A DNA stretch of 64,000 nt from Bacteroidota bacterium. Its GTDB lineage: Bacteria; Bacteroidota; Bacteroidia; UBA8524. The stretch is from the NCBI GenBank assembly GCA_008933805.1, contig WBUH01000004.1:62001-126000 (forward strand), given 5' to 3'. The notes under the pieces are model-generated. The model did no database searches. It worked only from the letters and a program-made list of their open reading frames with translations, and was not told the DNA's origin. Within the stretch, counting starts at the first letter, position 1, and every line of letters starts with the position of its first letter. Of this stretch, positions 1 to 64,000 are shown piece by piece. The position numbers and the translations under genes were made by a program.

Positions 1-152
1 TGATTGATTGGATACAGAAGGTAATGCTTGAGCGGGAAGGGAATATCAGCGCTGATGATATGTTTTTGTTTAAAACCGCCGACAAGGCCGACGAGGTAAT
101 AAACATCATTACTGAGTTTTATAAAACCGATGTATTGCAGCCCAACTTCTAA
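1..152 (+). CDS. LOG-family nucleotide 5'-monophosphate phosphoribohydrolase-like protein, C-terminal end
   Basis: The 5' part is cut by the window edge. The last 49 codons read in frame from base 3 to the TAA at 150-152. The tail has the form W-I-(x)-V-M-L-E-R-E-G-N-I-S followed by D-(x)-F-L-F, an acidic helix, F-Y and a final L-Q-P-N-F. I recognise this as the C-terminus of the TIGR00730/LOG Rossmann proteins (often misnamed lysine decarboxylases), where such a helix follows the nucleotide site. The catalytic PGGxGTxxE motif would lie upstream of the window, so the call rests on the tail only. A hairpin terminator follows. Confidence 0.6.
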   Translation, partial: IDWIQKVMLEREGNISADDMFLFKTADKADEVINIITEFYKTDVLQPNF

Positions 153-175
153 ACGTTTGCTCAATACAAATAAAA

Positions 176-203
176 AACCCTTGTTTGTTACCAAACAAGG
201 GTT
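176..203. terminator. Bidirectional terminator between LOG and DUF1573 genes
   Basis: Perfect 12-bp arms AACCCTTGTTTG (176-187) and CAAACAAGGGTT (192-203) enclose a TTAC loop. An A-run precedes the stem, so on the minus strand the hairpin is followed by a T-run; it therefore best serves the minus-strand DUF1573 gene ending at 228 and may also stop the plus-strand LOG gene. Confidence 0.8.
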
Positions 204-227
204 GTATTAAGTGGTTTATTAATAAGA

Positions 228-662
228 TTATTTGTTAGGGTTTACTACCGCTGGTGTAGGTTGTGAGGTTTTCTCAACCACATTACCTTTAATAGTAAGT
301 GTTTGCACACCTGCGTTTGAGTTAACAGTTACTGATTTAGTAAAGTTACCCATTGAAGCAGCGTTGTAAACTACTTTTATAACACCGGTTTTGCCGGGCA
401 TAATAGGTTCTTTGGTGTACTCAGGAACGGTGCAACCGCATGAAGCGTTTGCGCTGTTAATAATCAACGGGGCTTTTCCGGTGTTAGTAAAAAGGAATTC
501 GTGAGTTGCAGGTACATTTTGAGGAATGTTACCGTAATCGTGCATAATTTCACGGAATTTCATTTGTGGGCCGTCGGTAGGCTGGCTATCAGTACCAACT
601 TGGGCGTTTGCAGTAAAAATACCTGCCAAAGCAATTGTGAGTGTGAGTAATAACTTTTTCAT
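228..662 (-). CDS. Exported DUF1573 (Ig-like) protein, paralogue of the 58-kb cluster
   Basis: A 144-residue protein with a Sec signal peptide (MKKLLLTLTIALAG...ANA, about 20 residues) and one DUF1573 domain. The family hallmarks are present: H-D-(Y)-G-N-I near residue 40, F-L-F-T-N-T-G, then S-C-G-C-T and a P-G-K-T-G turn before V-Y-N-A. An in-frame Met 11 codons upstream would put lysines and polar residues before the signal peptide, so the start at 662 is preferred. DUF1573 belongs to the MSP/Hydin-like Ig-fold proteins common in Bacteroidota; a molecular role is not established. The protein is very close to the product at 58088-58498, including the tail ending V-V-N-P-N-K. Confidence 0.88.
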   Translation of the reverse strand: MKKLLLTLTIALAGIFTANAQVGTDSQPTDGPQMKFREIMHDYGNIPQNVPATHEFLFTNTGKAPLIINSANASCGCTVPEYTKEPIMPGKTGVIKVVYNAASMGNFTKSVTVNSNAGVQTLTIKGNVVEKTSQPTPAVVNPNK

Positions 663-740
663 TGATTTGTATGTTTTTATAATTCCTTTTTTCAAATTTT
701 ATTCCAAAATACCAATACTACAAGAATTTTCTACAAGGCT

Positions 741-1214
741 ATGCAAAAAAAACAGCGGGCAACACCATCGCAGGCATGGGTAAAGATACAGAAATATTGT
801 GCATACCAAGAGCGTTGCCACCGTGAAGTAAGGGATAAATTATACGAAATGGGATTGGTAAGTGAAGACGTAGACGACCTAATAGTGCGGCTTATGGAAG
901 AAAATTACCTGAACGAAGAACGTTTTGCCCAAGCTTTTGCAGGCGGAAAATTTCGCGTAAAAAAATGGGGGCGGGTGAAAATAGTTCATGAATTGAAGGC
1001 AAGGGATATTTCAGCTTATTGCATCAAACAAGCAATGAAAGAAATTGACGATGTAGTGTATTATGAACAACTGAAACATTTACTATACAAACGCTGGGAA
1101 GAGATGAAAAAGGAGCAAAATATATATGCCCGTAAAAGCAAAACAGGCTCGTACCTTATTGCTAAAGGGTACGAGCCTGTTTTGGTATGGGATATTCTAA
1201 AAGAACTATCCTAA
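741..1214 (+). CDS. recX: Regulatory protein RecX
   Basis: 157 residues, the usual size for RecX, made of helical three-helix repeats. The N-terminal repeat shows the family pattern A-(x)-(x)-K-(x)[10 protein letters not shown], followed by V-R-D-K-L-Y-E-M-G and the second-repeat signature [10 protein letters not shown]. RecX binds RecA filaments and limits recombinase activity. The gene is convergent with rpoD and the two stop ends overlap by 9 bp (1206-1214), so the genes share no terminator between them. No SOS box was recognised upstream. Confidence 0.9.
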
Positions 1215-2069
1215 GTATGATTTCAAGATTTTGCTTTTTGAAGATTTACGAAGACGGCGTAGTGCTTTTTCTTTAATCTGACGTACGCGTTCGCGGGTAA
1301 GCCCCACTTTTTCGCTGATATCTTCAAGAGTATGTGCTGGACCGCCATCCAAACCGTAGTAGTATTTCAACACATCACGTTCTTTTTCAGAAAGGGTGCT
1401 TATTACACGGTTAATCTCTTTTTGCAACGATTCGTTAATCAAATGCAAATCAGGATGAGGCTCATCGTTGTTATCCAACACACCTAACAAGGTATTGTCT
1501 TCACCTTCTGCCAACGGAGCGTCGATAGAAAGGTGACGGCCGCTGGTACGCAACGCATTTTCAACCTCAGCAGTTGGTATTTCCAACGCATTGGCAATTT
1601 CTTCGGCAGTAGGTTCGCGCTCAAGTTTTTGTTCCAACTCGGCAGCAATGTTACCTATACGGCCTATTGAACCCACTTTGTTAAGCGGCAAACGTACAAT
1701 ACGGCTTTGATCGGCCAATGCCTGAAGGATTGACTGACGAATCCACCATACTGCATACGAAATAAATTTAAAACCACGGGTTTCATCAAAGCGTTTAGCT
1801 GCTTTTATAAGGCCAAGGTTACCCTCGTTAATAAGGTCGCCCAAAGTAAGCCCTTGGTTTTGGTATTGTTTAGAAACTGAAACCACAAACCTAAGGTTGG
1901 CATTCACCAGTTTTTCCAACGCCACTTGGTCTCCTTCTCTGATACGGCGGGCAAGTTCTACCTCCTCCTGCGCATCAATCATCGGCACTTTGCTAATCTC
2001 GTTCAGATACTTGTCCAGCGATTTGTTTTCGCGGTTGGTAAACTGCTTACTGATTTTGAGCTGTCTCAT
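1206..2069 (-). CDS. rpoD: RNA polymerase primary sigma factor RpoD/SigA
   Basis: A 287-residue sigma-70 of the short Bacteroidota type without the long acidic region 1.1. Region 1.2 (D-K-Y-L-N-E-I), region 2 ([12 protein letters not shown], then [10 protein letters not shown]), region 3 and region 4 with the helix-turn-helix [18 protein letters not shown] are all present. It directs RNA polymerase to housekeeping promoters, in this phylum with TTTG and TAnnTTTG boxes, which are found before several genes here. It is an isolated gene, convergent with recX. Confidence 0.96.
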
Positions 2070-2175
2070 TTATAAATGACTTTTGTTTTGTTTCGTGAAG
2101 GGAAAATACAATAATCTGACACTACTGCCAAAAAAGTTCGCAAATATCGTTGATTTGGGTATTAAAATCAAGATG

Positions 2176-4227
2176 TTAAGACAGTAGATTATACGTCAAA
2201 AATCCGGCCAAATATGCTAAAACTGCCAAATAAATAAACTGAATTGCGGGCCATTTTAGCCCCCCTGTTTCTTTGTACATTACCGCCACCGTACTTGAAC
2301 ATTGCAAGGCAAATGCATAAAACATTAATAACGAAAACGCAACGGCCACGCTAAACACAGGCTTACCTGTTTTGGGGTTAATTTCTTGCGCCATTTTTGT
2401 CCGTATCACGTCCAAATCGCTCTCATCACTACCCAAACTATACAAGGTAGCCATTGTGCCCACAAACACCTCGCGGGCGGCAAAAGAGCTTACCAAAGCA
2501 ATCCCTATTTTCCAATCGTACCCCAACGGGCGTATCACAGGCTCAATAAACCTGCCTATCTCTCCTGCGTAAGAAGCTGCCAGTTTTTCAGCCGCCACAG
2601 CATTCTCAATCTCTTTTTCAGATAAGCCTTGGGTGTATTCCGTTTGGCCGTACTTCTGGTCTATTTTGGCTAACCTGTCGCCGGGGGCAAATGAAGCCAG
2701 CACCCACAACGATACTGATACTATCAGAATTATTACACCTGCTTGGCGCACAAACGAAGATGCCTTAGCAACCATTACTTTGGCCGTGTTTTTAAACTGC
2801 GGCCATTGGTAATCGGGCATTTCCATCACAAAATACGAAGGTGTACCATCCTTCAACACCAACTTAAACACCCATGCCACCAAAATGGCAAACACAATGC
2901 CCAATACGTACATTGCCATCAATGCCAAGCCTCTGTAATCCAGCAAAAACCCGCCGTTTCCTTCGGGTACGATAAAGGCAATCAGCAGTAAATATACGGG
3001 CAACCGCGCCGAGCAACTCATCAGGGGAGTTACTAAAAGGGTTATCAAACGGTCTTTTTTGTTCTCGATATTTCGGGCAGCCATCATGGCAGGAATGGCG
3101 CAGGCCGCACCACTAAGCAAGGGCACAACTGATTTTCCGTTTAACCCTACTTTGTTCATGAGCTTATCGGAAAGAAAGGCAACACGAGCCATATAACCGC
3201 TCTCTTCCATCACTGAGAGGAAAAAGAACAGAAACAAAATTTGCGGCAAAAACACAACCACCCCTGCTATGCCGGGTAGGATGCCTTGTGCCAATAAGCT
3301 GCCCCATAAACTGCCCTTAAACAGGTTGCTGCTTGCGTTGCTAAGCCATGCAAAGCCGGCCTCTATAGCATCCATCGGGTATTGGGCAAGGGTATAAATG
3401 CACTGGAAAATAATATACAAAGCCAGCAGGAAAATAAAAGGCCCTGTTATTTTGTGGGTTAATACCGCATCAATCTTGCGCGAGGTTTCGCGGTTTTTAA
3501 CGGTTTTTATTTTTGAGGTGATGCTGCCCGCCAATTTAGCAATAGTATGTGTACGCTCTTCCAGTTCAGTTTCTTGCAAATGCAGAGCATTGGGCAACTG
3601 CCCTTTGTTTACTGTATTCACAAAAGCGGTGTACATATTCTCTATCGATTTGCCGGGGTTTTGCTGCAATATCCCCATGTGGGCATGTGCAGGCACCTTC
3701 CAGAATTTTTTGTACGACGGTTGGGCTTCGAGCAAAGCGGGAAATATATCACCGATGCCTTGCCCTGTGTGGGCACTGATAAGAAGTGTTTTAACCCCGA
3801 ATATTTTCTCAGCTTCTTTGGCTACCGCCTGAGCGGCGGCAGCTTCACCCAAATCGGCCTTGTTAATCGCAAGTACAATAGGGAGTTGCAAATCGGCCAG
3901 TTGGCTAAACAGCATCAAGCTGCGTTGCAGTTGTCCGTAATCGGCAATAAACAACAAGGCATCAGGTTTTTCTGAGTGTTGCTCTTCTGTAAAGGCATTC
4001 ACACTCACCCGTTCATCTTCTGATTTGGGATAAAGACTATAAATACCGGGAAAATCAGTAACCAACCACTCTTTGTCGTGCTTGCTTACGTGTCCGGATA
4101 CTTTTTCAACGGTAACCCCTGTAAAGTTTCCCACTTTCTGGCTAAGCCCCGTCAACTGGTTAAAAACAGATGTTTTACCACTATTGGGGTTTCCTGCCAA
4201 GCCTATTTTAATGGGGCTGCCGCTCAC
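2176..4227 (-). CDS. feoB: Ferrous iron transporter FeoB
   Basis: 683 residues. An N-terminal GTPase carries G1 GNPNSGKT (about 12-19), G3 D-F-P-G, and G4 N-K-A-D; a helical GDI-like region follows and then the inner-membrane part with two Gate motifs (G-A-A-C-A-I-P-A-M-M and R-E-V-F-V-G-T). FeoB imports Fe(II) across the cytoplasmic membrane, with GTP hydrolysis regulating or driving transport. The start is a GTG whose last bases overlap the feoA stop (GTGA, 4224-4227), so translation is probably coupled. No feoC is present. No Fur box was recognised. Confidence 0.96.
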   Translation of the reverse strand: MSGSPIKIGLAGNPNSGKTSVFNQLTGLSQKVGNFTGVTVEKVSGHVSKHDKEWLVTDFPGIYSLYPKSEDERVSVNAFTEEQHSEKPDALLFIADYGQLQRSLMLFSQLADLQLPIVLAINKADLGEAAAAQAVAKEAEKIFGVKTLLISAHTGQGIGDIFPALLEAQPSYKKFWKVPAHAHMGILQQNPGKSIENMYTAFVNTVNKGQLPNALHLQETELEERTHTIAKLAGSITSKIKTVKNRETSRKIDAVLTHKITGPFIFLLALYIIFQCIYTLAQYPMDAIEAGFAWLSNASSNLFKGSLWGSLLAQGILPGIAGVVVFLPQILFLFFFLSVMEESGYMARVAFLSDKLMNKVGLNGKSVVPLLSGAACAIPAMMAARNIENKKDRLITLLVTPLMSCSARLPVYLLLIAFIVPEGNGGFLLDYRGLALMAMYVLGIVFAILVAWVFKLVLKDGTPSYFVMEMPDYQWPQFKNTAKVMVAKASSFVRQAGVIILIVSVSLWVLASFAPGDRLAKIDQKYGQTEYTQGLSEKEIENAVAAEKLAASYAGEIGRFIEPVIRPLGYDWKIGIALVSSFAAREVFVGTMATLYSLGSDESDLDVIRTKMAQEINPKTGKPVFSVAVAFSLLMFYAFALQCSSTVAVMYKETGGLKWPAIQFIYLAVLAYLAGFLTYNLLS

Positions 4228-4445
4228 ACTAACCGTATTTTTATTGTTTTAGCTTCGTTTTTGCGCAGGCTTATTTTGCTGCCCATTACTTCAACAGCAA
4301 TGGGGTCGCCCAAGGGGGCGGTAGCATATAATTGCACCTCGGCACCGGGCACAAGGCCAATTTCAAGAAATTTGAGCACCAAAGGGCTGTTTTCAAAGGC
4401 TTCAATGGCAGCGGTTTGTCCGGGTTTCAAGTCAGCAAGTACCAT
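4224..4445 (-). CDS. feoA: FeoA family protein (ferrous iron transport)
   Basis: A 73-residue SH3-like FeoA domain that starts V-L-A-D-L-K-P-G-Q and carries L-E-I-G-L-V-P-G-A-E-V and A-P-L-G-D-P. FeoA is a small cytoplasmic partner of FeoB. An in-frame TTG six codons upstream (4463) is possible, but the ATG at 4445 gives the normal family N-terminus. It is first in the feoAB operon, and the palindrome cluster at 4528-4794 lies in its upstream region. Confidence 0.9.
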   Translation of the reverse strand: MVLADLKPGQTAAIEAFENSPLVLKFLEIGLVPGAEVQLYATAPLGDPIAVEVMGSKISLRKNEAKTIKIRLV

Positions 4446-4527
4446 GCGGTATAAAGGCCGCAATTTAGAATATTTCTAAGTAACTTAATATGTCTAAAAT
4501 CATGGTTTAGGGAATTATTACATGGTC

Positions 4528-4794
4528 GACGGGTATAAAACCCGTCTCTGTTGTGAGTAAAGGGTTGCCCAATTGGGTAGACGGGTATGAAACCCGTCAC
4601 TATTGAGCATCTAGTATTTTTAAGATTTTGCTATTAAGGTAAAAGGGTTGCCCGAATATAAAATTCGGGCTTTGGGATGTAACGTTCCGAATGGTTTTAA
4701 ACCATTCGGAACGAACCCTTTTAAAAGAGACGGGCTTTATGCCCGTCGAAGGTATCGGATTGAATGATTAGGCCGACGGGTGTAAAACCCGTCG
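4528..4794. repeat. Palindrome cluster A (six hairpins) in the 420-bp gap upstream of feoA
   Basis: The stretch 4446-4865 has no gene. It holds six palindromes: 4528-4546 and 4580-4598 (GACGGG / CCCGTC around TATAAAA or TATGAAA), 4650-4670 (GCCCGAAT / ATTCGGGC around ATAAA), 4683-4713 (perfect 15-bp arms CGTTCCGAATGGTTT), 4729-4747 (GACGGGC / GCCCGTC around TTTAT) and 4775-4793 (GACGGG / CCCGTC around TGTAAAA). Hairpins three to five recur in the same order in the cluster at 23467. None is followed by a T-run typical of terminators. Confidence 0.85.
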
Positions 4795-4807
4795 CTATTA
4801 ACACCCA

Positions 4808-4841
4808 ACAAAAAAAGCAGCAAGTATTACCTGCTGCTTTT
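4808..4841 (-). terminator. Rho-independent terminator of the TonB-like gene
   Basis: Arms AAAAGCAGCA (4813-4822) and TGCTGCTTTT (4832-4841) with an A-run at 4808-4816, which reads as a T-run after the hairpin on the minus strand. It lies 24 bp after the stop of the gene at 4866-5585. Confidence 0.85.
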
Positions 4842-4865
4842 GATGATATTTGGTTTAAAAAGGGC

Positions 4866-5585
4866 TTATTTAATCTTAATTTTTAATGGAATGCTAACAT
4901 ATACACGCACAGGGTGGGCACCTTGGTAACCGGGATTCCAGCGGGGCATTTTGGCGGCTACTTTTACAAATGCTTCGGCAGCTTCGGGATAACCACCGTC
5001 TTTTACAACCTCAATATTGGTTACAGTACCATCTTTTTCAATCACACATTTAAGCGTAAGTGTAATTGTACTTTTGGTGGCTGTTTCTAACACAATGGCA
5101 GGGACAACATAATATTTACTAAAAAACTTTTGACGGGCTTCATCACCCCCAACAAACTCAGGGTATTTACTGGGTATCCAAATAGGTTGTTCATCAGGAA
5201 ACACTTCGGGGCCATCATCAATTACAGGAGGTTTCCTGTTAAATACCTCTGTCCAATCGTTGGTTATTACCTTTTGTGTTTCGTCAATGCTTTTAATCAC
5301 CTTGTCGTTGTCAACAATTTTAAGTTGGTTCGGGTCGGGATTAGGCTGCTCCAGTTTCTCAGTCTTAGTTACAATCTCCTCGTTTTGGTATTCAATAATT
5401 CTAATCTCGCCAAGGTCATACGCTGTGGTATCTACAAATCCCTCTTCTTTTACGTACACCGTCTCCCCTTCTACTGTCCATCTAAAAGCACCTAACGTAA
5501 TTAATAATCCGATTAGCAAACCAATTTGGTAGAATACGGGGCGAAGGTTACGCACCCTTGCGGTAATTTCATGTCGTGCTGCCAT
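4866..5585 (-). CDS. Energy transducer TonB family protein
   Basis: 239 residues: a short cytoplasmic N-terminus (residues 1-16), one membrane segment (about 17-35, F-Y-Q-I-G-L-L-I-G-L-L-I-T-L-G), a charged and proline-containing periplasmic spacer, and a C-terminal TonB_C domain (about 150-239) with V-I-E-K-D-G-T-V-T-N-I-E-V-V-K-D-G and W-N-P-G-Y-Q-G. TonB-type proteins transmit proton-motive-force energy to outer-membrane receptors. No exbBD lies nearby, so its partner is unknown. It may equally be one of the Bacteroidota TonB_C paralogues of unclear function. Confidence 0.82.
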   Translation of the reverse strand: MAARHEITARVRNLRPVFYQIGLLIGLLITLGAFRWTVEGETVYVKEEGFVDTTAYDLGEIRIIEYQNEEIVTKTEKLEQPNPDPNQLKIVDNDKVIKSIDETQKVITNDWTEVFNRKPPVIDDGPEVFPDEQPIWIPSKYPEFVGGDEARQKFFSKYYVVPAIVLETATKSTITLTLKCVIEKDGTVTNIEVVKDGGYPEAAEAFVKVAAKMPRWNPGYQGAHPVRVYVSIPLKIKIK

Positions 5586-5684
5586 AGTAGTAATTCTTTA
5601 AATGATGAATTACTTACTAAACGCATCCGCAAAAGACAAATAGTCACGGAAATGTCATTTGAATATGTATTGTTGCTTTTTTTT

Positions 5685-5850
5685 GATAGGGTTGAAACCC
5701 TATCCTGTTGAGATTACCGCATTGGGAAGGACTTAAGTCCTTCCCAATGCGGTAATTGTAAAAGCAACAGGTTTCAACCTGTTGTGTCGATGGGTATAAA
5801 ACCCGTCGTTGTTGCAGGTTGCATTCGGAATGGTTTAAAACCATTCCGAA
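5685..5850. repeat. Palindrome cluster B (five hairpins) in the 318-bp gap 5586-5903
   Basis: Five palindromes in order: 5685-5704 (GATAGGGTT GA AACCCTATC), 5713-5756 (perfect 22-bp arms, ATTACCGCATTGGGAAGG... around CTTAAG), 5765-5784 (CAACAGGTT TC AACCTGTTG), 5788-5808 (near-palindrome around TATAAAA) and 5824-5850 (TTCGGAATGGTTT / AAACCATTCCGAA). The first three have the same order, spacing and loops as the cluster at 21984 but different stems. The cluster lies past the terminator of the bacilliredoxin gene; 5586-5684 shows nothing else recognisable. Confidence 0.88.
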
Positions 5851-5856
5851 CGACAT

Positions 5857-5882
5857 AAAAAAAGGGGCTCGAGGCCCCCTTT
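5857..5882 (-). terminator. Rho-independent terminator of the bacilliredoxin gene
   Basis: GGGGC-TCGAG-GCCCC (5864-5878) with an A-run at 5857-5863, giving a T-run after the stem on the minus strand. It lies about 25 bp after the stop at 5904. Confidence 0.85.
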
Positions 5883-5903
5883 GCAGTTATTTTAAATCGT
5901 TTC

Positions 5904-6323
5904 TCAGCAAAACTCTTTGTAAGCTTCAGTAAGATGGGTGGCAATCATATCAGCACTGCGGCCTTCAATATGATGCCTTTCGATAAAATGAACCAATTTA
6001 CCATCTTTAAAAATAGCCATTGCAGGTGATGAAGGCGGGTAAGGCATAAAGTATTCACGAGCCTTAGCTACTGCATCGGTTTCCATACCGGCAAATACCG
6101 TGTACAGGTTGGCAGGTTTTTTATCACCACTTAGCGACCTAATGGCACCGGGTCTTGCTGTTCCGGCTGCACAACCGCATACCGAGTTTACAAGCACCAG
6201 CGATGTGCCTTGGCTGTTTTCTATTGCGCCTACTACTTCTTCGGGGGTTAAAAGTTCGGTAAAACCGTTATCGGTTAGCTCTTTGCGCATGGGCGCTACA
6301 AGCATTTCGGGATATGAAGCCAT
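5904..6323 (-). CDS. BrxA/BrxB family bacilliredoxin (YphP/YqiW)
   Basis: 139 residues, full length for the family, starting M-A-S-Y-P-E-M-L-V-A-P-M-R-K-E-L. The active-site C-G-C (in N-S-V-C-G-C-A-A-G, about residues 50-53) and the conserved A-R-P-G-A are present, as is P-P-S-S-P-A in the cis-proline region. In Firmicutes these thioredoxin-like proteins remove bacillithiol from proteins; in Bacteroidota the physiological thiol is presumably bacillithiol too, which is inference. It is a single gene with its own promoter-like boxes and terminator. Confidence 0.93.
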   Translation of the reverse strand: MASYPEMLVAPMRKELTDNGFTELLTPEEVVGAIENSQGTSLVLVNSVCGCAAGTARPGAIRSLSGDKKPANLYTVFAGMETDAVAKAREYFMPYPPSSPAMAIFKDGKLVHFIERHHIEGRSADMIATHLTEAYKEFC

Positions 6324-6356
6324 ATTTTTGTTGTTTAAACGTTAATTATTGCGGTA

Positions 6357-6391
6357 CAAAGTTACCACATTCACCTAAAAAGTGTGCCAAA
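6357..6391 (-). promoter_or_regulatory. Candidate promoter for the bacilliredoxin gene
   Basis: On the minus strand a TTTG (6388-6391) is followed after 23 bases by TAACTTTG (6357-6364), matching the Bacteroidota -33 TTTG and -7 TAnnTTTG boxes. The spacing is at the long end. The start codon lies about 33 bases downstream. Confidence 0.5.
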
Positions 6392-6402
6392 GGTTTGAAG
6401 GG

Positions 6403-7461
6403 TTATTTTAATGCCAGCTCTACCTGAATCATTTTATGGTCAGAGCCATAGCTAAGTCCGCGCTTGTAGTTGTAGGACTTAAACGAGGGGTTGTGCAGTA
6501 TGTAATCAATCCTGAATGAAGGATACGGACCTGAATAGGTGGCTCCCAACCCGCTTCCGCACTCTATAAAGGCATCGCGCAGGTTTTTTGTCATTTTGCC
6601 ATAGGTGTAACTCAACGGGGTATCGTTAAAATCACCGCACAGAATAATTTTATACGGCGAGTTTTCAATTTCCATCAGTACCGAATCCACTTGGGGCACT
6701 CTGTTCACAAAACCGTTTCGCAGCCTGCGCACAATACTTTTTGAACCTTCCAGGGCCTTGTCTTTAGTATCTAATGAATCGAGTTTTACCTTGTTTAACA
6801 AAAACGACTGAAAATGAACATTGAATACCCGTATGGTGTCTTTGCCGATTAGAATATCAGCCCACATGGCTCCGTTGGTGGTACGTTTCTTACCGAAAGT
6901 AAACCCTTTGTGGCGTATGATTTTGTGCTTTGAAGCAATAATTAGGCTGTTGGTTACTTTATCCCGCTCTATGTAATTAAAGCCCTTCCCCATTGCCAGT
7001 TTAAGTTCTTCAAGCGAAGTGTTTTTTTCATTAATACCCACCCAACGGTTAAACTCTTGCATACACACTATATCGGGCTTTTCTTCTCCAATCGCCGTAA
7101 AATACTCAGGGTAAGGATTGGCTTGCTTCTTCCGTTCATCAAAGTTTTGGATATTAAAACTCACCACTTTAATGGTTTTTTCATCGGCAGGCTTAGTACT
7201 CCCTGAAATTTGGTAATAACGGCCAATAAAGGAGAACCCAAATACAATAGCACCCACGGATATAAATACGTGCAGTTTAGCTTGTACTAACCAATACACT
7301 ACAAATACCATGTTTGCAATAAGCAAGGGGATATAGGCAAGTCCTAAGAAAGATACGGGCCAAAATGTTTGGGGGCTGATTACAGGCGAAAGGTAGCTGC
7401 CTAGTAAAAGGGCAGCTGCGATAATATTTAGTACAAAAACAATTTTGTTAACTATAAACAT
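6403..7461 (-). CDS. Membrane-anchored endonuclease/exonuclease/phosphatase (EEP) family protein
   Basis: 352 residues. Three hydrophobic segments in the first 90 residues are followed by an EEP catalytic domain (about 95-352). Visible catalytic motifs are S-F-N-I-Q-N, C-M-Q-E-F (metal-binding Glu), N-V-H-F-Q-S, C-G-D-F-N-D-T-P, R-I-D-Y-I-L and the terminal S-D-H-K-M. The fold covers DNases, phosphodiesterases and sphingomyelinase-like enzymes; the substrate cannot be told. The start codon overlaps the stop of the preceding rhomboid gene by one base (TAATG at 7461), the last member of the mutL block. Confidence 0.88.
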   Translation of the reverse strand: MFIVNKIVFVLNIIAAALLLGSYLSPVISPQTFWPVSFLGLAYIPLLIANMVFVVYWLVQAKLHVFISVGAIVFGFSFIGRYYQISGSTKPADEKTIKVVSFNIQNFDERKKQANPYPEYFTAIGEEKPDIVCMQEFNRWVGINEKNTSLEELKLAMGKGFNYIERDKVTNSLIIASKHKIIRHKGFTFGKKRTTNGAMWADILIGKDTIRVFNVHFQSFLLNKVKLDSLDTKDKALEGSKSIVRRLRNGFVNRVPQVDSVLMEIENSPYKIILCGDFNDTPLSYTYGKMTKNLRDAFIECGSGLGATYSGPYPSFRIDYILHNPSFKSYNYKRGLSYGSDHKMIQVELALK

Positions 7462-8366
7462 TAATCCTGCTTGCTGGCCTTGTATAGCAAATCTCGCTCT
7501 TTACGGGTGAGGCTTTCATACCCCGATTGGCTGATTTTGTCTAGTATAGCATCAATCACCTCTTGGTTGGGTTCGTACTCATCATCAAAATCTGTGATGG
7601 TTGTCGAACTATATACAGTGGTTTCTTTTTTAACCACCGTTAGCTTGGGTTTGCGTTTAAATAATCCGCTGATAAAATCGCCGATGTTCTCAATACCGCT
7701 GCCGAAGGTTGAACTGCGGCGCAGATGACGTCCATAAAAATAACCGAATATAATGCCCCCCAAATGGGCAATTTGTCCGCCTACGTTTCCGTGGGGTAGG
7801 TTTAGTAATAGTAATGTAACCACTCCCAAGGCCACCCAGCGAAGTGAAATGTAGAAGTTAAAAAATGATACCTCGTAGTAGGGTAAAAATGTACCCAATG
7901 CAACCACAATGGCCATTACACCGGGCGATGCGCCCAATAACTGTTGCCCTTGGTGGTTGGCAAGCATGGGCAGGGTGTTGTTTGCAACTACAAAAAATAC
8001 CGCTCCAATAATACCGCCCCACAAATAGGTAGCAAGGGCTTTGGTATTGCCCGCATACTCGCGGTAAATATTGCCCAGCCAATATAAAAACACCATGTTT
8101 ACTAACAAGTGTATAAGGCCGATATGAAAAAAGTTGTGGGTGATGATTGTCCACGGACGAAGCACAAATAATGAGGCATCGGCAGGAACAGCAAAAAAGG
8201 CAGTAAACTGAAGGAACATTGCATCAAAGTTCCCTCCTGATAATGCCCAAAGAGCAACAGAAGTAAGCGCAGCAAACAAAAACACCAACACGTTAATTAT
8301 TACTAATTTACGTGCCATGTTGTTGCCCTCGGCATAGAAACGCTTAAAGTCGTCTATCGCTTTCAT
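7461..8366 (-). CDS. Rhomboid family intramembrane serine protease (second of a pair)
   Basis: 301 residues with six or so membrane segments in the first 220 residues and a soluble C-terminal tail that ends L-T-R-K-E-R-D-L-L-Y-K-A-S-K-Q-D. Active-site candidates are the Ser in L-G-A-S-P-G-V-M-A-I and the His in H-L-G-G-I-I-F-G-Y, and H-N-F-F-H-I-G-L-I-H-L-L-V-N-M carries the TM2 histidine and asparagine. A proline follows the serine where many rhomboids have glycine or alanine. Rhomboids cleave membrane proteins within the bilayer; the substrate is unknown. Confidence 0.88.
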   Translation of the reverse strand: MKAIDDFKRFYAEGNNMARKLVIINVLVFLFAALTSVALWALSGGNFDAMFLQFTAFFAVPADASLFVLRPWTIITHNFFHIGLIHLLVNMVFLYWLGNIYREYAGNTKALATYLWGGIIGAVFFVVANNTLPMLANHQGQQLLGASPGVMAIVVALGTFLPYYEVSFFNFYISLRWVALGVVTLLLLNLPHGNVGGQIAHLGGIIFGYFYGRHLRRSSTFGSGIENIGDFISGLFKRKPKLTVVKKETTVYSSTTITDFDDEYEPNQEVIDAILDKISQSGYESLTRKERDLLYKASKQD

Positions 8367-8373
8367 CCGTTTT

Positions 8374-9213
8374 TTAATAAAACGAGTTTCTGTTACTTTT
8401 ATTCCAGTATTTAACTAAAATATATCCAAACAAAGCACCGCCGAGGTGTGCAAAGTGCGCCACGCTATCTCCGGGATTATTTTGGATACCCAAATATAAC
8501 TCCATTGCCGCATAAAAGCCCACAAAATACTTGGCTTTTATAGGAAACGGAATAAAGAACATAAACAGTTCAGTATTGGGTTGGTAAAGCGCAAATGCAA
8601 TAAGTACGCCAAACACAGCTCCTGAAGCTCCCACTGTAGGAATATTTGATTTCTTAACCAACAGTGCATTCAGTGATTGGGTAAACTCAGCTACTTCGGC
8701 TTTATTTTCTATAACACCACTCGTAAATATAGACCGCATTTCACCGATATATGTTGTATCAGGGGTGAAACCTGCGGCTTTTATTGCTGCTACAAAGTTA
8801 TCTACGGTAGGGTTTGCTGTAAAAAAATCAATGGCTCCTTGAGCTCTGAAAATCTCAATTCCGGTAACGGTTTGGTGCAATATTGCCGCACCTAAAGCGG
8901 TAAACAGGTAAAAGAAAATGAAGCGTTTAGAACCCCATCGGTGCTCTAAAGTGGCACCAAACATCCACAGGGCAAACATGTTTGAGAACAAGTGCCCAAA
9001 CCCACCGTGCATAAACATATGGGTGATTACTTGATGAGGTTTAAACTCAGACGATGTCCAGTAATGTAAGCCCAATACATCAATCAGGTTTACCCTAAAG
9101 CTGGCATCAAACACCATCGTTGCCAAAAAAAACAAGCCGTTTATAATCAGCAGGTTTTTTACTGCTAAAGGGATGTTGCTAAAAGGGCTTGGTCTGTAAT
9201 TGTAGTAACTCAT
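8374..9213 (-). CDS. Rhomboid family intramembrane serine protease (first of a pair)
   Basis: 279 residues, a six-helix rhomboid core with H-M-F-M-H-G-G-F-G-H-L-F-S-N-M-F in TM2, catalytic G-A-S-G-A-V-F-G and the partner His in H-F-A-H-L-G-G-A-L-F-G. An insertion of about 70 residues lies between TM3 and the serine helix and is largely soluble. Its ATG shares a base with the mutL stop (TAATG at 9213), so it is translationally coupled to mutL. The paralogue follows after 7 bp. Confidence 0.92.
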   Translation of the reverse strand: MSYYNYRPSPFSNIPLAVKNLLIINGLFFLATMVFDASFRVNLIDVLGLHYWTSSEFKPHQVITHMFMHGGFGHLFSNMFALWMFGATLEHRWGSKRFIFFYLFTALGAAILHQTVTGIEIFRAQGAIDFFTANPTVDNFVAAIKAAGFTPDTTYIGEMRSIFTSGVIENKAEVAEFTQSLNALLVKKSNIPTVGASGAVFGVLIAFALYQPNTELFMFFIPFPIKAKYFVGFYAAMELYLGIQNNPGDSVAHFAHLGGALFGYILVKYWNKSNRNSFY

Positions 9214-11042
9214 TACTCAAATCTTTTTGCCAGTTCAGGCGTTGCAAAGGTAATAAAAACGGGTTTTCCGGCAGGTGTGTATGCAGGCACTTCGCAATTC
9301 ATCAACTGGTTAGCAAGTTCAGTTGCCTCTTTCGCCGTCAACACAGTACCTCTTGTAATGGCTGATTGTCTTGCCATAGCGCGCATCAATGCTTCACGGG
9401 GGCCAAGTTTCAAGCCTTGTAAATTCTCTTTATACTTTTGTAAAACGCCTTCTAATAATTCTTTGGGTTCACCTTTCTTAACATCGGCGGGAGTTCCGTT
9501 TACGATAAATGTATTATTACCGAACGGGTTTATATCAAACCCTAATAACCGCACTTGTTCAATTACTTCATCCAACAAGGCATAATCCATCGGTAAAAAC
9601 TCAACCACACGGGGAAACAATAATTGCTGCGAGGGGAAACCGTTTCCGTCCATCGCACGGGCATACTCTTCGTACAGCACACGTTCATGGGCAGCTTGTT
9701 GGTCGGCAATAAAAAGACCCTTTTCAGTAGTAAAAACTAAATATGCCCCTGAATACTGAAATATACCCTGTACAAACTCTTGAGGTCGGTCTTCAGGTAC
9801 TGTGCGCAGTTGCTCTTGTTTAAACAAATCGGGCGGCGGTATTACCGATTCTTCTTTGGCAAGCGGCGCGAAGATTTCTTGCCATTTGCCTAAGTTTTGT
9901 TTTTGACGGACTGTTTGTCCTCCAAAGGGATTGAAACTTCTATCTACCTTTATTTGCGGTTCTTGCGGCTGCTTATCAGAAAACACCGTTTGGCTTATTA
10001 AACGGTTAAATGCATCGTTTTCAGCCGCTGATGAGGTATCATCAGGCAATAACAAATGTTGACCCAATGCCTTGCGGCAAACCGATTTAAGTATCTGATA
10101 GAGGTACTTCTCGTCCTCAAACTTTATCTCCGTTTTGGTAGGGTGTACGTTGATATCAATTTTTGACGGGGGCACATCCATAAACACCACATACGAGGGA
10201 TGGGTATCTTTGGCTATCAACTCGTCGTATGCCGAGGTAACGGCGTGGTTCAGATAAGCACTTTTAATAAAGCGTCCGTTCACAAAAAAGAACTGGTCGC
10301 CGCGGGTTTTCTTCGCCCACTGGGGCTGCCCTAAAAACACGCGGGTTTTCATCAAATCGGTATCTTCTTCATCGTATAGCAGTTGGGCAGGGTCTTTAAT
10401 CCCCAACAATCCTGCTATGCGTTGCGCTTGTGTACCGGGTTTCAGGTTGTAAACCTCGTTATCGTTGTTTATCAGTGTGAAGCCAATGGCCGGATTGGGC
10501 ATGGATACACGGATAAACTCTTCTAATATATGACGGGTTTCTACCGGGATTGATTTTAAGAAATTGCGCCTTGCAGGGATGTTAAAAAACAAATTGCGAA
10601 CGCTGATATTGGTACCAACGGGTGCAGCAACACTTTCTTGCTTTTTCACCTCCGATGCTTCCATCAATATGTAGGTAGCTAATTCGTCATCGGTGCGACG
10701 GGTGCGCATCTCAACATGGGCAACAGCTGCAATGGAGGCCATTGCCTCGCCACGAAACCCAAAGGAGGTAATTTGAAATAAATCTTCGGCTTTACGGATT
10801 TTTGAGGTAGCGTGGCGTTCCCAACACAAGCGGGCATCGGTAGGACTCATGCCCTTTCCGTTGTCTATCACTTGTATCAGTGTGCTACCCCCTTCTTTTA
10901 TTATCAGCTTAATATCAGTGGCTCCTGCATCAACTGAATTCTCCATCAACTCCTTCACTACCGATGCGGGCCTTTGCACCACTTCACCGGCGGCAATCTG
11001 GTTGGCTATCGCATCAGGCAAAACACTGATTATGTCGCTCAT
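9213..11042 (-). CDS. mutL: DNA mismatch repair protein MutL
   Basis: 609 residues from the ATG at 11042 (an adjacent upstream TTG is less likely). The GHKL ATPase domain (about 1-330) has A-A-G-E-V-V-Q-R-P, E-L-M-E-N-S-V-D-A-G-A, D-N-G-K-G-M and F-G-F-R-G-E-A-M-A-S; the C-terminal dimerisation domain covers about 430-609. MutL links MutS mismatch recognition to downstream repair. The endonuclease motif reads D-Q-Q-A-A-H-E-R rather than DQHA(x)2E, and no CPHGRP motif is seen near the C-terminus, where A-Y-T-P-A-G-K-P-V stands instead. Confidence 0.96.
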   Translation of the reverse strand: MSDIISVLPDAIANQIAAGEVVQRPASVVKELMENSVDAGATDIKLIIKEGGSTLIQVIDNGKGMSPTDARLCWERHATSKIRKAEDLFQITSFGFRGEAMASIAAVAHVEMRTRRTDDELATYILMEASEVKKQESVAAPVGTNISVRNLFFNIPARRNFLKSIPVETRHILEEFIRVSMPNPAIGFTLINNDNEVYNLKPGTQAQRIAGLLGIKDPAQLLYDEEDTDLMKTRVFLGQPQWAKKTRGDQFFFVNGRFIKSAYLNHAVTSAYDELIAKDTHPSYVVFMDVPPSKIDINVHPTKTEIKFEDEKYLYQILKSVCRKALGQHLLLPDDTSSAAENDAFNRLISQTVFSDKQPQEPQIKVDRSFNPFGGQTVRQKQNLGKWQEIFAPLAKEESVIPPPDLFKQEQLRTVPEDRPQEFVQGIFQYSGAYLVFTTEKGLFIADQQAAHERVLYEEYARAMDGNGFPSQQLLFPRVVEFLPMDYALLDEVIEQVRLLGFDINPFGNNTFIVNGTPADVKKGEPKELLEGVLQKYKENLQGLKLGPREALMRAMARQSAITRGTVLTAKEATELANQLMNCEVPAYTPAGKPVFITFATPELAKRFE

Positions 11043-11051
11043 CAACGGGTA

Positions 11052-11339
11052 TTACAAGTACTTGTATAAAAAATAAAAAACCAGCAGCAGTATGCCGCCA
11101 ATAAACAGCACACGCACGTTGGTAAGCAAATCAGGACGGCGGGCATGTTTTGCCTGCGCCCTAAAGTCGATACGTTGACGAATGGCATCGCGGGAATATT
11201 CGGACTCGCCTTTCACTTCGTTGCGAATGGCATCCACACGGCGTTGTAAATCTTCCTTTTGCTCGTCGTAGTAACGGGGCTGGTAGTTAAACTGCTTGTT
11301 ACGGGCTGTTTTGAAAAATTTTAAATTCTCTAAAAACAT
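11052..11339 (-). CDS. Conserved small tail-anchored membrane protein upstream of mutL
   Basis: 95 residues: a basic, aromatic N-terminus, a charged helical middle (about 25-70) and one C-terminal membrane segment (about 73-95, V-L-F-I-G-G-I-L-L-L-V-F-Y-F-L-Y-K-Y-L). The domain order implies an Sec-independent tail anchor with the charged part in the cytoplasm. It resembles a short family found next to mutL in Bacteroidota; I know no function for it. It is 9 bp from mutL and first in the mutL-rhomboid-rhomboid-EEP block. Confidence 0.75.
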   Translation of the reverse strand: MFLENLKFFKTARNKQFNYQPRYYDEQKEDLQRRVDAIRNEVKGESEYSRDAIRQRIDFRAQAKHARRPDLLTNVRVLFIGGILLLVFYFLYKYL

Positions 11340-11354
11340 GGCTGAATTGATTTA

Positions 11355-11362
11355 CAAAGGTA
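11355..11362 (-). promoter_or_regulatory. Candidate -7 box for the mutL block
   Basis: TACCTTTG on the minus strand matches TAnnTTTG exactly and lies 16 bases before the start codon at 11339. No well-spaced -33 TTTG was found. Confidence 0.35.
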
Positions 11363-11480
11363 CTTAATTAATTACTACAAGGATGGTGCCCTGTTATTGT
11401 TTTACGGGCAAAATGGCATACGTGAACCGTTAAAAACGCTTACATTTTATTGCTTTAAAGTTAACACTATAAACGTTTAT

Positions 11481-11692
11481 TTTCCTTTTGAGGGGCAAAA
11501 GGAAACAAAACCCTTCGTCATGTTAGGCGTTGTCTTCTGCACAGGCTTACGTCCATTATAAAATTTTTGCTGTTGCTTGGTAATTTTTATCCTGTTTTGC
11601 TAAATAACATTTGACAGCATTTAAAAATTACCTAGGCAACTTTTCGCTCAGTCCATTTCTCAATTTTATAATGGCGCACGCTTAACATGACG
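11481..11692. repeat. Hairpin plus large imperfect inverted repeat in the 537-bp gene-free gap 11340-11876
   Basis: A perfect hairpin TTTCCTTTTG / CAAAAGGAAA (11481-11505) precedes a nested inverted repeat. Matching arm segments are CGTCATGTTA (11516-11525) with TAACATGACG (11683-11692), CCATTATAAAATT (11553-11565) with AATTTTATAATGG (11662-11674), and TTGGTAATTTTTA (11577-11589) with TAAAAATTACC (11622-11632). Unpaired insertions of up to about 20 bases separate them. No open frame of substance lies inside. It looks like a non-autonomous mobile element or its remnant; target duplications were not found. Confidence 0.6.
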
Positions 11693-11815
11693 TTTTGAAA
11701 CACATTACATGGCTACCATTATAATGTCTTCATGTTTTACCATTAAACGATATTTTATTGCTTGAAGGTTGGATAGGGCTAAACGCGAAGCAACTTTTGG
11801 TTTGCCCAAAACTAC

Positions 11816-11851
11816 AAAGGCGCAAAGGCAATGTGATGCCTATGCGCCTTT
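11816..11851 (-). terminator. Hairpin downstream of accC
   Basis: Arms AAAGGCGCA(A)AGGCA and TGCCTATGCGCCTTT around ATGTGA, 26 bp past the accC stop. The T-run on the minus strand is weak. The sequence also resembles the widespread CTTTGTGCCTTTGTGG-type intergenic repeat, so it could be a repeat copy used as a terminator. Confidence 0.55.
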
Positions 11852-11876
11852 GCGGCTAAAGATTATAGCTAACTAA

Positions 11877-13217
11877 TTAGCGTTCTATTACAAAGTCATT
11901 CATAAATGCAGTGGTAAAGTTACCCGCACGGAAGTTAGGGTCTTTCATTATCTGCATCTGAAGAGGTATGGTGGTTTCGATACCTTCAATGATAAACTCA
12001 CTAAGTGCGCGTTCCATTTTTACAATAGTCTCTTCGCGGGTTTGTGCTGATACAATCAGCTTTGCAATCATACTATCGTAGTTAGGAGGTATTACATAGC
12101 CTGCGTAAATGTGGCTGTCAACACGTACACCGTGTCCGCCGGGTTTGTGCAGGTTAATGATTTTACCGGGGCTTGGGCGGAAGTTGTTGTATGGGTCTTC
12201 CGCATTGATACGACACTCCATGGCGTGTTTTTGAGGCAAGTAGTTTTTACCGCTGATGGGTACACCGGCAGCAATCAAAATTTGCTCTTTCACCAAGTCG
12301 TAGTTAATTACCTCTTCTGTTACGGGGTGTTCCACCTGAATACGGGTGTTCATCTCCATAAAGTAGAAGTTACGGTATTTGTCAACCAAAAACTCAACAG
12401 TACCCACACCTTCATAGCTGATAGATTCTCCCGCTGCAATAGCCGCAGCACCCATTTTTTCCCTTAGTTCAGGGGTAACAAATGGAGAGGGTGATTCTTC
12501 AATCAGTTTTTGGTGGCGGCGTTGCACTGAGCAATCACGCTCGCTAAGGTGACATACTTTGCCGTATTGGTCTCCTGCCAACTGTATTTCAATGTGGCGG
12601 GGTTCTTCAATGTATTTTTCAAGATAAATACCGTCGTTTCCAAAAGCAGCTTTTGCTTCTTGGCGGGCACTATCCCATGCAGCTTCAAAGGTTTTGTCTT
12701 CCCAAATAATACGCATCCCGCGTCCACCACCACCGGCAGTAGCTTTAATAATTACGGGGTAGCCTATTTCTTTGGCCAGTTTCATGCCCTCTTTAGCATC
12801 TTTAAGCAAACCGTCGCTACCGGGTATGGTAGGTACGCCCGCTTTTTTCATGGTATCTTTAGCATTCGATTTATCGCCCATCGAGTTAATCATTTCAGGC
12901 GATGCCCCAATGAATTTAATACCGTGGTCGCGGCAAATGCTTGAGAATTTTGCGTTTTCAGAAAGGAAACCGTAGCCGGGGTGTATTGCATCAGCGTTGG
13001 TTATCTCAGCAGCAGCAATAATATTGGGCATGCTAAGGTAACTTTGCGGGCTGGGTGCAGGGCCTATACAAACAGCTTCGTCGGCAAAGCGCACGTGCAG
13101 GCTATCCCTATCGGCAGTTGAATATACCGCAACGGTTTTTATGCCCATTTCTTTACAGGTGCGTATAATACGCAAGGCTATTTCGCCACGGTTAGCTATT
13201 AATATCTTTTTAAACAT
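11877..13217 (-). CDS. accC: Acetyl-CoA carboxylase, biotin carboxylase subunit
   Basis: 446 residues, full length. The N-terminal biotin-carboxylase domain begins [17 protein letters not shown]; the ATP-grasp domain has the glycine-rich loop [12 protein letters not shown], the [14 protein letters not shown] motif and [13 protein letters not shown]. It carboxylates the biotin on AccB using ATP and bicarbonate, the first step of malonyl-CoA synthesis. It is last in the yceD-rpmF-plsX-fabH-accB-accC run; the carboxyltransferase genes accA and accD are not in the window. Confidence 0.97.
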
Positions 13218-13245
13218 TTCAGAATTTGGGATTAATTAATCTGAA

Positions 13246-13268
13246 ATTTCAAATTCGAAATTTGAAAT
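13246..13268. repeat. AT-rich palindrome between accB and accC
   Basis: ATTTCAAATT (13246-13255), CG, AAATTTGAAAT (13258-13268). It fills most of the 54-bp accB-accC spacer. A 12-base sequence ATTTGGGATTAA occurs beside it (about 13224) and again upstream of accB (13806-13817), so accB is flanked by short direct repeats. Confidence 0.6.
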
Positions 13269-13271
13269 CAA

Positions 13272-13754
13272 TTACGCGGGCTCTACTTCAAATAGAGGTT
13301 GGTCGTACTCTACAGGTTGGGCGTTATCCACCAATACCCTTACGATACGGCCTGAGATTTCTGATTCAATCTCGTTGAACAATTTCATTGCCTCAACAAT
13401 ACACACTACTTTACCAGGAGCAATCTCATCACCTACGTTTACAAACGCAGGTTTATCAGGAGATGCTGAACGGTAAAATGTACCTATCATTGGTGATTTG
13501 ATGGTGATGGTATTGCCTGATTTTGCAGGAGCAGCAGGTGCAGCGGGCTCTTCAGCTCTTGGAGCAGCAGGAGCAGCAACGGGTGCAGCCGGCAAAGCAG
13601 CATGAATAATTTGAGGCTGTGCAGCAGGTGCCTGCAAAATAGTAGGAGCAGCCTTTTTTATAGAAAGTTTAAAATCTTTTTTCTCCAATTCAACCTCATC
13701 AACTCCTGATTCAGAAACAAATTTGATAAGGGCTTGTATTTCTTTTAATTCCAT
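13272..13754 (-). CDS. accB: Acetyl-CoA carboxylase, biotin carboxyl carrier protein
   Basis: 160 residues: an N-terminal helical segment (1-35), an Ala/Pro-rich linker (about 36-80) and a biotinyl domain (about 84-160) with the biotinylation motif E-A-M-K-L (Lys about 124). It carries carboxybiotin between AccC and the carboxyltransferase. The likely modifying enzyme is the biotin ligase encoded at 51774-52553. It lies 54 bp upstream of accC on the same strand. Confidence 0.96.
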   Translation of the reverse strand: MELKEIQALIKFVSESGVDEVELEKKDFKLSIKKAAPTILQAPAAQPQIIHAALPAAPVAAPAAPRAEEPAAPAAPAKSGNTITIKSPMIGTFYRSASPDKPAFVNVGDEIAPGKVVCIVEAMKLFNEIESEISGRIVRVLVDNAQPVEYDQPLFEVEPA

Positions 13755-13832
13755 ATAAACAATTATTCTATGGGTGGGTAATTTAGACTATCAAAAATGA
13801 AAAAGATTTGGGATTAAAACAAGTAAAGAAAA

Positions 13833-14828
13833 TCAGCCGTTGTATGCCCATTTAACATACATCGAACCCCAAGTGAAACCACCGCCAAAGGTGCTTAGGA
13901 TAAGATTGTCTCCTTTTTTAAGTTGTTTTTCATAATCCCACAAAAGCAACGGTAAGGTACCGTTGGTGGTGTTGCCATAGCGTTGGATATTAGTCATCAC
14001 CTTTTCGCGGGGAAGATTAATACGTTCGGCTGTGGCATCTATAATGCGCAGGTTGGCCTGATGGGGCACTAACCAAGCAATTTCTTCGGGTTGCAGGTTG
14101 TTGCGGGTAATTACCTGATGGGTAACATCGGCCATGTTGGTAACGGCAAACTTAAACACCACTTTACCATCCTGATACACATAATGCTCGCGGGCATCAA
14201 TGGTTTCGTGGCTGGGTGGTTTTAGCGAGCCGCCTGCTTTTTGGTGCAGGAATTGGCGACCTGAACCGTCAGATTTAAGGATTGAATCCAATACACCGTA
14301 TCCGTCGTAGCTGGGTTCAAGTAATACTGCGCCCATACCATCGCCAAATATAATGCAGGTGTTGCGGTCGGTATAATCAATAATAGACGACATCTTGTCG
14401 CCTGCTACCACCAATACCTTTTTGTATTTACCGCTCTCAACCATTTTGCTACCTACTTCCATACCGTACAAAAATCCTGAGCAAGCAGCGCTAAGGTCAA
14501 AGCCCCATGCATTTTTAGCCCCTATTTTATCACAAAGTATGTTTGCAGTTGCAGGGAAAATTAAATCACCGGTAATTGTACAGCATACCACCATGTCGAT
14601 TTCTTCGGGAGTAATCCCGCGCTTATCAAGCAAGTTATGGATGGCACCAACGGCCATGTCGCTGGTTGCTTTTCCCGGTTCTTTAAGAATATGACGCTCG
14701 CTTATGCCGGTTCGGGTGCGTATCCATTCATCAGATGTTTCAACCAATTTTTCAAGATCGAAATTGGAAAGCACATCGGGGGGAACATACCCGCCCACGG
14801 CAGTAATAGCTGCGGTAATTTTTTCCAT
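13833..14828 (-). CDS. fabH: 3-oxoacyl-[acyl-carrier-protein] synthase III
   Basis: 331 residues with the thiolase-like fold. The catalytic Cys lies in S-A-A-C-S-G-F-L (about residue 116), the His in V-P-H-Q-A-N-L-R-I and the Asn in G-N-T-T-N-G-T-L-P. The C-terminus G-G-G-F-T-W-G-S is typical. FabH condenses an acyl-CoA primer with malonyl-ACP to start fatty-acid elongation. It is 9 bp downstream of plsX in the conserved plsX-fabH order. Confidence 0.96.
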   Translation of the reverse strand: MEKITAAITAVGGYVPPDVLSNFDLEKLVETSDEWIRTRTGISERHILKEPGKATSDMAVGAIHNLLDKRGITPEEIDMVVCCTITGDLIFPATANILCDKIGAKNAWGFDLSAACSGFLYGMEVGSKMVESGKYKKVLVVAGDKMSSIIDYTDRNTCIIFGDGMGAVLLEPSYDGYGVLDSILKSDGSGRQFLHQKAGGSLKPPSHETIDAREHYVYQDGKVVFKFAVTNMADVTHQVITRNNLQPEEIAWLVPHQANLRIIDATAERINLPREKVMTNIQRYGNTTNGTLPLLLWDYEKQLKKGDNLILSTFGGGFTWGSMYVKWAYNG

Positions 14829-14837
14829 GTTAATGTA

Positions 14838-15782
14838 TTACACAGACATTGAAAACGATGTCCTGATTTTATCTGTCAGTTTAGTTTCGGCAACATCGCG
14901 GCCAAGTTTTATCATGTTGAAAAATGCTTTTTCGCGTGATATACCATGACCTATAATAACGGGTGCATTTACACCCAAAATGGCGGTGCCGCCATAATTT
15001 TCATAATCAAAACGACCCAAGAACTCGTCTTGTACGCCGCGTTTAGTAAGCAGGTAGCACATAGATTCGCAAGCTTTAAGCACTGCGTTTCCGGTGAAAC
15101 CGTCACACACAATCACATCTGATGTATCTAAAAACAAATCGCGACCTTCAGCATTACCTACAAAGTTGTAAAGGTTGGTACCTTCCATTAACTGGTAAGC
15201 TGCTTGGGTAACAATGCTCCCCTTTTCTTTTTCTTCGCCAAGGTTTAGCAAGGCTACACGGGGGTTCTCGATTTTATAAACGTGTTGTGCGTATAATGAG
15301 CCTAACAGGCCAAATTGAAAAAGCACATCGGGCTTGCAATCAGCATTGGCACCCACATCAAGCATATACCCCAAACCGCCTGTGTATTTAGGCAGTATTG
15401 TACCAATTGCAGGGCGCATAATGCCTTCGATGGTTTTAACGCTATACATAGCACCCACCATCATTGCACCGGTGTTTCCTGCACTGGCAAAAGCATCAAT
15501 CTGTCCGGCTTTTAACAAACCAAAACCAATTGCTATGCTAGACTCTTTCTTTTGGGTGATTGCCTTAACCGGTGATTCTGACATGCCGATGGTTTCAGGG
15601 GCATGTACAAAATTAAACTGGCTGATGTTGCTGCCCAATTGTTCAAAAACAGGAGCAGCAGCGTCTTTATCGCCAATTAACACCAATTCTGTGCCGGGTA
15701 GTTCGGCAGCAGCTTTTATGCAGCCTTTAATGGCCTCAAGGGGGGCATAGTCGCCACCCATAATATCTATCCCAATCCGCAT
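14838..15782 (-). CDS. plsX: Phosphate acyltransferase PlsX
   Basis: 314 residues beginning M-R-I-G-I-D-I-M-G-G-D-Y-A-P, the family N-terminus, with S-A-G-N-T-G-A-M and D-G-F-T-G-N-A-V-L-K. PlsX makes acyl-phosphate from acyl-ACP for the first acylation of glycerol-3-phosphate, at the cytoplasmic face of the membrane. It follows rpmF by 14 bp and precedes fabH by 9 bp, so the genes are probably one transcript. Confidence 0.96.
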   Translation of the reverse strand: MRIGIDIMGGDYAPLEAIKGCIKAAAELPGTELVLIGDKDAAAPVFEQLGSNISQFNFVHAPETIGMSESPVKAITQKKESSIAIGFGLLKAGQIDAFASAGNTGAMMVGAMYSVKTIEGIMRPAIGTILPKYTGGLGYMLDVGANADCKPDVLFQFGLLGSLYAQHVYKIENPRVALLNLGEEKEKGSIVTQAAYQLMEGTNLYNFVGNAEGRDLFLDTSDVIVCDGFTGNAVLKACESMCYLLTKRGVQDEFLGRFDYENYGGTAILGVNAPVIIGHGISREKAFFNMIKLGRDVAETKLTDKIRTSFSMSV

Positions 15783-15796
15783 GTTGCTTTCGGGCC

Positions 15797-15982
15797 TTAT
15801 TCGTCGTTTTTACCCTTCATCACCTTAACGCCCTTGTACATACCGGTTTCAACGTTTACACGGTGGTACAAAGATGCTTCGCCGGTGGTAGGATCTACAA
15901 AAATAGGCCTGCTATCCAATTTATGGTGTGTCCTTCTTTTGTCCCTGCGGGTTTTCGAAATTTTGCGCTTAGGATGTGCCAT
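15797..15982 (-). CDS. rpmF: 50S ribosomal protein L32
   Basis: 61 residues with the conserved start [21 protein letters not shown] typical zinc-binding four-cysteine set is absent; only H and other residues occupy the region Y-H-R-V-N, so this is the cysteine-free (C-minus) form of L32. It sits between yceD and plsX as in many bacteria. Confidence 0.95.
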
Positions 15983-16008
15983 TGTTCTATTGTTTTATCG
16001 TCTTTAAA

Positions 16009-16530
16009 CTAAAGTAAATCTTTCAATTTGTCCCACCGCGGGTCTTCGGCTCCGTCATCGTCGTTGCCATACTCCACACGGTTAAGTTTTTCTATCACCT
16101 TGCTGTCGCACCCTTCGGGTACTCCTGCTTCCTCGCAAGTTTTGCGTATCGGCAGTGCCAAGTAAATACAGTCATATATATGCTGGGTAGCGTTAAACAC
16201 GCCTTCACCCATTGGTACATACACTATTTCGTCTTCGTCTTCTTTGTGCCCCTCTATCAACTTCACCACCAATTCAAGTTCACCCTTCACCGGAAAATCA
16301 ATCAGGTTAAGGCATCGGTCGCACTCTACCTTTACAGTTCCTTCGGCAGTAATGTGTGTGTCGAAAGTATTGGCAGTTTTTTCAATCGAAACGCTAACAG
16401 TAATGTTGCCTTCTTTAATCGTACTCCCCTCAAAACTCTCAAAAAAACGATTACTTACTTCAAACCTGTAGTCATCAGCTATGTGCTTTATTTTCAGCAG
16501 GTCTATCGTATATTTTTCTCCGGCAGCCAT
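16009..16530 (-). CDS. DUF177 (YceD) family protein
   Basis: 173 residues. The DUF177 core has V-E-C-D-R-C-L followed by a long acidic segment (E-D-E-D-E-I-V-Y) and a C-terminal part with C-D-S-K-V-I-E-K-L. YceD-family proteins are linked to 23S rRNA maturation in E. coli and plants and are almost always encoded directly before rpmF, as here (26 bp). It is first in the rpmF-plsX-fabH-accBC run. Confidence 0.92.
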   Translation of the reverse strand: MAAGEKYTIDLLKIKHIADDYRFEVSNRFFESFEGSTIKEGNITVSVSIEKTANTFDTHITAEGTVKVECDRCLNLIDFPVKGELELVVKLIEGHKEDEDEIVYVPMGEGVFNATQHIYDCIYLALPIRKTCEEAGVPEGCDSKVIEKLNRVEYGNDDDGAEDPRWDKLKDLL

Positions 16531-16542
16531 ATCAGTGCTTCA

Positions 16543-16563
16543 CAAAAATAGTCGGCAAAAATA
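16543..16563 (-). promoter_or_regulatory. Two candidate -7 boxes before yceD
   Basis: Two overlapping-register copies of TATTTTTG on the minus strand (16543-16550 and 16556-16563) match TAnnTTTG and lie 13 and 26 bases before the yceD start. No -33 TTTG of good spacing was seen. The 144-bp gap to pdxA shows no hairpin terminator. Confidence 0.35.
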
Positions 16564-16674
16564 CGGTAAATGAATGAGAATAAAAAATGCTAACAATTAT
16601 TTGTTGGCTGGGCTGAAAATTAGACACCGCGTAAGTGCCGCAAACATACCGCTTTTTATAACTCAATCGCCCTA

Positions 16675-17748
16675 TTAAAACTCCATGCGGAACCGCTCCT
16701 TTTTAAGCGGCATAAATTTTAACGGATTTTGGCTGATTTCATTCTCGTGGCGGCGTGTACGTAATAAATCCAACGCAAGGTATATGGCAGCTCTCATAGA
16801 GCCTTCATCAGCGCGGTTTTTACCCGCAATATCGTACGCCGTTCCATGGTCGGGCGATGTACGAATAATGGGTAATCCTGCTGTAAAATTCACTCCGTAT
16901 TCTTTTTCCATGTACTTAAACGGGATAAGTCCTTGGTCGTGGTACATGGCAAGTACCGCATCGTATTTGCGGTGCTGGCGGGCTGCAAAAAAACCATCGG
17001 CAGCATAAGGGCCAAAAGCTAAAATGCCTTCGTTTTTAGCCTGCTCAATGGCCGGTGCTATAATGGTGGTTTCTTCGTCGCCTATCAAACCTCCGTCGCC
17101 TGCATGCGGATTAAGTGCCAATACGGCTATACGCGGTTTGGGTATCGAAAAATCGTTTTGCAAACAGGTGCGCAAGGTGTGCAGTTTTTCTACAATCTTG
17201 GCTACTGATAAGTTGGCCGAAACGTTTTTAACAGGTACATGCCCCGTAACCAATCCTACCCTTAGCTCCTCTCCTACCAATAGCATCATGTGCTGTTCAG
17301 CACCAAACTGCTCGGCCAGATATTCAGTATGACCGGGGAAACGGAAATCGGGGTTTTGAATGGTATTTTTATCAATGGGGGCAGTTACAATAGCATCCAA
17401 CAAACCATCTTTTGCGGCTTTAACAGCAGCATCTAATGATTTAAAGGCATACCCGCCTGCTGTTTCTGTAGGAATACCGGGTTTTATCTCGGTTTCTTCT
17501 TCCCAGCAGGTAACCAAGTTAAGGCGCTTGGCATTTACTTGGTCGGCCGATTTTATGTAGTTAAAGTTTATCTCGTTCATCTCAAGGGTTTTGCGATAGA
17601 ACGATATTACCTTAACCGAACCAAAAACTATGGGCGTGCAATATTGCAGCAAGCGAGTATCGGCAAGGGCTTTTAATATAATTTCAACACCTATGCCGTT
17701 ATAATCGCCCAGCGTGATGCCTATTTTGGGTAGTTGGGGTTGGCTCAT
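16675..17748 (-). CDS. pdxA: 4-hydroxythreonine-4-phosphate dehydrogenase
   Basis: 357 residues, beginning with I-G-I-T-L-G-D-Y-N-G-I-G-V-E, and carrying the metal-binding histidines in F-P-G-H-T-E-Y-L-A, N-P-H-A-G-D-G-G-L-I-G and M-Y-H-D-Q-G-L-I-P-F-K, plus the terminal S-P-D-H-G-T-A-Y-D-I-A-G. PdxA oxidises 4-phospho-hydroxy-L-threonine in DXP-dependent vitamin B6 synthesis; pdxJ is not in the window. It lies 40 bp downstream of pepA on the same strand. Confidence 0.95.
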   Translation of the reverse strand: MSQPQLPKIGITLGDYNGIGVEIILKALADTRLLQYCTPIVFGSVKVISFYRKTLEMNEINFNYIKSADQVNAKRLNLVTCWEEETEIKPGIPTETAGGYAFKSLDAAVKAAKDGLLDAIVTAPIDKNTIQNPDFRFPGHTEYLAEQFGAEQHMMLLVGEELRVGLVTGHVPVKNVSANLSVAKIVEKLHTLRTCLQNDFSIPKPRIAVLALNPHAGDGGLIGDEETTIIAPAIEQAKNEGILAFGPYAADGFFAARQHRKYDAVLAMYHDQGLIPFKYMEKEYGVNFTAGLPIIRTSPDHGTAYDIAGKNRADEGSMRAAIYLALDLLRTRRHENEISQNPLKFMPLKKERFRMEF

Positions 17749-17788
17749 AATGTATAAGGGTAGTTTAAAAAACGATTAAAACTACGGT

Positions 17789-19237
17789 TTATTTTTTGCT
17801 GCCGTAGTTGCTTAAATAATCAAGCACCAAACGCACACCAATACCGGTACCGTTTTTCACTCGGTATCCGTCGCCGCTGTGCAAAAATGCACCACCGGCA
17901 ATGTCAAAGTGCATCCAAGGGTAATCGGTAAAATACTCAAGGAATTTTCCGGCGGTGATGGCACCGGCTATAGGACCGCCGATGTTTTTAATCTCGGCAA
18001 TGTCTGATTTAATAAGGTCTTTGTATTCATCCCAAAACGGAAACTCTACCAAACGCTCGTACACGTTATCACCGCTGTTTTTAAGGGCTTTTTTGGTTAC
18101 CTCAGGAGCAGTACCCATACACACAATACCTTGTGGGCCAATGGCTGCTGCTGCTGCACCGGTAAGCGTAGCAAAATCCATCACCAATTCTGGCTTGAAT
18201 TTTTTAGCGTACGAAAGTGCATCAGCCAATATCATGCGGCCTTCGGCATCGGTATTCAATACCTCAACGTTCAAACCACTGTGCATGGTTATTACATCGC
18301 CGGGAGTGTATGCGTTTTCGCCGGGGCGGTTATCGGTAGCAGGTATTAACGATATGATATGTACAGGCAACTTCATTTTTGCGGCTGCATATATTGAGCA
18401 GGCTGCTACTGCGGCACCACCCATATCGCTCTTCATGTAGTCCATGCTGTTAGGTGTGGGTTTCAAGCTTAAACCGCCTGTATCGTACACAACACCTTTA
18501 CCTACTAATATTATCGGGTTTTTGTTGACTGCCTTGGCAGGTTTGTACTCCATAATAGTAAATGTGGGCGGAGTTTGGCTACCCATATTTACAGCTAACA
18601 AACCACCAAATTTTAGTGATTCTATTTTGGCTTTGGTAAGTACTTCTACTTTTATACCGGCATCTTTTCCCAGTTTTTCAAACTCTTTTGCCATTTGCAC
18701 GGCATCAAGGTATGATTGGGGCTCGTTTACCAAAGTACGAGCAATGCAAGTAGCCTCAACAACGGTGTTAAGGTTGGCAGCATCGTCGGCCTTTACACCC
18801 TCAGCAACTATATTAATAGTAGCAAGGCTGTTTTTTTCTTTTTCGGCCTCTTTGCGGTATTTCAAAAACTGGTAGTTGGCAAGTGCCAATCCCTCGGCCA
18901 TTGCTAAATACACGGCTTTGTTTTTTACATCGCCCGAAATAGTAACGGCTTCTTTTTTGTTGGCATTTAGTGCTGTGCAAATTTTTGCACCTGCCTGGCG
19001 GTATTTTTCTAAGTTCTTAGCATCGGTATCCATACCCGGCTCTAATACAATAAATGTAAGTTGACCAAGGTTGTTTACCGTTATGGTTTTATCGTCGCCT
19101 TTTAGTTTTTCTTTAACAAATGCTATTTCGCCTTTGTCTAGGCCGAAATCTTCCCATTTGGTTTTTTTAGTACCAATAATTACAAGGGGTAACTTATTAT
19201 CAATGCTTTTTGCTTTGTGAACGGTAGCAGTAGTCAT
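17789..19237 (-). CDS. Leucyl aminopeptidase (M17 family)
   Basis: 482 residues from the ATG at 19237; a TTG four codons earlier is less likely. The C-terminal catalytic domain (about 180-482) has the metal and active-site residues in V-G-K-G-V-V-Y-D-T-G-G-L-S-L-K-P, K-S-D-M-G-G-A-A and the signature N-T-D-A-E-G-R-M-I-L-A-D. It removes N-terminal amino acids from peptides in the cytoplasm, using two metal ions. A well-formed promoter lies 30 bases upstream. Confidence 0.94.
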   Translation of the reverse strand: MTTATVHKAKSIDNKLPLVIIGTKKTKWEDFGLDKGEIAFVKEKLKGDDKTITVNNLGQLTFIVLEPGMDTDAKNLEKYRQAGAKICTALNANKKEAVTISGDVKNKAVYLAMAEGLALANYQFLKYRKEAEKEKNSLATINIVAEGVKADDAANLNTVVEATCIARTLVNEPQSYLDAVQMAKEFEKLGKDAGIKVEVLTKAKIESLKFGGLLAVNMGSQTPPTFTIMEYKPAKAVNKNPIILVGKGVVYDTGGLSLKPTPNSMDYMKSDMGGAAVAACSIYAAAKMKLPVHIISLIPATDNRPGENAYTPGDVITMHSGLNVEVLNTDAEGRMILADALSYAKKFKPELVMDFATLTGAAAAAIGPQGIVCMGTAPEVTKKALKNSGDNVYERLVEFPFWDEYKDLIKSDIAEIKNIGGPIAGAITAGKFLEYFTDYPWMHFDIAGGAFLHSGDGYRVKNGTGIGVRLVLDYLSNYGSKK

Positions 19238-19266
19238 AATACTATACAAGATGGGTTTAAAAGCAG

Positions 19267-19298
19267 CAAACCTACGCTATTTAGCACAGAAACGCAAA
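19267..19298 (-). promoter_or_regulatory. Promoter of the leucyl aminopeptidase gene
   Basis: On the minus strand TTTG (19295-19298) is followed after exactly 20 bases by TAGGTTTG (19267-19274), a perfect match to the Bacteroidota -33/-7 pair. The start codon at 19237 is about 30 bases further on. Confidence 0.65.
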
Positions 19299-19401
19299 AC
19301 GGTGCATCCTGTGCTTGCTTAGCAGTGTAAAAGACAATCCGGCTTTTAATTTTGATGCGTGGTTGTAGTGATGCGTTAGTAAATAGAAAATATCCCCTAT
19401 C

Positions 19402-20391
19402 TTGCACAGCATATTTGTGAGACCGACCCTCGACCAAATTAAGGCCCCCATTGAGCAAGAACTTGCTGTGTTTGAAACAAAATTCAGACAGAGCATGAAA
19501 AGCAAGGTATCTTTATTAGATACCATTATGACGTATATAGTGAAACGTAAGGGTAAGCAAATGCGCCCAATGTTTGTACTGTTTACGGCTAAGCTGAACG
19601 GTGGGATTAGCGAGGCTACCCACAGAGGGGCTGCCCTTGTAGAGCTATTGCACACGGCCACGCTTGTGCACGACGATGTGGTTGACGACTCGTATCAACG
19701 CAGGGGCTTTTTCTCCATCAACGCCCTTTGGAAAAATAAGATAGCTGTTTTAGTAGGTGATTATTTGCTTAGCCGCGGGCTATTGCTGGCTGTTACCAAT
19801 AAAGATTTTCATTTGTTGGAAATTGTAAGCGATGCTGTGCAAAAGATGAGTGAGGGAGAGCTGCTGCAAATTGAAAAAGCCCGCAAACTGAATTTGGTAG
19901 AGGATATTTATTTTGACATTATCACCAAAAAAACGGCTTCGCTAATTGCCTCGTGTTGTGCCATTGGTGCTGCGAGTGTGATTGATGATGCGGAAAAAAT
20001 TGAGCAAATGCGCGATTTTGGCGAGAAAATAGGTATTGCCTTCCAGATAAAAGACGACTTGTTTGACTACGGTGCCGATGATATAGGTAAGCCTACCGGC
20101 ATTGATATAAAAGAGAAAAAACTTACACTGCCCCTTATATATGCACTAAACAATGCGCCCAATGATGTGAAGCGTAAACTGGTGTATATTATAAAAAACG
20201 AAAACACTAATACCCGTAAGGTGAAGGAGGTAGTGGATTATGTGCACAAAAGCGGCGGTATTGAATATGCTACTACGGTGATGAACCGATACAAAGCGGA
20301 AGCCCTTGAAATTTTATCGAAGTTTCCTGATAACGAAGCCCGCACCAGTCTGCAACAATTGGTTGATTATGTAATCGACCGTAAAAAGTAA
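19402..20391 (+). CDS. Polyprenyl (octaprenyl-type) diphosphate synthase
   Basis: About 329 residues. First aspartate-rich motif L-V-H-D-D-V-V-D-D-S and second F-Q-I-K-D-D-L-F-D-Y, with K-G-K-Q-M-R-P in the substrate site and G-D-Y-L-L-S-R. It extends an allylic diphosphate with isopentenyl units to make the side chain of menaquinone or the undecaprenyl-type carrier; chain length cannot be read reliably. There is no ATG near the N-terminus: TTG (19402) or GTG (19417, giving V/M-R-P-T-L-D) must be used. Transcribed away from pepA. Confidence 0.92.
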   Translation: MHSIFVRPTLDQIKAPIEQELAVFETKFRQSMKSKVSLLDTIMTYIVKRKGKQMRPMFVLFTAKLNGGISEATHRGAALVELLHTATLVHDDVVDDSYQRRGFFSINALWKNKIAVLVGDYLLSRGLLLAVTNKDFHLLEIVSDAVQKMSEGELLQIEKARKLNLVEDIYFDIITKKTASLIASCCAIGAASVIDDAEKIEQMRDFGEKIGIAFQIKDDLFDYGADDIGKPTGIDIKEKKLTLPLIYALNNAPNDVKRKLVYIIKNENTNTRKVKEVVDYVHKSGGIEYATTVMNRYKAEALEILSKFPDNEARTSLQQLVDYVIDRKK

Positions 20392-20415
20392 TTTTTTTAT
20401 TTAGCGATTCTTTTT

Positions 20416-20539
20416 CGACGGGCATAAAGCCCGCCGCTGTTTATGGTTTTATCCCGACTGGTTTTGAAATTACAATGGGCAAAGAGACGTAAGCCCCTTT
20501 GCCCATTGTAGTTTTAACAGAATAGGGTTTCAATCCTAT
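20416..20539. repeat. Palindrome cluster C, inverted relative to B and D
   Basis: Between two convergent genes. Elements: 20416-20436 (CGACGGGC ATAAA GCCCGCCG, one mismatch), 20471-20510 (TACAATGGGCAAAG ... CTTTGCCCATTGTA with an ACGTAAG centre) and 20522-20539 (ATAGGGTTT / CAATCCTAT). Read on the minus strand the order short hairpin, CTGTTAAAA spacer, long hairpin with CTTACG centre matches clusters B and D, with different stem sequence. Confidence 0.8.
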
Positions 20540-20571
20540 ACTTATTACATATAAAGTTTATAATGTTTGTA

Positions 20572-21210
20572 TTACACGCCCCATTTATCGGGAGCCTCGC
20601 GCCATTTGCGCAAGCTGTCAAGGTCAGAAGGCTCAACATAACCTTCTTGCTTGGCTGTTTTAATCAACACCTGATAATCGGCCAGTGAAAAGAATTTGCA
20701 CTTAGCATTTTTAAAATTTTGCTCGGCCAACTCAAATCCGTAGCTGAAAATACAGCCCAGTCCAAGTACTTTCACACCTGCATCGCGCAATGCTTCAACA
20801 GCTTTCAAGCTGCTTCCGCCTGTGCTTACAAGGTCTTCAACCACTACTACTTTTTGGCCTGTTTTCAAATCGCCTTCAATCATATTCTGGCGACCGTGCT
20901 TTTTAGGCTCGGGGCGTATGTATGCAAAAGGAAGGTCGAGCACATCGGCTACTAAAGCTCCCGGAGCAATACCGGCAGTGGCAACACCCACAATAGCCTC
21001 TACATCGGGGTAGGTCTCTTGTATTTTTTTTGCAAGTTTTTTCTTGATATACGTTCGCACATCGGGATGCGATAACGACAAGCGATTGTCGCAGTAGATG
21101 GGAGACTTCCATCCTGATGCCCAAGTAAAAGGTTTGTTTGGGCGTAGTTGGATGGCGTTGATTTCTAAAAGGTATTGTGCTATTTTCGCACCTGTTTTGC
21201 TGGCAGCCAT
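20572..21210 (-). CDS. pyrE: Orotate phosphoribosyltransferase
   Basis: 212 residues from the ATG at 21210. The family N-terminus I-A-Q-Y-L-L-E-I-N-A-I and F-T-W-A-S-G-W-K-S-P-I-Y-C-D-N-R follow directly, and the PRPP loop V-V-V-V-E-D-L-V-S-T-G-G-S is present. The open frame runs on to 21738, but that extension is only the antisense of the NUDIX gene. PyrE transfers ribose-5-phosphate from PRPP to orotate in UMP synthesis. The -7 promoter box ends six bases before the ATG, so the mRNA is probably leaderless or nearly so. Confidence 0.96.
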   Translation of the reverse strand: MAASKTGAKIAQYLLEINAIQLRPNKPFTWASGWKSPIYCDNRLSLSHPDVRTYIKKKLAKKIQETYPDVEAIVGVATAGIAPGALVADVLDLPFAYIRPEPKKHGRQNMIEGDLKTGQKVVVVEDLVSTGGSSLKAVEALRDAGVKVLGLGCIFSYGFELAEQNFKNAKCKFFSLADYQVLIKTAKQEGYVEPSDLDSLRKWREAPDKWGV

Positions 21211-21215
21211 GGGTG

Positions 21216-21247
21216 CAAACCTATACCAAACCAAAAATATTTGCAAA
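21216..21247 (-). promoter_or_regulatory. Promoter of pyrE
   Basis: TTTG (21244-21247) and TAGGTTTG (21216-21223) on the minus strand, 20 bases apart, identical in boxes and spacing to the pepA promoter. Transcription would be expected to begin about 5-7 bases past the -7 box, at the pyrE ATG (21210). Confidence 0.65.
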
Positions 21248-21282
21248 CTAACTGTCGCATTACTACATAAAAGATGCTTATT

Positions 21283-21290
21283 TAGTTTTG
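21283..21290 (+). promoter_or_regulatory. Candidate -7 box for the NUDIX gene
   Basis: TAGTTTTG fits TAnnTTTG and lies 19 bases before the ATG at 21310. No -33 TTTG at normal spacing. It and the pyrE promoter share a short divergent region. Confidence 0.4.
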
Positions 21291-21309
21291 TGCTTTTCCG
21301 TTCAGCCTG

Positions 21310-21930
21310 ATGATAAAGATATTTATTAACGAACACCCTTTGGTGATTTCCGATGATAGCGAAGACCTCTTCAGGCTTAAAAACCTGCGGCTGATGGACG
21401 ACGATGATAAGTCGTTGATGAGGGCGGTTGAAATGCTTGAAAACAGCGATCGCCAGCTTGCCAATTTTGGCATTTTTGTCCCTACCGTGGATGAAAAAGA
21501 CACTTTTAAACGCTTTAAAAAATACTACAAAGAAATACAGGCAGCAGGCGGTGTTGTGCTGAATGATAAGGGCGATGTGCTGCTGATAATGCGCCAAGGA
21601 AAGTGGGATTTGCCCAAAGGCAAAAAAGACGACGAGGAAAAGCTGGAAAGTGCCGCAGTGCGTGAAGTGAAAGAAGAATGTGGCGTAAAAAGCATTAAGC
21701 TGGGCGATTTTATCACCAAATCTTACCATACCTACCAACTTGACGGCGGCAGGGTACTAAAAACCACCCATTGGTTTTTTATGCATATCGACCATCCCGA
21801 AGAGTTTACCCCGCAACAAGAAGAAAATATTACCCAAGTACAATGGTTTAGTATTTCTGATTTGAATTTAGGCCAATTAGACACCTACAATTCTATCCGC
21901 GATGTGATGCACGTAGCATTGCAGAAGTAA
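21310..21930 (+). CDS. NUDIX hydrolase with N-terminal extension
   Basis: 206 residues. A C-terminal NUDIX domain (about 75-206) contains the box G-K-K-D-D-E-E-K-L-(x)-S-A-A-V-R-E-V-K-E-E-C-G, with the catalytic R-E-(x)-(x)-E-E-(x)-G spacing intact. The first 70 residues (I-K-I-F-I-N-E-H-P-L-V-I, then a charged helix) form a separate small region seen in Bacteroidota NUDIX proteins. It should cleave a nucleoside diphosphate linked to another group; the substrate is not apparent. Divergent from pyrE. Confidence 0.9.
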   Translation: MIKIFINEHPLVISDDSEDLFRLKNLRLMDDDDKSLMRAVEMLENSDRQLANFGIFVPTVDEKDTFKRFKKYYKEIQAAGGVVLNDKGDVLLIMRQGKWDLPKGKKDDEEKLESAAVREVKEECGVKSIKLGDFITKSYHTYQLDGGRVLKTTHWFFMHIDHPEEFTPQQEENITQVQWFSISDLNLGQLDTYNSIRDVMHVALQK

Positions 21931-21983
21931 TATTCAATTTACGTGGCTTACTAAAGCTGTCTTTACAAACAATATTGTTATTT

Positions 21984-22084
21984 GAATAGGGTTAAAATCC
22001 TATTCAGTTAAAATTACTGTCCGAAAAGGGACTCAAGTTCCATTTCGGACAGTAATCATAAGAGCAGTGGGTTTCAACCCGCTG
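21984..22084. repeat. Palindrome cluster D (three hairpins)
   Basis: Between convergent genes: 21984-22005 (GAATAGGGTT AA AATCCTATTC), 22013-22056 (44 bases, ATTACTGTCCGAAA... around ACTCAAGT, one weak stem position) and 22065-22084 (CAGTGGGTT TC AACCCGCTG). Hairpin lengths (the long one is 44 bases here and in cluster B), order and spacers (7-8 bases) match cluster B, while most stem bases differ on both arms. Confidence 0.88.
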
Positions 22085-22140
22085 TAATTACAAACATCTG
22101 CATTCATTACACCCACTCGCATCTTTTGTGGCTGTAATAA

Positions 22141-22176
22141 AACAAGAACGGCTGCCCTTGGGCAGCCGTTCTTGTT
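22141..22176 (-). terminator. Bidirectional terminator for the STAS-domain gene
   Basis: Perfect 17-bp arms AACAAGAACGGCTGCCC (22141-22157) and GGGCAGCCGTTCTTGTT (22160-22176) with a TT loop, 18 bp past the stop at 22195. Very stable; can act on both strands. Confidence 0.85.
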
Positions 22177-22194
22177 TATACGGGGTTCGCTTGA

Positions 22195-22575
22195 TTAAAA
22201 ATCATCCTCGTCTTCGTCATCTTCATCGGCAAATTGGTTTTCCATCTGCTCAATAAAAATAAAATCAACCGCTTCGTCATCAGAAGGTAGGCTGTTAATT
22301 CCTGCTTTTTCCATCAGTTCGGCATTCTCGTCGCTCAATTCGGTAAGGATAATGCTTCCTCCTGCTTTGTTAGCCAGTGCATCAATTGACGATAACAAAC
22401 TTTTTTGGTCTTTATCAATTGTTGCAAGTGCCTTTCCGTTAAAAATTAAAAAGGGGGTAGTTTTCACCAATTTAGCACACTCAGTCTTCAACGCATCAAC
22501 ATTGGCGGCACTTAGCGCAGCTTCTTCAAGTTTAATCAGGGAGTAATTTTCGTTCTTCTTTACCGTAAAGTTCAT
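22195..22575 (-). CDS. STAS-domain (anti-sigma factor antagonist-like) protein
   Basis: 126 residues. A STAS-like fold is suggested by the pattern strand (S-L-I-K-L-E-E-A-A-L), helix (N-V-D-A-L-K-T-E-C-A-K-L-V), strand (P-F-L-I-F-N-G), then S-L-L-S-S-I-D-A-L-A-N-K-A-G-G-S-I-I-L. The last 16 residues are almost all Asp and Glu (Q-F-A-D-E-D-D-E-D-E-D-D-F). STAS proteins bind anti-sigma or signalling partners; the usual phosphorylated Ser is not obvious. No partner kinase or sigma factor is adjacent. Confidence 0.6.
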   Translation of the reverse strand: MNFTVKKNENYSLIKLEEAALSAANVDALKTECAKLVKTTPFLIFNGKALATIDKDQKSLLSSIDALANKAGGSIILTELSDENAELMEKAGINSLPSDDEAVDFIFIEQMENQFADEDDEDEDDF

Positions 22576-22679
22576 AGGTCAAGTATATTCTTATTCGTCC
22601 GACAAAATTCTTCACTTTATTTTCGCAATTCAAATAAAAGGTTTTTAATTTTTTACACCCCATTGTTTATTACTTATTT

Positions 22680-23441
22680 ATGAAAACTGCATTAATTACG
22701 GGCGCGACAGCAGGCATAGGCGAAGCCTGCGCAAACATACTGGCACAAAACGGTTACCGTCTTATACTTACAGGCCGTCGTAAAGACCGTTTAGAAAATG
22801 TTGCCGCCCAATTGGTTGCCAAACACAATGCACAAATACATACCCTTAATTTTGATGTTCGCGACCGCGCGGCAGTGAATGAAGCCATTGGCAATTTGCC
22901 CGATGAATGGAAGAATATTGACTTGCTGGTGAATAATGCAGGACTTGCCATGGGGCTTGCCCCCTTTGAGGACGGAAACATTGACCACTGGGAAACTATG
23001 ATTGACACGAACATAAAGGGACTGCTGTATGTGAGCAAGGCTGTATTACCACAAATGATAGCCCGCAATACGGGGCATATTATCAATATCAGCTCTATTG
23101 CAGGTAAAGAGGTGTATAGCATGGGCAATGTGTATTGTGCAAGCAAACACGCTGTGGATGCCTTAACACGCAGTATGCGGTTGGATTTGGCTAAATACCC
23201 GGTAAAGGTATCAATGGTGTGCCCCGGAGCGGTGGAAACTGAATTTTCGATTGTACGGTTTGAGGGGGATGTGGAGCGCGCCAAAAAAGTGTATGAAGGT
23301 TTTGAGAACCTTGTGGCCGATGATATTGCTGACGCTGTTTGGTACATAGCCAGTCGCCCGCCGCACGTGAACGTAAACGATATTGTAGTGATGCCCACCG
23401 CACAACCCATGGCAGGGTTGATTGTGAGGAAACAAGGATGA
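22680..23441 (+). CDS. SDR family NAD(P)-dependent oxidoreductase (YdfG-like)
   Basis: 253 residues of the classical short-chain dehydrogenase fold: cofactor loop T-G-A-T-A-G-I-G, N-N-A-G, S-S-I-A-G and active-site Y-C-A-S-K-H-A. R-R-K-D-R after the second strand suggests NADP preference. Closest to the YdfG group that oxidises 3-hydroxy acids such as serine or 3-hydroxypropionate; substrate is inferred from that resemblance only. Single gene with palindrome cluster E after it. Confidence 0.9.
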   Translation: MKTALITGATAGIGEACANILAQNGYRLILTGRRKDRLENVAAQLVAKHNAQIHTLNFDVRDRAAVNEAIGNLPDEWKNIDLLVNNAGLAMGLAPFEDGNIDHWETMIDTNIKGLLYVSKAVLPQMIARNTGHIINISSIAGKEVYSMGNVYCASKHAVDALTRSMRLDLAKYPVKVSMVCPGAVETEFSIVRFEGDVERAKKVYEGFENLVADDIADAVWYIASRPPHVNVNDIVVMPTAQPMAGLIVRKQG

Positions 23442-23466
23442 TTTACTAATAACCTGCTAAATTAGT

Positions 23467-23588
23467 CTGAATGTAAAAATTCAGGCCTTTTGGGAGTAAC
23501 GTTCCGAATGGTTTTAAACCATTCGGAACGGCTCTTTGAAATAACGGCGGGCTTTATGTCCGCTGGTACGACAGGTATAAAACCTGCC
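23467..23588. repeat. Palindrome cluster E (four hairpins)
   Basis: Between convergent genes: 23467-23484 (CTGAAT / ATTCAG around GTAAAA), 23500-23530 (perfect 15-bp arms CGTTCCGAATGGTTT, identical to 4683-4713), 23545-23564 (CGGCGGGC TTTAT GTCCGCTG, imperfect) and 23570-23588 (GACAGG TATAAAA CCTGCC). The order equals hairpins three to six of cluster A. Confidence 0.85.
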
Positions 23589-23617
23589 GCTTTTGAGACC
23601 GCCCCATATACAAAGCA

Positions 23618-24022
23618 CTATTTCCAAACACCGATAATAGCGCCCATCACCATAAAAGTAACGGCATTGTAACCTGCATTAATCAGGAACAACGTGAACG
23701 ATTTGCGCTCGAACAGGTAGTTAACACCAAACGATAACCCTACCCAGCCAATACCGGCCAATGCTCCGGCAGCAATACCCCAACCTAAATCAGCAGGGCC
23801 TGAAAGAAAAGCGGCAAGATTGTAACTCATTATCAATGATAAAATGAATGACAGCCCAAAAATTTTGGCCATGTTCCCTTTCTTCAACTCATCGGCAGTT
23901 AAACCTGCCTCCCGCATCCAAATATTGCCAAACAACACAGGCGAGTACCAAAGTCCGCCGATAATAAATGCTGATAAAGCCGCTACGATAGCAGCAAGGT
24001 GGTTAATCTCAATGTTCTGCAT
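23618..24022 (-). CDS. DUF1761 family membrane protein
   Basis: 134 residues with four hydrophobic segments (about 7-27, 52-70, 80-100, 108-130). N-terminal H-L-A-A-I-V-A-A-L-S-A-F-I-I-G-G-L-W-Y-S-P-V-L-F-G matches DUF1761 by its G-(x)-L-W-Y-S-P motif. Inner-membrane protein of unknown role. Convergent with the SDR gene. Confidence 0.85.
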   Translation of the reverse strand: MQNIEINHLAAIVAALSAFIIGGLWYSPVLFGNIWMREAGLTADELKKGNMAKIFGLSFILSLIMSYNLAAFLSGPADLGWGIAAGALAGIGWVGLSFGVNYLFERKSFTLFLINAGYNAVTFMVMGAIIGVWK

Positions 24023-24070
24023 AAAAAAGTGTAATTTGTAATTGCAAAACTTAGCCGCGCTTATCCGAAA

Positions 24071-25009
24071 ATGAAAAAAAATACCCCGAAAACGGATATT
24101 GAAGAACTGAAAACGGAAACCCTGTTACCCAAACCCTCCGTTGATGGGGAATTGAATGACACCACCATCCGTTTGATAGGGATACCCTTTTTCGGGCTGG
24201 TAATACCCAATATCAGCGGTTTAATACGGTTAGAGCTGTATAGCTTCCCTGAAATTGTGCTGGGGCAACTTTACTTCATTTTCATTGCATTTTGTATCTG
24301 GCAAGGCAACCGTTTCCTGTTATTCAAACTACGCAGAATGTATTCTTGGCTCAATAATCCGTTCCAAAAAATCATCTCGCTGTTTATGGCCAACTTGTTA
24401 TATACCGTGCCCCTTACTATTGGCCTGTGCTGGCTGTGGTACACTTATTTGGCTACAGACGCTATCAACTGGAATATTATTACCAATGTTACCCTCATCT
24501 GTGTTATCTGCGTGATATTCATTACCCACGTGTACGAAATGGTGTTTTTGGCAAAAAACTGGGAGGCTAACAAACAAACCAACGAACAGTTACAAATTAC
24601 TCTTAACAAATACCTGATTATCAACACGCCCCCTGTCACTGAAGATTTAGCTCTGCTTGAGGAAAGACCTGCCGCAAAAACACGCATTTTGGTGAAAAAG
24701 GGCAGCGATTATACGTACCTTACTGCACAACAAACTGCTTATTTTTATACCCTCGATAAAATTGTGTTTGCTATAAACACACAGGGCGAACGTTTTATGG
24801 TGGATTATACCCTTACCGAATTGGAAAGTATGCTGCCCCGAAATGAGTTTTACCGGGTGAACCGCCAATACCTCATCAATATTATCGCAATACAAAAATT
24901 CAGACCCTCGTATAAAGGCAAACTGCTGTTAAAAATAGTCCATTGTGCGGATGAGATTACCATCAGCCAAGAAACTTCAAACGGTTTTAAACAGTGGATT
25001 GAAACCTGA
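24071..25009 (+). CDS. Membrane-associated LytTR-type DNA-binding protein
   Basis: 312 residues. Residues about 30-165 hold four membrane segments (N-I-S-G-L-I, E-I-V-L-G-Q-L-Y-F-I-F-I-A, I-I-S-L-F-M-A-N-L-L-Y, V-T-L-I-C-V-I-C-V-I-F). A helical linker leads to a LytTR domain (about 215-312) with F-Y-T-L-D-K-I-V, L-T-E-L-E-S-M-L and F-Y-R-V-N-R-Q-Y-L-I-N. There is no receiver domain, so this is not a classical response regulator; it may sense through the membrane part. The gene for a small exported protein follows by 31 bp. Confidence 0.85.
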   Translation: MKKNTPKTDIEELKTETLLPKPSVDGELNDTTIRLIGIPFFGLVIPNISGLIRLELYSFPEIVLGQLYFIFIAFCIWQGNRFLLFKLRRMYSWLNNPFQKIISLFMANLLYTVPLTIGLCWLWYTYLATDAINWNIITNVTLICVICVIFITHVYEMVFLAKNWEANKQTNEQLQITLNKYLIINTPPVTEDLALLEERPAAKTRILVKKGSDYTYLTAQQTAYFYTLDKIVFAINTQGERFMVDYTLTELESMLPRNEFYRVNRQYLINIIAIQKFRPSYKGKLLLKIVHCADEITISQETSNGFKQWIET

Positions 25010-25040
25010 TTTTACACTTTAAGACAATTAACCCCGTTAA

Positions 25041-25883
25041 ATGTTAATGATGAAAGCCTACAAAACGTTAATTGTCGCTGTATACAGCCTGATAGTGCAA
25101 GGTTGCTATTCACAACCGAACCAAGCCGACAGTATACTTGAAAAGCAAACTGTAAACCAAGTTACAGCATACGATACCATTATAAAAACCATTCATGTAT
25201 ATGTGGCATTGTGTGATAATAAATACCAAGGCATAGTACCGGTACCTAAAAAAATAGGAAACGGGCAAGACCCTTTTAATAACTTGTATTGGGGCTGCGG
25301 GTACGGTGTAAAAACCTATTTTAAAAACAGTGCCGATTGGAAACTTATACGTACAACAAAGGATAGTGGCTATGTGCTTGAGCGCTGCGTTTTTAAAAGC
25401 AAAAAACACGCTAACGTTTATTTAATAGCCGATGCCTACGATGGTGCCTACATAAAACAATGTACCGTTGATTTTTTACGCGGTACGGCAGGTATTGAAA
25501 AAGATACGGTACAAATTGACGGTAAAATAATAGGGATAAAAGGTAATGCCCTACTTACAGCATACATTGGCCACAACGGGCTTATGGACTTTAGCATAGG
25601 GCTTGATTTTGAAAATACCGATAACAAGGAAAGAAAAGCCATTATGTTGGCTTGCATCAGTAGGGATTATTTTAAAGGATTTATTAAAGAGGCGGGGGCT
25701 TACCCGTTGGTGTGGACTACGGGGTTGATGGCTCCTGAAGCATACACACTGCACGATGCAGTTGGCGCATGGCTGAATAATGAAACCAATACCAATGTGC
25801 GGCTAAAAGCTGCAGCAGCTTACCATAAATACCAAAAATGTGGTGAAAAAGCTGCCAAAAACTTATTGGTTACGGGCTGGTGA
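25041..25883 (+). CDS. Putative lipoprotein of unknown function
   Basis: About 280 residues. The N-terminus (25041, 25047 or 25050 are all ATG) has K-A-Y-K-T-L-I-V-A-V-Y-S-L-I-V-Q-G-C, a signal with a cysteine in a lipobox-like position, so it may be lipid-anchored. The body has no motif I recognise; it contains W-G-C-G-Y-G-V-K and a C-terminal helical part. Thirty-one bases after the membrane LytTR gene, so possibly under the same control. Confidence 0.6.
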   Translation: MLMMKAYKTLIVAVYSLIVQGCYSQPNQADSILEKQTVNQVTAYDTIIKTIHVYVALCDNKYQGIVPVPKKIGNGQDPFNNLYWGCGYGVKTYFKNSADWKLIRTTKDSGYVLERCVFKSKKHANVYLIADAYDGAYIKQCTVDFLRGTAGIEKDTVQIDGKIIGIKGNALLTAYIGHNGLMDFSIGLDFENTDNKERKAIMLACISRDYFKGFIKEAGAYPLVWTTGLMAPEAYTLHDAVGAWLNNETNTNVRLKAAAAYHKYQKCGEKAAKNLLVTGW

Positions 25884-25945
25884 TTAGTCTTCGTAAATGC
25901 TTGATTTTTAAAATTTCTAATACCTTTTTTATTACTGTTTTTTAT

Positions 25946-25953
25946 TAGATTTG
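25946..25953 (+). promoter_or_regulatory. Candidate -7 box before the PAS protein gene
   Basis: TAGATTTG fits TAnnTTTG and lies 34 bases before the ATG at 25988. No matched -33 box. Confidence 0.35.
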
Positions 25954-25987
25954 TTTATACCGGTGCTGTGCTAATCCCTGATGTGCT

Positions 25988-27967
25988 ATGAATACCTATA
26001 CCGCGACTAAAATCACCATTGCCTACCTTGTTGTGGGCTTTATTTGGATTATTGCCGGGGACTCAATAGTTGAGGTATTTGTAGAAACCAAACATCTTAG
26101 CCAAACTTCAATTTTCTACATCAATATAGCTAAAGGGCTGGCCTATGTGCTACTAACCGGGCTGGGGTTGTATTTGTATACACGCAGCACTATCAGCAAA
26201 TTAGCCTCGTTAGAAAAACAATACCGCGGCCTTTTTGAAGACAACCCAAACCCTATGTGGGTATATGATGTAGAAACCCTTGCTTTTTTGGCGGTAAACA
26301 AAGCGGCACTAAAATGTTACGGCTATACCCACAACGAGTTTTTATCGCTAACGCTAAGGGATATTAGACCTGTGGAAGAAATTCCCGTGCTGGAGCAGCA
26401 AATAGCCTTTCACAATGATGAAATATCTAACAGCGGTACGTTTAAGCACAAACGCAAATCGGGCGAGGTGTTTTATGCTAACATTTACTCGGCAACAGCT
26501 TCGTTTGGTAAGCGAAAAAGCCGCATGGTGCTGGCCGTTGATGTACATGAAAAAATACTGGCCGAACAAAAAATTAAACAACTAAATAACGAGTTAATAG
26601 CGTTTAAAGACCGACTTGATGAAATTCTATTAAACGTAAATGATATTGTTTGGGCCTGTAGTGCTGATGATTTCAAAGTAACATTTATCAGTAGTTCAAG
26701 CGAACGTGTGTATGGCTATACCCCTCAGGAGTTTTATGACGACCCGAGTTTATGGTTCAGTCTTATTCACCCCGATGACAATGTAAATGTACAGGAAGAG
26801 TTTAAACAGCTTCTTGAAGCGGGTAACTCTGAAAGTGAATACAGGATTGTTAACCGACAAGGGGAAACCAAGGTAATGTACGATAAATCGGTGGTAAAGT
26901 ATGACAGTGACGGAAAACCCAAAGAAATACATGGGGTAGCTACTGATATCACCCAGCTAAGGGAATCGGAACAAAAATTTACCGAATACGCCCAAAGTGT
27001 TACAAAAATACTTGACGGTATTACAGATGGTTTTGTAACAGTAGATAAGCAATGGCGGTTTACTTATGCAAACAAGGTTTTCCAGCAAATTACCCAGCTT
27101 AAAAAAGATGATTTAATGGGTAAAACAATTTGGGAAATGTATCCCGTATTGTTAAACACTCCCTTTCAAACAAACCTTACCAAAGCGGCCGAAGAAAATA
27201 TAAGTGTGAGCTTTGAAAGCCAATACCCGGGTGCAAAAAACTGGTATTTATGTACCGCCTATCCTAACCCCAACGGGCTTGCCATATATTTTGCCGATGT
27301 TACCCATACCCACCTGATGCGTGAAGAAATTTCACGCACAAAAAACAACCTCAATGCGCTGATAAATAATACCGAGGATATAATATGGTCGGTGAATACC
27401 TCCTTTGAGCTTATGGCGGTAAACGATGCGTACAAAGATTTTATCACAAATTTACTGGGCAAAAACGCCGATGTAGGCGAAAAGGCTGTGTTTGAACATT
27501 TGCCTGATAACCGGCCTTTTGCTTGGAAAAGCTATTACGAAAGAGCGTTTAAAGGTGAGTCGTTTCTAATAGATGACATGTATGAATTACCCGAAACCGG
27601 TCCTGTGTACTACGAGGTGAATTTTAACCCCATATACAACGAGAACAATGAGATTATAGGCGCGGGTTGTTTTGCCAAAGAAATAACCCAACGTAAGAAA
27701 AACGAACTGTTTATTGCCGAACAAAATAAACAACTGCTTGAAATTGCCTGGATGCAATCGCACGAGGTGCGCGGACCGTTAAGCACGTTGATGGGGCTGG
27801 TAGCATTATTTAACAAACAAGACCCTGCCGGAGCCGACAACATTAAGATTTTGCAGATGATGGAAATTACAGCCAAAAAACTTGACGAAGTAGTGCAACG
27901 TATTGTAACAAAAGCCAACAATGTGCGTAGCATAAACGATAAGGCAATTGAACAACACGGAGTGTAA
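25988..27967 (+). CDS. Membrane PAS-domain sensor with an H-box but no ATPase domain
   Basis: 659 residues: two membrane segments (about 8-28 and 40-62), then four PAS/PAC units (about 75-185, 210-330, 340-455 and 460-585) separated by coiled helices. The end (about 590-650) is a dimerisation-type helix pair with W-M-Q-S-H-E-V-R-G-P-L-S-T-L-M-G, matching the H-box of histidine kinases, but the protein stops before any N, G1, F or G2 box of a HATPase domain. The stop is followed by non-coding sequence and then carB, so no lost domain is visible downstream. It may be a phosphotransfer-less sensor or interact with a separate kinase. Confidence 0.82.
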   Translation: MNTYTATKITIAYLVVGFIWIIAGDSIVEVFVETKHLSQTSIFYINIAKGLAYVLLTGLGLYLYTRSTISKLASLEKQYRGLFEDNPNPMWVYDVETLAFLAVNKAALKCYGYTHNEFLSLTLRDIRPVEEIPVLEQQIAFHNDEISNSGTFKHKRKSGEVFYANIYSATASFGKRKSRMVLAVDVHEKILAEQKIKQLNNELIAFKDRLDEILLNVNDIVWACSADDFKVTFISSSSERVYGYTPQEFYDDPSLWFSLIHPDDNVNVQEEFKQLLEAGNSESEYRIVNRQGETKVMYDKSVVKYDSDGKPKEIHGVATDITQLRESEQKFTEYAQSVTKILDGITDGFVTVDKQWRFTYANKVFQQITQLKKDDLMGKTIWEMYPVLLNTPFQTNLTKAAEENISVSFESQYPGAKNWYLCTAYPNPNGLAIYFADVTHTHLMREEISRTKNNLNALINNTEDIIWSVNTSFELMAVNDAYKDFITNLLGKNADVGEKAVFEHLPDNRPFAWKSYYERAFKGESFLIDDMYELPETGPVYYEVNFNPIYNENNEIIGAGCFAKEITQRKKNELFIAEQNKQLLEIAWMQSHEVRGPLSTLMGLVALFNKQDPAGADNIKILQMMEITAKKLDEVVQRIVTKANNVRSINDKAIEQHGV

Positions 27968-28045
27968 TCTTAAAAAATTTCAGCACTATAAACTTTCTTA
28001 TTTATCTTCGCCCAATTTTTTAGGTAACACACCTACTACTCCACT

Positions 28046-30862
28046 ATGCCCAAAGACTCCTCAATTAAATCAGTACTTATTATCGGAAGCGGCCCCATTA
28101 TCATTGGTCAGGCATGCGAATTCGATTACTCAGGCAGCCAGGCTGCACGTTCGTTAAAAGAAGAAGGGATTGAAGTTACCCTTATCAACTCAAACCCTGC
28201 AACTATTATGACTGACCCCGTAACGGCCGACAATGTGTATTTGTTGCCCCTTACCGTTCAGTCGATAGAGCAAATCTTAAAAGAACGCCAGATAGATTGT
28301 GTACTGCCTACTATGGGTGGGCAAACAGCACTTAACTTGTGTAAAGAAGCTGATGAAATCGGTCTTTGGGAAAAATACAATGTTCGCATCATAGGTGTAG
28401 ACATTGCAGCGATTGAAAAAACCGAAAACCGCGAACAATTCCGTCAGTTAATGGTGGACTTGGGTATCGGTATCGCCCCTTCTAAAGTAGCTAACTCTTT
28501 CCTTGAAGGTAAAGAGATAGCCCAAGAAATAGGCTTCCCGCTGGTTATCCGTCCCTCATATACATTGGGTGGTACAGGCGGTGGTTTTGTTTGGAAAAAA
28601 GAAGAATTTGATGCCGCCCTTAGTCGCGGTTTGCAAGCCTCTCCTACCCACGAAGTACTGGTTGAAAAAGCAGTTTTCGGGTGGAAAGAATATGAGTTGG
28701 AGTTGCTGCGTGATAAACACGACAACATTGCAGTAATATGTACCATTGAGAACTTTGACCCAATGGGCATACATACGGGAGACAGTATCACCATTGCACC
28801 TGCAATGACTTTGAGCGATACTTGTTTTCAAGAGATGCGTAACATGGCCTTTAAAATGATGCGCTCTATAGGCACATTTGCAGGCGGTTGTAACGTACAG
28901 TTTGCTGTGAACCCTGAAGACGAGGCCATTATTTCGGTAGAAATAAACCCGCGTGTATCACGTTCATCAGCCCTTGCATCAAAAGCAACCGGATACCCCA
29001 TTGCTAAAATTGCCTCGAAACTGGCCATCGGTTACACACTTGATGAGTTGAAAAACCCTGTAACCAAAACCACCTCGGCCTTTTTTGAACCTGCAATTGA
29101 CTATGTTATCGTAAAAATACCCCGTTGGAACTTTGATAAATTCCGCGAGGCCGATACCCGTCTTGGTTTGCAGATGAAATCTGTAGGTGAGGTAATGGCG
29201 ATAGGCCGTAGCTTCCAAGAAGCGTTGCAAAAAGCCTGTCAGTCGCTAGAAATACGCAAAATAGGCTTGGGCGCCGATGGTTTGCACGAAACCAACCTTG
29301 AGAAAATTATCGCCAAGCTTGAAGTTCCGTCGTGGGATAGGTTGTTCTACATAAAAGATGCGTTGGCACTTGGTGTACCCATTACCACCATCCAAAAAAT
29401 TACCCAGATTGACCGTTGGTTCTTGAACCAAATACAAGACTTGGTAAAAACCGATAACGAAATACGCCGCTTTAGCTTGGGTAATATCCCTCGTGAGTTG
29501 TTGTTGGAGGCTAAGCAAAAAGGCTACAGCGATGCACAAATAGCTTACCTGATAAAGAACTGCACCGAAGATGAGGTGTATGAAAAACGTAAAGAATTAG
29601 GCATTAAGCGTGTGTACAAAATGGTTGATACCTGCTCGGCTGAGTTCCCAAGCAGTACCAACTATTTCTACTCAACGTTTGATGGTGAAAACGAATCAGT
29701 AGTAAGCGATAAGAAGAAAATAGTTGTTTTAGGCTCAGGTCCTAACCGTATCGGTCAAGGTATTGAGTTTGACTACAGCTGTGTACACGGCTTGCTGGCT
29801 GCTAAAGAATGCGGCTACGAAGCCATAATGGTGAACTGTAACCCTGAAACAGTTTCTACCGACTTTGATATGGCTGATAAGCTATACTTTGAACCGGTGT
29901 TTTGGGAGCATTTGATAGAGCTGATTGAGATGGAGAAACCCGAAGGGGTGATTGTGCAGTTGGGTGGCCAAACCGCATTGAAACTATCAGAAAAACTGCA
30001 CGAAAAAGGAATAAAAATCATCGGTACATCGTATGACAACATGGATATTGCCGAAGACAGGGGACGTTTCTCAGACTTGTTGAAAGAACTGGATATTCCC
30101 TACCCTGATTACGGCGTGGCAATTGATGCTGATGAAGCGATTGAAATTGCACACCGTGTGGGTTACCCTGTGTTAGTTCGCCCCAGCTATGTATTGGGTG
30201 GACAAGGGATGAAAATTGTAATCAACGACGAGGAGTTGGAAAATGCAGTTATCGGCTTGTTGGGCGATTTGCCCGGTAACCGTGTGTTGATTGACCACTT
30301 TCTTGACCGTGCCGAAGAAGCCGAAACCGATAGCATTTGCGACGGTGAAGATGTACATATTGTAGGCATGATGGAGCATATTGAGCCTGCGGGTATCCAT
30401 AGCGGCGATTCATCAGCCGTGTTGCCACCGTTCAATCTTTCTCAAGCTGTGAAGGATAAAATGGAGGAATACAGCAAAAAACTGGCAATGGCTCTTAACG
30501 TAAGGGGCTTGCTAAACATACAGTTTGCCATTAAAAACGAGAAGGTGTATGTGATTGAAGCCAACCCGCGTGCCTCTCGTACCGTTCCCTTTATTTGCAA
30601 AGCCTACCAAATACCTTACGTAAACATTGCTACCAAAGTAATGTTGGGCGTAAATAAACTGAAAGACTTTACGTTTGAAGAGAAACTTGACGGATACGCA
30701 ATCAAGCAACCGGTATTCTCGTTTGATAAATTCCCCAACGTGAACAAAGAACTTGGACCTGAAATGAAATCAACAGGTGAAGCAATCTTATTTATCAAAG
30801 ATTTGAACGACCCTGTGTTCCGCCAGTTCTACAAAGAAAAATCGATGTTCTTGAGCAGGTAA
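28046..30862 (+). CDS. carB: Carbamoyl-phosphate synthase large subunit
   Basis: 938 residues containing both ATP-grasp halves: the carboxyphosphate half (S-G-P-I-I-I-G-Q-A-C-E-F-D-Y-S-G, G-G-T-G-G-G-F) and the carbamate half (G-S-G-P-N-R-I-G-Q-G-I-E-F-D-Y, Y-V-L-G-G-Q-G-M). The last 130 or so residues of the E. coli protein, the MGS-like allosteric domain for UMP and ornithine, are absent, as in other Bacteroidota. It makes carbamoyl phosphate for pyrimidines and arginine with CarA, which is not in the window. Near-consensus -7 box TATCTTCG at 28003-28010. Confidence 0.97.
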   Translation: MPKDSSIKSVLIIGSGPIIIGQACEFDYSGSQAARSLKEEGIEVTLINSNPATIMTDPVTADNVYLLPLTVQSIEQILKERQIDCVLPTMGGQTALNLCKEADEIGLWEKYNVRIIGVDIAAIEKTENREQFRQLMVDLGIGIAPSKVANSFLEGKEIAQEIGFPLVIRPSYTLGGTGGGFVWKKEEFDAALSRGLQASPTHEVLVEKAVFGWKEYELELLRDKHDNIAVICTIENFDPMGIHTGDSITIAPAMTLSDTCFQEMRNMAFKMMRSIGTFAGGCNVQFAVNPEDEAIISVEINPRVSRSSALASKATGYPIAKIASKLAIGYTLDELKNPVTKTTSAFFEPAIDYVIVKIPRWNFDKFREADTRLGLQMKSVGEVMAIGRSFQEALQKACQSLEIRKIGLGADGLHETNLEKIIAKLEVPSWDRLFYIKDALALGVPITTIQKITQIDRWFLNQIQDLVKTDNEIRRFSLGNIPRELLLEAKQKGYSDAQIAYLIKNCTEDEVYEKRKELGIKRVYKMVDTCSAEFPSSTNYFYSTFDGENESVVSDKKKIVVLGSGPNRIGQGIEFDYSCVHGLLAAKECGYEAIMVNCNPETVSTDFDMADKLYFEPVFWEHLIELIEMEKPEGVIVQLGGQTALKLSEKLHEKGIKIIGTSYDNMDIAEDRGRFSDLLKELDIPYPDYGVAIDADEAIEIAHRVGYPVLVRPSYVLGGQGMKIVINDEELENAVIGLLGDLPGNRVLIDHFLDRAEEAETDSICDGEDVHIVGMMEHIEPAGIHSGDSSAVLPPFNLSQAVKDKMEEYSKKLAMALNVRGLLNIQFAIKNEKVYVIEANPRASRTVPFICKAYQIPYVNIATKVMLGVNKLKDFTFEEKLDGYAIKQPVFSFDKFPNVNKELGPEMKSTGEAILFIKDLNDPVFRQFYKEKSMFLSR

Positions 30863-30863
30863 G

Positions 30864-31931
30864 ATGTTTTTAAGAAGCATCATAGCAATTATTGCTTTCA
30901 CAATATTGGCAACGGCCCCCAAGCTATTGGGGGCTTTTGTTATTACAGGGCAAGTGCCCGGTGTAGCAAAATGCTATTACCCGCGCGTTTATCTTGCAGC
31001 TATTGATGATCTTGGGAACATTTCAGGTATCTCAAGCCGTTTGATTGTAGCACAGTCTGAACTTGATAGTACCGGGGCTTTTGAAATATCGGGTGATTTT
31101 TTACCCGCCGATAAACGTTTCTATCGCTTATACTTTACCCCCGAAAAGGATATTAACGCCCATATGTCTGTGGGTGAAAACGAGAATTTTGTATTGCTGA
31201 TACTGAACAACGCAACGGTAGTACACATTACCTGCTACAACATTTGTACAAGTTTCCCTGACTTTGAAACAAAAGGTATGCCCGAAGGCAATGGCCTTTC
31301 AACGTTAAAGGGGTGGGAACGGGAGTTTTACCGATTTAATAACGATAGTACCAGCGAAGAGAAACGCACCTTATTGAGAAATAAGCTGTTAAAAAATTAT
31401 AGAGGCTTTGCTGATAGCTCGTCGATTTTACTATCAACCTTGGTTGCTACAGTGCTTTTGAGGGAAGAGGGTTATGCCGCAAACAAAGACTTTTTTGAGG
31501 CATTTTTATCGCGCTTGAAAAAGGAATTGCCCCAATCGCCTTATCCTGCCCAGTTTGAAAAGCTAATAAGCAAAGTTCAGTTTAATGAAAACGGGAAACA
31601 GCCAACCAGCAGCAGCTATATTGTATGGTTTATTATAGCATTGATTCTGTTGTTGATTTCAGCAGGGATTAATGTGTATCTGTACCGAAAGCTGAAACAA
31701 CGAACCGGTAATCAACAACCCATAGAAAATGAAGCCGACATAATTTCAATGCTTACTATCAAAGAAAAGCAAATATTACTGTTGGTTGATGATGGACTGA
31801 GCAATAAAGAAATAGCCGAAAAACTGAATATAGAATTGAGTACAGTGAAAAGCCACGTGAGCCGCATTTACCAAAAAACCAATATCCAAAACCGCAGTCA
31901 GGTAGCCAAAATAGCCCGTCTGCTGCGCTAA
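30864..31931 (+). CDS. Membrane-anchored LuxR-type transcriptional regulator
   Basis: 355 residues: a signal peptide or N-terminal anchor (1-24), an extracytoplasmic domain (about 25-245) that looks like the DUF4369-type beta domain (F-V-I-T-G-Q-V-P-G, S-G-D-F-L-P-A-D-K-R-F-Y), a membrane segment (about 250-272, I-V-W-F-I-I-A-L-I-L-L-L-I) and a LuxR helix-turn-helix (about 290-355, L-T-I-K-E-K-Q-I-L-L-L-V, S-N-K-E-I-A-E-K-L, V-K-S-H-V-S-R-I-Y). It would read a periplasmic signal and act on DNA from the membrane. The ATG is one base after the carB stop. Confidence 0.82.
   Translation: MFLRSIIAIIAFTILATAPKLLGAFVITGQVPGVAKCYYPRVYLAAIDDLGNISGISSRLIVAQSELDSTGAFEISGDFLPADKRFYRLYFTPEKDINAHMSVGENENFVLLILNNATVVHITCYNICTSFPDFETKGMPEGNGLSTLKGWEREFYRFNNDSTSEEKRTLLRNKLLKNYRGFADSSSILLSTLVATVLLREEGYAANKDFFEAFLSRLKKELPQSPYPAQFEKLISKVQFNENGKQPTSSSYIVWFIIALILLLISAGINVYLYRKLKQRTGNQQPIENEADIISMLTIKEKQILLLVDDGLSNKEIAEKLNIELSTVKSHVSRIYQKTNIQNRSQVAKIARLLR
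30915..30938 (+). terminator. Terminator-like hairpin inside the start of the LuxR-type gene
   Basis: GCCCCCAA (30915-30922), GCTA, TTGGGGGC (30927-30934) followed by TTTTGTTATT. This has the form of a rho-independent terminator for carB, yet it is located 51-75 bases into the next reading frame, in codons for the signal peptide. The frame itself is open and plausible. Confidence 0.6.
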
Positions 31932-32016
31932 AAACTCGAGTACTAATTCTTTTTTACATCACTTTTACTACTGTTTTCATTCCTTTAAGCAGCTTTTTTA
32001 CGCCGTTGTTTGAGGC

Positions 32017-33210
32017 ATGAAAAACATACTATTTATCCCCCTGTTTTTTATTTCATTAACGGTATTTCCGCAAACCGAGCTGCTAAACAATACCTATCCG
32101 CTATTAACTTTTAACGCTCTTTTGCAAAGCCCCGTTAAAAGTGCTACTGCTGAATATTTTGACGGTAAAACCGTCGTGCTTGAGTTTTGGGCCACTTGGT
32201 GTTCGCCCTGCTTAGCCAATGTGAAACATTTAAACGAACTGCAATCGCATTTTGCCGACTCGGTACTCTTTATCTCAATAACCGACGAGCCGAAAGAAAA
32301 AATCGAAAAGTTCCTTGAAAAACGAAAGATAAACGGTTGGATAGCCTGCGATACCGCTAAAAATATGCACCAAGCTTATCACGTGCAAGGAATTCCCCGC
32401 ACTGTTATCATAGATAAGAACGGTATTGTTATTTATGACGGAAGGCCTGAAAACGTGGACACCACGCTGTTATCATCCATTTTAAATGGGGGTTATGTCC
32501 CCGAAAAGAAAAAACAGACAACCGCCGCAAGGCTTTTTGGTGCCTGGAGCGGTGGCGACGACCCTGTGTTTACTGCTAATTTTAGCACGCCCAATCGCTC
32601 GCTTGTACCCTACCAACATATTATAAGACCCACTGTGATGCCGCAAGGTGGTGGTAGCGCCTGGCGGGATTTCAACAACAGTGTTGGGGTTACTATCATA
32701 AATGCAGGCATACCAAAAATATTTTCTTTATTAATGAAGCTTTCAAGTCCTGTGAGAGTGATAAATCACTCAAAAGTTAATGACACTGCTTGCTTTGATA
32801 TTATTTTTTCAAGAAGTAACGGCTATACACTTGAGGCTGCAAAAACGGAGATATTAAATTCTATTGGGAGTACTTTTGACATAAAATGGCGCGATACAGT
32901 AATTAATACATCAGTATTAACCGCAAAGGTTACTGATGAGCAGCATTTAATGGCCAAGAATGCTATTAATTGGAACGACCCGTCATCAAAAAGTTATTAT
33001 CCCCTGAGCGGATTACTAAAACAACTCGAAAATAGCGTTGGCAAGCCTGTTGAATATGAAGCAGTGATGGATACCCTGTATATTGATACGTTTGAAATAT
33101 TTGACAGCTTGTACACCATGCCTGCCAATGATTTGCAAAGTTGGTTAACGCAAAAAGGAGTTCAGTTTCAAATTGCCGCAATACCTGTAAAAAAAGTATG
33201 GCTGTATTAG
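32017..33210 (+). CDS. Exported TlpA-like thioredoxin-fold protein with large C-terminal domain
   Basis: 397 residues: Sec signal (1-18), thioredoxin-like domain (about 25-165) with W-A-T-W-C-S-P-C-L-A and the cis-proline loop G-I-P-R-T, then about 225 residues with no recognised active site. The C-terminal part (A-G-I-P-K-I-F-S-L-L, F-D-I-I-F-S-R) vaguely resembles TIGR03435/DUF3738 domains; this is a weak comparison. The CxxC pair suggests thiol oxidoreductase activity in the periplasm. Confidence 0.75.
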   Translation: MKNILFIPLFFISLTVFPQTELLNNTYPLLTFNALLQSPVKSATAEYFDGKTVVLEFWATWCSPCLANVKHLNELQSHFADSVLFISITDEPKEKIEKFLEKRKINGWIACDTAKNMHQAYHVQGIPRTVIIDKNGIVIYDGRPENVDTTLLSSILNGGYVPEKKKQTTAARLFGAWSGGDDPVFTANFSTPNRSLVPYQHIIRPTVMPQGGGSAWRDFNNSVGVTIINAGIPKIFSLLMKLSSPVRVINHSKVNDTACFDIIFSRSNGYTLEAAKTEILNSIGSTFDIKWRDTVINTSVLTAKVTDEQHLMAKNAINWNDPSSKSYYPLSGLLKQLENSVGKPVEYEAVMDTLYIDTFEIFDSLYTMPANDLQSWLTQKGVQFQIAAIPVKKVWLY

Positions 33211-33266
33211 TCTGCTTTAAATAACCGTTCATCCGTTTGTTTTTAATGGCTACAGGCATTAATGAT

Positions 33267-33274
33267 TATATTTG
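33267..33274 (+). promoter_or_regulatory. Candidate -7 box before the DUF4834 gene
   Basis: TATATTTG followed by CCCC, 24 bases before the ATG at 33299. A TTTG at 33236-33239 is 27 bases away, longer than usual. Confidence 0.4.
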
Positions 33275-33298
33275 CCCCAAGCTAAATAGCAGCATACT

Positions 33299-33523
33299 AT
33301 GTTTAAGTTCATATTATACCTGATACTGTTTTACTTCGTTATCCGTTTTTTGCGTGGGTTATTCCAAACCAACGTGGTAATTAAAAACTACCATTACCAC
33401 ACTAATAACCAGCAGCAAAAAGAGGAGAAAGACGGCAAAATTAAAATCATCAAAGGTCCTGATAACGGTAAGCACAAATCAGACGGTATGGGCGAATACG
33501 TGGATTACGAAGAAGTGAAGTAA
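33299..33523 (+). CDS. DUF4834 family small membrane protein
   Basis: 74 residues with one N-terminal membrane segment (F-K-F-I-L-Y-L-I-L-F-Y-F-V-I-R-F-L) and a basic, polar tail ending Y-V-D-Y-E-E-V-K, matching DUF4834, which is limited to Bacteroidota. Role unknown. Separated by 24 bp from the convergent lipoprotein gene. Confidence 0.8.
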   Translation: MFKFILYLILFYFVIRFLRGLFQTNVVIKNYHYHTNNQQQKEEKDGKIKIIKGPDNGKHKSDGMGEYVDYEEVK

Positions 33524-33547
33524 GGGTTGAGACAGCTCCAGAATTTA

Positions 33548-34147
33548 TCATTCAATCTTTTCTATGGCTACCCGTGCAAACATGTGGTAATCGCTTTTTG
33601 TTCCATCTATCTCATACACCGATAAAAATATAGTGTTTTTTAAATCATCGCCTACTTGATGGCCAAGGCAAATAGAGGTTGTTTCATCACATTTGTAGTA
33701 CACATCCACTAAACTGGCAGTAGAATTTAGTGCAATCCCCAAACTGCCTATACAAATGTTGTTTTTTAGCACCTCACCCATATTGCTTTCATACTTTTTA
33801 GGATATAGTATACAATAGCCCGGGTAATTTTGGCTATCGGCAGGGTATACAGGGGCGGCCATCACATCCTGCATGGTAACCAGCGAAAAGCCTGTGATAC
33901 GGTAAGTTCCCTTTTGCAGGGTAATGCTTCCGTCTTTCTCCAAGGTAATGTCTTTCCCTTCTTGAGCCTCAGTAGTGTTAAACACCCTGCGGTTCAGTCC
34001 GTTTTTCATCACCACATTAGAATCGTGGGCAAACTCAGCATACACAGCGTAAGACCTTTTCCCGTCATTGCAACTCTTTTCACCGCCACAAGCGGCCGTC
34101 ATTAGTATAACAAGAGTAACAGATATAAATGCAACTATAGATTTCAT
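33548..34147 (-). CDS. Putative lipoprotein of unknown function
   Basis: 199 residues from the ATG at 34147. The signal has a clear lipobox (L-M-T-A-A-C, Cys about residue 20). The mature part contains two possible disulphide cysteine pairs (C-N-D-G near the start; Y-K-C-D-E-T-T-S-I-C) and mainly beta-type sequence. No family was recognised. It lies between DUF4834 and fhs on the opposite strand to both. Confidence 0.65.
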   Translation of the reverse strand: MKSIVAFISVTLVILMTAACGGEKSCNDGKRSYAVYAEFAHDSNVVMKNGLNRRVFNTTEAQEGKDITLEKDGSITLQKGTYRITGFSLVTMQDVMAAPVYPADSQNYPGYCILYPKKYESNMGEVLKNNICIGSLGIALNSTASLVDVYYKCDETTSICLGHQVGDDLKNTIFLSVYEIDGTKSDYHMFARVAIEKIE

Positions 34148-34253
34148 AGCCAATTGATTTTATGCAAGATATAGAAATTAATCCGGCAGAAATACAATAG
34201 GTCGTCTAACACGTTCCTGCTTTAGAATTATATTTTCCCTAATTTCGTTCTGC

Positions 34254-35915
34254 ATGAAAAAAATACAGGAAGTAGCCGCCCGTGTGGGCATTACTGAAGA
34301 GCAACTAATTCCCTACGGACACTATAAAGCCAAAGTTTCACCCCAATGGGACGAAGCCAAAATAAAACAAGGCAAACTGATTTTGGTTACCGCCATTAGT
34401 CCCAACAAAGCAGGGGTGGGCAAAACCACCACCTCAGTTGCGTTGAGCATGGGCTTAAACCGCATCGGTAAAAAAAGTGTGTTGGCCCTGCGCGAACCCT
34501 CGTTAGGCCCTTGCTTTGGTATGAAAGGCGGAGCCACGGGGGGCGGTTATGTAACCGTTGAGCCTTCTGACGATATTAACCTGCATTTTAATGGTGATTT
34601 TCATGCCATCACCTGTGCTAACAACACATTAGCTGCACTGGTAGATAACCACAACTACTTTAACAAAGGAGCTGCCAACGGTTTGCGCCAAGTGGTTTGG
34701 AAACGGGTGCTGGATGTGAACGACCGCAGCCTTCGGAACATCATCACAGGGCTTGACGGCAACGGCATCCCTACTGAAACAGGGTTTGACATTACGCCCG
34801 CCAGCGAGATTATGGCCATTTTTTGCCTATCGAAAGATTTGGACGATTTACGCCGCCGCATCGACAATATTTTGGTGGGTTATACCAACGATAAAAAGCC
34901 GATGTATGTGCGTGATTTGAACGTAGGCGGGGCTATTGTAGCCTTGCTCCGCGATGCGCTGATGCCCAACTTGGTGCAGGATGTGGACGGCGGAGCTGCG
35001 TTTATACACGGTGGTCCGTTTGCCAACATTGCCCACGGTTGCAACAGCATTATTGCTACCAAAATGGCTTTGCAACTGGGCGATTACGCGGTAACCGAAG
35101 CCGGTTTCGGGAGCGATTTAGGGGCTGAAAAGTTCTTGAACATAAAGTGCCGCACCGCAGGTTTGCAACCCGCACTAAGCGTATTGGTGGCCACTACCCT
35201 ATCGCTGAAACTGCACGGCGGAGCTAACGAAAAAGAGTTGAAGCTGCCCAACATGAGTGCCCTGCAAAAAGGGATGCACAATTTGGAAAGGCACTTGGAT
35301 ATTTTAAAGTCCTTCGGGCAAACGGTAGTGGTGGCAATTAACCGCCACCCTTCTGATACTGATGATGAGATTAGCTACATAGCCAACTGGTGTGCCGAGC
35401 GCGGTGCAAAATGTGCTACCCACAGCGGCTTTGGCGACGGTAGCGCAGGGGTAGAAGAGTTAGCCAAATTGGTGGTTAGCGAGGCTGAAAACAACCCCTC
35501 AAAACCGATACAACACACTTACTCGCTTGAGGACAGTATCGAAACCAAGCTGAACAGCATTGTAACTACTATTTACAAAGGCAAAGGCGTTTCATTGAGC
35601 AAAAAAGCTCAAACCGCTCTGAAAAAGATAAACGAAATGGGGCTAAACAACCTGCCCGTTTGTATTGCCAAAACCCAATACACCTTTAGCAGCAATGCCG
35701 ATGAACCTTCGGATGTAAAGGATTTTACCTTGTTTGTTGAAGACTTGGTAATAAACACAGGAGCAGGTTTTATTGTGGCTGTTTGCGGCGAGATGATGCG
35801 TATGCCCGGTTTACCCAAAGAACCCCAAGCCATGCACATTGATGTGGTGCAAGGTGAAATTGTTGGAGTAAGCGAAAAACCACCCTTACGTGCCACACAG
35901 ATGATGGAAACTTAG
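34254..35915 (+). CDS. fhs: Formate-tetrahydrofolate ligase
   Basis: 553 residues, full length. Family blocks include P-Y-G-H-Y-K-A-K, A-I-S-P-N-K-A-G-V-G-K-T-T, R-E-P-S-L-G-P-C-F-G-M-K-G-G-A-T-G-G-G and N-L-H-F-N-G-D-F-H-A-I-T. It joins formate to tetrahydrofolate with ATP, giving 10-formyl-THF. The nucleotide loop reads N-K-A-G-V-G-K-T-T where most members have T-P-A-G-E-G-K-(S/T)-T. An HNH gene follows after 10 bp. Confidence 0.95.
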   Translation: MKKIQEVAARVGITEEQLIPYGHYKAKVSPQWDEAKIKQGKLILVTAISPNKAGVGKTTTSVALSMGLNRIGKKSVLALREPSLGPCFGMKGGATGGGYVTVEPSDDINLHFNGDFHAITCANNTLAALVDNHNYFNKGAANGLRQVVWKRVLDVNDRSLRNIITGLDGNGIPTETGFDITPASEIMAIFCLSKDLDDLRRRIDNILVGYTNDKKPMYVRDLNVGGAIVALLRDALMPNLVQDVDGGAAFIHGGPFANIAHGCNSIIATKMALQLGDYAVTEAGFGSDLGAEKFLNIKCRTAGLQPALSVLVATTLSLKLHGGANEKELKLPNMSALQKGMHNLERHLDILKSFGQTVVVAINRHPSDTDDEISYIANWCAERGAKCATHSGFGDGSAGVEELAKLVVSEAENNPSKPIQHTYSLEDSIETKLNSIVTTIYKGKGVSLSKKAQTALKKINEMGLNNLPVCIAKTQYTFSSNADEPSDVKDFTLFVEDLVINTGAGFIVAVCGEMMRMPGLPKEPQAMHIDVVQGEIVGVSEKPPLRATQMMET

Positions 35916-35925
35916 TTAAATAGCT

Positions 35926-36912
35926 ATGGCAAACTGTTATTGTTGCAAAAAAGATATTGCCGAAATTAATACCTCTGACGAGCATGTTATTCCCAATTTT
36001 TTAGGTGGTGTACTCAAGTTAAAAAACAAGTTATGTAAGATTTGTAATGAGACATTAGGATCAACAGTTGATAAAGAACTTAATAATCAACTAAAATGGG
36101 CGGCAGATACCTTGTCTTTTAAACGAGATCGACCAAAAAAAAATAAGCGAATCGACTTCGCCGCAGCCGATGGACAAAACATACCCGTTGGTGAACACCT
36201 TCAACCTTTGCCATTTCTCCAAATGGAACTTCCTAAAGAAGAAATTCGCATCTATGTTAGCAACCAAGAGGAGTTAGACTCTCTAACAAGAAGAAAAGTT
36301 AAAGAATTAGAAAAGTCTGGTAAATACAAAAACATCAATGTATCAAAGCTAACAGAACATAAGCACGAAGGTTTGTATTATTTTCAGAATAACTTATCAA
36401 GAACTACCGGAGAAATGGGGTTCGGAGGCGTTGTTTACTTTCGTGCACTCACTAAAATAGCTTTAAACTATGCTTTATATAATAATGTTGACTTCGAAGA
36501 TATCTCACACAATGTAATATCATTTGTAAAGGATAGCAAAGCAGATAAAAAATACTGTTGGTTTTACTACCCAACTCATTATAAGATTCATGAGTTAAAG
36601 GATAATGAAATCTCCCATTTGTTATACCTGTATGGTTGCCCTAAAGAAAATGTTCTATATGCTTATATAGAACTTCTAAATTTTGAATGCTGCATTGTTC
36701 TATTAAATGATAATTATACGGGGCCAAGAATTGAATCAACATATTGTTACGACCTTATTGAAAGCAAACAATTAAATAAATCTGCGAAAACCTTACTACG
36801 AAAATTCCACATTCTAGAGTGTTTGGAAATTACTTCAAAACTCAAAGTCACTGTTGATATGCACTCAAAAAAACTAAATACATTTATTAGTAAAGTCGAG
36901 TCAACACAGTAA
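35926..36912 (+). CDS. HNH-type endonuclease domain protein, probably acquired
   Basis: 328 residues. The first 50 residues have a zinc-knuckle HNH module: C-Y-C-C-K-K, then S-D-E-H-V-I-P-N-F-L-G-G, C-K-I-C-N-E, and G-S-T-V-D-K-E-L (HNH_5-like). The rest (about 60-328) is unassigned, mixed alpha/beta with several tyrosine- and lysine-rich segments. Base composition is visibly more AT-rich than the flanking genes and codons such as ATA, TTA and AGA are frequent. It sits 10 bp after fhs, and might be a restriction- or defence-related insertion; no partner gene accompanies it. Confidence 0.75.
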   Translation: MANCYCCKKDIAEINTSDEHVIPNFLGGVLKLKNKLCKICNETLGSTVDKELNNQLKWAADTLSFKRDRPKKNKRIDFAAADGQNIPVGEHLQPLPFLQMELPKEEIRIYVSNQEELDSLTRRKVKELEKSGKYKNINVSKLTEHKHEGLYYFQNNLSRTTGEMGFGGVVYFRALTKIALNYALYNNVDFEDISHNVISFVKDSKADKKYCWFYYPTHYKIHELKDNEISHLLYLYGCPKENVLYAYIELLNFECCIVLLNDNYTGPRIESTYCYDLIESKQLNKSAKTLLRKFHILECLEITSKLKVTVDMHSKKLNTFISKVESTQ

Positions 36913-36973
36913 ATCAAAATTATCTTAGTAAACGATATGTGAATGAGTAGCCCTCCAATGGACTTATTTTAAG

Positions 36974-36981
36974 TATTTTTG
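36974..36981 (+). promoter_or_regulatory. Candidate -7 box before the first GT-C-like gene
   Basis: TATTTTTG fits TAnnTTTG. It overlaps the upstream TTG (36979) that could otherwise be taken as the start, which favours the TTG at 37000 or a later start. Confidence 0.35.
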
Positions 36982-36999
36982 GCAGCAAATCACCCGCAC

Positions 37000-38721
37000 T
37001 TGAAAGAGTTTCTCACCAAAAACCTTAAGTGGCTTGCCGCAATGCTTGTATTTGCTGCCGTGTATGTAGTATACACTGGCAATATCATGCTACAGCCTGA
37101 TAGGTATCTCATAGGCCGCTTAGATATGCAAAGCGATGTGCCTGTGTTTTATAACAACATCTACCTGTTTGAAAAAAAGGTAACCGCAGGCCAAAGCCCG
37201 CTGCACAACGATATGGAAATGTACCCCGCAGGGTTCAGCATGACCATGAATTCGCACAATTTTATCATGGGGGCGTTTTGCCTGCTGTTTGATGATAACA
37301 CCATAGGGTTAAACGTAGGGCTGTGGCTCTCCTTCATTCTTTCGGGCTTGGGAGCGGCGTTGCTTTGCTACCGCTTTGTGCCCAACTATTGGGCAGCGTT
37401 GCTGGCGGGGTTTATTTTTGCCTTTTCACCGTGGAAAATGATAAAGCTGCAAGACCACCACTGGTTTGCGCTGACAGCAGCCATGCCGTTTTATATCTAC
37501 CATTTTATTGATGTATTTACCTTTGAAGGCCGAAGGTTTTTGCCCGCCATTGCCAGCTACAAAAAACTGGTGTATTGCTTGCTGCTGGGCATTGTTACTG
37601 CACTTTCAGAGTACTATTTAACGTTTTTCCTGCTCTACTTCTCAGGTTTTTATATTGTTATTAAGCATTATGTACAGCCGTGGCGAATTGATTTTAAAAA
37701 GCTACGCCCTTGGTTACTGATTGCCCTTATTACCGGCATTGCCAGTACCGCGGTGAGCCTTTTAGATGCGATGGGCTGGGATGACAAAGGGGCTTTCTTT
37801 TGGGGTGGTGATTTGGCTGCCTATTTTTTGCCTGTTTACAGCCCGTGGGTTACCAACCTATTGGGCAGTGTCGGGCTTGAAATTCCTGCCTATCAGGAAA
37901 ACTTTTTCTTCCTCGGTTTTTCGTTCATTGCCTTTACAGTAGCCACTGTATTTATCGCCCGCAAACAAGAAAACAGCACCCCGACTGAAGTAAAAACCTT
38001 TGCTTGGTTATCGCTACTGTTTGTAATGCTTAGTTTGCCCGTGCTTAAGGTATTGGGGCATTTTTTGTTCTACCTGCCTACCGCCCTTATCCATTACATT
38101 CCGTTTGTAAACAATGTGCGCGTAATCACCCGCATATTTGTGTTGTTTAGCTTGTTGTTCCCTATTGTGGTGTTGTGGTACTTTAATAATTCCATCAAGA
38201 AACAAGTAGTTACTGCGGTTTCAATAGCATTGCTGGTAGTATTGTTTATTGAGTTTAAACCCAACCCTTATCAAACTATTGATAAACAAAGCATTCCCAA
38301 AGAGGTGTACGAGTTAAAACCCATGAAAGGCGATGTGGTGCTGCCCATCCCCGCGGGACTTCGCGACGGGTTTACCCAAATAGGGCTTAACAACTCTGAT
38401 ATGCTGTATTTTCAAACCATTTTTGATAAGAAGATGATTGGGGGTTATACGGCTCGTTTGTCAAGTAAGGTGAAACAACTGTACCTTATCGACCCTGTGA
38501 TGCGGGATATATTGAAACTGTCTGAAAACCCCAACCAAGAACTGCCTAAACCTACACCACAACAGGTGGATGCGTTTTTTGCCGCCTTTGCTCCCGATAT
38601 TATTTTTATACACCCCAAATACAGGGCAACTGCCGCTGAAAGGTATATATTTGAAATAGCAGGCCGCAAGGGTTTCCGCCTTGCCAATGCCGGAGAATAC
38701 CTGATAATGACCCGACACTAA
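37000..38721 (+). CDS. Large polytopic membrane protein, GT-C-like (YfhO-like)
   Basis: About 573 residues with ten or more membrane segments in the first 430 residues and a soluble C-terminal part. D-(x)-Q-S-D-V-P in the first loop is where GT-C glycosyltransferases keep a catalytic acidic residue, and P-A-G-F-S-M and D-H-H-W follow in other loops. That suggests a lipid-linked sugar transferase but the enzyme class is inference. No ATG near the N-terminus; TTG at 37000 is chosen. It overlaps the next gene by one base. Confidence 0.7.
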   Translation: MKEFLTKNLKWLAAMLVFAAVYVVYTGNIMLQPDRYLIGRLDMQSDVPVFYNNIYLFEKKVTAGQSPLHNDMEMYPAGFSMTMNSHNFIMGAFCLLFDDNTIGLNVGLWLSFILSGLGAALLCYRFVPNYWAALLAGFIFAFSPWKMIKLQDHHWFALTAAMPFYIYHFIDVFTFEGRRFLPAIASYKKLVYCLLLGIVTALSEYYLTFFLLYFSGFYIVIKHYVQPWRIDFKKLRPWLLIALITGIASTAVSLLDAMGWDDKGAFFWGGDLAAYFLPVYSPWVTNLLGSVGLEIPAYQENFFFLGFSFIAFTVATVFIARKQENSTPTEVKTFAWLSLLFVMLSLPVLKVLGHFLFYLPTALIHYIPFVNNVRVITRIFVLFSLLFPIVVLWYFNNSIKKQVVTAVSIALLVVLFIEFKPNPYQTIDKQSIPKEVYELKPMKGDVVLPIPAGLRDGFTQIGLNNSDMLYFQTIFDKKMIGGYTARLSSKVKQLYLIDPVMRDILKLSENPNQELPKPTPQQVDAFFAAFAPDIIFIHPKYRATAAERYIFEIAGRKGFRLANAGEYLIMTRH

Positions 38722-40076
38722 TGCCCCAAAAACCCCTATACAGTTTAACCGCCTTTTGGCTGATAGTAGTATTGTATGTTTTGCTGTTTATGAACGGCAA
38801 AGAGTGGCTGAAACAGGATGCCTTGCGCCACGATATGACCTCGTACTATGCCTATTTACCGGCTGTATTTATTGAGGACGACATTACGCTGAACAGCGAC
38901 TCAGCAAGGAAAAATATGTATTACTGGTGGAGTGTGGAATCGCCCCAAAGGCCGGGGCGCATCATACGCATGAGCATGGGCGTAAGCTACCTGCATCTCC
39001 CCTTTTTCTTAATGGCACACGCAACGGCAAAACCGTTGGGTCATGCCACCGATGGGGCAAATGCCCATTATTTCTTTTTCATCATCTTGGGCAGTATGTT
39101 CTATGGGTTGGCCGGTTTGTGGTTGTTGCGTAAACTGCTGCTGATGTATCACAGCGATAAAGTTACCGCCATCACGCTGGTACTGATTGCCGCCGGAACC
39201 AATTTGCTGTACTACACCCTTTCAGAAGGGCCGATGAGCCACGTGTACAATTTCTTTCTCATCATTTGCTTGTTGTACCTCACCATAAAATGGCACCAAA
39301 AACCCGCAATAGGTAATACCGTTTTGTTGGGTTTGGTAATGGGTACAATTACGCTGGCAAGGCCGTTAAACGTGCTGCTGGCATTGCTACCCGTTTTGTA
39401 CAATGTGCACTCAAAAGATAGCTTGCTGCAAAAACTGCAATTAGTGAAAACCCGCTGGTACTTGGTGTTGTTGGTCTGTGCCTGTGCTTTTCTGGCATTG
39501 CTGCCCCAACTGCTGTACTGGAAATACATGAGCGGTAAATGGATGTTTTATACCTACGGCGAAGAAGGCTTCTTCTTCACCAAATCACAAGTACTAAACG
39601 GCTTGTTCAGTTACCGCAAAGGCTGGTGGTTATACACCCCTGTAATGGCACTGGCTACCGCAGGTTTATTCGTTATAAAAAAATATTCAAAAGAGTGGGC
39701 GTTGGGCTTGTGGGTGATGTTGCCCATTTTTGTTTGGTGCGTATATAGCTGGTGGTCGTGGTGGTATGGCGGCAGTTTCGGCTCTCGCCCCATGATTGAT
39801 ATTTACGGAGCGATGGCACTCCCGCTGGCCTCATTGTTTACTTGGGCATTGCAACGTAAATGGACGGGTGCAACGTTTTTGGTACTTGGCGCATTCTTTG
39901 TATATCTAAACGGGTTTCAGACATGGCAATACAAAAAATCGCTGATACACTGGGACAGTATGAGCAAAGCCGTGTACTGGAAGGTGTTTTTGAGCAAGAA
40001 ATGGCCGGATGATTACGGCGATTTGCTAAAACACCCCGATTACGAAAAAGCCATAAAAGGCCAAAAAGAATATTAA
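38721..40076 (+). CDS. Polytopic membrane protein, GT-C-like
   Basis: 451 residues with about eleven membrane segments. The first loop has D-M-T-S-Y-Y-A-Y-L-P-A-V-F, with acidic residues typical of the GT-C catalytic loop, then S-E-G-P-M-S-H-V-Y and A-R-P-L-N-V. Likely transfers a sugar from a polyprenyl phosphate to an envelope acceptor; inferred only. It overlaps its neighbours on both sides by one base (TAATG), so the three genes are one translational unit. Confidence 0.72.
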   Translation: MPQKPLYSLTAFWLIVVLYVLLFMNGKEWLKQDALRHDMTSYYAYLPAVFIEDDITLNSDSARKNMYYWWSVESPQRPGRIIRMSMGVSYLHLPFFLMAHATAKPLGHATDGANAHYFFFIILGSMFYGLAGLWLLRKLLLMYHSDKVTAITLVLIAAGTNLLYYTLSEGPMSHVYNFFLIICLLYLTIKWHQKPAIGNTVLLGLVMGTITLARPLNVLLALLPVLYNVHSKDSLLQKLQLVKTRWYLVLLVCACAFLALLPQLLYWKYMSGKWMFYTYGEEGFFFTKSQVLNGLFSYRKGWWLYTPVMALATAGLFVIKKYSKEWALGLWVMLPIFVWCVYSWWSWWYGGSFGSRPMIDIYGAMALPLASLFTWALQRKWTGATFLVLGAFFVYLNGFQTWQYKKSLIHWDSMSKAVYWKVFLSKKWPDDYGDLLKHPDYEKAIKGQKEY

Positions 40077-41245
40077 TGATGGCAAAAAAAACGCTGTTTG
40101 TACTGTTTCTAGTATTGTGTATCACTCCCCTGCTTGCCATTGAAGGGCGATTGGCAGTTACTACCTACGCTAATTTTTTCGACCGCTGGTACAAGAGTAA
40201 CGCAGAAGTTCCGTTGGGAGCTATTCCGCAAACTACCCACATTTATAAAAGGCAGGCATTTTATATGCTACCTTTAATCAGCGGCTTTGGTACGGATGCA
40301 AAAAAGAAAGCCAACATTACTTATAACTTAACGATTAAAAAGGGTGCTATTGTTTTGCTTGACCGTAAAAGCGTTAAAGGACTTACCAAGGTAGTGAACG
40401 ATACATCGGCGGTGTTTTTGTGCGAAACAGTGCTGAATTACGAATTTACCGCAGATGCTAAAGAGGGCGAATATTCAATAGAAATTACCATTACAGATAA
40501 TACCAACGGCCAAAAAGCCACGTTTGGGCAAACGATAACTGTTAGTACGTATAAATACATTCCCCGTAAGTTTGCTGTGCCTGACAGCTTTTTTGTGTGG
40601 CAAAACTACTGTTACGAAGGGCTTGAGCCTGACAGGGAAATTGACGGCTTGCTCTTCTTTTCTCAACCTAAGGTGCAAACCGACCCTGAAAAAACACTAC
40701 CCATGTTGGGCTTTTTTGCAGAGTTGTTTAAAGGTAAGTTTTACTTACTAAATGCCGTGGAAGAGCATTTCACCAAAATGGATACCAACGAGCGGCTTAC
40801 CACCATTCATATTTTGAATTTGGTGAGCTATGCCCCGCAAAGCCTGCAAAAGAAGTTTAATGCCGATGAAAAACAGTATTACCAAAGTGTAAAAGGCTAC
40901 GGCTTGCCCATAATACCTGATAGCACAGTAAAAAACCCTTATTTGCTGAATTTACTTTGGGCGAAGTTTTTTGCTTCGGGGAGTTTTGAGCATGCCAAGA
41001 AAATTGCCGAAACGTTGGAATTGGGTAAATACGAAGGTGCCATGGCCCGATATAATGAATCAGGGAAAACGGACCGCGACCAACAAGAAGCTTTTTGGGA
41101 AACCATTTACCAGAAAACAGTGCAGGATTTATTGCAGCGTTTGCCTAACCATCCTTTATTTAACGGGTATTGCTTGTATATGCTCACCGCTAAAGAAACT
41201 GCCCCCGACGTGGTTATCCAACTGGAACGTGTGGTAGTTCGCTAA
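40076..41245 (+). CDS. Exported protein of unknown function, third gene of the GT-C block
   Basis: 389 residues with a Sec signal (F-V-L-F-L-V-L-C-I-T-P-L-L-A). The first half has Ig-like beta sequence (Y-N-L-T-I-K-K-G-A-I-V-L-L, S-I-E-I-T-I-T-D-N-T-N-G), the second half is helical (M-D-T-N-E-R-L-T-T-I-H-I-L-N). No family recognised. Because it overlaps the GT-C-like gene it may be the acceptor or a periplasmic partner of it; that is inference. Confidence 0.62.
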   Translation: MMAKKTLFVLFLVLCITPLLAIEGRLAVTTYANFFDRWYKSNAEVPLGAIPQTTHIYKRQAFYMLPLISGFGTDAKKKANITYNLTIKKGAIVLLDRKSVKGLTKVVNDTSAVFLCETVLNYEFTADAKEGEYSIEITITDNTNGQKATFGQTITVSTYKYIPRKFAVPDSFFVWQNYCYEGLEPDREIDGLLFFSQPKVQTDPEKTLPMLGFFAELFKGKFYLLNAVEEHFTKMDTNERLTTIHILNLVSYAPQSLQKKFNADEKQYYQSVKGYGLPIIPDSTVKNPYLLNLLWAKFFASGSFEHAKKIAETLELGKYEGAMARYNESGKTDRDQQEAFWETIYQKTVQDLLQRLPNHPLFNGYCLYMLTAKETAPDVVIQLERVVVR

Positions 41246-41250
41246 CTTGC

Positions 41251-43755
41251 TTAGAATGTAAATTGCACTTGGAATTTTACCCCGAACGGACGTGCCGCAG
41301 GGTTGTTCAGATGCGTAAGACGGTGTACAAAATCAACCCGCAATACACGGAATATGTTTTCTAAACCATATCCAACTTCAATATAAGGTTCTCTGTTAAT
41401 CTCACCAAAACTAGATACAGGACGACCAAGCATATCAACTTTGGGCAGCATTGCTAAGTTTTGCGGTGTAACAGAACCCCACACCCCTTTACCGGTTGCA
41501 AACAAACGCAGTTTCCACTTTTTAACCAAGGGCAAACGGTTGGTAAGCAAGCCTTCAAAATGGTGCTCATAATTCATCGATACGTATTGGTCGGTTACAA
41601 ACTCAAAAAAGTTCATAAGGTTGTACGCACTGCGGCTGCTCACTATAGCCTCATTACCGCGTTGTACAAACAACAACGGATAAGGCAATGGGTCAAACAC
41701 CTTACCTGCGCTAAATATATAATCACCTTGTCCCAGTGTTCCAAATACAATGTACTGGCGTATTTCAATCTCTGCTTTGTTGTAGTTGAAACCACTGCCC
41801 AACACATCTTTAAAGCCGCGGGTGTATGAAAATTTGAAACGGGGCGCATTGGCATTGCCAATACTTACCCGGTCGTTCCCATCAATAATAAACAGCTCTT
41901 TCATGGCTATGCGGGCTTCCAGCGTAACCGATGAGTTGATGAAATCAGTTGATATAGAAGAGTTAGCAGGGTCTTCGGGGTTTTGGTAATACGCAAAGTT
42001 AAAGTTGCGTATCGGGGTAAAACTGTACGATTTGTTCTGTAATGATATTTTGGCCGTAATGCCCTTTTTCAATTCTCGGCTGGCCCATGCTTTGTACTCA
42101 ATAGTACGGTTCAATTGGTCGGCTTGGAAAAGCGATAACTGCGTAAACAAATTGCTGGTTGAGTAATCTTGATCACTCACCCCAATTTGTTCCACATCGT
42201 TCTTATACTTTAGCCCTAAAATTGTCCAACGCCTGCGTGATAAAATCCTTTCTACCTGTCCGCTGTATTTAAAACGGCCATCCAATGTACCGTAAGCACC
42301 GTACCCGCGCAGCGTCCACTTCTTACTGAAATATTCGTTGGTTTTAAACCCAACTCTAAAACGGTTTCCTTCAAGGTTGTTATATCCGTAAAACAAGGCA
42401 TAAGGGCCTATCTCTACCTTGCCGAAATCTTTAAAGCCGTTAATGGCAATATCCACGTATTCTATCCACGTTTTAACGGCAGGCAGGTTACGTAGCGTAT
42501 CCACCATTTTGTAAACGCGTTTCTCGCTTTCACTTATTTTCTCGTGTCGGTTTTCATTCCAAAACTGGTCGTCAAACTGGGTAGCGTCTTCAGCTACTTC
42601 CAACCTGTTTTCGTAAAACTTAACAGGTTTGGGGTCGTTCACCACAAAATCTTTGTTAGAAGTGTAGAACAACGCCACCATGCCGGGGGTGTTCTCACTA
42701 ATCTCTTGTATGTTTATCAGTACCCTTGTTTTTGATGGCAGCCAAGGGCCTGCGCTTGTCATCTCAAGCTCTTGCTGAATTTTCAGCTTATCAATAAAAT
42801 TAAGGTTGGCTTTGCTGCTTATCTCAAGCATTACCCGCTTTAGCGCATAGGTTGAATCTTGTATCCAAATTTTGCCTGTAAAAGCCAAATCCCCTTCCCG
42901 TTTCGGGTTCACTTGTAATTCAAAACAGGGTTTGCCCTCAATCTCTACGGTATCGCGTATGGTAAATACATAATACATTAATGCAGAGCCTGCTATGGGC
43001 GATATAAAGTTCTTATCAAGTATGTTTACCCAGTTATTGTAAAAATTGTACTGTTGAAAGCTGGAGCCAATAATTTGTGAAGTAAGGCTACCGTCTGTTA
43101 CACCCACACCCACCACTTTTGTGGCTTTAATATACTCGCGGGTATGGTAGGGGTTCATCAGCACGTAATAATCTGATAAGCTTTCAGAGATAAAAACCGG
43201 TAAGATGGGTTTGCCACCTTCTGAAAGGTGGGCAACGGTATCAAACAAGGGCAAAATGGGCTGAGCCATTTTCTTGTTCTTAAACTTCTCAGAGAGGTTA
43301 TCTACCGCTAATTGTATTTTGGTAAAGCTTTCGTATTGATAAGCCTTTAATGATTTAAACTCGTTGAAATCTCTGCGCTCATCTACTTTACGGATGATTT
43401 TATTGGCAGGATTTTCACCCGGGGTAACCACTACCTCCGATACTTCTGAGACAGTTTCTTTAAGCTGGAAATCAACTGTTTGAGTAATTCCTCGCTTAAT
43501 GGGTTTTGCAATAACATCATAGCCCATAAATGAGACTATTACAGAATCCACCTTAACTGCGGTGGAAATACTGTAATAGCCATCAAAATTGGTGCTTGCT
43601 CCAATGGTTGTCCCTTTAAAAAACACGTTTACATACGGCATGGCTTCACCCGTAGCGGCATCTGTTACACGCCCGCTAACCACAGTCTGTTGTGCTTTTG
43701 CAGCAATAAACTGCATACACAGCATCACCAAAACATATATAAAGTGTTTTACCAT
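41251..43755 (-). CDS. DUF5686 outer-membrane protein with carboxypeptidase-like regulatory domain
   Basis: 834 residues: signal peptide (1-21), an N-terminal CarboxypepD_reg-like domain (about 25-110) with S-G-R-V-T-D-A-A-T-G-E-A-M-P-Y-V-N-V and F-D-G-Y-Y-S-I, a mid region, and a C-terminal beta-barrel with many aromatic strands ending V-Q-F-T-F. DUF5686 proteins are outer-membrane proteins of Bacteroidota of unknown role. It is 7 bp downstream of a cyclophilin gene on the same strand, giving a possible PPIase-barrel unit. Confidence 0.85.
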   Translation of the reverse strand: MVKHFIYVLVMLCMQFIAAKAQQTVVSGRVTDAATGEAMPYVNVFFKGTTIGASTNFDGYYSISTAVKVDSVIVSFMGYDVIAKPIKRGITQTVDFQLKETVSEVSEVVVTPGENPANKIIRKVDERRDFNEFKSLKAYQYESFTKIQLAVDNLSEKFKNKKMAQPILPLFDTVAHLSEGGKPILPVFISESLSDYYVLMNPYHTREYIKATKVVGVGVTDGSLTSQIIGSSFQQYNFYNNWVNILDKNFISPIAGSALMYYVFTIRDTVEIEGKPCFELQVNPKREGDLAFTGKIWIQDSTYALKRVMLEISSKANLNFIDKLKIQQELEMTSAGPWLPSKTRVLINIQEISENTPGMVALFYTSNKDFVVNDPKPVKFYENRLEVAEDATQFDDQFWNENRHEKISESEKRVYKMVDTLRNLPAVKTWIEYVDIAINGFKDFGKVEIGPYALFYGYNNLEGNRFRVGFKTNEYFSKKWTLRGYGAYGTLDGRFKYSGQVERILSRRRWTILGLKYKNDVEQIGVSDQDYSTSNLFTQLSLFQADQLNRTIEYKAWASRELKKGITAKISLQNKSYSFTPIRNFNFAYYQNPEDPANSSISTDFINSSVTLEARIAMKELFIIDGNDRVSIGNANAPRFKFSYTRGFKDVLGSGFNYNKAEIEIRQYIVFGTLGQGDYIFSAGKVFDPLPYPLLFVQRGNEAIVSSRSAYNLMNFFEFVTDQYVSMNYEHHFEGLLTNRLPLVKKWKLRLFATGKGVWGSVTPQNLAMLPKVDMLGRPVSSFGEINREPYIEVGYGLENIFRVLRVDFVHRLTHLNNPAARPFGVKFQVQFTF

Positions 43756-43762
43756 CTAAGCT

Positions 43763-44479
43763 TTATTCTTTTACCAGTGTAATAGTAAATTTAACGTCTT
43801 TCATCGGACGGTCGCCGGGCATGGTTTGTACTGCTGCTATCGCGTCAATTACTTCCATTCCGCTTACTACTTCGCCAAATACTGTATAGTTCATATCCAA
43901 AAACGGAGTACCACCAATGGTAGTATATACAGCTATTTGCTCAGGTGTGTAGCTAATGCCGTTTTGCATACCTATCATTTGTAAGCGTGCACTGTCAAGC
44001 ACTTGTCCTTGGACAATATAAAACTGGCAACCGCTGCTGCGTTTTTGCGGGTTAACCATATCGCCCTGACGTGCTGCTGCCAACGCGCCTTTTTTGTGTA
44101 TCAATTTATTATTAAACTCAGCGGGTATGGTGTAGCCAATATCTCCGGCGCCTAACTGCTGGCCCGGTTGAGCATTTTTAGACTGTGGGTCGCCGCCTTG
44201 TATCATAAAGTTACGTATCACCCTATGAAATAACAAATCGTGGTAAAACGTATCGTTTACCAATTTAATAAAATTGTCCCTGTGTTGGGGGGTTTCGTTA
44301 TATAGCTTCAACACTATATTCCCATACTCTGTGCTTACCTGCACTCGTTGTTCTTTATTTTCCACTTTGGTATTGGTAGTTGGTGTTTGTTTTGATGTTC
44401 TGTTCTTTGGCGAACAACCGATTTGCAGGCCGGTTGCTACACACATAAGTACGATAATTAGTTTGCTTGCGGTTTTCAT
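43763..44479 (-). CDS. Lipoprotein cyclophilin-type peptidylprolyl isomerase (second copy)
   Basis: 238 residues from the ATG at 44479 (one at 44494 is possible). The signal ends in a lipobox L-Q-I-G-C. The cyclophilin domain (about 50-238) has F-H-R-V-I-R-N-F-M-I-Q-G-G-D, G-A-G-D-I-G-Y-T-I-P-A-E-F, S-S-G-C-Q-F-Y-I-V and V-F-G-E-V-V-S-G-M-E-V-I-D. It should catalyse proline isomerisation in periplasmic folding. Close paralogue of the next gene upstream, 50 bp away. Confidence 0.92.
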   Translation of the reverse strand: MKTASKLIIVLMCVATGLQIGCSPKNRTSKQTPTTNTKVENKEQRVQVSTEYGNIVLKLYNETPQHRDNFIKLVNDTFYHDLLFHRVIRNFMIQGGDPQSKNAQPGQQLGAGDIGYTIPAEFNNKLIHKKGALAAARQGDMVNPQKRSSGCQFYIVQGQVLDSARLQMIGMQNGISYTPEQIAVYTTIGGTPFLDMNYTVFGEVVSGMEVIDAIAAVQTMPGDRPMKDVKFTITLVKE

Positions 44480-44529
44480 TTGTATTTGAAACATGCTATA
44501 TTTTTAATGCTACAATAGTTTTGCCGTTT

Positions 44530-45258
44530 TTAATCTTTCAGTTTTATAGTGAAACGTATATCGCCAAAGGGACGGCTAAAGCCATCAACCGATTGGTTTG
44601 CAATAGCGTCAACAACATTCAGCCCGCTTACTACTTCGCCAAAAACAGTGTACTGACCATCCAATGATGGGGCACCGCCTTTTTCATAGGCTTTTAGCTG
44701 CTCAGGCGTGTATTGGTAACCGCGGTAATAAGCCATGTTTTGCAAATCATCGGGGTTAGTATGCTGGCCTTGTACGATATAAAATTGGCAACCGCTGCTG
44801 CGTTTTTCAGGATTCTCAGTCCTTGCGGCAGCCAATGCACCTTTTTTATGTATCAGTTTGTTGTTTATCTCAGCAGGTATGGTATAACCAATATCTCCGG
44901 CTCCTAATTGTTGTCCTGCCTTAGCAGTTTTAGAATCAGGGTCACCGCCTTGTATCATAAAACCTTTAATCACCCTGTGAAACAACAAATCGGTATAGTA
45001 CCCGTCTTTCACCAGCTTAATAAAGTTATCGCGGTGTTGGGGGGTTTCGTTGTACAGTTTCAGTACTATTTTCCCCGCGGCCGTTGTAATTTCTACCAAT
45101 TGCTCTTTTTGGCCTGCGGTATCCACAGGCTGTTCTACCACCGGTGTTGTTGCGGCTTGAGTGTCTTGTGCTGGGGTTTCTTGTGTGTTCTTGGTTGATG
45201 GTTTACAAGCTGCCCAAGTAAGCAGGGCGCTAAACGCAATAAAAACTGTCTTTTTCAT
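44530..45258 (-). CDS. Lipoprotein cyclophilin-type peptidylprolyl isomerase (first copy)
   Basis: 242 residues from the ATG at 45258; an in-frame TTG six codons before is less likely. Signal with lipobox L-T-W-A-A-C. Residues beyond about 60 match the second copy almost block for block (F-H-R-V-I-K-G-F-M-I-Q-G-G-D, I-G-Y-T-I-P-A-E, S-S-G-C-Q-F-Y). Transcribed first, then the second cyclophilin and the DUF5686 barrel. Confidence 0.92.
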   Translation of the reverse strand: MKKTVFIAFSALLTWAACKPSTKNTQETPAQDTQAATTPVVEQPVDTAGQKEQLVEITTAAGKIVLKLYNETPQHRDNFIKLVKDGYYTDLLFHRVIKGFMIQGGDPDSKTAKAGQQLGAGDIGYTIPAEINNKLIHKKGALAAARTENPEKRSSGCQFYIVQGQHTNPDDLQNMAYYRGYQYTPEQLKAYEKGGAPSLDGQYTVFGEVVSGLNVVDAIANQSVDGFSRPFGDIRFTIKLKD

Positions 45259-45356
45259 CTGTGTCGTCTCAAACAAAAGTTACTATAAAGTGCTAACATA
45301 CAAAATTTGTGCGTTGCATACACCCTATAGAGGTGTAAAGTTACACATACGTTTGC

Positions 45357-45689
45357 TTACATGGCATCAAAATACTCAATAATGTGTTGGCGTAAATACA
45401 CCTCTTGCTCAAAAATGTTAATGAACGGCGGGTTTTTAACCAACTTCCAATGCGGCCAACCGTCCTGGTCAGTGCCCTCCAACTCGTAATAGCCTGATTG
45501 GCTTAGCAGCTTGCATACCGCTATGTGCATCAAGGCTACTTTTTCTTCTTTGGTAAACTTTTCTTTCACCTTGCCCAGCTCACGTATCCCAATCAGCAAT
45601 AAAAAAGCATTTAAATCTGGCTTTTTGCCGTATTCACCGGCAATTTTCTCTTCAAGTTCCTTCCAGCGGAGTGTTATATCTTCAGTCAT
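45357..45689 (-). CDS. Conserved hypothetical protein
   Basis: 110 residues, no signal or membrane segment, mostly helical. The sequence has K-P-D-L-N-A-F-L-L-L-I-G-I-R-E-L-G and a C-terminal D-G-W-P-H-W-K-L-V-K-N-P-P. I recall similar short proteins in Bacteroidota without a known role. It stands between the cyclophilin pair and the GH3 gene. Confidence 0.7.
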   Translation of the reverse strand: MTEDITLRWKELEEKIAGEYGKKPDLNAFLLLIGIRELGKVKEKFTKEEKVALMHIAVCKLLSQSGYYELEGTDQDGWPHWKLVKNPPFINIFEQEVYLRQHIIEYFDAM

Positions 45690-45805
45690 ACAATATTTTT
45701 AAATTTAAGTGATAAACGGTTATGAATTACCCACATTTAGCTTGCAAAACTAGCGGGATTTCTAATTTTATGTAACTTGCAAGTTTAATAAAAACGTTGA
45801 GTTAG

Positions 45806-47344
45806 ATGGGGATTATTAAATCCATAGTACAAAAGGGGATTGAAATTAGGCAGCGGTTTGATGCAAACCAGCCTATGGCGTATGATACACAAGCAAAAGT
45901 TTTGCGCAAACTGGTTGACAAAGCAAAAGATACCGAGTTTGGCAAACACTATGGTTTCGACGAGATTTTTTTTAGCCCGAATATAAGTGAAGAGTTTGCC
46001 AAACGTGTTCCGGTGGGCGATTACTCTACTATGTTGCCTTGGTGGGAACGTGCCCGCGCAGGCGAAGCTGATATTGCTTGGCCCGGTAAGGTAAATTACT
46101 TTGCCCTTAGCTCAGGAACTTCTGACGGGGCAAGTAAATACATACCCGTTACCGGCGAAATGCTGAAAACTATTAAACGTACCAGCGCCCGCCAGCTATT
46201 AAGCGTTGCCCGCACCGAAGGATTACCCAAGGATGCAATGACAAAAGACTCACTAATGGTGAGCGGCAGTACTGATTTAGAGTTTAACGGGATTAACTAT
46301 AGCGGCGACCTTAGCGGGATTACCACAGGTAATTTGCCCTTGTGGTTTCAACCGTTTTCTAAGCCCGTGAAGGAAACCCGTAAAAAACGCGACTGGCAGG
46401 AGAAGATAGATGAAATGGTGCGCGATGCGAAGAAGTGGGATGTGGGTATGATTGCAGGCGTGCCTGCTTGGGTGCAGATTTTGTTTGAAAACATTATTGA
46501 TTACTACAAGCTGAATAACATACACGATATATGGCCTAATTTTAGGGTATATGTGCATGGCGGGCACTCGTTTGACCCTTATAGAAAAGCGTTTGAGAAG
46601 TTGCTTGGCCAACCGGTGTTTTACTTTGAAACTTACCTTGCATCTGAAGGTTTTATGGGCTTTAAAACATCCCCTGATGCTTTAGGGATGCGCCTGCAAA
46701 TAAAAGGCGGACTATACTTTGAGTTTGTTCCTTTCGACTCTACCAACTTTACCGATGAGGGGGTGATGAAGCCCGAAGCAAAAGCCTTAACCCTAATGGA
46801 TGTGGAACTGGGTAAAGAGTATGCTTTGCTGGTTTCTACTTGTGCGGGAGCTTGGCGATATATGATTGGTGATGTGATAAAATTTGTTGATTTTAAAAAC
46901 CTTGAGGTAGTTATAACAGGCCGCACGAAACACTTTTTGAGTTTGGTGGGTGAGCACCTTTCGGTTGATAACATGACCAAAGCTGTGGCCATGCTTAGTA
47001 ATGAACTGAACCTTGAAATGCGTGAATTTACCGTTTGCGGTGAACGTTACGACTCGTTGTTTGCACACCATTGGTACATTGCCTGCGACGGCAGTATTGA
47101 TAAGGCTTATGTGAAAACCCGTTTGGATGAGTTGCTAAAAGAGCTGAATGATGATTATGCGGTGGAGCGTAAGCACGCCTTAAAAGAAATTATTGTAGAT
47201 ATTGTGCCCACTGATTACTTTATCCGCTGGATGGATAAGATGGGTAAATTAGGCTCGCAAAATAAAATACCAAGGGTACTGAAAGGTAGGATGCTTGACG
47301 AGTGGAAAGCATTTTTGGCCGAGCAGCCTATGGCTATGAAATAA
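45806..47344 (+). CDS. GH3 auxin-responsive promoter family (acyl-adenylating) protein
   Basis: 512 residues, typical of bacterial GH3-like proteins. The ATP-binding P-loop-like stretch S-S-G-T-S-D-G-A-S-K-Y-I-P-V and the C-terminal Y-M-I-G-D-V-I-K-F and G-R-T-K-H-F-L-S-L-V-G-E-H-L are present. Plant GH3 proteins adenylate a carboxylate and join it to an amino acid; the bacterial substrate is not known. Near-consensus -7 TAACTTGC at about 45772. Single gene. Confidence 0.9.
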   Translation: MGIIKSIVQKGIEIRQRFDANQPMAYDTQAKVLRKLVDKAKDTEFGKHYGFDEIFFSPNISEEFAKRVPVGDYSTMLPWWERARAGEADIAWPGKVNYFALSSGTSDGASKYIPVTGEMLKTIKRTSARQLLSVARTEGLPKDAMTKDSLMVSGSTDLEFNGINYSGDLSGITTGNLPLWFQPFSKPVKETRKKRDWQEKIDEMVRDAKKWDVGMIAGVPAWVQILFENIIDYYKLNNIHDIWPNFRVYVHGGHSFDPYRKAFEKLLGQPVFYFETYLASEGFMGFKTSPDALGMRLQIKGGLYFEFVPFDSTNFTDEGVMKPEAKALTLMDVELGKEYALLVSTCAGAWRYMIGDVIKFVDFKNLEVVITGRTKHFLSLVGEHLSVDNMTKAVAMLSNELNLEMREFTVCGERYDSLFAHHWYIACDGSIDKAYVKTRLDELLKELNDDYAVERKHALKEIIVDIVPTDYFIRWMDKMGKLGSQNKIPRVLKGRMLDEWKAFLAEQPMAMK

Positions 47345-47350
47345 GCGCTA

Positions 47351-47539
47351 TTACTTGCCGCTTTGTTTGATACGCTGCCAGCGACGCAGCCAAAACATAC
47401 CGCCTGCAATAGCAGTAGTTATAAGATACACCCATGCTTTTCCTGCAACAAAACCTTCGCTGATAAGCAGGTAAAAAAACACGGCTATACTTGCTATGGC
47501 TATCACCAGCCACATTATTTCAATGAATCGAGTCAACAT
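47351..47539 (-). CDS. Small membrane protein, 3' neighbour of lptC
   Basis: 62 residues with two hydrophobic segments (about 5-27 and 33-52) and a basic C-terminus W-L-R-R-W-Q-R-I-K-Q-S-G-K. It overlaps the end of lptC by 20 bp in another frame, so it is probably co-transcribed and translationally coupled. No family recognised. Confidence 0.65.
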   Translation of the reverse strand: MLTRFIEIMWLVIAIASIAVFFYLLISEGFVAGKAWVYLITTAIAGGMFWLRRWQRIKQSGK

Positions 47540-48116
47540 GGGTACTACTATCGGTTTTAATATCTTTAAGGCTTAGTATGCCCCTTATTTTAAAAATCTT
47601 ATACTCTGTAAAGTTTTGGTTTGATTCAAAACCGTCTCCGTAAATTACTTCATCGGGGGTGGTTATTTTCACAAACTGGTCGGTATATATCTTCTTACTT
47701 GCCTGATTCCACGTTAGCTTTTCAGTATTCAGGCGTTCTCCCTTCACATTTTCAAGGCGTACATCGTTACGCACCTCAATAATTTTTTCGTTTTCGTGGC
47801 TAATGGCGTAGTTAGCATCCAATTGGTTCTCCTTCACCCCTTGTTTGTTAAAAAACAACGCCCTCACCCCCTTCTTCATCTCAAGGTAGGGATTTTTGCC
47901 ACTATACCTTTCCATTAAGGGCGAAAGTATTTGTGCAATGTGGTGACCTGAATCTGTGATGTTAATCTCAACACCCGTAGCCTTCTCAGGATACACCGTA
48001 TCGCTTTGCAATTGTTTCACTTTTTGCCAATCGCCAGTTTTAACACACGATTGCATTGCAAAAAACAAAACTGCAAAAGCAATTAGGGCTATATAATATG
48101 TGTTGTTTTTTATCAT
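47520..48116 (-). CDS. lptC: LPS export ABC transporter periplasmic protein LptC
   Basis: 198 residues from the ATG at 48116. N-terminal signal with a lipobox (F-A-M-Q-S-C), then the LptC beta-jellyroll: G-V-E-I-N-I-T-D-S-G, A-N-Y-A-I-S-H-E-N-E-K-I-I-E-V-R-N-D-V, L-N-T-E-K-L-T-W and G-D-G-F-E-S-N-Q-N-F-T-E-Y. LptC passes lipopolysaccharide from the LptBFG transporter to LptA. The Bacteroidota form is lipid-anchored rather than membrane-helix anchored. Confidence 0.88.
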   Translation of the reverse strand: MIKNNTYYIALIAFAVLFFAMQSCVKTGDWQKVKQLQSDTVYPEKATGVEINITDSGHHIAQILSPLMERYSGKNPYLEMKKGVRALFFNKQGVKENQLDANYAISHENEKIIEVRNDVRLENVKGERLNTEKLTWNQASKKIYTDQFVKITTPDEVIYGDGFESNQNFTEYKIFKIRGILSLKDIKTDSSTHVDSIH

Positions 48117-48142
48117 GAAACCCAAAGGGTTGTTGTTTTACA

Positions 48143-48192
48143 GCAAAGGCACCAAGGTGAACAACAAGTGCTTTATTCCCTAGTGCCTTTGC
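48143..48192. repeat. Hairpin downstream of the TPR gene
   Basis: Perfect 10-bp arms GCAAAGGCAC (48143-48152) and GTGCCTTTGC (48183-48192) with a 30-base loop. It resembles the hairpin at 11816-11851 and the widespread CTTTGTGCCTTTGTGG-type repeat. It may act as the terminator of the gene at 48223-49719, although the loop is long. Confidence 0.55.
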
Positions 48193-48222
48193 AGTAGAAT
48201 TATACTGTTTATTGTAACAAAA

Positions 48223-49719
48223 TTATTGCCTTACGCGCAAAGTAGTGGTTTCGCCAATCCAGCAGCCGGTGTTTACAGTGGCGCCTTCGGTTTTGTTTTC
48301 AAAGAAAACATCTTCGCGAACTGGCCAACGGGCAGCGGCAATTGCCATACGTGCATTGGCTTTGTCAGCTATTGATGGGTCTACGTTTTTAGCTTGTACA
48401 AACTTATCGTATGCAGCCAAATAAGGATATTGGCTTTCTACCTTACCTGCTCCGCAACCGCCTGCGCAAGCCATGTAAGCGTTACCGATTATCATATAAG
48501 CTTCGCCGCTTTTTGGATTGTTCTCAAGGGCTTTACGTGCATAAGTGCGTGCGCTTGAGCAATCGTTGGTACTTAATTCTAAGCTTGCAAGCATTACATA
48601 ATAATCAGCTTTTGCCAATTTATCAGTTTCTAGCTCAGCAGCTTTTTCGTAGTAGTTTTTAGATTTTGCCGAGTTGCCTTTTTCTTGGAATGCCTTAGCA
48701 AGGGCAGCAGCAGCAGCAGCAGACGGACTTAGTTTAAAGTTCTGCTCAGCTACTTCTAAATAGAAATCAGTTTTAGCGCAGTTTGAAGCACGCTTCAACA
48801 ATGCTATAATTTTCTCTACCAACGCAGGGTCTTCAGGAGTAGCCTTAAACTTAGGCTGGTAAAGCTGTGTAAGTTTTTCACAAGTAAGGTAAGGGCTACC
48901 CATGTCAACTACAGCAACTTCAAGCCATTCCCACAAACGCATAGCCTGTCCGGTACGGGCAGTATCTTTTGTAGCGGGGTCGTTATACTGTGTGCGTTTT
49001 TCTTTAAGGTTATAATCGATAATGGCCGATAGTTTATCAAACCAGTTAATTACTTCATCGTCAGCAATTACGCCGCCGTTTTTATTTTGCTGAACAGTTG
49101 CCGACATCAAATCGAATATCACCATTTCAGCACTTTTATTACCTTCAAGTTCAATAGATTCACGCAACAACGCAATAGCATCCATCGCTTTTTCAGGGTA
49201 GTATTTAAACATATCCCTGCCTTTGCGGCCTACTACGTTTCCGTTGCGACCAAATAAACGCAAACGGGTATCGTACACTTGCATCAAAGTATCTGCGTAT
49301 GCTTTAACAGTTGCGGTTTCTTTAGGATTAGTTTTGCTAATCATCACCGCCATTAAGTAAGCACCGTCGGCAGTTATATACTCTTTAAAGCAAGGAGCAT
49401 TTTGATACGCATAGCGCCAAAAAGGCAAAGCCTCAGCGTATTTTTTGTTTTGAAATTGCTCGCGGTAAAGTGATACATTCTTACGGGTTTCAATACTGTC
49501 TGCACCCAATAGGTTTTGGCACTCGGGCTCGGTACCGCCGTTACCGTCTTTTTGTGGAGTTTGGTCTACTGCTACTGCTTCTACAGCGGTGTTTTCAACT
49601 GTTGCAGCAGGAGATGCCGCATTAGCAGTGGCCTTGCACGCCAATCCTAATGAGCCTGCCAGCAAAGCTGCTGATAAAATGAATACTTGTGATACTTTCA
49701 TAATTGCTGATTTACTCAT
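48223..49719 (-). CDS. Exported TPR-repeat protein
   Basis: 498 residues with a signal peptide (Met 49719 or 49701; A-A-L-L-A-G-S-L-G-L-A-C near residue 27) and an Ala-rich region. TPR units are visible about 325-450 (A-A-A-L-A-K-A-F-Q-E-K-G-N-S-A-K-S-K-N-Y-Y, then A-R-K-A-L-E-N-N-P-K-S-G-E-A-Y). Cysteines at intervals suggest disulphides. It overlaps the upstream barrel gene by 8 bp (ATGAGTAA), so the two are one unit. A (GCA)n tract coding for alanines lies in a TPR. Confidence 0.8.
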   Translation of the reverse strand: MSKSAIMKVSQVFILSAALLAGSLGLACKATANAASPAATVENTAVEAVAVDQTPQKDGNGGTEPECQNLLGADSIETRKNVSLYREQFQNKKYAEALPFWRYAYQNAPCFKEYITADGAYLMAVMISKTNPKETATVKAYADTLMQVYDTRLRLFGRNGNVVGRKGRDMFKYYPEKAMDAIALLRESIELEGNKSAEMVIFDLMSATVQQNKNGGVIADDEVINWFDKLSAIIDYNLKEKRTQYNDPATKDTARTGQAMRLWEWLEVAVVDMGSPYLTCEKLTQLYQPKFKATPEDPALVEKIIALLKRASNCAKTDFYLEVAEQNFKLSPSAAAAAALAKAFQEKGNSAKSKNYYEKAAELETDKLAKADYYVMLASLELSTNDCSSARTYARKALENNPKSGEAYMIIGNAYMACAGGCGAGKVESQYPYLAAYDKFVQAKNVDPSIADKANARMAIAAARWPVREDVFFENKTEGATVNTGCWIGETTTLRVRQ

Positions 49720-51034
49720 ATTTATACTTTACAAACCATTTGTCGGTTATTGATAATCCTAAAAAGAAACGAAAATAATTCTCTCTTATTAAGTCATCTT
49801 TAACAAGCCCTCTGCTATTGTATTCAACTCCAAAGTTTATGTACGATACAAAGCTGTTAAATGGCTTTACTGGAAAACCTAAACCAAAATTGATACCATA
49901 CTCGCTAATCTGTGTATTTTTATATACAATTTGAGTGTTTGAATAGCGTATCCCGGCCCTGTATTGTATGTGTTTAAGGTATTTTTTTGTGATATCTACT
50001 GATTGGCTTGCCATTAACGGTTGGTAAGTGGCTCCCAATGAAATGCTGGTTAAATCTTTTAACCCAGCATTTTGACCAAACGAGGTATATGACGACCACT
50101 GTTGGCTATGATACTCAGCACCAACAAACCAAAGGTTTTTGCGGCCTGTTTTTGTGAACCCGATACCTGCTGAAAAACCAGCAGGAATTGAAAGAGTACC
50201 TTTTTGCCCTTCTAAATATTGGGCAGTATCGCGGCGGTAATCGTTGTTAAGGTATTGGTAAACGGTGCGGGCGTATAGTTCTTGTTTAGTAGCAAGATTA
50301 GAACCCATGTGGTAAGTAGCTCCAATGTTCAATATCCATTTATTCTCGTTACTACCCTTGCTGCGGTATATGGTATCGTGGTATTGCAAGCCGATATCAA
50401 AATTAAAACCGCCCACAAAACGGGTACGGTCTTCACGGTAATCAAGGTACACCGAGTCAGGATTGAAATACACTTTTTCGGTTGAAACTAACTGTCCGAA
50501 GATGTACGAAGCATTAAACCCTATTGATACGTTGTGAAACAAGGTTTTACCCATACCCATGTAAAAGCGGTTAAGGCCGCCGCTACCTTCTTGTATGTTA
50601 GTGTAACTTCCTGTGGTAGTATCAGTTGTGCTGGTAGATGATTTAAATCCGATAGCACTGTACGGAGTTAACCCGAAAGCACCGCCCCAACCGCGCTTTG
50701 GGTTGATGGGCAAGCCTAACGAAAAGTAACCTAACGCTACAGTATTTGTTTTTTGTGATACCGTACTATTCTCAATTGTACCCAGCGAGGCATTTAAGCC
50801 CGCTTGGTAAGAAGTATATTTTAAAGCTGAATACGAAGCAGGGTTGGCAATGCTGTAATCAGCAGTTCCGCGCAAAGATTGCGTAATCCTTCCCATTGCC
50901 TGCTGGTGTGCAAAGCCGTAAAATTGCAAATCGCCCGTTCCAAACCCTGAATAGGGCGAACGGGTGAGGTTTTGTGAAAATAAATTTCCTGCGGCACCTA
51001 TCCCCAGCAACATCCAAATGGCTTTACGCAACAT
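49712..51034 (-). CDS. Outer-membrane beta-barrel protein
   Basis: 440 residues. Signal peptide (about 1-20, ending F-S-Q), then alternating aromatic strands throughout and a C-terminal barrel end (W-F-V-K-Y-K-Y-E). The start S-P-Y-S-G-F-G-T-G-D-L and later G-W-G-G-A-F-G-L-T-P-Y-S are typical of a Bacteroidota barrel family (FadL/PorV-like in shape). It sits between coaX (11-bp overlap) and the TPR gene (8-bp overlap). Its partner role with the TPR protein is inferred. Confidence 0.8.
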   Translation of the reverse strand: MLRKAIWMLLGIGAAGNLFSQNLTRSPYSGFGTGDLQFYGFAHQQAMGRITQSLRGTADYSIANPASYSALKYTSYQAGLNASLGTIENSTVSQKTNTVALGYFSLGLPINPKRGWGGAFGLTPYSAIGFKSSTSTTDTTTGSYTNIQEGSGGLNRFYMGMGKTLFHNVSIGFNASYIFGQLVSTEKVYFNPDSVYLDYREDRTRFVGGFNFDIGLQYHDTIYRSKGSNENKWILNIGATYHMGSNLATKQELYARTVYQYLNNDYRRDTAQYLEGQKGTLSIPAGFSAGIGFTKTGRKNLWFVGAEYHSQQWSSYTSFGQNAGLKDLTSISLGATYQPLMASQSVDITKKYLKHIQYRAGIRYSNTQIVYKNTQISEYGINFGLGFPVKPFNSFVSYINFGVEYNSRGLVKDDLIRENYFRFFLGLSITDKWFVKYKYE

Positions 51035-51761
51035 GCGGTAAATTGTATATTAAAATTTCGTTCAAGCCTGTGATTACCAAATCAGAGGCGGCAAATATCT
51101 CACTTTCGCACCGTTTCGCCAAAAAATCTGTATCTCCTCCACACATTAACACCTGCAAAAGGCCATGCCGTTGTTTATAACGGGCAATAAAGCCGTTTAT
51201 TTCATTCACTGCACCATAAACTGTACCCGCTTGCAACGCAGTTTGGGTGCTGTTTCCTGTAAAATCTTCCGGCCATTCTAAAGAAACCAGCGGTAATTTT
51301 CCGGTAAAATGCTGCATTGCCTTTAGGCGCATTTCAAGGCCGGGACTTATACTACCGCCGTGATAATTTTTTTCGGCATCTATAAAATCATAGGTAATGC
51401 AAGTGCCTGCATCTATCACCAAACAATTTTGTCCGGCAAAATATTTCAAAGCCCCGCAAACTCCCGCTATTCTGTCTTTCCCTAAGGTTTTAGGGGTTGC
51501 ATACAAATTGGTAAAGGGTAGGCGGCAATCGTCGTCAAAAAAAACAACTTGGATACCTATTCCTTCAAAATGGGGCTTTAATACTTCATAATCATGGCGT
51601 ACACTACTCACCAGTATTGCTCGCAGGGGATGATTTTGTACCAACTGCTTCACCACCGCTGTGTCAAAATTAGGAGTGATTGTTTTGTGCACCACTTGGC
51701 CTTGCACTGATACTACAGCGTATTTTGTACTGGTATTCCCTTGGTCTATTATAAGATTCAT
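51024..51761 (-). CDS. coaX: Type III pantothenate kinase
   Basis: 245 residues, ASKHA fold: phosphate-1 loop I-D-Q-G-N-T-S-T-K-Y, later G-K-D-R-I-A-G-V-C-G-A, and phosphate-2 I-D-A-G-T-C-I-T-Y-D, with G-G-S-I-S-P-G-L. It phosphorylates pantothenate in coenzyme A synthesis, so it supplies the cofactor used by the fatty-acid genes. birA lies 12 bp upstream in transcription. Confidence 0.95.
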   Translation of the reverse strand: MNLIIDQGNTSTKYAVVSVQGQVVHKTITPNFDTAVVKQLVQNHPLRAILVSSVRHDYEVLKPHFEGIGIQVVFFDDDCRLPFTNLYATPKTLGKDRIAGVCGALKYFAGQNCLVIDAGTCITYDFIDAEKNYHGGSISPGLEMRLKAMQHFTGKLPLVSLEWPEDFTGNSTQTALQAGTVYGAVNEINGFIARYKQRHGLLQVLMCGGDTDFLAKRCESEIFAASDLVITGLNEILIYNLPHVA

Positions 51762-51773
51762 GCGAGGTAGTGT

Positions 51774-52553
51774 TTACAAAACGAAACTTATCTCTTTAAA
51801 GTTGTAAAAAATTTCGGAGCCGTTTTCTTCTAGTATCAATTGGCCTGCCGTGTTCACTCCTTTCATTATGCCTTGCATCGGTTCGCCTTCTTTGGTATAA
51901 TTCACTACGGTATTTAAACCCCAAAGGCGTTGCAAGTACGCGGTTTTTAAATCAAAAAAGCGACCTGCCATCAGCAAATCATAACGGGCTTGCATACAAG
52001 AACACCACTGGCGCATCAGTTCTTCTATATCATACGTGCTGCCGTTTTCTAACGCCAGCGAAGTAGCCGCCAATCCCTCAAACACCGTTTGGTTGATGTT
52101 TATTCCTATACCTATAATAGAGGATTGCAGCTTGCTGCCCATCAGACTGTTTTCAATCAAAATACCGCAAATTTTGCGACGGCCTATGTAAATATCGTTC
52201 GGCCATTTCATTACCGCCCCTTGTGCATAGCTATCCAATAAATCAATTACTGAAAGCGAAACAGCCATGTTTAAATAAAACTGGTCGGCAGGGGCTAAAA
52301 AGTGCGGATACACCACACAGCTAAATGTTAAATTAAGACCCGCCTGCACTTGCCACACATTGCCGCGTTGCCCCCTACCCTCGTACTGATGACCTGTGCG
52401 CACCACCAAGCCGTTTGGCGGTTGCGGTTCATCGTTAAGTAGGTTGCGGCAGTAGGTATTGGTAGATGCCGTTTGGGGCAAATACAAGTATGCTGAACCG
52501 ATAACACCGTTATTTGAAATGGTTTGAAACAAATGCGCTATTTTTGCCGACAA
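51774..52553 (-). CDS. birA: Biotin-[acetyl-CoA-carboxylase] ligase
   Basis: About 259 residues, catalytic and C-terminal domains only, with no N-terminal DNA-binding domain. Motifs: T-A-S-T-N-T-Y, G-H-Q-Y-E-G-R-G-Q-R-G-N-(x)-W, K-W-P-N-D-I-Y-I-G and C-G-I-L-I-E-N. It attaches biotin to AccB (13272-13754). There is no ATG at the N-terminus; the TTG at 52553 or 52532 must serve. Divergent from rsfS with a compact shared promoter region. Confidence 0.92.
   Translation of the reverse strand: MSAKIAHLFQTISNNGVIGSAYLYLPQTASTNTYCRNLLNDEPQPPNGLVVRTGHQYEGRGQRGNVWQVQAGLNLTFSCVVYPHFLAPADQFYLNMAVSLSVIDLLDSYAQGAVMKWPNDIYIGRRKICGILIENSLMGSKLQSSIIGIGININQTVFEGLAATSLALENGSTYDIEELMRQWCSCMQARYDLLMAGRFFDLKTAYLQRLWGLNTVVNYTKEGEPMQGIMKGVNTAGQLILEENGSEIFYNFKEISFVL
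52513..52546 (+). promoter_or_regulatory. Candidate rsfS promoter inside the birA 5' end
   Basis: TTTG (52513-52516) and TATTTTTG (52539-52546), 22 bases apart, on the plus strand; the rsfS ATG is 26 bases beyond. The boxes lie within the first codons of birA on the other strand. Confidence 0.5.
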
Positions 52554-52572
52554 ATTAAGCGATTAAAATTTG

Positions 52573-52938
52573 ATGAGTAAAAAAACAACGGTTGATGAAG
52601 GCTTGGTGCTGTGCGATGTGATAGTAAAAGGAATGGAAGAAAAGAAGGCACACGACATTGTGGTGCTGGATTTGAGAAAAATAAAAAGTGCTGTGGCTGA
52701 CTTTTTTGTGATTTGTCACGGGGATAGTGATACGCAGGTAGAGGCGATAGGCCGCTCTATCGACGATGAAGTTGAGAAGGCATTAAATGAACGCCCTTGG
52801 CACAAAGAGGGTTATGAAAATGCTGAGTGGGTATTGCTGGATTATGTGAATGTGGTGGCACACGTGTTTTTGAATGAAAAGCGTGAGTTTTATGCCATTG
52901 AGGAGCTGTGGGGCGATGCTGTGATTACCCGCTATTAA
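52573..52938 (+). CDS. rsfS: Ribosome silencing factor RsfS
   Basis: 121 residues from the ATG at 52573 (an adjacent TTG is possible). The family core I-V-V-L-D-L-R-K-I, A-D-F-F-V-I-C-H-G-D-S-D-T-Q-V and W-V-L-L-D-Y-V-N-V-V-A-H-V-F is present. RsfS binds L14 of the 50S subunit and blocks subunit joining under starvation. Divergent from birA. Confidence 0.94.
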   Translation: MSKKTTVDEGLVLCDVIVKGMEEKKAHDIVVLDLRKIKSAVADFFVICHGDSDTQVEAIGRSIDDEVEKALNERPWHKEGYENAEWVLLDYVNVVAHVFLNEKREFYAIEELWGDAVITRY

Positions 52939-52992
52939 TAGCACCGCGGAAAACCTATATCGTTTTTTGAAGTTAGTTACTAGGCCATACGT

Positions 52993-53997
52993 ATGGATTA
53001 CTTGCTGTTTATAGCCGGATTCTTCTTGGTAATTTACGGAGCCAACTTTTTGGTTGATGGTGCTGCTGCTGCCGCAAAAAAACTGCACGTAAGCAGCTTG
53101 ATTATCGGGCTTACTATTGTCGCCTTCGGTACTTCAGCACCAGAGCTTGTGGTAACTGTGCTAGCCAGTTTAAACGGTAATAACGACATTGCTTTTGGAA
53201 ACGTAGTAGGCAGCAATATCCTTAACGTGTTGCTTATACTTGGGGTTGCTGCATTACTATCTCCACTTACGGTACATAAAAATACGGTTTGGAAAGAAAT
53301 TCCTTTAGCACTGTTAGCTGCGCTATTAGTGTTTTTGCTGGGCAGCGATGTACTTATAGACCCCGCTTATCTTTCACAAAGTATTCCCAAATCATCTGCT
53401 TTACCCACCGCAGGTATTCTCTCACGCATTGACGGCTGGGTACTTATTTGTTTCTTCATGGTGTTCTTGTACTATGCGTTTGCAACAGCACGACAAGGAA
53501 TTGAAGAAGGAGTAAATACTGACACTGACGAAGTAGCAACCTTAACTGCTAAAAAATCAGCACTGTATATTTTATTTGGCTTAACAGGACTTATCGTCGG
53601 GGGTCGTTGGATTGTTAACGGGTCTATACAGTTGTCTGCCCTGATGGGGCTGAGTGAAAAATTTGTGGGGCTAACTATCGTTTCATTGGGTACAAGTTTA
53701 CCCGAATTGGCTACAACAGTAGTAGCCGCCCGAAAACAACAATCTGATATTGCTATTGGCAACGTGGTGGGGAGTAATATCTTCAATACCTTTTTAATAC
53801 TTGGGGCAGGCGCTATCACAAATCCGATAGCCGTTAATAGCTTTGGCCAGGTGGATACATTGGTTAATATCGGTTCAAGTATATTATTGTTTTCGTTACT
53901 TTTTGTAGGTCGCAAGCACGCCATTGGCCGATACGAGGGCGTTGTTTTCTTACTAAGCTATGTTGTGTACATGGCTTATCTCTTGTACCGAGAATAG
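52993..53997 (+). CDS. Calcium/sodium antiporter, CaCA family (first of a pair)
   Basis: 334 residues with ten membrane segments and the two alpha-repeats: G-T-S-A-P-E-L-V-V-T and G-N-V-V-G-S-N-I-L-N in the first half, G-T-S-L-P-E-L-A-T-T and G-N-V-V-G-S-N-I-F-N in the second. Exchanges Ca2+ or another cation for Na+ or H+ across the inner membrane. Close relative of the next gene. Confidence 0.94.
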   Translation: MDYLLFIAGFFLVIYGANFLVDGAAAAAKKLHVSSLIIGLTIVAFGTSAPELVVTVLASLNGNNDIAFGNVVGSNILNVLLILGVAALLSPLTVHKNTVWKEIPLALLAALLVFLLGSDVLIDPAYLSQSIPKSSALPTAGILSRIDGWVLICFFMVFLYYAFATARQGIEEGVNTDTDEVATLTAKKSALYILFGLTGLIVGGRWIVNGSIQLSALMGLSEKFVGLTIVSLGTSLPELATTVVAARKQQSDIAIGNVVGSNIFNTFLILGAGAITNPIAVNSFGQVDTLVNIGSSILLFSLLFVGRKHAIGRYEGVVFLLSYVVYMAYLLYRE

Positions 53998-54042
53998 CAG
54001 TTAAAATTTTTTAGCCGTTAAAAAATTGGATGTGATTTGGTG

Positions 54043-54050
54043 TAGTTTTG
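54043..54050 (+). promoter_or_regulatory. Candidate -7 box for the second antiporter gene
   Basis: TAGTTTTG followed by CACC, 24 bases before the ATG at 54075. It supports transcription of the second copy on its own. No clear -33 box. Confidence 0.4.
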
Positions 54051-54074
54051 CACCACCAAGAGAATCATCCATTT

Positions 54075-55073
54075 ATGGTATACCTGTTATTCGTAGTAGG
54101 CTTCGCTATGGTTATTTACGGAGCCAATTTTTTGGTTGACGGAGCATCATCAGTTGCAAAAAAGTTTAATGTAAGTAATTTGGTCATCGGACTCACGGTG
54201 GTAGCTTTCGGTACCTCAATGCCGGAGTTGATTGTAACTACTTTGGCCAGCATCAGCGGTGCTAATGAAATTGCATTGGGCAACGTGGTAGGCAGTAACA
54301 TTTTTAATGTGCTATTTATTTTGGGTATCTCAGCCCTTATCTATCCGCTAACGGTGCACCGGAATACTGTTTGGAAAGAAATCCCCCTTACCCTGCTAAG
54401 TGCTGTTTTGATATTGGTGGCCGGCAGTGATATATTTTTGGATAACGACCAACCCGACGTTTTTGCAACCTATAACGCTGCATCACAATCACCACTGGCA
54501 GGCGCACTTACCCGCATTGACGGTTTGGTGATGCTGATGTTTTTTGTAGTGTTTATTTTTTATGTTTTTGCAACAGCTAAAGATGCCGGGGGTGATGGCG
54601 GAGAAGAAATTAAACAGATGCCTCCTGCAAAATCAATACTATATGTAGTGTTGGGGTTAGCCGGTCTTGTGTTTGGCGGTAAATGGGTGGTTGACGGTGC
54701 TGTTGATATTGCAATGTCAATGGGACTTAGTGAAAAGTTTGTAGGGCTAACCATTGTAGCTGTTGGAACCAGCTTGCCTGAACTGGCAACAAGCACAGTA
54801 GCCGCATTTAAAAAACAAACCGATATTGCCATTGGTAACGTGGTAGGCAGTAATATTTTTAATGCCTTCTTTATTTTGGGAGCGGGTGCATTTATCAACC
54901 CCATCCCTATTAATACCTACGGACAAATTGATGCATGGGTAAATATTGTAACCAGCTTGCTGCTGTTTGGGTTGCTGTTTGTAGGTAAACGCCACACCAT
55001 AGGCCGTTTTGAAGGGATTGTATTCTTACTGGCCTATACTGCCTATACGGTGTATTTGATACAGCGCGGCTAA
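54075..55073 (+). CDS. Calcium/sodium antiporter, CaCA family (second of a pair)
   Basis: 332 residues from the ATG at 54075; the in-frame TTG at 54048 would add nine polar residues before the first helix and lies over the -7 box. Alpha-repeats G-T-S-M-P-E-L-I-V-T and G-T-S-L-P-E-L-A-T-S, each followed by G-N-V-V-G-S-N-I-F-N. Same length and order as the first copy, so a tandem duplication. Confidence 0.94.
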   Translation: MVYLLFVVGFAMVIYGANFLVDGASSVAKKFNVSNLVIGLTVVAFGTSMPELIVTTLASISGANEIALGNVVGSNIFNVLFILGISALIYPLTVHRNTVWKEIPLTLLSAVLILVAGSDIFLDNDQPDVFATYNAASQSPLAGALTRIDGLVMLMFFVVFIFYVFATAKDAGGDGGEEIKQMPPAKSILYVVLGLAGLVFGGKWVVDGAVDIAMSMGLSEKFVGLTIVAVGTSLPELATSTVAAFKKQTDIAIGNVVGSNIFNAFFILGAGAFINPIPINTYGQIDAWVNIVTSLLLFGLLFVGKRHTIGRFEGIVFLLAYTAYTVYLIQRG

Positions 55074-55110
55074 GAGTAAGCCAAAAAAATCATAAATAAT
55101 TTTCAATGTG

Positions 55111-55118
55111 TATCTTTG
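55111..55118 (+). promoter_or_regulatory. Candidate -7 box before the 55-kb membrane protein gene
   Basis: TATCTTTG fits TAnnTTTG and ends 4 bases before the ATG at 55123, so transcription would begin at or just after the start codon. No -33 TTTG. The box also overlaps the alternative GTG frame start at 55108. Confidence 0.4.
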
Positions 55119-55122
55119 GCCA

Positions 55123-56517
55123 ATGGGCCGATGGGTACTTAAACTGCTGCTTTTTATTGCTGCACTGGCAGCTGTAAATTACCCTGCGTTGGTAAACGGC
55201 TATCCGTTACTATACTCCGATTCGGGTACATACATTGTGGCGGGCTTTATTAACTACGTCCCCGTAGACCGTCCCTATTTTTACAGTTGGTTTGTGCGCC
55301 ATAGCAGCCTTTGGTACAGCCTTTGGCTGGTATTGCTGGCACAATCGTTCATTCTGTTTTATGTGATTCGGCTTGCGATACGTTACCTGCTAAACCTTAA
55401 AGAAACTTTTATCCCGGCTTCGCTTTTGCTCATCGGACTTGGCCTCACTACGGGACTTGCCTATAATAACAGCCAACTGATGGCCGATGTATTTTCGCCC
55501 ATTGCCTTGTTATGTGCAGGCATACTATTGGCCGGAAAGAATATAAAAAGCAACCACCGTTTTTGGTTAGTAGTTATAATGCTGTTCAGCATCTCAGTTC
55601 ACAGTTCACACTTACTTATCATCAGCCTGCTGGCCGCTTTGCTTTGGCTGGTAAGGCTTGCCTATAAAAGAAAGCCGTTTTTTAGTGAACGGAAGAAAAA
55701 CCACTCCTCCCTTATGTTTTGGGGCATTGGTGCGTGGTTGGTTATCAGTTTGTTTAATTATTGGTTGGATGTTGGCTTTAAACCCTCGCGCACGGGCAAT
55801 ATATTTTTAGTGGCCCGCTGCATAGAAACAGGTGCGGCAAAAGTGTACTTAGACGAAAAGTGTCCCGATGCACCTGCCGATTTGTGTGCCGTGAAGGATA
55901 ACCTACCGCCCCACGCGGTAGCATTTTTGTGGGAGTTTGGTACCAGCCCTTTGTACGAAAGCGTTTGCGTACAAAACGGGTGGGGTAATTGTTGGGTTGA
56001 AAAAGACAAAGAATACGGCCAGTTAGTGAAAAACATGGTTGGCTACGGGCCTTCGCGTAAAGTATTGATTGATAAATGCATTAGCGACAGTTGGAAACAA
56101 TTAGGTATGTTTGATTTGGGCTACCTTACCCCAATGGCTGAAGGCTCTCCGGTGTACGGCGGGATAAAAGATTTTTTTGGTGGTGAGATGACGCAATACC
56201 AAAATGCAGCCCAATACCACCAAACGTTGCATTTTGAAACCGCGTCGAAAATACAGCGGTGGACGGTGTACATAGCCTTATTGGTTATTGTGGTGTTTAT
56301 GGCCGTTGCCATCAAGCAAAAACACTACAACGTTGCGATGGCATTTGCACTCACCATCATTATAGGCTGCCTGATAAACGGTGTGGTTTGCGCCTCACTT
56401 TCAGGAGTAGTGGATAGGTACATGGCCCGCATGATTTGGCTGTTGCCGTTGGCGGCCGTGTTTTTTATCTGGCAATGGGTTCTACTAAAACAAAACGCTA
56501 AACAAAGCAGTGATTGA
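55123..56517 (+). CDS. Polytopic membrane protein, GT-C-like
   Basis: About 464 residues with about ten membrane segments. The first loop reads Y-S-D-S-G-T-Y-I, an acidic motif in the place of the GT-C catalytic loop. A long extracytoplasmic segment (about 225-375) has five or more cysteines (C-I-E-T-G, K-C-P-D-A-P-A-D-L-C, C-V-Q-N-G-W-G-N-C-W). Family not recognised beyond that; role in sugar transfer is inferred. GTG of the next gene overlaps its stop by 8 bp. Confidence 0.68.
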   Translation: MGRWVLKLLLFIAALAAVNYPALVNGYPLLYSDSGTYIVAGFINYVPVDRPYFYSWFVRHSSLWYSLWLVLLAQSFILFYVIRLAIRYLLNLKETFIPASLLLIGLGLTTGLAYNNSQLMADVFSPIALLCAGILLAGKNIKSNHRFWLVVIMLFSISVHSSHLLIISLLAALLWLVRLAYKRKPFFSERKKNHSSLMFWGIGAWLVISLFNYWLDVGFKPSRTGNIFLVARCIETGAAKVYLDEKCPDAPADLCAVKDNLPPHAVAFLWEFGTSPLYESVCVQNGWGNCWVEKDKEYGQLVKNMVGYGPSRKVLIDKCISDSWKQLGMFDLGYLTPMAEGSPVYGGIKDFFGGEMTQYQNAAQYHQTLHFETASKIQRWTVYIALLVIVVFMAVAIKQKHYNVAMAFALTIIIGCLINGVVCASLSGVVDRYMARMIWLLPLAAVFFIWQWVLLKQNAKQSSD

Positions 56518-58009
56518 TATTTTTAAGCGACGTGATTTTTTTGGGATAGCTGTTTTTGCAGCTGCTTTGGGCATATTGATATGGTACTTTGCTGCCAAGT
56601 TGGGCATATTTACCAAACTGGGCTACCAATCAGATTTGTATACGCACATACAAATTTGCAGGGGATGGCTGCAAGGTCGCCCGTTGATGCACGAAAACTG
56701 CTACGGCTATCACGGCAAACTGCACAATTACTTTTTTGATTTGGCCATGGGGCCTTTCGTACTCAAGTGGGGGGCAACGGGCATTTTCATCGTGCAGTTT
56801 TTGCTGTATGTGTGGGCGTTGTGGTACACCTTCCCTGTGCTATACAAAAAATCGGATGAATTCAATCACAAACTGCTGGTGGCCGTATTTTACATTGCTG
56901 TGTTTTGCGGGCCGGTTTCGTTTTGGTTGTACGACGACCCCGATTACGGTTTCCACACCGAAATGCTGTACGTGCCGCTGGGCTTTATTTTCACGCTCTC
57001 TTTATACAAAAAACAACATTGGGTTTCGGCTGTTGCTGCGCTGCTGATGGTTTCTGTAAAAGAAGACGGAGCCGTTTTAGTGGCCTGCCTGCACTTGTTT
57101 TACTTAGCCCTTCAATTCACTGCTAAAAACATTACTACAAAACGGTGGCTGCTGCAATCGTTGTTGTGGGGCGGGGTGTACGTGGTGGTTTTTGTTGCCG
57201 GAATTATCTACCTGAAATACCAAAACGATTTTGGCTACGACCGTCTCAGCGAATCGTTTGAGCGCATAGGATTACAAACTGCACAAGCCAAACGCAATTA
57301 CTTCCTCCCGATATTCAAAAGTTTCGGGCTGCTGTTGCTGCCTTTTGCTGCCGTGCTACTGTTTATGCGGGTTACCAACTACAAGGTATGGCTGTGGTGG
57401 TTGGCGTTTATGCTGCCCGTAGTGGCCGTAAATCTTGTATCAGGGTTTGTGTATTTCCCTGCCAAATATTTCTCGTTGGTGTGGGTGCCCCGTTTTTCGC
57501 TCACCTTTGCACAGTTTTTAAGCATGGGCAGCTTGTGCCTGCTACTGTTTTCGCGGGCTTGGTTCCGTCCGGCATTTGTGTGTTTTGTGGCGGCCTTTTC
57601 AGTAGCCTTTGTTCTCTTCAACCGTCAAGAAAAATTACTTCAATCAGAGCGGGGTTATTCTTTTAACTATGCTGCTATCAAAGTGTTTAAAGAAAAACAC
57701 CCGCACACCTATTATCTGCACTGGGACAGTGTGCGCAAGGTGGCTGCCGTGTTGCCTTATGATTATCCTGTATCGCCGCCGTATAAGCTGTTCGGGTATT
57801 TCCATAAGCACGATGTGATATGGACTAACAAAATATTTGTGGCGTGGCAAAAGCCCCGCATGATTATTTGCGACGAAGGCAATATTGAGAACGTAATCCC
57901 CGACCAATTGCTGCAACACCCCGACTCTGTGGTTACCCCGAACATGAGGTACTATTTTGAGGCCGAAGACCGCCACTATTTAATTGAGGCAGGCGTAACA
58001 GATAAGTAA
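56510..58009 (+). CDS. DUF2079-type membrane protein
   Basis: 499 residues with ten or so membrane segments; start is a GTG overlapping the previous stop (GTGATTGA). The first periplasmic loop carries Y-Q-S-D-L-Y-T-H-I-Q-I, then D-D-P-D-Y-G-F-H-T-E-M-L-Y-V-P; the latter D-(x)-(x)-(x)-H-(x)-E-M pattern is what I associate with DUF2079. GT-C-like fold is likely. With the previous gene it forms a second membrane pair like that at 37-40 kb. Confidence 0.7.
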   Translation: MIDIFKRRDFFGIAVFAAALGILIWYFAAKLGIFTKLGYQSDLYTHIQICRGWLQGRPLMHENCYGYHGKLHNYFFDLAMGPFVLKWGATGIFIVQFLLYVWALWYTFPVLYKKSDEFNHKLLVAVFYIAVFCGPVSFWLYDDPDYGFHTEMLYVPLGFIFTLSLYKKQHWVSAVAALLMVSVKEDGAVLVACLHLFYLALQFTAKNITTKRWLLQSLLWGGVYVVVFVAGIIYLKYQNDFGYDRLSESFERIGLQTAQAKRNYFLPIFKSFGLLLLPFAAVLLFMRVTNYKVWLWWLAFMLPVVAVNLVSGFVYFPAKYFSLVWVPRFSLTFAQFLSMGSLCLLLFSRAWFRPAFVCFVAAFSVAFVLFNRQEKLLQSERGYSFNYAAIKVFKEKHPHTYYLHWDSVRKVAAVLPYDYPVSPPYKLFGYFHKHDVIWTNKIFVAWQKPRMIICDEGNIENVIPDQLLQHPDSVVTPNMRYYFEAEDRHYLIEAGVTDK

Positions 58010-58087
58010 TTGATATTCGTCTAAAAACATTAGTACTGTGCGTGTTTTGGAACAGCTTTTGAACAGTTTGCTCTAAAATAAACAGAA

Positions 58088-58498
58088 ATGAAAAAACTAT
58101 TACTTACCCTTACCGTTGTGCTGGTTGGCGCTGTTGCTGCTATGGCTCAAAACGGCCCTAAAATTACTTTTAAAGAAAGCATGTTTGATTACGGCAACAT
58201 TCCCCACAATGTGCCTGCATCGCATGAATTTGTTTTTACTAACACCGGCGATGCTCCGTTGATTATTACCAATGCAAAGGCGGGTTGCGGCTGCACTACC
58301 CCTGATTATCCTAAGGAACCAATACAGCCCGGTAAAACAGGAATAATAAAAGTAACTTATAATGCGGCAACCATGGGAGGTTTTACCAAAACTGTAACGG
58401 TTGATTCTAACGGCGGCCAAATAACCCTTACCATAAAAGGTACTGTGGTTGAAAAAGCCGGACAAGCTACCCCACCTGTTGTTAATCCTAATAAATAA
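58088..58498 (+). CDS. Exported DUF1573 protein (first of four in the cluster)
   Basis: 136 residues: signal peptide (about 1-20), one DUF1573 domain with M-F-D-Y-G-N-I, F-T-N-T-G-D-A-P-L-I-I, G-C-G-C-T-T-P-D-Y and P-G-K-T-G-I-I-K-V. Nearly the same protein as that at 228-662, down to the tail P-P-V-V-N-P-N-K and a similar terminator. Confidence 0.9.
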   Translation: MKKLLLTLTVVLVGAVAAMAQNGPKITFKESMFDYGNIPHNVPASHEFVFTNTGDAPLIITNAKAGCGCTTPDYPKEPIQPGKTGIIKVTYNAATMGGFTKTVTVDSNGGQITLTIKGTVVEKAGQATPPVVNPNK

Positions 58499-58510
58499 TA
58501 CCAATAATAA

Positions 58511-58554
58511 AACCGCCCTTGTTTGATAAACTAAGGCAAGGGTGGGTTATTTTT
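58511..58554 (+). terminator. Terminator after the first DUF1573 gene
   Basis: Arms AACCGCCCTTG and CAAGGGTGGGTT (58511-58547, imperfect) around TTTGATAAACTAAGG, then ATTTTTG. It shares CCCTTGTTTG and the following (R)TAA with the hairpin that follows the paralogue at 228-662 (176-203). The next DUF1573 gene starts within it if the GTG at 58542 is used, so the ATG at 58563 is preferred. Confidence 0.6.
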
Positions 58555-58562
58555 GTGCTGCT

Positions 58563-58958
58563 ATGATGAATTTACTCCTTTTCGTTCAGCTGCTTGCTGT
58601 AGCTGTTATGCCCGCAAAAACAGCTGATGGCAAGGCTAAAATTACGTTTACCGAACATACAATTAAGTTGGGCGACGTATATCCCGGCGAGCGTTACGAA
58701 AGGGTGTTCACCTTTAAAAATACAGGCAGCGCGCCATTGGTAATTAATGATATTGAAACTTCTTGCGGTTGCACGGTGGTTAAATACTCAAAAGAACCTA
58801 TCCTGCCCGGTAAAGAAGGAGAAGTAAGAGTAGATTTTATCCCGAAGGAGAACTACGGCTTTACCTCTAAATCGTTCATCGTTTCATCCAATGCTGAAAA
58901 CGATACCGAGTATTTGTACTTACAGGCTACCATCAAACTAAAACCGCGTAAGAACTAA
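58563..58958 (+). CDS. Exported DUF1573 protein (second in cluster)
   Basis: 131 residues. A signal-like N-terminus (M-M-N-L-L-L-F-V-Q-L-L-A-V-A-V-M-P) and one DUF1573 domain: K-L-G-D-V-Y-P-G-E-R-Y, F-K-N-T-G-S-A-P-L-V-I, T-S-C-G-C-T-V-V-K, P-G-K-E-G-E-V. Start 58563 or 58566. Two bases separate it from the next gene, so the three downstream genes are likely one transcript. Confidence 0.85.
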   Translation: MMNLLLFVQLLAVAVMPAKTADGKAKITFTEHTIKLGDVYPGERYERVFTFKNTGSAPLVINDIETSCGCTVVKYSKEPILPGKEGEVRVDFIPKENYGFTSKSFIVSSNAENDTEYLYLQATIKLKPRKN

Positions 58959-58960
58959 TT

Positions 58961-59383
58961 ATGAAATACTTTTTTACCCTTTTGATTTCATTGGTCGTTA
59001 TTGCCGCCAGCGCGCAGGCAAAGCTCACTATCGACAGTACACTGCACGATTTTGGCACAATGAAGGAGGGTGAAAAGGTTACCCATAAGTTTGTGGTAAA
59101 AAATACAGGCACAACGCCTCTATACATTATTAATGTTACCCAGCCTTGCGGTTGCACCATTCCTTCGTTTTCGCAAGAACCTATTGAACCGGGCAAAACA
59201 GCGGAAATTACCGTACAATACGACTCTGAGGGACACCCGGGTATTTTTGCCAAGCAATTACAAATACAATCTAACGACCCTGAAAAGTACCACACGATTA
59301 CTATTACGGGTACTGTAATTGCCAAGCCTACCACCGAAACCCCGAAAAAGCTGCCCGTACCTGCCGGTAGAGCGGATGATTAA
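58961..59383 (+). CDS. Exported DUF1573 protein (third in cluster)
   Basis: 140 residues: signal peptide (1-18, ending A-S-A-Q-A), domain with L-H-D-F-G-T-M-K-E-G-E, V-K-N-T-G-T-T-P-L, Q-P-C-G-C-T-I-P-S-F and P-G-K-T-A-E-I-T-V. A proline-rich tail ends R-A-D-D. The terminal C-G-C-T is intact. Confidence 0.88.
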   Translation: MKYFFTLLISLVVIAASAQAKLTIDSTLHDFGTMKEGEKVTHKFVVKNTGTTPLYIINVTQPCGCTIPSFSQEPIEPGKTAEITVQYDSEGHPGIFAKQLQIQSNDPEKYHTITITGTVIAKPTTETPKKLPVPAGRADD

Positions 59384-59394
59384 AGCTGCCGTTT

Positions 59395-60111
59395 ATGAAA
59401 GCCTTGGTTTCACTCATTGCACTTGTTATCACAGGAGCTTTGTACGGGCAAACGGATACCACGCCAACAGCCATTGCGGCTTTTGATAAACTGACTTGGA
59501 ATTTTGGTGATGTTCCGCAAAACAAGCAATCCAGCCACGCGTTTTATTTGTTTAATAAAGGTACTGCCCCATTGATAATTACCAGTGCGATAGGCACAGG
59601 TGGCGGACAATTACCATCGTATAACAGAGAACCCATTCTGCCGGGCGATAGCAGTCCTGTGAGAGTTATTTACGGTGCTTTTAATATAGGTATGTTTACC
59701 AAAGTGGTAATTGTATCAACCAATGCCGGCGATTTTACCCTTACTATAAAAGGCAATGTTTTTAAGGTAGATTCTACTTGTTTTAGGTTTGAGAAAACCC
59801 TGCATGATTTTGGTACGTTTGCAAAAACCGATAGGCTGACTTGTGAATTTACCGTTCAAAACACAGGCCGTTATCCATTGTTTATAGATAAGGTAAACAG
59901 TAGCAGCGGAAACATGATGTTCATGTTGCCTAAATCTCCTATTCTGGTAGGAGACAGCGGTTTTATAATAGCTCTTATAATACCCAACTTGGGTACTTTT
60001 TATAAAACGGGAACTGTTTTTATTGACGGTTACGCTAAACCCATTATTTTAACCATTAAGGGTGAAGCAACCCCTAACGAGCCGATAATTCTATCGCCTT
60101 CTCAGAAGTAA
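59395..60111 (+). CDS. Exported two-domain DUF1573 protein lacking the CGC motif (fourth in cluster)
   Basis: 238 residues with signal peptide and two DUF1573-like domains (about 25-118 and 125-232). The places of the paralogues' C-G-C-T read T-G-G-G-Q-L in the first domain and S-S-S-G-N-M in the second; other landmarks (F-G-D-V-P-Q-N, F-N-K-G-T-A-P-L-I-I, P-G-D-S; H-D-F-G-T-F, V-Q-N-T-G-R-Y-P-L-F) remain. Its 3' end overlaps the convergent PLP enzyme gene by 38 bp. Confidence 0.85.
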   Translation: MKALVSLIALVITGALYGQTDTTPTAIAAFDKLTWNFGDVPQNKQSSHAFYLFNKGTAPLIITSAIGTGGGQLPSYNREPILPGDSSPVRVIYGAFNIGMFTKVVIVSTNAGDFTLTIKGNVFKVDSTCFRFEKTLHDFGTFAKTDRLTCEFTVQNTGRYPLFIDKVNSSSGNMMFMLPKSPILVGDSGFIIALIIPNLGTFYKTGTVFIDGYAKPIILTIKGEATPNEPIILSPSQK

Positions 60112-60967
60112 GTCCCCATAAGCCGCCCGTGTGAATGACTAATATTTTTGAATTTTTGGAGAAGTAATCCTGCTGTATTAATTGCTGCAAACCCATCATC
60201 ATTTTGGCGGTGTACACAGGGTCGAGCAATACGCCTGTTGCACCTGCAAATTCTTTTATAAAGTGCATGATTTCGGCATCAAACTTCCCATATCCCCCGA
60301 AATAAAAATTATGATGCAGGGTAAAGTCTTTGGGCGTAGTAAGTAGGTTGTCAATTTCGGTTTTCAGGTATTCCGCACCTTTCAAAACCACTACCCCATG
60401 CACTTGTGTGCCTTCGGAAGCTCCGTTGATTAAGCCTGCCACGGTAGTCCCCGTACCCACCGCACAAAAAATATGCGAATAGGTTTGAGTAAGTTCTGCG
60501 TGAATATCGGCGCAACCTTGCGCGCCCAATGCCGAGTAGCCGCCTTCGTCTATGCGGTACACATCATCATTGTTGCCGAAGTGTTTGGCAAAAGCAGCGT
60601 CTTTATTGCGGTACTCCTCCCTACTCACTTGCTGAAACTCCATGCCGTATAGCCTGCAAATGGATTGCATGGGGTTATTAAATGCTTCCTCTCCACGCAG
60701 GATGGCGGTGGTTTTTAGTCCCAAAGCAGCCCCAGCACTGGCAGTGGCTACCAAGTGGTTGCTATATGCTCCGCCAAAAGTAACTAAGTGTTGTTTGCCT
60801 TGTTGTAGAGCGTCTTGCGCCAAATATTTCAGCTTACGGTATTTGTTGCCGCTCACAAAAGGGTGCAGCAAATCATCGCGCTTCATCCATACCTCTACCT
60901 GCTTTTGGGCAAAGAGAGGCAGTTCAATCTTTTGTTCGAAAGATGCGGATGTGTTGAAAAAGTTCAT
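60074..60967 (-). CDS. ACC deaminase/D-cysteine desulfhydrase family PLP enzyme
   Basis: 297 residues, fold-type II PLP family. The PLP lysine lies in V-S-G-N-K-Y-R-K-L (about 40-48), followed by G-G-A-Y-S-N-H-L-V-A-T and a C-terminal H-T-G-G-L-W-G-L. Members deaminate 1-aminocyclopropane-1-carboxylate or split D-cysteine; which applies here cannot be read. Convergent with the DUF1573 cluster, with overlapping ends. Confidence 0.9.
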   Translation of the reverse strand: MNFFNTSASFEQKIELPLFAQKQVEVWMKRDDLLHPFVSGNKYRKLKYLAQDALQQGKQHLVTFGGAYSNHLVATASAGAALGLKTTAILRGEEAFNNPMQSICRLYGMEFQQVSREEYRNKDAAFAKHFGNNDDVYRIDEGGYSALGAQGCADIHAELTQTYSHIFCAVGTGTTVAGLINGASEGTQVHGVVVLKGAEYLKTEIDNLLTTPKDFTLHHNFYFGGYGKFDAEIMHFIKEFAGATGVLLDPVYTAKMMMGLQQLIQQDYFSKNSKILVIHTGGLWGLTSEKAIELSAR

Positions 60968-60978
60968 TTATAAAGTTG

Positions 60979-61037
60979 ACAGTCCACAGTCCATAGCTAA
61001 CCGCCAACCGTCGACTGTGGACTATTGACCGTGGACT
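60979..61037. repeat. Inverted repeat in the gap between the PLP enzyme and M1 peptidase genes
   Basis: AGTCCACAGTCC (60981-60992) pairs with GACTGTGGACT (61013-61023), and a second near-copy GACCGTGGACT follows (61027-61037). The motif, on a 77-bp spacer, resembles intergenic repeats I have seen in other Bacteroidota. It might also serve as terminator of the M1 gene; no T-run is present. Confidence 0.55.
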
Positions 61038-61045
61038 TCTATCAA

Positions 61046-62926
61046 TTAATTTGAAGCACTTTCTTTCACACCAAGCATATCATCAATGGTATTGATGGAT
61101 ACGGCGTGGTATCCGGGGCGGGCTTTTGCATACACGGCTTTTGCCCATTCTTTACCCTCAGGAGTTTGAGACAATTTGCCGTACAAAGGTTTTAAGAACT
61201 TGCGACGACCCACTGCTATTAAAAATTCCTCCATTTTGGGGTAAGCGGTTTTATAATCGGCAGCTATTGCCAATTGGAACCAATCGCAAGCTATCTCGCT
61301 GTTGCCCGTATTGGTAAACTTAAAGGCAGCGTCTAAATCACCCATTTGTTCAAGGGTAAGCGGTTGGGGCAGGTTACGCAAAAAGTATTGCCAGTGTTGG
61401 GTCATCCAATCTTTGGTGTCCAATTCGGCGGCCTTCTTACCTCCTTTAAAAGCATCTACTTGGGTCAGCACCTTAGCAAACTCCCCTGATTTGGGTTGAG
61501 GGCAGTTTTCAGGCAATCCGGGGTAATACACCCACTTTTCAATCTGTATTTGTTGTTGCAACGCTTTATCCCCGTGTATCAACTCATTATCAAGGTAAAT
61601 TAAAAAGTCTTCGGTGTTCATGGTTGAAAAAGCAAACGTGTTGAAGTACTTCTTCACAAAAGCGTCCCACTTTTCACGACCCACCGCGTTTTCAATCGTA
61701 CGTAGGAAGAAATAGCCTTTTTCGTAGGCAATATCGCTCACACCATCATCGGGGTTGCGGCCATCAAGGTTTAGTTTCAGTTTGGTATCGTCACTGGTGT
61801 CTCCAAATTCTTTGATGGTGTTTTTCAACTCACCCAAGGCAAGGGCTGCCATCATTTCGCTAAGCTCTGCACCATAAATTTTTTCCATGATGCGGCGTTC
61901 AAAATACACGGTAAAGCCTTCGTTCAGCCAAAAATCAGCCCAAGTTTCATTGGTTACAAGGTTGCCGCTCCAGCTGTGCGCCAATTCGTGTGCTATCAGC
62001 GATACCAGTGAGCGGTCGCCGGCTATAATGGTTGGGGTAGCAAACGTTAAACGAGGGTTTTCCATACCACCGAAGGGGAAGCTCGGAGGCAGCACTATTA
62101 CATCGTATTTGCCCCAAGCATAAGGGCCGTATAGTTCGCCCGCGCTATTAATCATCTTTTCAAGGTCTACAAACTCCCACGCGCTTTTTTCAATCATTTC
62201 AGGCTCGGCATAAACGCCGCAATCTTTGCCCAAACTTCTGTATTCAAAATTGCCGATGGTTATCGCCATCAAATAGCTGGGAATGGCTTGCGGCATCTTA
62301 AAGTTATACACACCGTCGGTATGCAAAGTGGTGTCGTTTTCGGCGCTCATCAATACCATCAGTTTGGGGTCGGTTTTGATGGTAGCACTGTAGGTAAATT
62401 TCACTCCGGGGCCGTCTTGCAAGGGTATCCAAGTACGTGCCAAGATGGCCTGCGATTGGCTAAACAAAAACGGATGTTTTTTGCCGCTGGTTTGTGAAGG
62501 TGCAAGCCACTGCAATGCTTCAGCGTTGGGGCTGGTGGTGTAATATACTTTTACCTTTTGGGTAGTGGGTGTAATGGCTACTTTTAGGCTCTGACCTAAA
62601 TGTATATCGGGTTGGCCTAATTCGTATTTGGTTTCGGCACCGTCTTGCTCAACCTTTTTAATGGTAAGGTCTTTGGTGTCTAACCAAAGTTCACTGCTAC
62701 CGGTTTTATTCTCCAAAGTAAGTTCTGCAAAACCGTCTAATGTTTTTGTGGAAAAGTCAGCCGTAAGGTTCAGATGTAAGTGTTTCACGGCTACATCATT
62801 AGGTTTTGCGTATGAATGAGGATCTTTTAAAATCATGGTCTGGTTTTTGTTTTTATTGTTTTGCGAAGGTTTACAATAAGCTAACGTAAGCGACGTTATG
62901 ATAAGAATTATTGTTTGTTTTCTCAT
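61046..62926 (-). CDS. M1 family metallopeptidase (leukotriene A4 hydrolase-like)
   Basis: 626 residues from the ATG at 62926. The signal has a lipobox-like L-A-Y-C. The N-terminal beta domain (about 30-220), catalytic domain with G-G-M-E-N-P-R and the zinc site H-E-L-A-H-S-W-S-G-N-L-V-T-N-E-T-W (H-E-(x)2-H with the third ligand Glu 18 residues on, in W-L-N-E-G-F), and a C-terminal helical LTA4H-type domain. Expected to be an outer-membrane-attached aminopeptidase. Confidence 0.94.
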   Translation of the reverse strand: MRKQTIILIITSLTLAYCKPSQNNKNKNQTMILKDPHSYAKPNDVAVKHLHLNLTADFSTKTLDGFAELTLENKTGSSELWLDTKDLTIKKVEQDGAETKYELGQPDIHLGQSLKVAITPTTQKVKVYYTTSPNAEALQWLAPSQTSGKKHPFLFSQSQAILARTWIPLQDGPGVKFTYSATIKTDPKLMVLMSAENDTTLHTDGVYNFKMPQAIPSYLMAITIGNFEYRSLGKDCGVYAEPEMIEKSAWEFVDLEKMINSAGELYGPYAWGKYDVIVLPPSFPFGGMENPRLTFATPTIIAGDRSLVSLIAHELAHSWSGNLVTNETWADFWLNEGFTVYFERRIMEKIYGAELSEMMAALALGELKNTIKEFGDTSDDTKLKLNLDGRNPDDGVSDIAYEKGYFFLRTIENAVGREKWDAFVKKYFNTFAFSTMNTEDFLIYLDNELIHGDKALQQQIQIEKWVYYPGLPENCPQPKSGEFAKVLTQVDAFKGGKKAAELDTKDWMTQHWQYFLRNLPQPLTLEQMGDLDAAFKFTNTGNSEIACDWFQLAIAADYKTAYPKMEEFLIAVGRRKFLKPLYGKLSQTPEGKEWAKAVYAKARPGYHAVSINTIDDMLGVKESASN

Positions 62927-63103
62927 TGTTCTAAAGCCCAAATATGGTGAAAAAAACACATAAGGAACTGACAGTGGAATATTATTTTGACAAACCCCTA
63001 TTTCAAAAGGATGAATTATTTGCCGAAAAAACTAAATTTGCCAACTTTTAATAAAAACAGTAATAGCTTAAGGATCTTAATGTTTACTACTTTACTCCGC
63101 AAT

Positions 63104-63829
63104 ATGCCAAACGTTAAGGCAATTGCATGGCTGGTGGCTTTTGTAACTATTCCCGTTGCTTCAGCATTGGCTCAGCCCGATGACACTGAACAACAGGATA
63201 CCCAGAGTTACGATTACTACGACGAAAACATAGACGGTGCAGGTGATATGCCGGGCATGAACAGTACTGACGGCTCAGAAGACGAGCCCAAGAAACCTGA
63301 AAAAAAGCCTTATGTACGCATTGTGATGCCGGTTGACTCGATTACTGAGCTGATTACTTATGACAGTATTATTGAGCAAACTGATTCTTACTACGACTCG
63401 TTGTATTTGCGCGCCAAACGCTGGATAACCGCTAAATGGCATGCTGATAAAAAACAAAAAGAGTTGGCAAAAGTATTTACTGACGATGTGTTGTATGAGA
63501 AGTTTAAGGTGAAAGTGAAACTTCCGATGCGTGTACGCTACAACAAGTTTTCATCAAACGAGTACGGGCAAGTTGAGTTTACGCTTACCATGCGATTTAA
63601 GGATGGGAAGTATAAGTACCATGTAAGCAACATGACACACTTGCTGCCTGAAACATCAGACAAGAAGGACATCAATTATGTGTACCTTGAGTTCTACATG
63701 AAATCAGAAAAGAACGTGGTAAACTACGACCGTTATTTGAGGGCTGCCGATGCGGCGGTGCGCAAAATGGTGGTAGATATGACCAAGGCAATGCGTGAAC
63801 CTGTTGAGGTTGACGAGGACGATTGGTAG
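63104..63829 (+). CDS. DUF4468 (TBP-like fold) exported protein
   Basis: About 241 residues from the ATG at 63104, which starts a clean signal peptide (V-K-A-I-A-W-L-V-A-F-V-T-I-P-V-A-S-A-L-A-Q); upstream ATGs at 63080 and 63011 are also possible. After an acidic linker (about 25-75) comes a DUF4468-like domain with I-T-Y-D-S-I-I-E, S-L-Y-L-R-A-K-R-W-I and V-E-F-T-L-T-M-R-F-K-D-G-K-Y-K. The role of DUF4468 is unknown. Confidence 0.75.
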   Translation: MPNVKAIAWLVAFVTIPVASALAQPDDTEQQDTQSYDYYDENIDGAGDMPGMNSTDGSEDEPKKPEKKPYVRIVMPVDSITELITYDSIIEQTDSYYDSLYLRAKRWITAKWHADKKQKELAKVFTDDVLYEKFKVKVKLPMRVRYNKFSSNEYGQVEFTLTMRFKDGKYKYHVSNMTHLLPETSDKKDINYVYLEFYMKSEKNVVNYDRYLRAADAAVRKMVVDMTKAMREPVEVDEDDW

Positions 63830-63850
63830 GATTTACCCAAACGATATAAC

Positions 63851-63878
63851 AAAAAAAGCGGCCTTGGCCGCTTTTTTT
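63851..63878. terminator. Bidirectional terminator
   Basis: AAAAAAAGCGGCC (63851-63863), TT, GGCCGCTTTTTTT (63866-63878): 13-bp arms with poly-A and poly-T flanks, between the convergent DUF4468 gene and the gene cut by the right edge. Confidence 0.95.
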
Positions 63879-63904
63879 GTTTATTGTCTCAATCCCGACG
63901 AAAC

Positions 63905-64000
63905 TTATTCGGTTTCTTCTCCCGTAGCGGGGCTAACAGGTGTAATAGCAGGTGGAGTAATGAAGCTCTTGTCTTTAGGCAATACGATGGTGTATGCCTT
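63905..64000 (-). CDS. Unidentified protein, C-terminal end (partial)
   Basis: The last 31 codons and a TAA (63905-63907) on the minus strand; the rest is beyond the edge. The tail reads K-A-Y-T-I-V-L-P-K-D-K-S-F-I-T-P-P and ends in a proline/threonine-rich acidic stretch with S-P-A-T-G-E-E-T-E. The terminator 27 bp past the stop supports a real gene. No family can be named. Confidence 0.6.
   Translation of the reverse strand, partial: KAYTIVLPKDKSFITPPAITPVSPATGEETE

Follow-up and report, generated by a model that had tools for sequence, protein, structure and literature searches.

A compact set of three hairpins (cluster B, positions 5685-5784) in the window, the whole 64,000-nt stretch of Bacteroidota DNA analysed here, is very probably a REPIN-like DNA repeat, non-autonomous and about 100 bp long, that belongs to a subclass 1.2 Y1 (HuH) single-strand-DNA transposase encoded elsewhere in the same genome; the enzyme would recognise and move it, and the arms of its central palindrome would be templated from each other. 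The observations behind this reading are a family of dispersed copies sited between genes, complete copies on both sides of the cognate gene, one such family for each Y1 gene of the genome, and comparable repeats beside related genes in other bacteria.

Architecture of cluster B and related elements in the window

Cluster B consists of a hairpin, a 44-bp perfect palindrome and a second hairpin joined by 8-nt spacers, and shares the window with other elements of its own and of a second family:

5685-5704, plus strand: HP1, outer hairpin of cluster B, GATAGGGTT-GA-AACCCTATC; stem hypervariable, GG-TTGAAA-CC conserved
5705-5712, plus strand: left spacer, CTGTTGAG (family consensus CTGTTAAA)
5713-5756, plus strand: central palindrome, 44 bp, composed of ATTAC, a variable arm, GGACTTAAGTCC, the complement and GTAAT
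5757-5764, plus strand: right spacer, TGTAAAAG (family consensus NNCAAAAG)
5765-5784, plus strand: HP3, outer hairpin, CAACAGGTT-TC-AACCTGTTG; loop the reverse complement of that of HP1
21984-22085, plus strand: second full copy of the family; central stem with 19 of 22 Watson-Crick pairs
20431-20538, minus strand: third, diverged copy (55.2 bits), TATAGGATTGAAACCCTATT / ACTACAATGGGCAAAG..CTTTGCCCATTGTAAT, with an altered centre and a right hairpin of family-2 type
4649-4751, plus strand: family-2 three-hairpin element (103.7 bits), built as cluster B and going with the Y1 gene L001
23464-23568, plus strand: family-2 three-hairpin element (99.8 bits)
5785-5882, matching both strands (70.0 and 61.5 bits): partial family-2 element adjoining cluster B

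All 22 pairs of the central palindrome match, and cluster B folded as single-stranded DNA into exactly the three hairpins (z = -11.9; 0 of 200 shuffles equal). Sequence and fold together bear out the hairpins, spacers and coordinates that a sequence-only reading had given. In the second full copy the layout recurs with other stem sequences; this copy carries the spacers CAGTTAAA / CATAAGAG and likewise folds as single-stranded DNA into three hairpins (z = -10.0). Here the earlier reading was right about the order, the 44-nt middle palindrome and the differing stems, and slightly overstated the case in calling it the same perfect palindrome, given its 19 of 22 Watson-Crick pairs. Right after this copy lies a perfect 18-bp inverted repeat (22140-22177, AAACAAGAACGGCTGCCC/GGGCAGCCGTTCTTGTTT) that resembles an ordinary terminator.

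A dispersed, intergenic family

We built a covariance model from four seed copies and searched the 4.29-Mb genome with it, which returned 136 rows, or about 67 distinct places after merging of the strands. The sequence-only reading had held that the resemblance would be chance if no further copies were found and a covariation test failed; these places supply further copies. Clear family members with a CTTAAG-type centre account for 57 of the ~67, while some of the weakest matches belong to the second family. Inside the window the matches had E values of 1e-18 to 1e-22, those of the two full copies being matches by construction since both were among the seeds. From left to right, the family consensus reads HP1 (..GGnTTGAAAnCC..), CTGTTAAA, then ATTAC, ~10 variable bp, GGACTTAAGTCC, the complement and GTAAT, followed by NNCAAAAG and HP3 (..GGnTTTTAAnCC..). 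Across the family the HP3 loop (TT/TC) is the reverse complement of the HP1 loop (AA/GA); the element is thus pseudo-symmetric and the model matches both strands almost equally, for which reason some matches were re-oriented, two of them by hand.

As for their siting, 54 of the 57 copies are intergenic, with no overlap by any open reading frame of at least 100 aa, and the surrounding genes are arranged in tandem (31), convergently (11) or divergently (8). Beyond the outer hairpins the flanks are AT-rich, and neither a conserved sequence nor a target motif was found there. The tetranucleotide GTAG (or CGTC) that canonically stands at the foot of REP hairpins was not found as a conserved motif in the flanks of either outer hairpin. 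With two palindromic units in inverted orientation on either side of a centre that forms a hairpin, the element has the architecture of REPINs; it is also dispersed as REPINs are, which occur in tens to hundreds of mostly intergenic copies.

A few copies depart from this pattern. At one locus (L175, contig 2, 383000-399500) five copies are clustered, four of them with near-identical stems and shared flanks, a local array of the element plus its flank like the REPIN clusters described in Pseudomonas. In another copy (L075, contig 4, 172994-173048) almost precisely the central palindrome is missing (HP1-CTGTTAAGATT-GCCAAAGC-HP3), perhaps through a slipped-strand event, and two further copies (L069 and L073) are truncated, one side ending within or just past the central palindrome.

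Three Y1 transposase genes, three element families

The genome carries three Y1_Tnp genes, each in single copy, whose proteins are 46-60% identical to one another, and a separate element family lies beside each, an arrangement that is again REPIN-like. The gene on contig 1 (L003, 1486-1911) has a complete element of the cluster B family on each side (1309-1411 and 1911-2010), and these two are among the three best matches to the covariance model. Because the stems are not the same on the left and on the right, there is no visible sign that the unit as a whole has moved recently. The gene L001 (contig 2) has family-2 elements on both sides in the form of a 103-nt direct repeat with the same three-hairpin architecture; family 2, with centre GGTTTTAAACC and HP3 GGGCTTTATGCCC, has ~50 distinct genomic locations that score at least 73 bits under its own model, including 4649-4751 and 23464-23568 of the window. 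A third hairpin family, with GGTATAAAACC and GTCGGGTTTTATACCCGAC hairpins inside long direct repeats, flanks the Y1 gene on contig 3 (L002, 1140-2110).

All three proteins are Y1_Tnp proteins related to the ISDra2 and IS608 transposases of solved structure (PDB 2xm3, 2vhg). They reach 80-96 bits with the IS200/IS605 model NF033573 (cut-off 55) and only 30.7-37.8 bits with NF047646, the NCBIfam model for REP-associated transposases (RAYTs), whose cut-off is 80 bits. The motifs DHVH (DH[IV]H in the subclass pattern), WQ and Y---Q--HH are present in each; the proteins carry the signature of TnpA-Y1 subclass 1.2 and would belong there by an assignment set by motifs rather than by a subclass tree. 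Since both the GTAG test and the curated RAYT model failed, we name the repeats REPIN-like elements of TnpA-Y1 subclass 1.2, a variant of REPINs.

Stems that change and stay paired

Among 53 copies free of indels, the central stem holds 1133 Watson-Crick pairs out of 1161 (97.6%) and is perfect in 36 copies, and the left arms are distinct in 49. Mean pairwise identity over the ten variable stem positions is 0.32, compared with 0.27 for the unrelated flank background; it is ~0.6 in the spacers and 0.95 in the stem core and foot. With identity near background and pairing this high, almost no shared sequence remains between the arms of different copies, yet pairing has been maintained. In a covariation test on 45 distinct copies, pairing was 98.6% against 70.0 +/- 1.0 in shuffles, double-change cells numbered 257 against 67.6 +/- 7.2, and the covariation score was 0.730 against 0.141 +/- 0.013, with 0 of 500 shuffles as high; sliding one arm along the other lowered pairing to 35-44%. 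A chance match, which the sequence-only reading had proposed to exclude by such a test, does not account for these values, and its suggestion that the fold is selected or templated is upheld by the covariation across copies.

The kinds of change are informative as well. In the variable stem columns a handful of G-U cells stand against ~250 double-change cells, and the mismatches of the central stem comprise similar numbers of G-T (13) and A-C (8). Between nearest copies, a nearest-neighbour comparison and not a true phylogeny, we counted 52 whole-pair and 11 one-arm changes. The paired changes comprised 21 transitions and 31 transversions, as against 59:48 in the spacers of the same pairs (Fisher p = 0.09), and the palindromes of two copies, L013 and L023, differ by a single G-C to C-G flip. 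In the outer hairpins, G-T and A-C pairs occur at 21:4 in HP3, where a single column holds 13 of the 21 G-T pairs, perhaps through common ancestry, and at 6:15 in HP1. This asymmetry is what would be expected if HP1 and HP3 are inverted hairpins read on opposite single strands.

Relatives in other genomes

A scan of 84,980 genomes yielded 80 relatives of the Y1 proteins, nearly all in Bacteroidota, with the WQ motif in 81/81 and Y---Q--HH in 72/81. We compared the 400 nt on either side of each gene (direct or inverted repeats, local score of at least 45), using as controls sequences 1.2-1.6 kb away: a repeat common to both flanks was present in 34 of the 80 relatives as against none of 65 control pairs, and 46 had no flank repeat by that score. 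Hairpin density was 2.4 per kb near the gene, a figure that includes our three own genes, versus 0.8 per kb far from it. The flanking palindromes are dispersed in an Arcicella MAG (8 places) and in a Cytophagales MAG (21 places), with 0 for the reversed-pattern control. Among 15 distinct copies in the Cytophagales MAG the inner part is fixed (93% identity over 14 positions), whereas the outer arms show 57% identity over 12 positions and nevertheless form 177 of 180 Watson-Crick pairs, so the variable-but-paired arm is not confined to the genome of the window. Because thresholds in the class-level scans were strict and the RNA model was applied to only 10 candidates from each genome, absence elsewhere is weak evidence.

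Other flank repeats were seen too. Six loci in other Bacteroidota, several of them Flavobacterium (L085, L087, L094, L127, L136 and L138), have a different repeat with short CCCGTAGGG / CCCTAACGGG hairpins that often adjoins GGTAGAA. Outside Bacteroidota, a Spartobacteria MAG (L111) has two-hairpin repeats on both flanks with stems changed on both arms (GCCCAGCGTTTTAACGCTGGGT / GCCCACCGTTTCAACGGTGGGT). Neither an excision or insertion nor an empty site came to light: the taxonomic family offers four other genomes for comparison (five in family and order), all of other genera, and the two orthologous neighbourhoods compared were not syntenic.

Discussion

How could such an element work? HP1 and HP3 would be two short inverted recognition hairpins around the long central palindrome, and the transposase would recognise the folded single strand by its loops, spacers and stem shape instead of its stem letters, moving or copying the element when it is single-stranded, for example at a replication fork. 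With the letters of most of the stem unimportant, the arms could drift freely, and fold-back synthesis or template switching might transfer a change from one arm to the other, such that perfect pairing would outlast a near-complete turnover of sequence. Template switching is known to create and repair perfect stems, and it has been proposed as the mechanism behind stems whose two arms change together (Monttinen and Loytynoja 2022, PMC8794818); the cases described there are RNA genes, whereas ours would be mobile DNA palindromes.

The alternative that fares best keeps the REPIN-like elements and leaves out the templating: the arms would stay paired through natural selection on compensatory mutations only. 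We regard this as less likely than not, though by no means negligible. Compensatory changes in the central hairpin have been described in Pseudomonas REPINs (PMC3116915), and some one-arm changes do occur here. Under selection alone, however, wobble pairs and transitions should dominate, whereas wobble intermediates are nearly absent, the share of transversions exceeds that of the spacers, and the palindromes of L013 and L023 are separated by one G-C to C-G flip. Because wobble pairs are few and the paired changes lack a transition bias, arm-to-arm templating is favoured over ordinary compensatory mutation, and templated copying appears, as far as the pattern of substitutions can tell, somewhat more likely than selection alone.

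It is improbable that the elements are MITE-like remnants of IS200/IS605, that is, fused left- and right-end hairpins with neither a continuing function nor a cognate relation to the enzymes. Subterminal hairpins are a hallmark of IS200/IS605 (PMC6006769), and the proteins score above the NCBIfam cut-off for that group and below the one for REP transposases. Against this, each Y1 gene is single copy and the elements occur in tens, each side of the gene bears a complete element and not a half, the copies are dispersed, and decaying remnants would not hold 97.6% pairing while their arms turn over. Improbable to much the same degree is a structured RNA, cis-regulatory or terminator element with hairpins selected in transcripts, for even though strong hairpins in intergenic DNA and significant covariation would suit it, G-U cells are scarce, G-T and A-C mismatches in the central stem are similarly frequent, both divergent and convergent gene pairs have copies between them (which partly refutes it), the model fits both strands almost equally, Rfam 15 searched at gathering score matched no known structured RNA in the window, and the pairing with Y1 genes is left unexplained. 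The terminator reading was rejected on gene orientations, and structured RNA as the main reading on the wobble counts together with the transposase gene link. Of the "structured RNA or DNA element family" proposed from the sequence, the evidence favours the DNA half over the RNA half, since copies flank genes for Y1 single-strand-DNA transposases, occupy all gene orientations including divergent ones, and have hardly any of the G-U intermediates that selection on an RNA stem should leave. That sequence-only reading had missed the connection with the transposase.

The REPIN-like reading invites comparison with Pseudomonas fluorescens SBW25, in which three groups of REPINs go with three RAYTs (Bertels and Rainey 2011, PMC3116915). 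In both systems a centre that forms a hairpin and bears compensatory changes lies between two short palindromic units in inverted orientation. Copies number in the tens, are intergenic, and occur also next to the gene and in tandem arrays that include their flanks, and each Y1 gene has a family of its own, with three of each in SBW25 and three here. In contrast to Pseudomonas REPINs, GTAG is lacking here, each outer unit forms a hairpin of its own with a loop of TTGAAA/TTTTAA type, and the central palindrome, perfect over 42-44 bp, combines an invariant core (GGACTTAAGTCC) and foot (ATTAC/GTAAT) with random arms, while the enzyme, of class 1.2, is closer to IS200 transposases. With the ends of IS200/IS605 elements (IS608, ISDra2) our elements share hairpins beside a Y1 transposase gene, the relatives of known structure included; they differ in the single-copy gene, the complete elements on both sides and the number of elements, which far exceeds that of genes.

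With subclass 1.2 itself, our proteins share DHVH, WQ and Y---Q--HH, a length of ~145 aa, the occurrence in Bacteroidota and the low copy number. In the published survey this subclass is scored as devoid of REPs and, in general, of terminal structures (Quentin et al. 2018, PMC6006769), whereas dispersed hairpin elements flank our three genes and flanking repeats accompany 34 of 80 relatives; a limited search found no later literature on the subclass, an absence that is no proof. Subclass 2.6 (RAYT group 5) of the same survey also occurs in Bacteroidetes and has atypical flanking structures with genomic copies; it is set apart by its protein class and its Y motif, YIH[QN]NP.

Going further, and at somewhat less than even confidence, we propose that the palindrome arms may be rewritten from each other, through template switching or fold-back synthesis, in each round of copying, with shape as the inherited trait: loops, spacers and the 6-bp core would be copied faithfully and ~10 bp per stem would become near-random while remaining paired throughout. 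Enzymes of subclass 1.2 would then read the shape of hairpins and be the equivalent of RAYTs across much of Bacteroidota.

An enzyme class acting on single-stranded DNA that was left without a partner element by the main survey gains one here. The family also provides dozens of natural perfect palindromes of the same shape with different letters, a series that makes it possible to test what these enzymes read in a hairpin and by what means both arms of an evolving DNA palindrome remain complementary. We consider the family a striking case, open to testing, of DNA that is maintained for its shape and not for its letters.
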